Shown: positions 1-38,497 of the stretch, one piece after another
Position numbering within the stretch: position 1 is the first letter of the stretch
Layout of the letters: each line of letters begins with the position of its first letter
Origin: a virus
Strand: one strand, 5' to 3'
Length of the DNA stretch: 38,497 bases
Virus record (IMG/VR): IMGVR_UViG_3300007276_000116
Span: 1-38,497 of that record
Made by a program: the position numbers and the translations under genes
The notes under the pieces: generated by a model
Database searches by the model: none
Seen by the model: the letters and a program-made list of their open reading frames with translations, nothing else
What the model was told of the DNA's origin: nothing

Positions 1-172
1 CTGCGATCTTGGATATACTCAGTTCTAAAATGGCATTTTCAGCCCTATGTATGATAGATAACTGCCTTTCATGTTCTGCCTCAAGTCTCTCTAAATCTTC
101 TTCAAGACCTTGGATTGCAGTGTGCATATTGCGATTAATGCTATTGAAGTTTCTCATCGTGAAAATGTTCAT
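1..172 (-). CDS. Partial gene, coiled-coil protein of unknown function (runs off the left edge)
   Basis: An open frame starts at an ATG at 172 and continues through the window edge, so only the first 57 residues are visible. It opens MNIFTMRNFNSI and then becomes rich in Glu, Leu and Arg (LEEDLERLEAEHERQL), with the heptad-like spacing of a short coiled coil. An AAGAGA sequence about eight bases upstream is a plausible ribosome binding site. A second ATG at 157 (MRNF) is an alternative start. It lies 12 bases after the preceding gene in the same direction, so it is probably part of the replication operon. I do not recognise the family. Confidence 0.5.
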   Translation of the reverse strand, partial: MNIFTMRNFNSINRNMHTAIQGLEEDLERLEAEHERQLSIIHRAENAILELSISKIA

Positions 173-184
173 GAATAGGTTCTC

Positions 185-604
185 TTATTGGTTAGATGGT
201 TTAGTTAGTCTTTCTGATTCCATTATGGCTTGCTTGATATAACAAGCCGCATCAAGGAGTTCTTCGTAAAGGTCCTGTAATGGACTTCTACCATTGAATG
301 TTTGTAATGGTACGCCATAGCTTTTAATGCCCATGATCATACGTTCAGTCATGTCTTTCATGACCTCAGGAACAACATTCTGTGACTCTGGGTTGGTCAC
401 TGGTTCTGGTTGAACTGGCTGGCCTATTTCAGGTGAACTTGATACCTCTACAGGTGGACCCCAGCAACCTAAGATTGAGAGACGGACATCATCATTAGCA
501 TCCTTAAAGCTGGAGGTTTCTAGATCTATAAAATAATAATCACCGACATAGATACCCTTAGTATCGCCAGTCCAACTTAATAATTTTTGTTTACTGGTAG
601 CCAC
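185..604 (-). CDS. Small phage protein with a MazG-like C-terminal motif
   Basis: 139 residues from a GTG start at 604, preceded by a strong AGGAGG eight bases upstream. The N-terminal half is unremarkable; residues about 55-75 form a Pro/Glu/Ser-rich linker. The C-terminal part reads KSYGVPLQTFNGRSPL followed by DLYEELLDAACYIKQAI, a pattern I associate with small phage proteins annotated as MazG-like or dNTP pyrophosphohydrolase-like. The usual metal-binding ExxE helix is represented only by the YEELLDA segment, so enzymatic activity is uncertain. The start overlaps the end of the exonuclease gene by 28 bases, implying coupled translation. Family assignment is from motif resemblance only. 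Confidence 0.55.
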   Translation of the reverse strand: MATSKQKLLSWTGDTKGIYVGDYYFIDLETSSFKDANDDVRLSILGCWGPPVEVSSSPEIGQPVQPEPVTNPESQNVVPEVMKDMTERMIMGIKSYGVPLQTFNGRSPLQDLYEELLDAACYIKQAIMESERLTKPSNQ

Positions 605-1434
605 GGGGCAACCTCCTGTTTGTTAAAGTTATATTCAGTATCACGACAGATTCGAGCTACTTGTGCTTGAACTATTGCTGCAGATTCACCCAGACCAGCC
701 TTCACGAAACATGAAACGACTGTGGCCCAAGGTGTTGGACTAGGAACTTTGCCCCAGCGGTCGATGGTTACACCCTTACGTGCACCTGATTTGAAGGTGT
801 GTTCATAGGGTTCCCACATGATTTGTTCTTTGAGCATTTCTTCAGCAGTTTCCATTCCTACTGCGGGACATCCAGAGTACCCATCTGTTACATCCCCAGC
901 TAAGGTCTGCATAAGGTGGAAGTTGTCTGCATACTCCTCAGTGACTATCCAAGGTTGTACATCTTTAGCTGGATTGAATAACCAGCAAGGTATGGTCTTC
1001 ATGTCTTTGTCTTCAGATATTATGATCTTCCTGTACTCAGGCCAATAGGACTCATTAGTAGCAAGGATTCCCATAACATCGTCAGCTTCAAGAGTGTCCA
1101 TCAGTATGACCTCATAATGCTCACGTAGAGCATTCTTGATGTAGTCCAAACCCTCTGGTTTATCAGTCTTGTTACGATTGAACTTGTACGTTGGAAGTAC
1201 ACCCTTTCTCCAGTTGATCTTGTCCGTTATACACAGCACTGCCATGTCCAACTTAAGCTCTTTTGTAATGGCATCCACACGATCACGTACAACACCAATA
1301 GCCGCATCAGCGTCCATAGCTTTGAAGATAAAGGTGTTACCATTTTGGAGTGTTACTGGATGGGTACATGCTGCAGCAGCTTGGAAGACGAAGATATCAA
1401 GGTCGAAGAGACCCAGCTTTTTAACTTTAGACAT
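577..1434 (-). CDS. T7 gp6-like 5'-3' exonuclease (FEN/PIN family)
   Basis: 285 residues, close to the 300 of T7 gp6. It would degrade 5' ends of duplex DNA, remove RNA primers and support phage recombination. The N-terminus has the family's first acidic motif (GLFDLDIFVF). DTLEADDVMG around residue 113 and ISEDKDMKTIPCWLFNP around residues 139-155 carry the conserved acidic metal ligands. A later LAGDVTDGYSG matches the helix-turn segment with further Asp ligands. ATG at 1434 has AGGAAA seven bases upstream. It follows the DNA polymerase by 19 bases, the gene neighbourhood seen in T7-type replication modules. Confidence 0.92.
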   Translation of the reverse strand: MSKVKKLGLFDLDIFVFQAAAACTHPVTLQNGNTFIFKAMDADAAIGVVRDRVDAITKELKLDMAVLCITDKINWRKGVLPTYKFNRNKTDKPEGLDYIKNALREHYEVILMDTLEADDVMGILATNESYWPEYRKIIISEDKDMKTIPCWLFNPAKDVQPWIVTEEYADNFHLMQTLAGDVTDGYSGCPAVGMETAEEMLKEQIMWEPYEHTFKSGARKGVTIDRWGKVPSPTPWATVVSCFVKAGLGESAAIVQAQVARICRDTEYNFNKQEVAPWLPVNKNY

Positions 1435-1453
1435 TAGTGGTTTCCTATTTTGG

Positions 1454-3481
1454 TTAGTGTGTTTCTTTCCAGTTGGCCCCTATGTTGAAGTCAGTATCTA
1501 ACTGACAACTAAAGTTGAAGCGTTCCTGTACATTTCTCATTGCTGTTTGGTATAGCTCACCAAAGTGCTCTGCTATTTCTCGTGTCCTACAAGCTATTTG
1601 GACTTCATCGTGTACCCATGCACATTGCATAAAGTCACCGTCAAGACCATGTTTGTAGCCAGCTTCAAGAGCGAGACGTTCACCTTCAACAATCCATGCT
1701 TTACATATGAGAGCACCCATACCTTGCAGTTTGGTGTTCAATGCAGCGTGTCCACTTCTAGTGAATATCTTTCGACCATCCAGACCACGTATGAAACCTT
1801 GTTCCTTGTGGAGGAGTTTGCAGTCGTCTATGAGTAGCTTAAGAGCAGGTAGTCCTTTCATGAATTTCTTCTGGACTTGCTCACCCTTCATTGTGTTACA
1901 CAAAACGTCACGTAGCTTACTTGAGAGTCTTAGAGGTGGTTTAGAGGGTAACTGTCTGCCCCTGAAGTTGTTGATTCGAGCTAGGACTTTGAGGTGTAGC
2001 CCCTTAGCCTTCCAGCCAAGATATTCCTCTTCAGACCATCCAATTTGTGATCCTGTAAGTTCAGGTCCACATCCGTATAAAAATGCATATATAAAGGTTT
2101 TTGCTTCGTTTCTGGTCATTAAACCAGCGGCTTTTTGATTGGCTACATGTATATCACCATTCAACACAGTGTCTATATAAGCACCATCATCATAGATAGC
2201 CATAGCTTCTGCTAGACATCTAAGCTCAAGGCCAGATGCATCAGAACCAAATAGTACCCAACCATCTGGAACCGTGAATAACTCACGACACTCAGAGCCA
2301 TATGTAGCACTACAGGAAGGAACCTGTGCCACATTAGGAAAACTATGTGTTGCTCTACCTGTTACTGCCCCGTTTGGGTTAATAGAACCACGTATGTACC
2401 CGTCACGATGTACAACATTTAACCAAGCCTGTTTCCCGTCAGATAATTGACCCAAGCGTTTCTGTAATAAGAACCACTCAGCCATTAAAGCAGCCTCAGG
2501 GAATTTCATCTTGTTAAGTATTGTCTCATCAACCTTGGCTTCACCACTGGGGGTAAACTCCATAGGCTCCCACCCTCTCGCTTTAAGCACTCTAATAATA
2601 TGCAAGCGTGATGAGGGATTGAAGTCTACCCATGTGATCTTAGTGAACTTAGCCCCAATGACCCTTGAGGGTGTTAGTGGGTTCTTGTAATTCAAGGTAC
2701 GTGTAGGTTCTACCAACCCATCAGACTTATACCAGCCATTGAAAGTGTTAATCAATTGGTCGTAGATGATCTCTCTACGTGCTGATAGTACTGCAAGTAA
2801 AGACTGAGCCTTACGTTCATCAAACTTGAAACCATTACGCTCTTGATCTGCTAATAACCAAGCAGCTTCATGTTCTAATGTAATAGACTCGCTATAGTTT
2901 AAGTTTTTAATCTGTCTCTCAAGACGCAGGAACAACTCAGTGTTCACTCTGACATCTTGTAAACAGTACTCACCCATCATCGCTGTGAAGGTACTCCCCT
3001 TCCAGCGGGGATCTCGTTTAGGATTCTTAACTGAAGGATCATATACGGGCTGTGCAGGGTCCATCACGGGATGGTATTGCATCTTCAACTGCCCACCCAA
3101 ACGGATACCCCAAGCCTCAAGTGAATGAGAACCATACAGGTATCCCAGTTTATATGGCTTACCACCATCTATATCTTTAATGTTGGACCACACGAGACGT
3201 GTAGCCACTAATGTATCGAAGATCTTGTCTTTAGGCAGGGACTTACCTGTAAGCTTCTTAATGACAGGGTGATCGTATTTGATTAAATTATGACCTATGA
3301 GAAGGTCAGCATTCATTAACTTTTCAACACCGTCCTCAAGTGTACCTTGAGTGTTCATTACTAGAAGGTCAGCGTATAAAGACTCTTCCATTGTGTCCAC
3401 ATCTTGTATTGCTATACAGTGCAGAATAGTCACTTCATCAAGTAGACCATCTGTTTCAATGTCCCATGCATATCTAGCCAT
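1454..3481 (-). CDS. T7 gp5-like family A DNA polymerase with 3'-5' exonuclease
   Basis: 675 residues. The proofreading domain has ExoI (AWDIETDGLL, D7/E9), ExoII (LIGHNLIKYDHPV) and ExoIII (YCLQDVRVNTELF). The polymerase domain has motif A (LFGSDASGLELR), motif B (NEAKTFIYAFLYGCG) and motif C (CAWVHDEVQIA), so all catalytic residues look intact. The stretch between GWYKSDG and FNPSSR, where T7 gp5 carries its thioredoxin-binding loop, is about 37 residues against roughly 70 in T7 as I remember it, so the processivity-clamp site may be reduced or absent. The ATG at 3481 overlaps the helicase stop codon by one base (TAATG), so the two are translationally coupled. Confidence 0.96.
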   Translation of the reverse strand: MARYAWDIETDGLLDEVTILHCIAIQDVDTMEESLYADLLVMNTQGTLEDGVEKLMNADLLIGHNLIKYDHPVIKKLTGKSLPKDKIFDTLVATRLVWSNIKDIDGGKPYKLGYLYGSHSLEAWGIRLGGQLKMQYHPVMDPAQPVYDPSVKNPKRDPRWKGSTFTAMMGEYCLQDVRVNTELFLRLERQIKNLNYSESITLEHEAAWLLADQERNGFKFDERKAQSLLAVLSARREIIYDQLINTFNGWYKSDGLVEPTRTLNYKNPLTPSRVIGAKFTKITWVDFNPSSRLHIIRVLKARGWEPMEFTPSGEAKVDETILNKMKFPEAALMAEWFLLQKRLGQLSDGKQAWLNVVHRDGYIRGSINPNGAVTGRATHSFPNVAQVPSCSATYGSECRELFTVPDGWVLFGSDASGLELRCLAEAMAIYDDGAYIDTVLNGDIHVANQKAAGLMTRNEAKTFIYAFLYGCGPELTGSQIGWSEEEYLGWKAKGLHLKVLARINNFRGRQLPSKPPLRLSSKLRDVLCNTMKGEQVQKKFMKGLPALKLLIDDCKLLHKEQGFIRGLDGRKIFTRSGHAALNTKLQGMGALICKAWIVEGERLALEAGYKHGLDGDFMQCAWVHDEVQIACRTREIAEHFGELYQTAMRNVQERFNFSCQLDTDFNIGANWKETH

Positions 3482-5121
3482 TAGAATTCCTCTGATTTGT
3501 TATTAAAGTTAGCCTCCTCTGTTGTTAATTGTGGGAGTTCATAAAGGCATCCTGTTGCACTGTCGTAGCCAAGTTTAATGACCGTTCCAGTAGATTGACC
3601 CGTGTAGCGATCTTTGAGCACACGGAAGGATGTTGTGGTTTTCTCAACCTGACAGGCAGCTTGCTGGTTACGCTCCATGCCAAACATGAAGTAACTCCAA
3701 TAGCCAATAGCCCTACTGCCTTTGAATTGACGGATGGTCACTCGACCTCCTTCCTCATGAGATTTGCCCTCAGGAGTCGTAAGGTGAGATATAACGTGAA
3801 AGATGAGGCCCATGCGTTGACCTAAGCCAGCGAGTTCACTCATGATGTTTTCTAACTCAGTCTTCTCATCACGGTCACCACCTGTTGCCATTGCGGTCAA
3901 GTGATCTATGAAGAAGTGCTTCACGCCTTTCTCAGCTAGATATATGATTTTAGGCTTCAGTGATTCCCATTGAGTTATCCCAAATGCGTTATACATTGTG
4001 AGGTTCTCCTCTAACCTAGGGTCCATCAGGGTGTTTCTAAGATCCTCAGTAGTCCATCGAGGTTCTTCACCTTCAAGATTAGGTATGTGGAACTGCTTAC
4101 CCGCTATCTTGCCACCTATTCTCTTAGCGGTTTCAACGGGCATCTGCTCCAAATAAAATACCCCCACTGGCACATTAAGTACTAGACAGTCGTATGCTAT
4201 TTGTTGAGTAAAGAAGTCAGTCTTACCCATACCTGTACCCGCACCTAATGTGTATATCTCAGCAGGTCTGCGACCATATGTGCACTTAGTTAGCGTGGGT
4301 AGAAACCAAGGTGCTCCCATTAGCGTTGGCTTCAGAGCTTCTTCCATTATGTCTGACATAGATACAAGACCATCAGGTTTGTATTCCTTGGCATTCCACA
4401 TGGCATTGATAAGTTCTTCAGTACGTCCTGCTAAGAGCATTTCGTTGGCATCTTTTAAAGGTAAAGACATCAGCTTCACATTCTTACCCATGAGCAGATC
4501 AGCACACTCAATAGCAGCTATCTGCCCTACTTCATCCATATCAAAGCAGAGAAGAATCTCTTCAAAGTTACTGAGGTATTCGAGGTTTGTTGCTATTACT
4601 TTCTTTGCGGAACTAACACCGTTGGGGAGGCTAACTACTGGATACTTATTAGACTGTACTTGAGACATTGTGAGCATATCAATTTCACCCTCAACAATGA
4701 CAATCTTACGACCACCTGAGAAGAGATGCATACCCACTAGAGGCTTTTCTTCAAGACTCCCAATGACCCTAAAGTCTTTGTCACGAGTCCTAATTTTCTG
4801 AGCTACATATGTACCATCTGCGAGCTTAACGTCACACGCTTGGGCTGTCTCATTATTGTATTGGATGATCTTATAACCGTACTTCTTACATGTTTCCTCG
4901 CGGATACCACGCTTACGTAGTGCTGTGCTTTCTCCTAGTATGGGGCTAAAGGTCTTAGATGTTTGGTTGGTGGGTTTGTATACGACACCTCCTGTAGGTG
5001 ATTCTTTGTGTTCACAACCAGCAGAATAACAGTGAGCATGACCATCATCGTATCGAGCTAAGTTATTCTTTGAACCGCATGCGGGGCATGACTCTTTGTA
5101 TAAATAGCCTGATTCTGACAT
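3481..5121 (-). CDS. T7 gp4-like primase-helicase
   Basis: 546 residues (T7 gp4A has 566), a bifunctional replisome protein that makes RNA primers and unwinds DNA as a hexamer. A zinc-binding domain is seen at residues 12-36 (C12, C15, C31, C36). A Toprim primase domain follows, with KIVIVEGEIDML and LLCFDMDEVGQ carrying the catalytic acidic residues. The RecA-like helicase domain has Walker A GAGTGMGKTDFF and a Walker B-like HFFIDHL. ATG at 5121 is preceded by AAGGTGAG. It sits between RusA and the DNA polymerase, so the core replisome genes are contiguous. Confidence 0.96.
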   Translation of the reverse strand: MSESGYLYKESCPACGSKNNLARYDDGHAHCYSAGCEHKESPTGGVVYKPTNQTSKTFSPILGESTALRKRGIREETCKKYGYKIIQYNNETAQACDVKLADGTYVAQKIRTRDKDFRVIGSLEEKPLVGMHLFSGGRKIVIVEGEIDMLTMSQVQSNKYPVVSLPNGVSSAKKVIATNLEYLSNFEEILLCFDMDEVGQIAAIECADLLMGKNVKLMSLPLKDANEMLLAGRTEELINAMWNAKEYKPDGLVSMSDIMEEALKPTLMGAPWFLPTLTKCTYGRRPAEIYTLGAGTGMGKTDFFTQQIAYDCLVLNVPVGVFYLEQMPVETAKRIGGKIAGKQFHIPNLEGEEPRWTTEDLRNTLMDPRLEENLTMYNAFGITQWESLKPKIIYLAEKGVKHFFIDHLTAMATGGDRDEKTELENIMSELAGLGQRMGLIFHVISHLTTPEGKSHEEGGRVTIRQFKGSRAIGYWSYFMFGMERNQQAACQVEKTTTSFRVLKDRYTGQSTGTVIKLGYDSATGCLYELPQLTTEEANFNNKSEEF

Positions 5122-5130
5122 ATGCTCACC

Positions 5131-5511
5131 TTAATTGTGGTCCTCAAGGAACTTTGCGTAATTGCGTTCACTGCAGTTGTAAATTTGAATGTAATAACCA
5201 ACTTCATCTTCATCTTTTGTGACAAATTTGTTAGCTGACATACGGACTACTTTGTTGTCGTTGAATGACGGGATGTGTCTTTGCAACATATCTAAAAGTG
5301 GTTTCCAAATGTTATCTAAATCTGATGAGCGTCTGCGAAATATGACATCTGCGTGGACATTGATTGGCTTACTAAAGTCAATGGACGACAAGTCAGGTAA
5401 CATACGGCCTGCTTGTGCTGTCCATTTTCTATACTTAGCTGAATCAATCTTTCGTCCCAAATGCATTTCATTCGTTGAGAATGGTTTAATGTTTAGACGA
5501 AATATTTCCAT
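5131..5511 (-). CDS. RusA-like Holliday junction resolvase
   Basis: 126 residues, the usual RusA size. It would cut branched DNA intermediates of phage recombination and replication before packaging. The signature is RRRSSDLDNIWKPLLDMLQ, whose paired Asp residues (DLDN) match the RusA catalytic motif, followed by FNDNKVVRMSANK, matching the conserved D-x-x-V segment. The start two bases after the SSB stop has no strong Shine-Dalgarno, suggesting coupling to SSB translation. In T7 this position is taken by the unrelated gp3 endonuclease I, so one resolvase type appears to have replaced another. Confidence 0.88.
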   Translation of the reverse strand: MEIFRLNIKPFSTNEMHLGRKIDSAKYRKWTAQAGRMLPDLSSIDFSKPINVHADVIFRRRSSDLDNIWKPLLDMLQRHIPSFNDNKVVRMSANKFVTKDEDEVGYYIQIYNCSERNYAKFLEDHN

Positions 5512-5513
5512 AG

Positions 5514-6092
5514 TTAGAAGTCATCATCTGCGGTAAGGGGACCAGAGTTATCTGACTCATCAAAAGAGGGACTGCCTTCTTCTGATTCATAACCATCACC
5601 TTCACCAAACGTAGGACCAGAGTCACTACTACCTGCATAGACTTCAGCATGCTTAACTTGGCAGTGGGTGGGTTGTAATGAGATAAATGCAGTGCCTTTG
5701 TATTCAGAGATGTAGAATGCAAAGTTTACGTTGAGGATTGTGCCACCCGTAAGGTTTGGTACATCAACGATGGGTTTCATATTCATGTCCCATAATTTAA
5801 ACGGACGTTCACCCTCTTTGAATTCTTTAATCTTAAATGTGAATACAATTGTCCCATCATCTTGACGTTTGTATGGACGTTTCTGAGGTGAAGGTTTAGC
5901 ACCAATCTCTGCAGCGGCAGCCTCTAATGTCTTATCAACAGCAGCAGCTAATTGATCAGCAACACTACCTGAAAGTGATGCATCAAATTTATAGACAGCA
6001 CCATCATATGTGTCAGGTTTCTGGATGTTTACGTACTGATTTAAAACGAGGTCTTTAAGATCTCTCTTAGCGTGAATAATTTTGTAAGCCAT
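5514..6092 (-). CDS. T7 gp2.5-like single-stranded DNA-binding protein
   Basis: 192 residues. The central part (VFTFKIKEFKEGERPFKLWD, then a beta-rich GGTILNVNFAFYI) resembles the OB-fold of T7 gp2.5-type SSBs. The last 40 residues are dominated by Asp, Glu, Ser and Gly and end in TADDDF, the acidic tail with a terminal aromatic residue that gp2.5 uses to contact the polymerase and helicase. ATG at 6092 follows AAGGAGTCATT. First member of the contiguous replication block SSB, RusA, primase-helicase, polymerase, exonuclease. Confidence 0.85.
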   Translation of the reverse strand: MAYKIIHAKRDLKDLVLNQYVNIQKPDTYDGAVYKFDASLSGSVADQLAAAVDKTLEAAAAEIGAKPSPQKRPYKRQDDGTIVFTFKIKEFKEGERPFKLWDMNMKPIVDVPNLTGGTILNVNFAFYISEYKGTAFISLQPTHCQVKHAEVYAGSSDSGPTFGEGDGYESEEGSPSFDESDNSGPLTADDDF

Positions 6093-6101
6093 AATGACTC
6101 C

Positions 6102-6161
6102 TTATTGTTTGTTGGGGTTTGTGAAGTGAACGACACCGTGGTCATCAACATAATATTTCAT
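6102..6161 (-). CDS. Possible 19-residue micro-ORF ahead of the SSB gene
   Basis: A 20-codon frame reads MKYYVDDHGVVHFTNPNKQ and stops nine bases before the SSB start. It has a good ribosome binding site (AAAGGAAT, about seven bases before the ATG), and its end overlaps the region supplying the SSB Shine-Dalgarno. It fills the only gap between the upstream HTH-like gene and SSB. It may be a real small protein or a leader peptide that couples ribosomes to SSB. Nothing else supports function. Confidence 0.4.
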   Translation of the reverse strand: MKYYVDDHGVVHFTNPNKQ

Positions 6162-6190
6162 AGGGGATTCCTTTCTTCTGTAGTAAGGGT

Positions 6191-6748
6191 TTAGCTCATC
6201 AAGGTCTCTTCAAGCTCAATGACAGCTTCAGTCAACTCAGATAATGCTGTCTGATATTCAGGACTTTCATCAATGCATGCGATAGCAAGGACTGTGTCCA
6301 TAGCTCCTGTGACTGTGTCGATAGGTCCACGGAACTTATTCCTAATGCGTAATTCAATAACGCTTGAGTCCACGAATATCTTCTTTGCTTTAGCAATAGC
6401 TAATGCGTCACGTTCTTCTTGGTCTTGTTCAGCTTTCTCCATCTCGTCACATCTCTTAAGTATTGCCCAGCGCATCGCTACTAAATCAGAGACCATTTTG
6501 TGATCAGTTAGATTCTTGACTGAGTCAACTTGATAACGACCAGAGTCAACGTCAGCTAGCGCCAAGAACGCTCTTGATTTCTTGTAAGGACCTAGCAGTC
6601 CAGTTAAGCGTTTAAGAGCGTTGTCGTGTTTCTGGATGGTGCTTAGGGGGGTATCTAAAAGGATTGATACTTCTTCCACATTGTGGTCTTCCCGTAAACG
6701 TAGAAACATCAATGCGCGTTGTTTTTTAATTGTGTGCTTGTTATCCAT
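6191..6748 (-). CDS. Unknown protein with an N-terminal HTH-like segment
   Basis: 185 residues; I do not recognise a family. Residues 10-45 (RALMFLRLREDHNVEEVSIL and then STIQKHDNALKRL) look like a helix-turn-helix: a helix, a turn with hydrophobic spacing, and a recognition-like helix. The middle is a charged helix rich in Glu, Gln and Lys. The C-terminus is a Glu-rich helix. ATG at 6748 has GGAG about eight bases upstream. It is the first gene after a terminator and a candidate phage promoter, so it leads the replication operon and may be a regulator or a replication accessory protein. Confidence 0.6.
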   Translation of the reverse strand: MDNKHTIKKQRALMFLRLREDHNVEEVSILLDTPLSTIQKHDNALKRLTGLLGPYKKSRAFLALADVDSGRYQVDSVKNLTDHKMVSDLVAMRWAILKRCDEMEKAEQDQEERDALAIAKAKKIFVDSSVIELRIRNKFRGPIDTVTGAMDTVLAIACIDESPEYQTALSELTEAVIELEETLMS

Positions 6749-6784
6749 CTTTCGTACTCCGTAAAATTAAGTGGGTGTTTGTTG

Positions 6785-6799
6785 TCTGATGGTCAGGGG
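6785..6799 (-). promoter_or_regulatory. Candidate phage RNA polymerase promoter ahead of the replication operon
   Basis: The minus strand carries CCCCTGACCAT followed by CAGA, directly downstream of the parB terminator and 37 bases before the next gene. The same 11 bases occur at 11388-11398, and a close variant (TCACTGACCAT) at 8007-8017. In both other copies ACCAT continues as AGGA or AGAG, giving ACCATAGG, which resembles the ACTATAGG core of T7-family promoters. A further shared block (CCACTTAATTT) lies downstream in the 6.8 and 11.4 kb copies. Assignment to the split polymerase is inference. Confidence 0.4.
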
Positions 6800-6802
6800 C
6801 AT

Positions 6803-6845
6803 AAAAAAAGACCCACTAGGGGCCTCTTTAACTGAGTGAGTCTTT
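6803..6845 (-). terminator. Rho-independent terminator after the parB-like gene
   Basis: Read on the minus strand, AAAGACTCACT and AGTGGGTCTTT form an 11-bp stem with one G-T wobble around a 17-base loop, followed by a run of T. It begins two bases past the stop codon of the parB-like gene and separates it from the replication operon. Confidence 0.8.
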
Positions 6846-6846
6846 C

Positions 6847-7872
6847 TTAGAATTCTAAAGCGAGGTCAGACAGGATAAGCAACAAATCGTTTTTCTTTGC
6901 GGGACTCAATAAGCTAAACATTGTGACGATAGAAGAACTAGCTTCATCATCATTAGATATTACTCCAAGAGCAGGAGATTCTACCTGTTGCATTTTAACC
7001 TTAGGTTTTTTTGCAACACTCTCTTTGGTTTCCCAAGGATTCTCTACAGGAGTCACTGAAGTACAATGAGTGAATACGCTGGTGGGTTCTTCAGACTGTT
7101 GCATTTGCGTCACTGACGTTTTTGCAACACCTTCAACTTCAGATTCTTCAGACTGTTGCATTTGCGTCACTGACGTTTTTGCAACACCTTCAACTTCAGA
7201 TTCTTCAGACTGTTGCATTTGCGTCACTGACGTTTTTGCAACACCTAAGATTCTATTCACTGTAGCAACATCACAACATACAATATCTGCAATATCACGC
7301 TGGGAATGACCATCTACATCAAACTTCAGTATATCCATGTCACGTGTAGACTTTAGACGACCACGTAGAATACTTGTTTGTCGTTCATAGGTGCGTGAAG
7401 AACAATTGACAGCCTTCATAATAGCTTTCTTGTTAAGTTGATATCTGTTGTGCATGAACATCATCTTTTCAGCGTCAAGTATCGCATTGATAGCAGACTT
7501 AATATCATTCTGCTGACGTTTTAGCCCATGTGATCCATTAACACCCGCAGCAGCAATAACAGCTTCACCTATTGTGTCGTACTGTACGTAGTCAACATCT
7601 ACAACTTCGAGGTCTAAGTGAGATACGTCTGGTGCATCTTCCTCATCCTTAAATAAATCTGAAGCTAGCCACTCTATAGCTCGCAGTCTATGGAACCCGT
7701 CGATTGGGACCAGCTTGTCACTTCCCTTGATAGCAGCTACCAGTGGTTTGTGTTGGAATGCACCTGTATCAGCATATATATACGCTAGTTCTCTCACATG
7801 GTGCATAGACTCTCCTAGAACACGCAATTGAGTAGGAGCTTGAAGGTCGATTGTTTTCATTAGTATTTTCAT
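6847..7872 (-). CDS. ParB-like DNA-binding protein carrying embedded palindromic repeats
   Basis: 341 residues from the ATG at 7872, chosen because AGGGA lies about eight bases upstream; an in-frame ATG 14 codons earlier lacks such a site. Residues about 20-100 are a ParB/sulfiredoxin-type N-terminal domain with the signature VPIDGFHRLRAIEWLA. A helix-turn-helix follows (HSQRDIADIVCCDVATVNRI, near residues 187-206). Immediately after it the protein has three tandem 19-residue units (GVAKTSVTQMQQSEE plus SEVE) and a fourth diverged unit (VAKKPKVKMQQ). Each unit encodes a 31-bp DNA palindrome. Family members bind centromere sites for DNA partition or act as regulators. No ParA partner is visible. 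It has its own promoter upstream and a terminator downstream, so it is a single-gene unit. Confidence 0.82.
   Translation of the reverse strand: MKILMKTIDLQAPTQLRVLGESMHHVRELAYIYADTGAFQHKPLVAAIKGSDKLVPIDGFHRLRAIEWLASDLFKDEEDAPDVSHLDLEVVDVDYVQYDTIGEAVIAAAGVNGSHGLKRQQNDIKSAINAILDAEKMMFMHNRYQLNKKAIMKAVNCSSRTYERQTSILRGRLKSTRDMDILKFDVDGHSQRDIADIVCCDVATVNRILGVAKTSVTQMQQSEESEVEGVAKTSVTQMQQSEESEVEGVAKTSVTQMQQSEEPTSVFTHCTSVTPVENPWETKESVAKKPKVKMQQVESPALGVISNDDEASSSIVTMFSLLSPAKKNDLLLILSDLALEF
6987..7017 (-). repeat. Diverged 31-bp palindrome inside the parB-like gene
   Basis: Same 31-bp layout as the other sites: outer arms GTTGCA/TGCAAC and T-rich spacers. The inner palindrome is AACCT-T-AGGTT instead of CGTCA-C-TGACG. 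Both versions are perfect inverted repeats, so five positions on one arm changed together with their partners. It encodes VAKKPKVKMQQ, aligned without gaps to VAKTSVTQMQQ of the tandem copies. Confidence 0.8.
7098..7242 (-). repeat. Three tandem copies of a 31-bp nested palindrome in the parB-like gene
   Basis: Sites at 7098-7128, 7155-7185 and 7212-7242 are identical and spaced exactly 57 bp, which is 19 codons. Each reads, on the plus strand, GTTGCA-TTTG-CGTCA-C-TGACG-TTTT-TGCAAC: a 6-bp outer inverted repeat and a 5-bp inner one around a single central base, separated by four non-pairing bases on each side. The tandem array lies directly downstream of the helix-turn-helix codons. The same element recurs outside the gene at 8350-8380 and 8406-8436, so it is a DNA signal rather than only a protein repeat. 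Confidence 0.9.
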
Positions 7873-8006
7873 TTTGATTAATCCCTGACTATTAGAAGAA
7901 AAAAGAAAGAACATTTAGATACATTAAGATACTTAAGGTATTCATTAGGGCATCTATATGTAGTTACATGTTGTTGTTGTTAATAAGAGTTAGTAATTCT
8001 TACTCT

Positions 8007-14045: not shown

Positions 14046-14477
14046 TTAATCCTTTAAGAAAACCATACCTAGGCTGAATACCAAGCCCATCAAGGATGCA
14101 CCTAAAATAAATAGTCTGAAGCGCAATGTTTTTACTTTGTCTAACATAACTGCTGCGTGAACATGACAGTACGCTGCAACAAGACCACTACCTTGTCTGA
14201 AAGGAATGTTTGCTAACATACCATGATCAAACATATACGTAGTGAATGCAGAAGTCTCATCGAAGTACTTTGATGTCCACGTCACCAGCCAATACATGTT
14301 ATCTAAGGTCTGACCTATGAAGGCGACGACGACACCTAATATTAACCACTGCTCACTTGATAATTTTTCTTTACTTTGTAGAGCCTTCTTAGCAGCCCCA
14401 CCCCATTCGTTTACTACGACAATACCTAACAAAATAGTTAACATTGTCAAACCACCTGATAGTACATCTATCATCAT
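14046..14477 (-). CDS. Membrane protein with three predicted TM segments, candidate holin or spanin partner
   Basis: 143 residues. Hydrophobic stretches near residues 7-25 (LTMLTILLGIVVV), 43-60 (WLILGVVVAFIGQTL) and 120-141 (LFILGASLMGLVFSLGMVFL) are membrane spans. A less hydrophobic central stretch (GSGLVAAYCHVHAAVML) may be a re-entrant or amphipathic helix. The start overlaps the previous stop as ATGA. It follows the endolysin and a single-pass membrane protein, so a role in host lysis is likely from context, but no holin family motif is evident. An alternative is a superinfection-exclusion protein. Confidence 0.6.
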   Translation of the reverse strand: MMIDVLSGGLTMLTILLGIVVVNEWGGAAKKALQSKEKLSSEQWLILGVVVAFIGQTLDNMYWLVTWTSKYFDETSAFTTYMFDHGMLANIPFRQGSGLVAAYCHVHAAVMLDKVKTLRFRLFILGASLMGLVFSLGMVFLKD

Positions 14478-14731
14478 TTATCCCCAATTTTACGTATCTC
14501 GTCTAGGACAGATCTACTTAGTTTTTCTACGGAGTCTATTCGACCTTTTAATTCACGATAGTCACCCGTTAGTTCCACAATCTGTTTATGATTCATATCA
14601 TGGTTTTTCTCATATTTGGATAACCTATCGTCATCCCTTTTCATGTGTGATTTTAGTAACACCCAGAGTGCTGCTATGACTGTAGCCAACACCCCCAATG
14701 CTCCTATTACTTCTACCTTCGTAAATTCCAT
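14474..14731 (-). CDS. Single-pass membrane/coiled-coil protein of the lysis cassette
   Basis: 85 residues: one N-terminal transmembrane helix (VIGALGVLATVIAALWVLL, residues 8-26) followed by a charged region with heptad pattern (MNHKQIVELTGDYRELKG, then IDSVEKLSRSVLDEI). This topology is common in phage XhlA-like and Rz/spanin-like accessory lysis proteins. It lies between the endolysin and the three-pass membrane protein, with a 4-base overlap with the latter. The exact family is unresolved. Confidence 0.6.
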   Translation of the reverse strand: MEFTKVEVIGALGVLATVIAALWVLLKSHMKRDDDRLSKYEKNHDMNHKQIVELTGDYRELKGRIDSVEKLSRSVLDEIRKIGDK

Positions 14732-14794
14732 ACGCCACCTATTGTTTCTTTATTAATAATCACGCTAGAAGTTCATTACAAATTCCTCCAGAAT

Positions 14795-15157
14795 CTAATA
14801 TGACCATATTGTGGGGGCATCACGTAGGTCCAAATGAATGAACCTGCCATTACCCTTTTGATTCACACCTATACCAGTGAATCCCAGTAGTAGAGCTATA
14901 CGCAGTACTTCATGTGCTTCCCCACGGGATACACTAAGATCAATTGCTGCAATGGAATGTTGACCCGCTTTGTTCTTACGGGCCTCTAAGGGATGTTTGG
15001 GACACCTGTATCCAGAGGTTACCTTCAGGGACTTACCATAAAGGACTCTAAGCTCTTGAACCTTATCCATTAAGACATCAAAGAGTGGGTTAGGGTTTAT
15101 CGCCCCACACCCACACTGACAACGTAATTCAGCATCTGTGAAGTTACGTGTTGCCAC
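14795..15157 (-). CDS. M15 family peptidase, phage endolysin
   Basis: 120 residues of the VanY/D-Ala-D-Ala carboxypeptidase-like M15 type used by many phages to cut peptidoglycan peptides. The family pattern is VTSGYRCPKHPLEARKNKAG, then QHSIAAIDLS and RFIHLDL, giving probable zinc ligands H67, D73 and H108. No signal peptide is seen, so export would need a holin. It starts at GTG; the closest Shine-Dalgarno-like bases (AAAGG) sit very near it, and the start directly follows the previous stop, suggesting coupling. A Cys-rich CQCGC near the N-terminus is also typical of this group. Confidence 0.9.
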   Translation of the reverse strand: MATRNFTDAELRCQCGCGAINPNPLFDVLMDKVQELRVLYGKSLKVTSGYRCPKHPLEARKNKAGQHSIAAIDLSVSRGEAHEVLRIALLLGFTGIGVNQKGNGRFIHLDLRDAPTIWSY

Positions 15158-15159
15158 CT

Positions 15160-15300
15160 TTAAAAAAGCTTCATGAATTCTTTTACAGGAACCGCTCTAT
15201 CAACGATTTCTATAATCTCATCATCAATCTTGTTCTCGCTGTTCTTAGCTAAAGATCTCAAACCTGTCATTACTAATTTAAATAACATTACTTGCCACAT
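15160..15300 (-). CDS. Small unknown protein ahead of the endolysin
   Basis: 46 residues starting MWQVMLFKLVMTGLRSLAKN at 15300, where AAAGGAG lies at the right distance; the longer open frame to 15360 lacks this and overlaps the upstream gene. Moderately hydrophobic N-terminus, acidic middle (KIDDEIIEIVDRAV), no recognised family. Position directly before the endolysin places it in the lysis cassette. Confidence 0.55.
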   Translation of the reverse strand: MWQVMLFKLVMTGLRSLAKNSENKIDDEIIEIVDRAVPVKEFMKLF

Positions 15301-15328
15301 ATTATATTTCTCCTTTATTATTGGTTGA

Positions 15329-15526
15329 TTAAACTTTACGGGTGATTGACTCACCTTCACTTTCTACATTGACTACTAAACGAATTACTTCACCCTCGCC
15401 CGTGTATTCCTGAGTTACAGATACCTGCTTGACTTCAGGATAATCGACCTTGAACAATTCAATAGCCCCTTCAATTTCTGTCTTAAGCGCAGACTGTGCA
15501 GTGAATATTGCTGATATGTTTTCCAT
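15329..15526 (-). CDS. Small unknown acidic protein after the tail module
   Basis: 65 residues with a strong AAAGGAG before the ATG at 15526. It reads as one helix (FTAQSALKTEIEGAIELFKV) followed by beta-type repeats (VSVTQEYTGEGEVIRLVVNV). No membrane segment and no recognised family. It is the first gene after the last virion protein gene, so it could be either a lysis accessory or a small structural protein. Confidence 0.55.
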   Translation of the reverse strand: MENISAIFTAQSALKTEIEGAIELFKVDYPEVKQVSVTQEYTGEGEVIRLVVNVESEGESITRKV

Positions 15527-15549
15527 TGTTTATTTACTCCTTTGTAATA

Positions 15550-15589
15550 GACACAGTTATACCTCCCTTATTGAGATGCATACTGTGTC
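15550..15589. repeat. Inverted repeat in the gap after the virion genes
   Basis: GACACAG (15550-15556) and CTGTGTC (15583-15589) are perfect 7-bp arms separated by 26 bases, within the 115-bp space between a virion protein gene and the next small gene. No T-run follows, so it is not a standard terminator. It may be an RNA hairpin in the leader of the lysis genes. No gene is supported in this gap. Confidence 0.35.
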
Positions 15590-15641
15590 CATAATGTTGT
15601 GCACCTCAGAATTGAGATACGTTATATTTTAAAGTGTTGTG

Positions 15642-16877
15642 TTAGTTTGCACTGAATGCGTAGTTGTAATGTACATCTGCAGTTACGACTATTGATGTGT
15701 CTATAGGATTCCTAGCAGAGCATCGAATAATACCATCGTAGAATGCTTCCGTAGCGACACTAGGTGTGACTCTAATAACAAGAGTTTTATTATTAGCTCC
15801 CCATATTGTGTTACTCACACTATTCATCTGAACATCTGAGTTAGCTACAGCACCTCCTGCTAATGTTTCCTTCCATTGCTCTAGGAATTCAAACTTGTAC
15901 TCACACGTATCAGTCATACCTGTCCCATAGCCCAGTTGCCAATCTGTTGTTGACTGCCAAGTTAAGTAATAAGTAAGACTGCCCTGCATTGTGTCGCCAT
16001 TCGTATGTTTATTAGTAGGCGGTACACTCCAATAGAATGCCGTGACAGAACCTCTGAACCTAGTGAGCCTTAACCACGCATTAGGATCAGATACAATGTC
16101 ATCATTCTCAGGAGATATAGTAGGAACAAATTCATCCCTACGATAACTGCCTAAATTATCACCACCCCCAAAGAAGGCTTTCACATCACTGAGTGGAACA
16201 TTCCCAGTCTCATGACCAAACTGCAGGATAGTACCTGTAGCAGGATCATCGATTGTGGATATAGCCCAGTATGAGTTTACTCCTGTCACACTAACCGTAG
16301 TATTAACTGAAGTACCATAGGAAGTAGATGCAGCCATTCTAGTCCAGACTCTATCGTCATTGTAGACAAGTAGAGTACCTGACGTGTACGTGACTCCATC
16401 TTTACTTAACTCAGCAGTACCTGTTGCAGATACAGTTGCGGATGTACCATTAGACATCCCTGCTAGTACAAACGTTCTTGAATAGTAGACATTGTTTGGA
16501 TTAGCACCCACAACTGACGGACCCAATGTGAACGCAGTTGGTACATTATCTATACCGTCTGATACATAAGCAGTGAATGTTGCTGAGTCAAACATTGTAG
16601 CCGTGATAGACAAGACATCTGATTGCTCAGTAGGATGACTTAGAACTGTATGATAAACATACCCTCCCCCTAGCGTCAGTGCAGCACTTGACGTACACGT
16701 CCATCCCGTAGAACTCCAACCACTCACATATACATTAGAGGGTTGATTCCCCCCTGAATGAGTGGTCCACCTAAAACCCAACCTATCTCCAGAACTTAAT
16801 GTCTGAGAACCACCACCACTCAGGAAGTTAGTTTCAGCATCACTATATGTTGTGATATCAAAAAGAAAATCAGCCAT
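15642..16877 (-). CDS. Probable virion (tail-associated) protein of beta-sheet type
   Basis: 411 residues, rich in Ser, Thr, Gly, Tyr and Trp with little charge, the composition of extracellular phage tail or fibre-associated proteins. Segments such as SYWAISTIDDPATGTILQFG and TVSVTGVNSYW look like Ig- or fibronectin-like strands. The start (GGAGG upstream) overlaps the end of the fibre gene by eight bases, so the two are co-translated. It may be a fibre tip, an adhesin, or a decoration protein. No catalytic motif is visible. Confidence 0.65.
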   Translation of the reverse strand: MADFLFDITTYSDAETNFLSGGGSQTLSSGDRLGFRWTTHSGGNQPSNVYVSGWSSTGWTCTSSAALTLGGGYVYHTVLSHPTEQSDVLSITATMFDSATFTAYVSDGIDNVPTAFTLGPSVVGANPNNVYYSRTFVLAGMSNGTSATVSATGTAELSKDGVTYTSGTLLVYNDDRVWTRMAASTSYGTSVNTTVSVTGVNSYWAISTIDDPATGTILQFGHETGNVPLSDVKAFFGGGDNLGSYRRDEFVPTISPENDDIVSDPNAWLRLTRFRGSVTAFYWSVPPTNKHTNGDTMQGSLTYYLTWQSTTDWQLGYGTGMTDTCEYKFEFLEQWKETLAGGAVANSDVQMNSVSNTIWGANNKTLVIRVTPSVATEAFYDGIIRCSARNPIDTSIVVTADVHYNYAFSAN

Positions 16878-18657
16878 GTGATGCCTCCATTAACTTCTCT
16901 AATCTAGCTATGCGCTCTTCTAAACTTACGATAGTTTTAGCTTGTGCAGCTATGGTTAGCACGACAGTTGCAGGGACAGAGACATTTAACTTTGTACCTA
17001 GCGTGTCATCGTCGATGTAGTTAATGGCTTCAGGAAGGACCGCTTCAATATCCTGTGCGATCACTGAGGCTCTACGTGGGTATTTCCCATCAACCTTATC
17101 TTGATCAATACGGTCGTGAGTTGTAGTACGTAAAGTTCTCAGCTTAAGAGCAGCATTAGATATAGACTGAAGATTCTGCTTCACTCGTATATCAGACGTG
17201 GCTATTACATCAGTACCTGTCACAGTATTGAGTGATGTGATTTTACCAGTAGTATCAATGATACAATTGTTACCACCCGTTCCTAATCTAACCTGTCCGT
17301 CAGCCCTAAATTTCATAGTGCCACAGTAGATACCGCTAGTGAATTGAGATTGGTCATTGATACGTAGATAGTTATCCTGCGTTTTAAACATGGTTCTACC
17401 GTTGCTCTTCATGGTATCCCCATCCATGTACAGGTTCCCTTGCACACTAAGATAAGCTTTACTAGAAGTCTGGGTATTGTCAGCAGCACGTTCAATATGG
17501 ACACCAAAGGGTGCTATATTTGAATCGTAAGTGTTTAATCTAATATCACACCCTTGCTTCGACGCACTATTAAGTCTCAGAGTTGCCTCTACTCCATTAG
17601 TGTCCGTAGTGCTATCGACTTCCAAAAGACCGTCAGTAGCGACTACTCTCAATCGACCATTAACGACAGCACCGTTAGCATCCGTATAGAACCTAGACTG
17701 ACCATTCCAAGATAATCTCGCTCTAGTTTCAGTAGCAGAAGCCTCTAGTGAAACAACACGATCTCTTGTAGTCCCCCTAGTAGCCTCTATATATATATCA
17801 GCAGCAGAAGCCATACTCCGCAAGTACAGATTACCCGTTACGTTATCTATAGTTGAGTTAGTGGAATCGTGACGAATACGTAGATCGTTACCAGCACCTA
17901 AGTAAAGATATGCTGAGTCCTTAAGATACACACTCCCTGTTGTAGACACAGCACCCGCTGAAGTAACACTAAAGACTTCAGGCAAAGTAGTACCTACCGC
18001 AACACCAGCACGATATGATAACCTGCTTGAATCATGCTCTAAGTTAGACGCAGTAGTTGTATTACCATTCACACCTCTGTAGGTAAAACCACTAGATGTA
18101 TTACGATAACCGTTCCAAGTCCAAGATGTTTTAAACCCGCCCTCAGTCCCTAGTAAGCCCACTCCAGCAACGTCCATTACGTCAGTGGCGGTTGTCCACA
18201 CACTCGTAGGTACACCTGTTAGACTGCGAAGTCCAGCAGTAGTCGTAGTGTAATCAGAAGCAATAGCTAAAACATTTCCAGCAACTGTTGGAGCAAACCC
18301 AAAGCTCACTACGCCTGTGTTGTTATCTATAGTAAGTGAAGTATGCTGGTAAGCACCATTTGCTCTACGACCTTGAAGAGAGAGGTTACCTTGTGCATTA
18401 TTACTTGTATAAAGTAACCATCGGGAGGTCGCGTTTGCATCAGCCCAAGTCAAACCAGAGTAGGCAGTATCACTAGTTTTCTGTAGAACTAAATTATCAG
18501 TACCATTACGAGTTATCTTTAAAGAACCCGTCATGTTATTACCAGTAAGATTTACATACCTACCATCACTCTCTGCTTTACTATATGTAGACAGGAAGGT
18601 ACGGATAGAGCCAGTATTGTTACAATAGCGGTTATAGTTGTCACTATCGTTATTCAC
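16870..18657 (-). CDS. C-terminal section of the tail fibre with S74 self-cleaving chaperone domain (frame-disrupted)
   Basis: 595 residues from the first in-frame ATG-like start, but the frame is open further upstream, where it reads RNGSGDIHARLLRSSYGDQ, a typical internal fibre sequence. I therefore read it as the last section of one giant fibre gene, reached by a -1 shift. Long beta-rich repeats with SVYLKDSAYLYLGAGNDL are followed by an intramolecular chaperone of the S74 family: ATSDIRVKQNL with the Ser-Asp...Lys signature, then RRASVIAQDIEAVLPEA, ending in a coiled coil (SLEERIARLEKLME). Such domains trimerise the fibre and then cleave themselves off. Confidence 0.85.
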   Translation of the reverse strand: MNNDSDNYNRYCNNTGSIRTFLSTYSKAESDGRYVNLTGNNMTGSLKITRNGTDNLVLQKTSDTAYSGLTWADANATSRWLLYTSNNAQGNLSLQGRRANGAYQHTSLTIDNNTGVVSFGFAPTVAGNVLAIASDYTTTTAGLRSLTGVPTSVWTTATDVMDVAGVGLLGTEGGFKTSWTWNGYRNTSSGFTYRGVNGNTTTASNLEHDSSRLSYRAGVAVGTTLPEVFSVTSAGAVSTTGSVYLKDSAYLYLGAGNDLRIRHDSTNSTIDNVTGNLYLRSMASAADIYIEATRGTTRDRVVSLEASATETRARLSWNGQSRFYTDANGAVVNGRLRVVATDGLLEVDSTTDTNGVEATLRLNSASKQGCDIRLNTYDSNIAPFGVHIERAADNTQTSSKAYLSVQGNLYMDGDTMKSNGRTMFKTQDNYLRINDQSQFTSGIYCGTMKFRADGQVRLGTGGNNCIIDTTGKITSLNTVTGTDVIATSDIRVKQNLQSISNAALKLRTLRTTTHDRIDQDKVDGKYPRRASVIAQDIEAVLPEAINYIDDDTLGTKLNVSVPATVVLTIAAQAKTIVSLEERIARLEKLMEASHG

Positions 18658-18677
18658 TCTAAACGCCAGTGCACCAC

Positions 18678-19529
18678 TTATAGTACTTTGGTCCCCATAA
18701 CTAGAACGTAGAAGCCTCGCGTGGATGTCACCACTACCGTTACGCTGTACAATAGTGTTGCATTCCCATTATCCTTTGAGAGAGAGTAGCTATTGACTGT
18801 AGTAGCATCAATCGTATCACCAACATTGAGCTTAACTTTCCAAGTAGTATGCCCCGCTGGCTTTAAGACCCTCGTAGCAACCAATCCATTTATATCAGTG
18901 TAGATTTGAAGTTTGTTAGAAACATCGTAAGACTGTACCTGTATGTACCCATAAAGGCTAAATCCTGTAGGTCTTGTACCAGTCGAAGGGTTAGTGTTTA
19001 TTACACGATAGAACCCAGAAGGACAGGTAGCGTCATCAATGCTGGTTTTAGGATACTCAGTATTACTAAGTGTTCCCAATCCATGAACTGTTGGGTTTAC
19101 TAAATTACCACCATGCCATACCTCCTTCCAAATGACTGCACCAGTTGCTGCTGTACGACTCCCAAACCACATCTTCTGTGCTGAGGCTGTACCCGTTGAG
19201 CGAGTCACAAGGAATGTATCACCTGATCCATTGATCCCTTTTTGAACCACTACTGCTGCATTGTATCCAACTGTATCTGGTCCTCCAGTAGCAGTAGACA
19301 ATAGACATCTGTAAAGACCAGCAGGATTAGAGATAGTAAAATCAGTTAGAGTTGGCGTTGTTGAAGTACCTACACCAAAAGTTCTGGGGTCTACGCTGTT
19401 TCCATCATGATATACAGTGTTAGTGTCCCATCTTAGATTCCCCCCACTATTATCTAACAACTTATTCTCGCCTGATGGGGATGCGCCTTCGTGCAAATAA
19501 ATAGAACCCATGCGCGTAAATCCGTTCAC
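18678..19529 (-). CDS. Middle section of the tail fibre, pyocin-knob-like (frame-disrupted)
   Basis: 283 residues from a GTG with no Shine-Dalgarno. The open frame extends upstream of it and reads GKLWLNGQITGSSAALQVNG, a natural continuation of the tail-tip protein that ends out of frame at 19553. Contains repeated segments of the type seen in phage pyocin-knob fibre domains (NPAGLYRCLL and CPSGFYRVIN, each followed by W-containing strands). The 3' end also runs out of frame into VTVVVTSTRGF where the other frame carries a normal fibre sequence. I read it as an internal piece of one gene rather than a free protein. Confidence 0.75.
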   Translation of the reverse strand: MNGFTRMGSIYLHEGASPSGENKLLDNSGGNLRWDTNTVYHDGNSVDPRTFGVGTSTTPTLTDFTISNPAGLYRCLLSTATGGPDTVGYNAAVVVQKGINGSGDTFLVTRSTGTASAQKMWFGSRTAATGAVIWKEVWHGGNLVNPTVHGLGTLSNTEYPKTSIDDATCPSGFYRVINTNPSTGTRPTGFSLYGYIQVQSYDVSNKLQIYTDINGLVATRVLKPAGHTTWKVKLNVGDTIDATTVNSYSLSKDNGNATLLYSVTVVVTSTRGFYVLVMGTKVL

Positions 19530-19552
19530 TTGAAGGGCAGCACTTGAGCCTG

Positions 19553-22500
19553 TTATCTGACCGTTAAGCCAGAGCTTGCCCGTTTCGTATCATCTACATC
19601 ACTACGTACAAACGAAGAAGCATGGAGTCCATCAACCATGTCAGAGTTTAGACCTGAGCCAGCACCATCATTGAAGTCAGTCCATAGCTTCTGCCAAGTA
19701 CCAACACCATTACTGGGTGTATTTCTAATGTAGGCACTAGAGCCACCACCATTTTGTATCACGAGGTCCAAACCATAACGACTACCTGTATGGTTATTTC
19801 TGTGACCAGACTTTAAGCCCCAGTACCAACCCGTTGAAGGAGCATTCGCTGCATTCTCTCCCTCATAGAAACCACTTCTCCAGTTTGCATTCCAATCTGA
19901 TGTGGTTGCAGGATCATCAGCTAGAATGGATTTAGTTGTTTGTATAGCTCCAGTTAAACTACCTCCTGTTAACGGAAGTGCTGCTGCTGGCTTATTACTG
20001 AAATTATTGTAGTTCAAATAATAAGAGCCTTCTTCACCATTCAGAAGTGTAGCCGCACCCGCCTGACCACCACCTTCGACTGTCTGTGATGCAGATGCTG
20101 ACGTTAACCAGCCACTGGTATGCGAGCCAGCATTGTGAGTAACAGTGTACTTAACCTGTACATCGCCTCCCAATGTGATCGCAGCGGGTGTGGTATTGCC
20201 TACATAGTTTATACTAATAGACGAACTCGTTCCCACTCCACTTTCAGTCTCTGTGAAACCACTATACATTTGATTGTGAATAGTTGAGTACGCAGTATAA
20301 TTACCCTCACCTGTTACAGCGCGGGTTCTTACGTTAACAGTCAGAGTCCAATCTGGTCGAACTGTGGTTGTGTCCCAGTAATCACTATTAAATCTAACTG
20401 CCAAAGTCAACTCACTAGTATTAACGTTAGTCATAGTTACAATAGCGGTTATAGGAGATACACCTGAAGCTGTTGCTGCTGTGAAAGATCCACCTGTTGC
20501 ACCTTCTGAAATTGGAGCCTTTATCTGGGACCAAATCGAAGGACTGAACATACTAAGATTATCTATAGTATTGTCAGCAAGACCACCCGACAGTTGTAGC
20601 TTGTTATTAGCATCAAAGCTTAATACATCAGATGTACCATCATTGATAACTAGAGGTGAGTTTGCAGCAGAATCAATCGTGACTTTTCTTGCTGAAGTAG
20701 CATTAGAGACTTCAAGTTTACCACCTATTAAAGTAGCTCCCGTGATGGTCCCTGTGGCTGTTATATCCTTAGTAAAGACATCATCAACATCAATTGCATC
20801 TGCTCTAACAGTCCCTTGTACAATGAGATTACCATCGATTACTTCAGCAACATCTTCCCAACTGTTACCATCCCAATACTTAGTCTTAGAGAATTTATCA
20901 CCGCTACTAGATATAGTAACTATGTCCCATCTCACGAGTTCATCACTTTGACTATATAATATATAGTTTGATGCAGCAGTATCACTCCAAACAGAACCAG
21001 CTATGTAGTAATGTTTAGCACCCTTTACACCAGTTTCACCTTTGATTTCAGTACCACCACTACAAGACCAAACACCACCGTTGACGTTAGTACAAGTACG
21101 TAGGAACCTATCACCAGTTGCGGGAGCATCGTGCCATAAAGTTGTCCCATTTAGCGAGAACTCTACTTTAGAACCATTACCTGTAAGACCAGTTTCACCT
21201 TTGATTAAAGTTGAACCATTACATGTCCAAGCACCACCATCAACGTTAGTACATGTACGTAGGTATTTGTCACCAGTAGCAGGAGCATCGTGCCACAGCG
21301 TTGAACCAGTTATAGAGAACTCAGTCTTAAGACCATTTCCCGTCTTACCAGTTTCACCTTTAACTAAAGTTGCACCATTACATGTCCAAGCACCACCGTT
21401 GACGTTGCTACAAGTGCGCATATATGCATCACCAGTTGCAGGAGTTGCATGCCATAAAGATGTCCCATTTATAGAGAACTCTACTTTAGAACCAATACCT
21501 GTGTCTCCAGTTTCACCTTTAACTAAAGTTGCACCATTACATGTCCAAGCGCCACCGTTGACGTTACTACAAGTGCGCATATATGCATCACCCGTTGCAG
21601 GAGTTGCATGCCATAAAGTTGTCCCATTTAGCGAGAACTCTACTTTAGAACCATTGCCTGTTATACCTGTAGCTCCATACTTAGCACCCAACACAGATGT
21701 TAAGTTTTCAGTCACGGTGACACCCGCATAAGTAAACTCAGCAGATATGGCGGGTGTACCTGTTCCTGAAACATTGTATGTAACTTCAGCATCACCAGAG
21801 ATTGTTCCTGCAGTGATATTACCGTTAGCAGCCCGTGTGAAGTTTATAGTTTTAGTCTTGACAGCGGAACCATTGCTATAGAAGGTAGCTACAAGATTAC
21901 TTGCTGTTACCGTGGGTGACCATGCACCTGAAGTATTCAATGCAGTGTCAGGTGTTTGTACCCAAGTTAAGGGACCTGACGCATTCACTGAACCATAAAT
22001 GGCATGACCCCCATCAGCGACATCTATCAATGATATTGAGTCTAAAACTGATCCACTTGTCCCATCTTTCAATGTGACTATTAATGAGTTAGTGATATCA
22101 CTAGTAGTATACGTCTGGCTATAACCGTTAGCTGTAGCTCCAGCAAATAACTCAATAGTCCCACTGGTTATTATTTCATCAGAACCACCTGTCACTTTGT
22201 GCGCTTCAAGTTGTATAGACCCTGAACCATTTATAATCGCTGTACCCGTTAAGGGTTTAATGTAGTAATACACTGGGATTGATGGTGACACGTAGCTCAT
22301 CAATGTTGATGCACTGTATGTGAGGCTAGTTTTACTGAAAGTATCAAAGTGAGCGACTTTAACATATCTATCTGTGACGTTAGGTAATGTGTAGTTATAC
22401 AAATAGAATGACTCAGCACCCAATGTAGCAACTCGCGTTGTACCATCAGGAGTGAAGTCTGAAGCTGTACCCACATGGATTTCACTACCCGCGAAGTCTC

Positions 22501-24664
22501 TTGAAGAAACAGGGTCCCATTCGATAACAGAATTACCATTTGAGTTAGTTACTGTGAGACCAGAAGGGCCATCTTGTTGTAAGTTAGTAGCTGTACCAGT
22601 TGTAGCTATAGATTCATTACCTGATCTATCTACGACAACTATTGATGCAGTTATTGTTCTACTCAAACCCACTGTTGAATTTGTGTTCAACTCATACGAA
22701 TATGGAATGGATAACTCAGAAGTCGTTAGTACAACTTGAGATTGACCACCCACTAATATCGTTACTTCATAGTTACTAAACACATCAGCTACAGTACTAG
22801 TTGTACCAGCAGCTTCAGGATCATCAGCACCTGTACCATTCGTAATAACATTACCTGACATGTCATCCCACCTAATAACAAAGTCATTAGTAGTGGAGTC
22901 TATTGTTATCCCAGTTACTTGGGGCAAGGTGTAAGGTACTGTGATAGCGACAGCATTGGTTTCAACCCACACAGATGTCCCTAGGATACGATCATTAGTT
23001 CTTATCCTGAAGTCATACTGTTCAGCTTTTAAGCTATAGAACTGATACTTATAACCTCTGTATTGTGATGTCTTACGGGTCCATGAGGTATCCGTTGCGT
23101 TAGTTAAACGATACTCAATGTCATACGCAGTTGTTCCTGTAAACGAACCTGCAGCCCAACTAAGTGTACCGTACCCACCAGACACATAGGACTCTAAAGA
23201 GAACGCTACGGTAGAAGGAGGACTAACTACGTCAGAACGTATTGGTAGCGTACTGCCTACAACACTTCCCTCAATGTCCGTTAAGTATACTGAGTCATCA
23301 TATTCAACTAAATGTAGGGTCGCTATGTTCAAGCTATCAGAGTCTGTAGATGTAGACATTGAAAGAACACGGAAACGTTTATTAGTAAAGTCGTATATAG
23401 AGTGAGAAACACTTACAACACTCCAGATTTCTAAGTCTGGGTATTCTAAAAGATCAACATCGAATGAGCATGTAGTTTGAAATAGACCACGTTTGTACTC
23501 ACGACTTGTTATAAACTTAACAGCACCTGAGACCACACCATTGTTAGCTTCAGTAGCATCAATAGTATATGGCATATTAATCGTTTTGGACTTAGTGTAT
23601 CCATCTTGTAAGATACGTGGATCATTAATTATATCTGCAGGAATTACATAATCGTCCTTCTTACCTAAATTTATTCCAGACTTGAATGTGGTTGTAATAA
23701 CGTTAGCGTACTCACCACTTGAAGCTGGGGATACTTTAAAAGATCCCGCTAGGATGTTGCTATCATCAAAGTCATATAAATTTACAGATTCAGTATCTTC
23801 AAAAAGTATCTTAATGCGACCTTTCACAATAGATAAGGAACCACCAAAACACGCAAGCATATCTTCAAGAACGTCAGAAAATGGTGCATCACCGTCTATC
23901 GCTGAGTTGATTTCTAGATTATAGAATTCACATTGGTTAGCAGCGTGCATGACAGATGCAGTATCAATGTAATCCATTGGGATCGATAGCCCATAATACG
24001 TAGAGGTTAAGTAGTCAAGAATAGCTAACGCTGGGTTAGAACTATCACCATTAAGAACATTGGTCCGTGGATCAAACACAGGTGGTCCTGTCACTCGTGC
24101 TTTACACTCAAACTTATCAGAGAAGATTACAAAATCTTGGTCAGTAGTAAAGTCAGCATAAATAACCAAATGAGGTACAAGTGCGCCCTTATGCATTGAG
24201 GTCCACTCACCATCACTACCTGACATTGCCAATGCAGCAGCAACTTGGGTTTCATGTCCTGACCTAAATTGAGCTTTAAATTCTCTAGACTCACGATACG
24301 ATGGTCGCATTTGAGCATCATCGTAAGTGCCATGTGTTGGAGATGTAGGACTTGTTAATATGTTCTGGTCCGTCTCAAACATACGCTTTTCATCAATCCA
24401 TACGTTATGAAATGTTAATGGGCCTATGCCAGCTACTGCTAGTACGTCTGTTCTAAACGATTGGTCACGATTGAGTACGTTACTATATACTCTAGTTGTT
24501 CCTACTACTGCTGTACCATACACCCTGTTACGTGGGTTCTGTGAACCTTGTTTAGTGATCGCCTGACCACCTGTTTCATCTTGCTGCTGATTAGCGGCAT
24601 AGAGTGCTGAACCAACAGATATAACTGCTGATACAATTGCTATTATTGTTGCTGCTGAAGCCAT
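19553..24664 (-). CDS. Tail-tip / central tail protein with C-terminal fibre region (gpJ-like), ends at an apparent frameshift
   Basis: 1703 residues. The N-terminus is a hydrophobic Ala/Val-rich segment (TIIAIVSAVISVGSALYA), followed by GQAITKQGSQNPRNRVYGTA and a hub domain as in lambda gpJ-type proteins. Fibronectin-like domains occupy the middle (around TAYDIEYRLTNATDTSWT). Residues about 1003-1214 are four 53-residue repeats flanked by collagen-like G-E-T-G segments. The C-terminal part (LPLTGGSLTGAIQTTKSILA, then NSDMVDGLHASSF) is fibre-like and stops abruptly at 19553 while the next frame continues the fibre. The protein sits at the tail tip and should determine host receptor binding. 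Confidence 0.88.
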   Translation of the reverse strand: MASAATIIAIVSAVISVGSALYAANQQQDETGGQAITKQGSQNPRNRVYGTAVVGTTRVYSNVLNRDQSFRTDVLAVAGIGPLTFHNVWIDEKRMFETDQNILTSPTSPTHGTYDDAQMRPSYRESREFKAQFRSGHETQVAAALAMSGSDGEWTSMHKGALVPHLVIYADFTTDQDFVIFSDKFECKARVTGPPVFDPRTNVLNGDSSNPALAILDYLTSTYYGLSIPMDYIDTASVMHAANQCEFYNLEINSAIDGDAPFSDVLEDMLACFGGSLSIVKGRIKILFEDTESVNLYDFDDSNILAGSFKVSPASSGEYANVITTTFKSGINLGKKDDYVIPADIINDPRILQDGYTKSKTINMPYTIDATEANNGVVSGAVKFITSREYKRGLFQTTCSFDVDLLEYPDLEIWSVVSVSHSIYDFTNKRFRVLSMSTSTDSDSLNIATLHLVEYDDSVYLTDIEGSVVGSTLPIRSDVVSPPSTVAFSLESYVSGGYGTLSWAAGSFTGTTAYDIEYRLTNATDTSWTRKTSQYRGYKYQFYSLKAEQYDFRIRTNDRILGTSVWVETNAVAITVPYTLPQVTGITIDSTTNDFVIRWDDMSGNVITNGTGADDPEAAGTTSTVADVFSNYEVTILVGGQSQVVLTTSELSIPYSYELNTNSTVGLSRTITASIVVVDRSGNESIATTGTATNLQQDGPSGLTVTNSNGNSVIEWDPVSSRDFAGSEIHVGTASDFTPDGTTRVATLGAESFYLYNYTLPNVTDRYVKVAHFDTFSKTSLTYSASTLMSYVSPSIPVYYYIKPLTGTAIINGSGSIQLEAHKVTGGSDEIITSGTIELFAGATANGYSQTYTTSDITNSLIVTLKDGTSGSVLDSISLIDVADGGHAIYGSVNASGPLTWVQTPDTALNTSGAWSPTVTASNLVATFYSNGSAVKTKTINFTRAANGNITAGTISGDAEVTYNVSGTGTPAISAEFTYAGVTVTENLTSVLGAKYGATGITGNGSKVEFSLNGTTLWHATPATGDAYMRTCSNVNGGAWTCNGATLVKGETGDTGIGSKVEFSINGTSLWHATPATGDAYMRTCSNVNGGAWTCNGATLVKGETGKTGNGLKTEFSITGSTLWHDAPATGDKYLRTCTNVDGGAWTCNGSTLIKGETGLTGNGSKVEFSLNGTTLWHDAPATGDRFLRTCTNVNGGVWSCSGGTEIKGETGVKGAKHYYIAGSVWSDTAASNYILYSQSDELVRWDIVTISSSGDKFSKTKYWDGNSWEDVAEVIDGNLIVQGTVRADAIDVDDVFTKDITATGTITGATLIGGKLEVSNATSARKVTIDSAANSPLVINDGTSDVLSFDANNKLQLSGGLADNTIDNLSMFSPSIWSQIKAPISEGATGGSFTAATASGVSPITAIVTMTNVNTSELTLAVRFNSDYWDTTTVRPDWTLTVNVRTRAVTGEGNYTAYSTIHNQMYSGFTETESGVGTSSSISINYVGNTTPAAITLGGDVQVKYTVTHNAGSHTSGWLTSASASQTVEGGGQAGAATLLNGEEGSYYLNYNNFSNKPAAALPLTGGSLTGAIQTTKSILADDPATTSDWNANWRSGFYEGENAANAPSTGWYWGLKSGHRNNHTGSRYGLDLVIQNGGGSSAYIRNTPSNGVGTWQKLWTDFNDGAGSGLNSDMVDGLHASSFVRSDVDDTKRASSGLTVR
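21023..21658 (-). repeat. Four tandem 159-bp repeats in the tail-tip gene
   Basis: Each unit encodes 53 residues starting GNGSKVEFSLNGTTLWHATP (or close variants), followed by a pair of cysteines ten residues apart (RTC, WTC) and ending VKGETG. The first two units are nearly identical and the last two more diverged, typical of recent tandem duplication. The G-x-x-G segments at the junctions resemble collagen-like triple helix. Copy number could change by recombination and alter fibre length. Confidence 0.85.
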
Positions 24665-24669
24665 GTACG

Positions 24670-25062
24670 TTACTCCTTTCTAAAAACTAGATAAGCGTTG
24701 GTATCAAAGTCATATCTATTGATAACGCCAAATGTATTGTTCTCGCGTACACCAAACCATTTGTTACCCAGTGAGATATAAACATCATGGCCCTTGTGGA
24801 AGGTCACGATGTCACCATGCATCTGGAAGTTAGGTTGTACTTCTTTGTATTTGTTTTTCTGAAGAAAGCTACGTAATGATCTAAAGCCAAACAGCCTCTT
24901 ACCTGCCTTGACTCCTCCTAAGATGTCGTCATATTGTTTATGCATTGCATCAAACATTGCAGGTTCATATAGTCTGAAGAACATGAGATTACAGTCTCGT
25001 GTACCACGTACATGTTCTTTACCATTGTGTTCACTTGTGATTTCTTTAATTGTTTCGTTCAT
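24670..25062 (-). CDS. Tail-tip assembly protein, NlpC/P60-like (lambda gpK-like)
   Basis: 130 residues. RGTRDCNLMFFRLYEP carries an Asp-Cys at the position of the NlpC/P60 cysteine nucleophile, and GDIVTFHKGHDVYISLGNKW supplies the downstream strands in which a catalytic His would be expected. Size and position immediately before the gpJ-like gene match lambda gpK and the related DUF6950-type tail proteins. It probably locally opens peptidoglycan or helps to assemble the tail tip. The start has GAGGTC upstream. A complete catalytic triad cannot be confirmed by eye. Confidence 0.6.
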   Translation of the reverse strand: MNETIKEITSEHNGKEHVRGTRDCNLMFFRLYEPAMFDAMHKQYDDILGGVKAGKRLFGFRSLRSFLQKNKYKEVQPNFQMHGDIVTFHKGHDVYISLGNKWFGVRENNTFGVINRYDFDTNAYLVFRKE

Positions 25063-25080
25063 GTTGACCTCATTAGTGTA

Positions 25081-25617
25081 TTAATCTCTCCATGTCTCTT
25101 CACCTAGACTCGCATCTGCAACGTATTGAAAGAATCTGTCGTTGGGGTGTAAAGACTGATGGTGAGCAATAGACGTAGTCATTAAATGACTATTACGTTC
25201 TAAGCTCTTGAATGCGGATTGTGTTTCAAAGATAACTGTGATGGTCCCTGAGGCTTCATCAACCTCTGTGACGGGACTTAGCGCAAAGCCTCTGTGGTAG
25301 AAGGATGCTGCTGTTACTACGTTTGAGTTATCTCCTAGAGTAGCTAAGAAGATATCAACAGGGGCAAACCTGAACCCATGTCTGTCGATTACTGGTCTGA
25401 ACGAATTGTTAATACCTGATAGTTGTATTTCTACGCCTTCAGTTACAATCTCATAATTACTTTCCTGCTTGCCAATGCTTAATAAATCACCAGCGGCTTG
25501 CCACATTTCACCCATGTATTCAACATCAAAAGGGGCATTAGTAAACCTCACTTGGGTTACTTCTTGTGTCACATGGTCTTTATAATCTATACGCATAAGA
25601 ATGACTGTAATTGCCAT
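25081..25617 (-). CDS. Minor tail protein (tail-tip hub type)
   Basis: 178 residues, beta-rich, with MRIDYKDHVTQEVTQVRFTN near the start and ending SLHPNDRFFQYVADASLGEE, a closing pattern I associate with phage minor tail proteins that sit at the tail tip (lambda gpL-like or DUF1833/DUF2163-type). AAAGGAGG precedes the ATG. It lies between another tail-tip protein and the gpK-like gene, in the usual M-L-K-J order of lambda-type tails. The precise family is uncertain. Confidence 0.65.
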   Translation of the reverse strand: MAITVILMRIDYKDHVTQEVTQVRFTNAPFDVEYMGEMWQAAGDLLSIGKQESNYEIVTEGVEIQLSGINNSFRPVIDRHGFRFAPVDIFLATLGDNSNVVTAASFYHRGFALSPVTEVDEASGTITVIFETQSAFKSLERNSHLMTTSIAHHQSLHPNDRFFQYVADASLGEETWRD

Positions 25618-25636
25618 AATGCCTCCTTTAATATTG

Positions 25637-26218
25637 TTAAGTTAAATGTTCTCTCCACGTCAATGTTGCATAGGCGATCATGCCGTTACCCTCATGAGTA
25701 ATTGCTGTTTCATTGCCTTCTAATATCGCGGTCAAAACGGGGTTGATAAAGTTGATGGGTTCAAGTGCAGAGTGTGCTGTCTTGAGTGCGGGTATAATGT
25801 CGTAGACACCAGTCCCACCAGCGTCTTCAGCTAAGATGTATAGCTTGGTTTCATTAGGTACATTGAACACAGAACCGTAGCCTATGCTAGACCCTAAGTG
25901 TGTGATGTCAGCTAATGAAGTACCTGCTACGTGGTTGACTCTGAATGTAGGATTACTACCTATGTCTGGATTCACATAAGCCCCGTTAAGAGGCAGAGTG
26001 AATTCATGTAGCCTACCCTTTAGATTCGCTAGGAATCCGTTGAGTAGGCGCACATTGGAGTAACCATACGCTTGTAAAGTAATGCTACCTTTGAACCATT
26101 GAACACCAGAGTCTCTGGCTATTCTTACACCAGACATTGACTCCGTACCGTATGAACGATGATAGTTCGTAATGGACACATCAGTGATCATTAATCCACT
26201 AGGTATTAGTTTTGCCAT
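25637..26218 (-). CDS. Minor tail protein, probable distal tail protein
   Basis: 193 residues directly after the tape measure, with start and stop overlapping (TAATG). Beta-rich with GSITLQAYGYSNVRLLNGFL and a C-terminal ATLTWREHL. Position corresponds to lambda gpM or the distal tail protein that forms the ring joining the tail tube to the tip. Assignment rests mostly on position, size and composition. Confidence 0.6.
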   Translation of the reverse strand: MAKLIPSGLMITDVSITNYHRSYGTESMSGVRIARDSGVQWFKGSITLQAYGYSNVRLLNGFLANLKGRLHEFTLPLNGAYVNPDIGSNPTFRVNHVAGTSLADITHLGSSIGYGSVFNVPNETKLYILAEDAGGTGVYDIIPALKTAHSALEPINFINPVLTAILEGNETAITHEGNGMIAYATLTWREHLT

Positions 26219-28530
26219 TAGTTATTGCGACTCCTGTTTCGTGATGGTCTGTTTTTTTCTTCTTTTCTTACGAGAGTAGCTATAACAGACTGTTGTTTAG
26301 ATAACGCAGTAGCTAGTACCTTTTCATCTACAAGACTAGGACCCATTGTGATATTAGAGTTAATGACTGTACCGCCACCGCCCCCAGAACCTCCTGCTGA
26401 ATCGATGTACTCACCAACACGATCTTTAGGGATTACCATCTCACCACCTTCCATGTAGTAAGTTCCGTCATAAGGGATCTCACCGCCATCATGGAATTGT
26501 CCAGCTTGTTTGATAGTTTGGATTTGCTTACCCACGTTTGCAGCAGCCATAACAGCAGCACCCGCTTTGGCGTACCACGGTAATGCAGGGTCAGCCCATG
26601 CAGCAGATACAGCTTGTGCTTGTTGCATAATGACTTCTTGAAGGGCCTTACCTTGGGTGAAAGCAAAGGCAGCCTTAGCCATTGTTTTACTCTTACCTGT
26701 AAAGGCTTGCAGACCATTAGCAATATCAGCTAGTTTCGTTAGTTCCATTTGAACTTCAGAGTTAGCTTTGTTTTGAGTCACTTGAGCTAGGGCAGATAAG
26801 TGCTCTTCTTTAGTGATCACTTCTTGTTCCCTGAGTGCTGCTAGGCGAGCATGTTCTAGTGCTTCCTGAGTGATTGTCATGGCTTGATATTGACCACCAT
26901 ACTGAGCATCAAAAGCTAATCGTTGCTCCAACATGCGTTGGTGTATTTCTACCATTTTATCAGCAGCTAATTTCTCAGCCTTGACTTTCTCATCAAGTAA
27001 TTCCTTGTGACGAGCTTCCTCCTGATCATCGAGTCCCATAAGGGCAAACTGTGCTGCGATCTTATTGTCTTCCATAACTTTAGTAAGATTACTGGTCTGG
27101 CTTAACTTGTCATAATGAGCTATGAGTGCTTGCAGATTCTCTCTATTTAGAGCCAGTTTATTAAGTTCTGAGTCCTCTAAATCTGTAGATAACTTAGCTT
27201 GAGCTTTCAAGTAATCGAGAGCCAATTTGAGTTCAGCGGGGTCTTGACCGTTTGTATTTACTGAGCTTCCAGTAGCAGCATCTGATGGATTGTACTTAAG
27301 AGCGTTAGTACTGTTTATCATGTCTGTAATAGACTGTGCTATCCCAGAGTTCTCAGTAGTCATCGTCCCTGCCATTTTCGCATAGCTTGATTCTAATGCA
27401 GCAAGTTTGTTCTGTTGCTTTATAATAAAGTCAGATATCTGTTTAGAACGTCCAGAGAGTTCTCCACCTAGGTTACTTTCAGCCTCTTGAGATTTCTTGA
27501 GGGTTGCTATCTTAGTTGTAAGCGCAATGATCTCCTTCTCACTATCACGCATTGTTTTGCGCCACAATATGACACCACTTAGACCGTGTTCAGAGAACAT
27601 GTCTAGATACTTTACGGATGCTGATATAGCTGAACTAACAGCAGCAACACCTGCCAGAATCTTAGTGACCATATCCTTCGAGAAGTTAAATATCTTCTCA
27701 CCTATCGTAGAACCATCCATCGTGTTGATGTATGTCTGGAGTGCAGTAGTAGCTGTATTAAAAGCAACAGTTAGAGACTCAGCAAATATTGAAAATGAAG
27801 TACCTGTAATCTCAGATAGAATCAACCAGAGTCTATTGAATGCTTCATACATACTATTAACACTACCTATGAGTCCTGCTGCAGTGCCAGCGCCTAACGC
27901 TGCTGCTTCTGTTTGGAATTCCTGAATAGTTTTACCTGAACGTCTTAGAGTGACATTCAAACGATACATGGAGTCATTCACTTCATCAGCCCAGAACTTA
28001 GCTTCGTTATCACTTAGCTTGCCCGTCAACTTAATGAACTTATCCAACTGATCCGCAGGGTTAAGATTTATCCAGTCTTCAGCGTTCTCACCCATCAGTG
28101 TAAAGAAGTCAACCATCGTTCCACCGCCCTTGGCAGCATCAACGATACGTACATTTAAATCCTTCATACCATCAGCGAGATATTCAGTCTGTAGACCTAG
28201 TGACTTGGTAATGTGGGACATCTTTGCAAATGTACCCATTGAGACCCCAGCAACATCAGCCATTCTTTGCATTTCACGTTGAGCTTCAAATGTTTTGAGT
28301 GCCAGCGCACCAAACGCAACAGCACCAACACCACCTGCTATTTTTGCTGCCCTCCCTAATTTCTTAGTGACGTTTACCATCGCTTTGGCAAACCTCTTGG
28401 AAGTTTTAATCATCCTCTTCATCTTTTTTGTAAAGTGCTTATCAGCTTTATCAACCTGACGGATCAAGGCTGCAGCGTTAGCTGACATACTAATGTTTAC
28501 GTTACCTATTGTGACATTCTTACCTGCCAT
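26218..28530 (-). CDS. Tape measure protein
   Basis: 770 residues, the long helical ruler that sets tail length and may help DNA entry. The basic N-terminal region (KKMKRMIKTSKRFAKAMVNV) is followed by a Gly/Ala-rich hydrophobic stretch (AAKIAGGVGAVAFGALALK), long coiled-coil regions (residues about 430-560) and a second hydrophobic stretch (WYAKAGAAVMAAANVGKQI). It ends with a Gly-rich linker and a very basic tail. It directly follows the chaperone pair. Length predicts a tail of roughly 110-120 nm at about 1.5 angstrom per residue. Confidence 0.92.
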   Translation of the reverse strand: MAGKNVTIGNVNISMSANAAALIRQVDKADKHFTKKMKRMIKTSKRFAKAMVNVTKKLGRAAKIAGGVGAVAFGALALKTFEAQREMQRMADVAGVSMGTFAKMSHITKSLGLQTEYLADGMKDLNVRIVDAAKGGGTMVDFFTLMGENAEDWINLNPADQLDKFIKLTGKLSDNEAKFWADEVNDSMYRLNVTLRRSGKTIQEFQTEAAALGAGTAAGLIGSVNSMYEAFNRLWLILSEITGTSFSIFAESLTVAFNTATTALQTYINTMDGSTIGEKIFNFSKDMVTKILAGVAAVSSAISASVKYLDMFSEHGLSGVILWRKTMRDSEKEIIALTTKIATLKKSQEAESNLGGELSGRSKQISDFIIKQQNKLAALESSYAKMAGTMTTENSGIAQSITDMINSTNALKYNPSDAATGSSVNTNGQDPAELKLALDYLKAQAKLSTDLEDSELNKLALNRENLQALIAHYDKLSQTSNLTKVMEDNKIAAQFALMGLDDQEEARHKELLDEKVKAEKLAADKMVEIHQRMLEQRLAFDAQYGGQYQAMTITQEALEHARLAALREQEVITKEEHLSALAQVTQNKANSEVQMELTKLADIANGLQAFTGKSKTMAKAAFAFTQGKALQEVIMQQAQAVSAAWADPALPWYAKAGAAVMAAANVGKQIQTIKQAGQFHDGGEIPYDGTYYMEGGEMVIPKDRVGEYIDSAGGSGGGGGTVINSNITMGPSLVDEKVLATALSKQQSVIATLVRKEEKNRPSRNRSRNN

Positions 28531-28567
28531 ATTTATTCTCCTTAGTTAGGAGTAATCTCCCTTAAAT

Positions 28568-29235
28568 TTAACCAAACAATGCACCAAGTTTTGCGTGTAT
28601 ATCTTTCTGTGAGTCTTCGTCGTACCCATCCATAATGTCGTGAGTTTTATTACTCAAAAATGGGAAGATATCCTCATGATTCATAGGCTTACTATTCTTG
28701 CCACGGTTGACGTTATATGTCGCAGCCGCAATGGTCCCAGCCTGAACCCATGAGGAACTTGGGAGGAACGGTCTGATCGTCTGTAGGAGATATAATCTAT
28801 TGATGAGAACAAGAGGTTGGGCATTGAACTGTTCGTAGTCCAACCCCCAGAAGAGCATGAGTTCAAGACAGAATAATTCAAAGTGGTTTTCTTTAAGGGA
28901 GTCTACGCCTTTTTTACGTCCTCCTCTGTCTCCAAGTTACCAGACAGCGTCTGTATTTTTAGAGCGAGGGGTAATATGAAACCTGCTTCTGCCTCTGCTA
29001 AGATAGTCAAATCATCATCAGCAAATACTCGTTTGTTCTTCAAGTCTAAAGTGCATCGAGCTACGATTGCTGCGAAGTACTTCTCCTGTTGTATTTCATC
29101 TTCAGCCCCTGCATTAGCGGCAGCAAATAAGTAGTCAGCAGTTGATAGACCTTTGACTTTATAATCTCCGTAGCCCTCGACTGAGATAGCTACAGGGACA
29201 TTTAATAATTTCTTTAATAATTCTTTACGGTTCAT
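28568..29235 (-). CDS. Tail assembly chaperone, extended product made by -1 frameshift (gpGT-like)
   Basis: The first frame (start 29235) stops at 28903. A -1 slip at A-AAA-AAG (28915-28909) instead continues GVDSLKENHFELFCLELMLF into the frame that ends at 28568. The join gives an uninterrupted protein of about 222 residues, matching the lambda G/GT arrangement in which a minority product with a T domain binds the tape measure and tail tube subunits. The T part has no Shine-Dalgarno of its own, supporting production by frameshifting. Confidence 0.85.
28903..29235 (-). CDS. Tail assembly chaperone, short product (gpG-like)
   Basis: 110 residues, with ATG at 29235 after AAAGGAAAC. Begins MNRKELLKKLLNVPVAI and contains an Ala-rich helical centre (ADYLFAAANAGAEDEIQQ). 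It ends EEDVKKA at a stop just after the slippery sequence. This is the main product; it coats the tape measure protein during tail assembly and is absent from the mature virion in lambda. Position between the tail tube gene and tape measure is the conserved place for this gene. Confidence 0.85.
   Translation of the reverse strand: MNRKELLKKLLNVPVAISVEGYGDYKVKGLSTADYLFAAANAGAEDEIQQEKYFAAIVARCTLDLKNKRVFADDDLTILAEAEAGFILPLALKIQTLSGNLETEEDVKKA
28909..28915 (-). promoter_or_regulatory. Programmed -1 ribosomal frameshift site A-AAA-AAG
   Basis: The heptamer is in the correct phase (GTA AAA AAG GCG TAG), three bases before the zero-frame stop ends the short chaperone. AGGAGG lies four bases before the heptamer and could act as an internal Shine-Dalgarno stimulator of the kind known for E. 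coli dnaX. A short AAAG/CTTT pairing downstream is at most a weak stem. Confidence 0.88.
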
Positions 29236-29259
29236 TGGTTTGTTTCCTTTTGTTAGTTG

Positions 29260-29451
29260 TTACTTAATATAACCTTCTACGGTTAGCACAGGGACTCCTG
29301 CGTCCACCTCTAGTGATACCTGAACAGGTACAACTGTGAATTCATGCATGACGACTTCTTTCTTATCCCTGAGGGCATCTAGGACCTCATTAACGATGTC
29401 AGTGAAGTTATCCTCCTCGTCTTTATGTACTTTAAATTTAACTTTGATCAC
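29260..29451 (-). CDS. Small tail-module protein after the major tail gene
   Basis: 63 residues from GTG at 29451 (MIKVKFKVHKDEEDNFTDIV), preceded by AAGGAAACC at good distance. The longer open frame to 29487 begins inside a terminator hairpin and is rejected. Mixed alpha/beta, acidic, no recognised family. It lies between the tail tube and chaperone genes behind a terminator, so it should be made at lower level than the tube protein. Confidence 0.6.
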   Translation of the reverse strand: MIKVKFKVHKDEEDNFTDIVNEVLDALRDKKEVVMHEFTVVPVQVSLEVDAGVPVLTVEGYIK

Positions 29452-29470
29452 TTGGTTGGTTTCCTTATAT

Positions 29471-29503
29471 AAAAAAGGGAGGAACACATAATAGTGACCT
29501 CCC
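29471..29503 (-). terminator. Terminator between the major tail protein and downstream tail genes
   Basis: On the minus strand GGGAGG and CCTCCC form a 6-bp GC-rich stem followed by six T. It sits directly after the major tail gene and inside the operon, so it most likely acts as an attenuator that gives high tube protein with reduced read-through into the tape measure region. Confidence 0.75.
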
Positions 29504-29528
29504 TGTTAACATTTAATAAAGTTAGTCT

Positions 29529-29978
29529 TTAGACCGCATTTACTTTTGTTGCTGAACCATGCACAACTATACTTACGGCATAACGAACTATATCGTCAGC
29601 AGAGGTAGTTACTGTGAATGCAGATACTTGACCATCAAACATGTAGTCAGTCTGTTTAGCACCTTGAGTCATCCGCACATTAAATGCAGAAGTATCTTGG
29701 CTTGTATACAGAGTTTCTAATGCACCTTGACCTGTATCGTCAGAGTTTGCTAAGAATTCTAGGTCAATCTGACCGATGCTCTTAACAGTTGTGAATGTAT
29801 TCGTGTAGCCTTGACCGTACACGTTTACTTCAGTAGTACTTGCTGAGTCAGAGATATCACCAACACTGGTAATGTCACCTACTTCAAGAGTGAATGTTGC
29901 TGGAGTAATAGTACCAGCAGTTAAGTTATATAAAAATTTTGTATCAATACCGCGAGTACCGCGACCAATTCCAGACAT
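29529..29978 (-). CDS. Major tail (tube) protein
   Basis: 149 residues, with AAAGGAG before the ATG. Beta-rich and low in charge: TFTLEVGDITSVGDI near residue 28 and FTTVKSIGQIDLEFL around the middle, ending with VRYAVSIVVHGSATKV. The size and composition fit the lambda gpV/HK97 type tube protein. It is followed by a terminator and precedes the chaperone pair, the standard place for the tube gene. Confidence 0.82.
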   Translation of the reverse strand: MSGIGRGTRGIDTKFLYNLTAGTITPATFTLEVGDITSVGDISDSASTTEVNVYGQGYTNTFTTVKSIGQIDLEFLANSDDTGQGALETLYTSQDTSAFNVRMTQGAKQTDYMFDGQVSAFTVTTSADDIVRYAVSIVVHGSATKVNAV

Positions 29979-29989
29979 AATTGTCTCCT

Positions 29990-30361
29990 TTATTTTGTGC
30001 TAAGTGTGAAGAACAAGATAAACTCGTAATTCTTGTTTGTGTTCTGTGTTGAGGCTGCTTCAACTAACCTACAGTCAACCACATCTTGAGTCCCTAACGC
30101 ACCTCTGAAACCGTCAAGGGTTGTCACGACAGTGTTCTTCATTGTGTTGAGTGTTGAGAACTTCTGACCTATCAGATTTATTTGAAGGTTGTGTATGTAA
30201 TCAAAGGACTTCCCATTGTTGTTATAAATGTCCATCCCTCTTCTCACAGAGTCTTCCACAACGAACGCGGGGTAAGGAGTACTCTCTGGTTTTGAAAGAA
30301 CGTAACCTTTGATGTTCCCACCTAGAAGGCTCTGTATGTATTCAATTAGATCATATTCCAT
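29990..30361 (-). CDS. Tail terminator / completion protein
   Basis: 123 residues (MEYDLIEYIQSLLGGNIKG...). The pattern of a short N-terminal helix followed by PYPAFVVEDSVRRG and a strand-helix segment (HNLQINLIGQKFSTLNTM) fits DUF3168/gpU-like tail terminators, which cap the tube at the head-proximal end. It lies between the gp10-like gene and the tube gene, as in HK97-type gene orders. Confidence 0.7.
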   Translation of the reverse strand: MEYDLIEYIQSLLGGNIKGYVLSKPESTPYPAFVVEDSVRRGMDIYNNNGKSFDYIHNLQINLIGQKFSTLNTMKNTVVTTLDGFRGALGTQDVVDCRLVEAASTQNTNKNYEFILFFTLSTK

Positions 30362-30362
30362 A

Positions 30363-30989
30363 TTATTTACCCTTGTTTTTGTTGTGTTTAGCTACACGTT
30401 TGAGTGTAGTAAGCCAGCGTTTGCTAAGTGTTTCAGTGAATGTGTTATAAGCAATCTGTGCTTTGTTATTTTGCGACTTACGTAAGAACGGTTGAGCTTT
30501 CATAGCACCAACTTTACGTAGCCAGAAAGATGTATCACCTCCTTTAACCCCATAGGGTTTCTTTTTCATAACTTGAATAAAAGAGTCACGACCATACTCG
30601 ACCGCTGCTACGTACTTAGATACTGGATCTTTAAACGTAACTACTCTTCTCGCTACAATACCCTGAGACCTGAATTTCTTACCTGCTGCTGATCTCTCAA
30701 CCATGTACTTCTTATCACTAAGATGTATTTCTTGTTTTTCTTTTGACTGACGCGCATGGATATCAGGACGAATTCTTGGCGCTTTTATACGTGCTTCTCT
30801 ATAGATTACTTGGTTAGCAACCCGTAAGGAGTACTTAATGTCAGTCTCTGTTCTGTTTGTTTTACCCTTGTATGCGGGGGCCACTTGATCGAACATCTTC
30901 TGCATTTCTTTGTAGATAGCAGAAATATCATGCTCACCATTAAAGTCTAACTTAACAGTAACCATTTCCTGTTCTTTGGGTGCAGCCAC
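30363..30989 (-). CDS. HK97 gp10-like neck/tail protein
   Basis: 208 residues, strongly basic. Family-type features: an N-terminal MVTVKLDFNGEHDISAIYKE, a central VANQVIYREARIKAPRIRPD and a YVAAVEYGRDSFIQ segment, followed by AQPFLRKSQNNKAQIAY. The GTG start at 30989 overlaps the upstream stop (TAGTG); an ATG eight codons on has its Shine-Dalgarno too close. It completes the head-tail joint together with the two upstream connector genes. Confidence 0.8.
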   Translation of the reverse strand: MAAPKEQEMVTVKLDFNGEHDISAIYKEMQKMFDQVAPAYKGKTNRTETDIKYSLRVANQVIYREARIKAPRIRPDIHARQSKEKQEIHLSDKKYMVERSAAGKKFRSQGIVARRVVTFKDPVSKYVAAVEYGRDSFIQVMKKKPYGVKGGDTSFWLRKVGAMKAQPFLRKSQNNKAQIAYNTFTETLSKRWLTTLKRVAKHNKNKGK

Positions 30990-31336
30990 TAGTTACCAAC
31001 TATACGATTTTCTGAATTCTCATATCGTTTAGCTAATATCTTTAAGACCTTATCCTCATATCTGACATTTGTAGGTGGAGCAATAACTTCAAACTCTCGA
31101 CCTCTGTGGACTAAAATCATGTCAGAGAATCCTAGCTCTAAAGCTTTAGAATAAGGAAGTGTTAGCTCTATGATCTCAGCACCTTGATAATCACTACCTA
31201 TAGACTCAAATGACTCTTTAACACTTATTGAAGCCTTAACTTCACCTAACAGTCTCCAAGTATCAATCTCATTACCTACCGTGTAAGTGTCAGGTCTATA
31301 TATAGTGACACGATGTCTCAATGAACCTCGTAACAT
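30989..31336 (-). CDS. Head closure / head-tail adaptor protein
   Basis: 115 residues with a strong AAGGAGG. LRGSLRHRVTIYRPDTYTVG at the N-terminus and DMILVHRGREFEVIAPPTN near the C-terminus are the standard pattern of the SPP1 gp16/HK97-type head-tail joining family. It lies directly after the connector gene, in conserved order. Confidence 0.85.
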   Translation of the reverse strand: MLRGSLRHRVTIYRPDTYTVGNEIDTWRLLGEVKASISVKESFESIGSDYQGAEIIELTLPYSKALELGFSDMILVHRGREFEVIAPPTNVRYEDKVLKILAKRYENSENRIVGN

Positions 31337-31345
31337 AGAACCTCC

Positions 31346-31909
31346 TTATACTGCGTGTAATTTGTATTTATTGAATAAGTATTGGTGAGTTACAGGGACC
31401 TTAGTAACAGTCACACCCTGCCCTACAGCAGCATCTTCTGGCATTACGTACATAGAACCCACAAGCATCAATATGCCTTGCTTAATAGCCGCAGGGACCT
31501 CTTGAGCAGCCCATCCAGTCACGAATGTTATCTGGAAGTCTCTCGCATTGAGTGCGCTCAGTAGTTCCACTACAGAACGATTCACGATGATCTTATTAGT
31601 GATAGTATTAAATGTGTAAAGTCCACTATCTAAAACTAAACGTTCTTCTCTCGCATCATCAATGTATGAAATACTTGTGACGCTTTTTGCTTTCCCCAAG
31701 GGGAGTTGAGCTGTTAACGTATCTCTCTCTACGATTACTGTGCTCTCAGCAACCAATCTGTTCATGTATTTCTCAGCAACATCATATGCAGCCTCAATAA
31801 GAGACTGTACGTGGACATCTTCTGAGTTATCCCAGATCCTTAAATGGGTGACCGCCTGTGCAACGGTCACCACATCAGAGAAAGTACGGCTTAAAATAGA
31901 ATAAGCCAT
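31346..31909 (-). CDS. Head-tail connector (gp6-like)
   Basis: 187 residues. VTVAQAVTHLRIWDNSEDVH and SLIEAAYDVAEKYMNRLVAE form the helical N-terminal part of the gp6-like connector that binds under the portal ring; VITFVTGW-type strands and a terminal helix (AAIKQGILMLVGSMYV) follow. AAGGAG before the ATG. It follows the capsid gene as in HK97-type phages. Confidence 0.82.
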   Translation of the reverse strand: MAYSILSRTFSDVVTVAQAVTHLRIWDNSEDVHVQSLIEAAYDVAEKYMNRLVAESTVIVERDTLTAQLPLGKAKSVTSISYIDDAREERLVLDSGLYTFNTITNKIIVNRSVVELLSALNARDFQITFVTGWAAQEVPAAIKQGILMLVGSMYVMPEDAAVGQGVTVTKVPVTHQYLFNKYKLHAV

Positions 31910-31928
31910 AAACCGTACTCCTTAGACT

Positions 31929-33119
31929 TTATACAGCCTGTAATGCAACACGGATAGAGTCTGAAGCACCTACGATTTCACCAAAGCGGTGATCAAGGTA
32001 GACTGTCTTCGCGCCTTTAGTTGTGATCTCATCAACGATGAAATGATCAGAACCAGCTAGTGGTACAAGCTTATATGCAGCCTTCAAGTCACCATAAATG
32101 ACAGGAGTAGCGTTAGCACCTTGATCAGGCATTTGGTCGATGATCACGATAGGACGACCTAACATCACATAACCTTGATCCCAAGCAGCGCCAGATACAG
32201 CAAACTTACCAAACTCAATGACAGGGAAACCATCAGCAGTACGGATTTTCTTAAGAACAGAGAAAGTCTTAAGAGACATATACCACTTAGCGTTACCTTG
32301 ATACTTCTGAGGTAATGCAGCTTGCAAGTCAATGAAGTAGTCTTGGATAGCTTCAGCATCAGCACCAAACGCAGCAGAGACACCAGTCTTGATTACTTGG
32401 AAAGTATCAGGGTTACGGGTCCCATCTGCTTTAAGAGCTTCAACAAAGACATTAGCTTTATCAAGACGAGCGTGTAACAAACCACGAAGGTTCTGAATGC
32501 CATTAGCTTTAGCACCGTCACCGTTAAGTAACATATCGATAAGCTTGAAAGTCCACTCTTCAGAGATAAGACGCATCAACTCAGCTTCAACGTTGATATG
32601 AGCATCACGAAGTAATTCATGAGTCATAACAGGCATGGCGTAGACCTTAGCAAACAAGGCAGAAACCTCTTGGTAAGTCTGTGTACCAGTTGCGCCTACA
32701 GCAGTAGTAACACCGTCTTGTTCACCCGTCTGGGCAACAGTAGGACGAACATTAAGAACCAACTGACGGAAGTCCGTAGAACTAACAGTTTGGTTACCAA
32801 TTTCTGATAAGAAGTTAGAGTTAGCGATAGCTAGTTCAATAATCTCTTTACCAAGTTCTTGCTCAATAGCATCAGAGTTAGTTGTAAGGTCTAATTGCTT
32901 GGCATATTGACCGAGGTTAGACTTTGCAGGGGCAGAATTCATGAACTTACGTACAGCTTCTGCACGAGCTTTAGCAACAATGGCTTTAGCTTCAACGTGG
33001 TCAACATTAGCTGGAACATTGGCTTTAACGTCAGCTAATTCGTTAGCAAGTTCAAGTAATACAGACTTCATTTCTTCAGTGCTAGTAATAGCGGCAATAG
33101 TTTTTATATCAAATTTCAT
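31929..33119 (-). CDS. Major capsid protein, HK97 fold with N-terminal scaffolding domain
   Basis: 396 residues. The first ~90 residues are helical and charged (MKSVLLELANELADVKA, then VEAKAIVAKARAEAVRKFM), like the delta scaffolding domain removed by the prohead protease in HK97; the mature part would start near the NLGQYAKQL region. The body has the HK97-fold pattern LLNGDGAKANGIQNLRGLL and YFIDLQAALPQKYQGNAKW. AAGGAA before the ATG. No separate scaffold gene is present, consistent with the fused delta domain. Confidence 0.93.
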   Translation of the reverse strand: MKFDIKTIAAITSTEEMKSVLLELANELADVKANVPANVDHVEAKAIVAKARAEAVRKFMNSAPAKSNLGQYAKQLDLTTNSDAIEQELGKEIIELAIANSNFLSEIGNQTVSSTDFRQLVLNVRPTVAQTGEQDGVTTAVGATGTQTYQEVSALFAKVYAMPVMTHELLRDAHINVEAELMRLISEEWTFKLIDMLLNGDGAKANGIQNLRGLLHARLDKANVFVEALKADGTRNPDTFQVIKTGVSAAFGADAEAIQDYFIDLQAALPQKYQGNAKWYMSLKTFSVLKKIRTADGFPVIEFGKFAVSGAAWDQGYVMLGRPIVIIDQMPDQGANATPVIYGDLKAAYKLVPLAGSDHFIVDEITTKGAKTVYLDHRFGEIVGASDSIRVALQAV

Positions 33120-33286
33120 TTAATAGATTCCTTATAAATTTTAGGCACACGAAAGCCCCAGCCTGAATAACAGGTTGGTTAAAACTTGAGTGTGTATTGG
33201 AGTGCGCGGAATGCGCGGTGTGAACTACAGTTTAATGTCCCTCACGGACAGGATCACTTGTACCTCCCGTACAAGAATCTAATTCT
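33120..33286 (-). promoter_or_regulatory. Structured leader of the capsid gene
   Basis: The 167-bp gap between protease and capsid has no gene but several hairpins: CTTGTAC/GTACAAG (33257-33275), TGTCC/GGACA (33236-33250) and CCAACCTG/CAGGCTGG with one mismatch (33158-33178), plus a direct repeat TGCGCGG (33203-33209 and 33212-33218). None has a clean T-run. It may be an mRNA leader that stabilises or regulates capsid message, or contain a late promoter I cannot identify. Confidence 0.5.
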
Positions 33287-34090
33287 TTATTTAAAGAAAG
33301 CATCCAAAGAGTTTGACTTCTCCTCTTCATATTCAGGTTCTTCTTCTTTAGTCTCTTCATCCGCTTCATCTTCTTCACCCTTTTCTTCTTCAGGTTCTTC
33401 TTCAGCCATAAATTTAAGACCATGTTTAGATATGAGTGCTTCAACTTCTAATTGAGCAGCAGCTTTCTCTTCAGCTTCTAAACGTGCTTTTTCTTCAGGA
33501 TCAACAAAGTCAGGCATGTACTTTGAAACAATGAACTTAGCGTCAGCGTTACTGAAACCTGTGTCTTTTAATAATGTTTCTAATTCACGGACTGTGGGTA
33601 ATGTGTTGTCTTTCAATTTCATTTTAATTCCTTCTGTTCTGGATAAGTCGTTACATGGAAAAGTCACAAGAGAAGTCTCAAGTAGACTCACTTCATGTAA
33701 ACGGTTTGCTTTAGCACTAGCGTCATAACTTTCATCAATCACGTAGTAACCTATGCTGAAACCTGACAAAGCACCTTGTTTAGCAAGCGCAAGGGCCTCC
33801 TTTGCTTGTGCAACGTCTAAGTTTAAGTGTGCATCACCTTCAAGACCTCTTTCAGTCTCCCTTAGGTTCTTCCAGACACCAATGGGCGCATCATGTTTGT
33901 GTTGCCATAGGACAACTAAGTCACGACCACTTTTGGTAATCTCAAGAAGACTCTTAGTGAATGCTCCCTTCATTGTTATATCACCTGCGTAATCTTTGTT
34001 ACCAAATGCGTTCAGTACACCAGACACGATGCCTTGTTCACTGATATCTTTGGTTTCAAATACGATGGATTTATTCTTTTGAATTGTCAT
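33287..34090 (-). CDS. Prohead maturation protease with acidic C-terminal tail
   Basis: 267 residues from ATG at 34090, chosen because GAGGAAGAAG precedes it; the long open frame further upstream lies inside the portal gene. HK97-type (U35) serine protease: LWQHKHDAPIG carries the catalytic His (H66), and QGALSGFSIGYY the Ser (S109 or S112). The last 50 residues are almost all Glu, Asp and Lys, a scaffold-like acidic tail unusual in length. It overlaps the portal gene end by 20 bases. It should cleave the capsid delta domain during maturation. Confidence 0.88.
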   Translation of the reverse strand: MTIQKNKSIVFETKDISEQGIVSGVLNAFGNKDYAGDITMKGAFTKSLLEITKSGRDLVVLWQHKHDAPIGVWKNLRETERGLEGDAHLNLDVAQAKEALALAKQGALSGFSIGYYVIDESYDASAKANRLHEVSLLETSLVTFPCNDLSRTEGIKMKLKDNTLPTVRELETLLKDTGFSNADAKFIVSKYMPDFVDPEEKARLEAEEKAAAQLEVEALISKHGLKFMAEEEPEEEKGEEDEADEETKEEEPEYEEEKSNSLDAFFK

Positions 34091-35402
34091 CATCTTCTTC
34101 CTCTTGTGAGTCCTTCTCAGGTTCTTCTTTGGGTTCTTTGGATGCCTCAAGTGTGGCTCTAGTAGCCTCCAGTGAGAGTGCGGCTTGTTCTTCTGCTGCA
34201 GCAGCATTTCCCCAGACATAGTTATTGCTTTGAATGACAAATGTGTGCTCTGGGTTAGAAGGAGACATATCGAACATCAATCGAGATTCCTCGTGACTTA
34301 TAATGCGGTTCTTGATTAAGACTTCTGCTACTTCAGCTTGTGTCTTGATATCACCACGTACAAATGACTTAGTATCAAATTTGAGTTCCATGTTGTCAGG
34401 TAGTAGCTTGTTAAAAGCATTCTCTATCTTAATCATGGTGGGCATGAGGGAGGACTTGAGGAAGTGAAGGTTATTCTGTTCAACATTGTTCATAGTTTGA
34501 GCAGTTGTGTCATTGAGCATATGCACTGGGACACGGAATGCTGAAGCTATCTGCTCACGACTGAAACAAAGCATTTCGAGTAGTTGAGCGTCTTGGTTAG
34601 TCATTGTGATATTAGTGTATTGGAGACCACCTTCAAGTACTGCTACTTTACCAGCGTTATCTGTACCACCATACGCACCCTGCCAACTCTCAGCAATACG
34701 ATCAATAGATTCATCATCCAATGTATCATCAGTGCTTAAGATACCGCTGAGACGTGTTCCATTCTCAAAGATCTTAGCTGTGTGACGTTGAGTAGCTATT
34801 CCTGTACCAATCTGCTCTGCAAGCATGGCTATAGGGGATATACCCGTGTATCCATTGAGTGATTGTAGTTTAATATCAAGTAAACCAGTGTCACAGAAAG
34901 GAGGGAAGCTCGTAACCATTTGACCACCATTGGTTACCCAATTTGCAAAGGGTATTCCACTAGTATTCATAGCGATGCTTACTGAATCAAAATGTCTCAT
35001 AGGTACTATAGCCATGACATTGTTTAGACTGTTCTTCTGCACTTCTAAGAAAGTATGACCACGTAATAACGCTACGGTTACTAAGTGTTCTATTAACTCT
35101 TGACTACTCATATAGTCATTAGGAGTCTGACAGAATATCTTGTTCTCCCTTGTCCCTCTTGATACTTCTTCCATTACGTTGTTGCGCTCACGATAGAGCT
35201 TCATAGGAATCATCCCTATTGACTCACTTATGATCTTCACACAGGTATAGACATCAGCCTGTCGCATTGCAGAGGTATAGTTTACTTCTACTCCAGCGTG
35301 TGATGTACCCTTACTGTTAAGCTTGGCATCAACATAGGGATTGACAGACTTCTCTTTAGGTTCCTGTGTTTTGTTCTTTCTGAACATGTTAAATATAGCC
35401 AT
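34071..35402 (-). CDS. Portal protein (HK97 family)
   Basis: 443 residues. Family pattern: NYTSAMRQADVYTCVKIISE near the N-terminus, SLNGYTGISPIAMLAEQIG in the wing/stem region, and LLEMLCFSREQIASAFRVPV followed by the segment with EQNNLHFLKSSLMP. The C-terminus is an acidic Glu/Asp-rich stretch (KDSQEEEDDDNS). AAGGAG before the ATG. It lies between large terminase and protease in the standard order and would form the DNA entry ring at one capsid vertex. Confidence 0.93.
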   Translation of the reverse strand: MAIFNMFRKNKTQEPKEKSVNPYVDAKLNSKGTSHAGVEVNYTSAMRQADVYTCVKIISESIGMIPMKLYRERNNVMEEVSRGTRENKIFCQTPNDYMSSQELIEHLVTVALLRGHTFLEVQKNSLNNVMAIVPMRHFDSVSIAMNTSGIPFANWVTNGGQMVTSFPPFCDTGLLDIKLQSLNGYTGISPIAMLAEQIGTGIATQRHTAKIFENGTRLSGILSTDDTLDDESIDRIAESWQGAYGGTDNAGKVAVLEGGLQYTNITMTNQDAQLLEMLCFSREQIASAFRVPVHMLNDTTAQTMNNVEQNNLHFLKSSLMPTMIKIENAFNKLLPDNMELKFDTKSFVRGDIKTQAEVAEVLIKNRIISHEESRLMFDMSPSNPEHTFVIQSNNYVWGNAAAAEEQAALSLEATRATLEASKEPKEEPEKDSQEEEDDDNSKE

Positions 35403-35415
35403 TGAGACTCCTTTA

Positions 35416-37176
35416 TTATCCTAATACGATTAGACCTCTCCCATTTCTGCCTGAGTAAGGTGAGCGTTTAGGCTTGTCCTGAATCTCTGCCATTGAAAGG
35501 GCAATAATCGTGGCTATGATGGGGTCAATCTTGTGTATGTTATGATTCTCACGGGTTACTGAGATATTTGATCTATCATCAACCTTTACTACAGCACATG
35601 AGGCGGTCCACTCGAAGGTTTTGTCTCCATTATAAATTAGTGACTTATCTTGGATGTATCGCTCAAGTAATTTAGAGGCTTCTGAGAGGTTTGCTTTACT
35701 TTGCGTTATGGATACCATTGGCAGCTTCTTCTTCTCTAACTGAGTAGCTATGGCTGTTAAGTGGTATGGGTCATAAGCAATGGTTTCTACGTCATACAAC
35801 TGGCATGCTTCTTCAAGCACTGTACCTATAGTTGCATAGTCCATAGACTCAACATTTAGAATACTTAAGTATCCTTCATCATCGAGATTCAGATAGCGTT
35901 GTCGCATCTGTTCTGTGACCTTATCCATCGCTGAATTAGGTAAGAAGTTATCGTAGAAAACATTGAAAGTTCCGTCATTATTTGGAAAAAGATAACAAAT
36001 TGATGTTAAATCCAGATAATCAGCAAAATCGAGTCCAATGATACATTTACGTCCCTTAAAGTCCTTTATGTCTGCCTCAGGATTAGAACAAGCATAGAGT
36101 CTATCCATGTCTAACCAAGCTTCAGCATTATTGACCCAGACGTTACAGCGTTTAGTGAGGAAGTTAGGTCGCTCTGAAGTTATACGTTCTGCCTTACGAC
36201 ACAAACGCTCAATATCATCATATTGGACTGAGACACCCAAACATGGGTTAGCCTTGATCCAAACCTTACTATCATTAAATCTGTCACCATCGTCTAACGT
36301 GTAGATTAGGGCAAACACTTCATCTTCCATCGAATAATTATCAAGTATCGTGACACCATCGTCATACATAGCTTTACCAATACCATCTAGTATCCATCCT
36401 GCTGTAGAGATAGTGAACGCTAACGCTTGAAGCCTTGACCCAGTTGCAGTCTCAAGAACTCCATAGAGATTTTTATCCTTCCAAGCATGAATCTCATCGC
36501 ACACGAACATGTGTATATTGAGACCATCGAGGGAGTTACTATCTGAGGCTAAGGGAGTGAAGACACCAAACTCAGCATCATAGAGAATACGGTTGTTTCG
36601 TATCTTCAGCACTGACTTGAGGTCACTCATTGAGAGCATACGTACAGCGTCATCAAAGACTATCTTAGCTTGATCTTTTTTCGTGGCAACGCTATAAACT
36701 TCAGCACCAGTTTCACCATCAGCAACTAGCATATAAAGTGCTAACCCTGAGGCTATTGTGGACTTACCATTCTTACGACCAACAAAGACCGTACATGCTT
36801 TAAAGCGTCTAAAGTGAGTGGCCTTGTTGAGCCATCCTATAGTTGAACTTAGGAGGAAGATCTGCCAAGGCATCAACTTGACTGACTGTCGAGCTAACGC
36901 ACCTTTTGTGTGTTTTATGAACTTATAGAAAGTTACAATCTTCTGTGCTTTAGTAGGACATAAGTAGTAGTTAAAAGTAGGATCATTATCAGACCTGTAT
37001 AGGTCCTTGAAGTGCCTTTCAGCAGCCCTCTTGAGTAACTTGCCTGACACTATCTTCCCACTGAGCACATCATCAGCATACTTGTGCATTTGTCTGTAAT
37101 CTTGGTCAGCAGGGTTGAGACCGTGGACTACATACTTCTTACGCATTTCATTAACCATCGCTTTAGTAGGATTCAT
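35416..37176 (-). CDS. terL: Terminase large subunit (HK97-type)
   Basis: 586 residues. The ATPase domain has Walker A VFVGRKNGKSTI (Lys138) and Walker B IHMFVCDEIHAW with the catalytic Glu. The nuclease domain contains IIGLDFADYLDLTSI, a characteristic acidic metal-binding strand, and a later VETIAYDPYHLTAI. Preceded by AGGAG. It would bind the small terminase and portal to pump and cut DNA. Family resemblance is to the HK97-like Terminase_1 group, which usually makes cos ends, but packaging type cannot be read directly from this window. Confidence 0.95.
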   Translation of the reverse strand: MNPTKAMVNEMRKKYVVHGLNPADQDYRQMHKYADDVLSGKIVSGKLLKRAAERHFKDLYRSDNDPTFNYYLCPTKAQKIVTFYKFIKHTKGALARQSVKLMPWQIFLLSSTIGWLNKATHFRRFKACTVFVGRKNGKSTIASGLALYMLVADGETGAEVYSVATKKDQAKIVFDDAVRMLSMSDLKSVLKIRNNRILYDAEFGVFTPLASDSNSLDGLNIHMFVCDEIHAWKDKNLYGVLETATGSRLQALAFTISTAGWILDGIGKAMYDDGVTILDNYSMEDEVFALIYTLDDGDRFNDSKVWIKANPCLGVSVQYDDIERLCRKAERITSERPNFLTKRCNVWVNNAEAWLDMDRLYACSNPEADIKDFKGRKCIIGLDFADYLDLTSICYLFPNNDGTFNVFYDNFLPNSAMDKVTEQMRQRYLNLDDEGYLSILNVESMDYATIGTVLEEACQLYDVETIAYDPYHLTAIATQLEKKKLPMVSITQSKANLSEASKLLERYIQDKSLIYNGDKTFEWTASCAVVKVDDRSNISVTRENHNIHKIDPIIATIIALSMAEIQDKPKRSPYSGRNGRGLIVLG

Positions 37177-37177
37177 A

Positions 37178-37360
37178 TTAAACTCCTACTAAGGCTTCAA
37201 CCATCGGTCCATCTAGAGTTAGGTTGTGGTTTTGAGGATCATAGTACCCAATGAGTTGAGCCTTATATCCAATCGTAAAGATATCAGCTAAGGGGTAATG
37301 GGCTACGTGTTCTTCCTTTAAGTGAGGGGCCTGTTGAATTACTAGTTCTGATAGAGTCAT
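37178..37360 (-). CDS. Small unknown protein between the terminase subunits
   Basis: 60 residues, MTLSELVIQQAPHLKEEHVA..., with GGAGA seven bases before the ATG at 37360. It fits exactly between the small and large terminase genes (gaps of one base). A longer open frame is rejected because it lies inside the small terminase gene. No family recognised. Confidence 0.6.
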   Translation of the reverse strand: MTLSELVIQQAPHLKEEHVAHYPLADIFTIGYKAQLIGYYDPQNHNLTLDGPMVEALVGV

Positions 37361-37361
37361 A

Positions 37362-37838
37362 TTAGTTCTCCAAGAATTTACCCAAAGAAGATTTACTCTC
37401 CTTTGATGATTTATTAACTTGAAGACGTGAGCGAGCAACGGGTGTGAGACCCAATTCACTAAGCATCTTGAGGATAACCTTGAGCTTATCATCACGGATC
37501 TTTAGGTTTGGATTAACGACTTCTTGCATGAAACCTGTAGCCGTTGGCATTTCCTTAAGGAATCCTTCTTTCTTAATGAGTCTATCTAACGTCATCCACT
37601 CTACAAACTCACTAGATAGCAGACCAACTATGGCTCCATCAGCAGCAGTTATTACGTCCATCTCTAGGCCGTAACCAACTAACTCAGTAAAGTAGGCCAT
37701 AGCTTCAGCATTAAGGAACGCTGGGGTCGCTGGGGCCTGTACGTCCATATTGACTAGGTCTTCTTCATTACCGTGGACTGACGGCCTGTAAACACCTGAG
37801 TCCTTTAATTCTTGTATTGTTTTCTTGGGCATTGCCAT
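37362..37838 (-). CDS. terS: Terminase small subunit (P27 family)
   Basis: 158 residues. The P27-family pattern includes a helical centre (AEAMAYFTELVGYGLEMDVI, ADGAIVGLLSSEFVEW) and the closing NLKIRDDKLKVILKMLSELG, then LTPVARSRL. It would recognise the packaging start site and recruit the large subunit. Strong AAGGAG ahead of the ATG. First gene of the packaging block apart from the P-loop protein upstream. Confidence 0.85.
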   Translation of the reverse strand: MAMPKKTIQELKDSGVYRPSVHGNEEDLVNMDVQAPATPAFLNAEAMAYFTELVGYGLEMDVITAADGAIVGLLSSEFVEWMTLDRLIKKEGFLKEMPTATGFMQEVVNPNLKIRDDKLKVILKMLSELGLTPVARSRLQVNKSSKESKSSLGKFLEN

Positions 37839-37878
37839 GAGTGTCTCCTTGGTATATTTGTTAAGTTGGTTGGGTTGG

Positions 37879-38394
37879 TTATATTTTGAGCATCCAGAGG
37901 AATGGGTGATTGACCACTACTCTGCTTCCTAATAGCTTTCTAATGTATTTATCGTCTGCCTTGACTCCAGTGAACTTGAGCATCCTTAGGAGTACCTGAG
38001 GGTCACTGAGAGCACCGTAATCCACATGCATAGTATTCTCTGTCTCTATTTCGTTGAGACGTTCGTATGACCTCTCTATGACCTTCTGTGGGTCGTGCTC
38101 TGGATGGTAACCATGTGAAACCCTAAGGGACTCCTTAACGTCTGCTAAGGGTCGATGGATGAGTATCAAAGGGGAGTCCTGAACAACGTCTTCACTGAAG
38201 GACAATGGAGTGGTATCTGCTGAACCAATGAGTTGAGCATTGTGGACATCAGATAAGACATTAGGGGTATTGGTCAGACTCTCACTTAGAGCCTCGTGGT
38301 GACAATAGGAGTTCTCTGCAGTAAACAAGAAACTAAGCCATAAGGACCTGCATCTAGGTAAGCCTAATAGGTAAAAGTTCTTATGGTTTGGCAT
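37879..38394 (-). CDS. Sulfotransferase-like P-loop protein
   Basis: 171 residues from ATG at 38394, chosen for AAGGAAA six bases upstream; the open frame reaches 38457 without a start signal. YLLGLPRCRSLWLSFLF resembles the 5'-phosphosulfate-binding loop of sulfotransferases, and LILIHRPLADVKESLRVSHG fits their 3'-phosphate-binding Arg/Ser motif. The protein is shorter than typical cellular sulfotransferases. It lies immediately before the terminase genes. Acceptor unknown; it could modify a host surface, a virion protein or a metabolite, or be a non-catalytic nucleotide binder. Confidence 0.62.
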   Translation of the reverse strand: MPNHKNFYLLGLPRCRSLWLSFLFTAENSYCHHEALSESLTNTPNVLSDVHNAQLIGSADTTPLSFSEDVVQDSPLILIHRPLADVKESLRVSHGYHPEHDPQKVIERSYERLNEIETENTMHVDYGALSDPQVLLRMLKFTGVKADDKYIRKLLGSRVVVNHPFLWMLKI

Positions 38395-38410
38395 CTTAAA
38401 TTTCCTTGAG

Positions 38411-38473
38411 TGGTCAAATTGACCAATTGATTGGTTAGATTGGCTAATATCGTACAATAAGTGACCGTTTCAA
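38411..38473 (-). promoter_or_regulatory. Promoter with palindrome ahead of the late genes
   Basis: TTGAAA (38473-38468) and GATATT (38451-38446), 16 bases apart, form a plausible host-type promoter. Downstream is a perfect 15-bp palindrome, TGGTCAA-A-TTGACCA (38411-38425), next to a second one (CCAAT-TG-ATTGG). The palindromes lie in the likely 5' untranslated region of the sulfotransferase-like gene, at an operator-like position. They differ from the AGTTAG.CT operators, so a different regulator would be involved. Confidence 0.4.
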
Positions 38474-38497
38474 AACTACGTTTATGTTAGTAAACAC

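Follow-up and report, generated by a model that had tools for sequence, protein, structure and literature searches.

What is a tandem array of long palindromes doing inside the coding sequence of a phage DNA-binding protein? The question arises in a 38,497-bp stretch of DNA (hereafter the window), which is a complete virus record in itself. The virus is a temperate bacterial phage with nearly every gene on the - strand. It encodes T7-type genes for RNA polymerase (RNAP, in two frames), SSB, RusA, primase-helicase, DNA polymerase A and an exonuclease, together with a tailed-phage structural set and a serine integrase, which points to chromosomal lysogeny. The gene at issue codes for a ParB/KorB-like protein and comprises four nested palindromes, and two more lie in the non-coding gap between this gene and that of the RNAP:

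6847..7872, - strand: ParB/KorB-like gene, 341 aa from the ATG at 7872; the open frame reaches 7914
7212..7242: nested palindrome 1, in the coding sequence of the ParB-like protein
7155..7185: nested palindrome 2, in the coding sequence, identical to palindrome 1
7098..7128: nested palindrome 3, in the coding sequence, identical to palindromes 1 and 2
6987..7017: nested palindrome 4, in the coding sequence, outer arms exact, with another perfect inner palindrome (AACCT-T-AGGTT)
8350..8380: non-coding copy A, in the RNAP-ParB gap, identical to palindromes 1-3, inverted relative to the gene
8406..8436: non-coding copy B, in the RNAP-ParB gap, outer arms GATGCA/TGCATC (a symmetric change), inverted relative to the gene

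On the + strand, the 31-bp site reads GTTGCA-TTTG-CGTCA-C-TGACG-TTTT-TGCAAC, an arm geometry of 6-4-5-1-5-4-6. Three identical sites at a spacing of 57 bp, beginning directly past the helix-turn-helix (HTH) codons, a fourth diverged site and the recurrence of the element in nearby non-coding DNA had all been described in a first-pass annotation, and all were found again. The spacers (TTTG/TTTT) are not palindromic, which corrects that description, and the outer arm really measures 7 bp (TGTTGCA/TGCAACA). Palindromes 1 and 2 are identical across the full 57-bp unit. Coding and non-coding copies are identical over 35 bp, ending one base past the palindrome, and are wholly different from there on. 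As the identity stops at the palindrome edge, the palindrome itself is the thing that was copied or selected. Copies A and B lie 56 bp apart. They sit just past the RNAP stop, with no obvious promoter there, at about 1.1 kb from the in-gene cluster.

A scan of every 31-mer in the window for the 6-4-5-1-5-4-6 geometry returned six perfect hits (11/11 arm pairs) and no others, all of them within 1.5 kb, in or beside the ParB-like gene. Thirty Markov-shuffled windows contained zero perfect nested palindromes, and sites with 10/11 pairs occurred at only 0.4 per window. With the amino acids fixed and codons drawn by this phage's usage, the probability of an equally palindromic synonymous sequence comes to 3.5e-5 in the main unit and to 1.2e-3 in palindrome 4; the inner palindrome of site 4, taken alone, gives 0.04, which is weak evidence. 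Since the palindromes exceed the synonymous expectation, the DNA is constrained, or was freshly copied, beyond its protein meaning, and codon choice alone is excluded as their source. The earlier claim that selection acts on the DNA as well as on the encoded peptide is supported by the scan and shuffles, the codon null and the abrupt end of the identity, with copying added to selection as a possible cause.

Copying without function would correspond to a selfish palindromic repeat or a mere tandem duplication: a palindromic unit would have entered in frame, multiplied as a 57-bp stretch and been kept perfect through template switching. The likeness of palindromes 1 and 2 over all 57 bp is as expected from a recent duplication, template switching can render palindromes perfect, and the repeats of related proteins vary in copy number, so the linker tolerates repeats. 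Yet the two non-coding copies are spaced almost as in the gene (56 bp), with unrelated sequence separating them, and the site patterns do not occur again in the window, IMG/VR, 50,697 phage records or 72,556 plasmids, which gives no sign of a mobile family. We consider such a functionless origin improbable. A mobile palindromic element of the RPE/REP/MITE type is likewise not supported, as these searches gave no copies in unrelated loci or genomes.

The sites may instead act as hairpins (in RNA, or in extruded or single-stranded DNA) that serve processing, stalling or recombination, with a 7-bp outer stem, an A-rich internal loop and a 4-5-bp inner stem. Complementarity survives sequence change both in the outer arm at 8406 and in the inner arm at 6987, and the predicted folds reach -10 to -15 kcal/mol for RNA (z -2.9 to -5.7) and -7 to -9 for DNA. 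These symmetric changes would fit hairpins or template-switch correction of palindromes as well as they fit protein binding, and count to that extent against the latter. However, the internal loops would be unpaired and the inner loop has three bases only, an Rfam search of the sites gave no match, and the P value of 0.04 for the inner palindrome of site 4 applies here as well. Moreover, the non-coding copies have the opposite orientation with respect to the operon, such that the two transcripts would show different loops; the reversed orientation suits a palindromic duplex site and not a sense RNA element. A hairpin function thus appears rather unlikely to us.

A duplex site would call for a binding protein, and the domain plan of the encoded protein bears on this. 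A ParB/sulfiredoxin-type N domain is predicted to be followed by two HTH motifs, a disordered repeat linker and C-terminal helices:

7369..7431 (approximate limits), - strand: first HTH, residues about 148-168, helices 148-155 and 159 onward in the low-confidence model
7243..7311, - strand: second HTH, residues about 188-210, stopping where palindrome 1 starts
6859..6948, - strand: C-terminal helical pair, presumed dimer domain, residues 309-338 in the low-confidence model

The protein matches phrog_26063, a family of unknown function (E=2.8e-12). Its structure could be modelled only poorly (mean pLDDT 49), and Foldseek with this low-confidence model retrieves Spo0J, Noc and KorB at a probability of about 1 and an E-value of 5e-3. 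A better model, of a relative, retrieves KorB, pNOB8 ParB, ParB and Noc with E-values down to 2e-6, and TIGR00180 is found in a relative at 8e-6, below the curated cut-off. The first-pass call of a ParB-like protein is thereby upheld and may be phrased as ParB/KorB-like: the models place the protein, with its predicted ParB/sulfiredoxin-type N domain, in the ParB/KorB/Noc superfamily. The first HTH has a counterpart in a relative's model (helices 139-146 and 150 onward). The second (helices 191-198 and 202 onward in the window model) coincides with a sub-threshold Pfam HTH_23 at residues 187-209 (20 bits vs 24.6). The models of the window protein and of the relative both have the N domain, the two HTHs and the C-terminal helices, and in both the repeat-bearing linker is predicted to be disordered (pLDDT about 25-40). 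The usual ParB plan consists of an HTH, a flexible linker and a dimer domain (PMC5002424), which the predicted plan, with its presumed dimer domain, resembles. As the members of the KorB/Noc/Spo0J fold class are site-specific DNA-binding regulators, the fold supports the reading that the protein binds the sites in its own gene.

A ParB fold with palindromes clustered near the gene is also compatible with a parS-like partition centromere, and the gene had at first been proposed to be its own centromere. That proposal is now disfavoured, and we judge it very improbable. A ParA-type ATPase (PF13614) is absent from the window and four relatives, with a control found in 14 of 14 genomes, and a Walker-A motif search in six frames of the window yielded none either. 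The chromosomal lysogeny suggested by the serine integrase is a further objection, neither the gene nor its relatives were found on plasmids, and phage VpV262 has a ParB-like gene with no sign of partition use (and with no in-gene array). Because of the integrase, the missing ParA and the lack of a plasmid relative, self-regulation or the organising of a region is favoured over partition. KorB, Noc and Spo0J, among the best PDB fold matches, share the ParB N domain and, as far as predicted, the HTH, linker and C-terminal domain with the window protein, which differs in having no ParA, sites far longer than the 16-bp parS and apparently a second HTH. In B. subtilis, spo0J does contain parS, the binding site of its own protein, inside the gene; it is one of several chromosomal parS sites, with no tandem array coding for a repeat linker.

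The surroundings of the array comprise the following elements:

10553-11212, - strand: T7-like RNAP, N part, 219 aa, phrog_414 positions 8-194
8448-10478, - strand: T7-like RNAP, C part, 676 aa, phrog_414 positions 204-816
8295..8325: inverted repeat AAATAGGG...CCCTATTT, just below the non-coding sites
8210..8253, - strand: two tandem 22-bp repeats, TTACTATGTGTACA(T/G)CAGTTGA on the + strand, in the AT-rich RNAP-ParB gap
6191-6748: gene of an HTH protein, next downstream of the ParB-like gene

The ParB-like gene (7872-6847) adjoins the polymerase gene on its downstream side. The polymerase split is reminiscent of phage N4, whose polymerase has two subunits, and is not an assembly error, as it is kept in the relatives L007 (216 + 724 aa), L009 (231 + 758 aa) and L010 (by tblastn). 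GC content falls to 24-33% at 7850-8050 (24-26% at 7850-8000) and to 29-31% at 8200-8350, compared to 38-44% over the in-gene array (6950-7300), which lies about 600 bp from the AT-rich stretch at 7850-8000. The inverted repeat at 8295 is terminator-like by eye and is missing from the list of a terminator scan. TGTACA is enriched at 8082-8345 (5 of its 16 occurrences in the window), partly within the 22-bp repeats, and this part of the gap might serve some other factor as an operator or promoter. Elsewhere in the window, a 1703-aa tail tip/host-specificity-like protein carries three 159-bp (53-residue) repeats at 21029-21646, 77-78% alike, with the pattern GDxYxRTCxNVxGGxWxCNGxTxxKGETG.

The window ParB-like protein as a query found no relative among phages, plasmids and IMG/VR; the RNAP found no close kin in IMG/VR; a DNA polymerase scan of 80 loci revealed no ParB-like gene outside the already known group; and a scan of genome contigs gave nothing useful. 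Four IMG/VR prophage records were reached via the RusA neighbour, one of which (L008) is cut inside parB. All four share the gene order RNAP, ParB, HTH protein, SSB, RusA, primase and DNA polymerase; their contigs, possibly incomplete ones, show no integrase. With an identity of about 24% to the window protein, the ParB-like proteins of these records carry a tandem repeat directly past the second HTH, in 15- or 20-residue units around FSQMA with 2-3 copies (at least one unit being visible in the cut record). The nested palindrome is absent from both the gene and the gap of these relatives. Homologues that keep the 19-residue repeat and lose the palindrome had been named in the first-pass annotation as speaking against its reading, and the relatives correspond to this in part: a tandem repeat without nested palindrome does stand at the same linker position, but the repeat itself is a different one. 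The repeat linker thus belongs to the family at large, and the nested palindrome to this phage alone.

Both observations bear on whether the protein binds its own gene, for which the lack of a nested palindrome in the relatives counts against and the presence of tandem units at exactly the same place, with a core of their own (GCCA-AA-TGGC), counts in favour. This core is found nowhere else in the relatives' contigs, and between L007 and L009 the synonymous conservation of codons is somewhat higher within the repeats (16/18 vs 140/219 elsewhere, P=0.02). It is partly dictated by the S-Q-M-A codons and hence merely hints at in-gene sites in the relatives.

The relatives display some further elements. 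A motif of about 40 nt (TCAAATAGTTCACTATCGTTATTGATTC...) comes directly behind three genes of L007, those of the RNAP N part, of the RNAP C part and of ParB (995-1034, 3375-3414, 4606-4645), and behind the latter two in L009 and L010. These are candidate phage-polymerase promoters; in the gaps of the window the motif is not above shuffles. A conserved inverted repeat (GTTGCCTCT...AGAGGCAAC, loop of about 55 bp) lies in the pre-parB gap (L009:3540-3612, L007:3438-3511). Directly upstream of parB, L009 (3664-3694) and L010 (3666-3696) have a 31-bp near-nested palindrome (6+4 of 11 pairs; outer CCTTAA...TTAAGG, inner TCTT-A-AAGA), possibly their own operator. It was dropped as supporting evidence because it is non-concentric in L007 and overlaps the ribosome-binding site.

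The sites look like those of the ParB-like protein or of a neighbouring one. A candidate for the latter is the downstream HTH protein, for which the ParB-like gene would be a mere host of the sites. Its gene has an HTH and stays beside parB in all four relatives, but nothing ties the specificity of this protein to the site, and the palindromes cluster in and above parB and not at its own gene. We find the assignment to another DNA-binding protein of the phage quite improbable.

Our preferred reading, to which we assign a probability of about 50%, is that the six palindromes are candidate binding sites of the two-HTH ParB/KorB-like protein itself, for self-regulation and/or for organising a control or origin region. 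The half-site elements TGTTGCA and CGTCA start 11 bp apart, about one helical turn, which places them on one face of the DNA. All four elements of a site could be occupied by a dimer in which each monomer contributes two HTHs, a correspondence that we infer. Four sites are encoded in frame in the predicted flexible linker running from the DNA-binding region to the presumed C-terminal dimer domain, and the other two flank the far side of the RNAP-ParB gap. With both clusters occupied, the AT-rich gap and the parB start may be looped or covered. The protein could thereby limit its own early operon, through repression or looping, and/or organise a control or origin region beside the RNAP gene, as lambda O does on its iterons. 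Against binding by the ParB-like protein count the poor structure model, the location of the non-coding copies away from an obvious promoter, and the spacing of 56/57 bp, which amounts to about 5.4 turns and no whole number.

The in-frame linker array had been thought new, but the lambda O gene already has the origin iterons arranged in this way. In the lambda record, gene O contains four annotated iterons, which are O-binding inverted repeats located mid-gene (PMC7466680; PMC3349717), and in Stx phages two extra iterons add 13 residues to O (PMC7466680). As in the window, tandem inverted repeats thus occur in the middle of the coding sequence of a DNA-binding protein (the binder in lambda, the candidate binder here), and their copy number can change in frame. 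In contrast, lambda O has no likeness to ParB. The iterons in its gene measure 18-19 bp, are imperfect and spaced at 20-24 bp (compared to nested sites of 31-33 bp at 57 bp here), and adjoin an AT-rich tract, which in the window is about 600 bp away from the array. The window also differs in its further site copies in non-coding DNA and its T7-type replication genes. The AT-rich tract that does not adjoin the array, together with these replication genes, argues against a lambda-type origin. StrR-like regulators offer another comparison, as their targets are long spaced inverted repeats; they occur in actinobacterial antibiotic clusters, unlike the window phage, and we know of no in-gene site array among them. 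These transcription regulators combine an N-terminal ParB-like domain with an HTH and C-terminal helices (PMC10886168).

A self-binding array in frame inside the middle of a protein is therefore already known in kind from lambda O. What is new is that the gene with the array encodes a ParB-fold protein, that the site is long and nested, and that identical copies occur in an adjacent non-coding gap. A more general view, which we hold to be doubtful, is that in temperate phages with a split T7-like RNAP an orphan two-HTH ParB-fold protein targets its own linker-coding repeats. Array and DNA-binding domain would then co-evolve by in-frame tandem duplication, with copies exported to the control region, so that each lineage would have its own repeat and its own site. 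If the ParB-like protein binds the sites, the lambda O arrangement would have another, unrelated example, with a flexible linker written in the sites that the protein itself targets. Such a case would illustrate the making of a linker from duplicated binding sites and allow dual coding, for protein and for DNA, to be tested in a compact system. A function would moreover be suggested for orphan ParB-like proteins, which occur commonly in phages and in many cases receive the label 'partition' by default.
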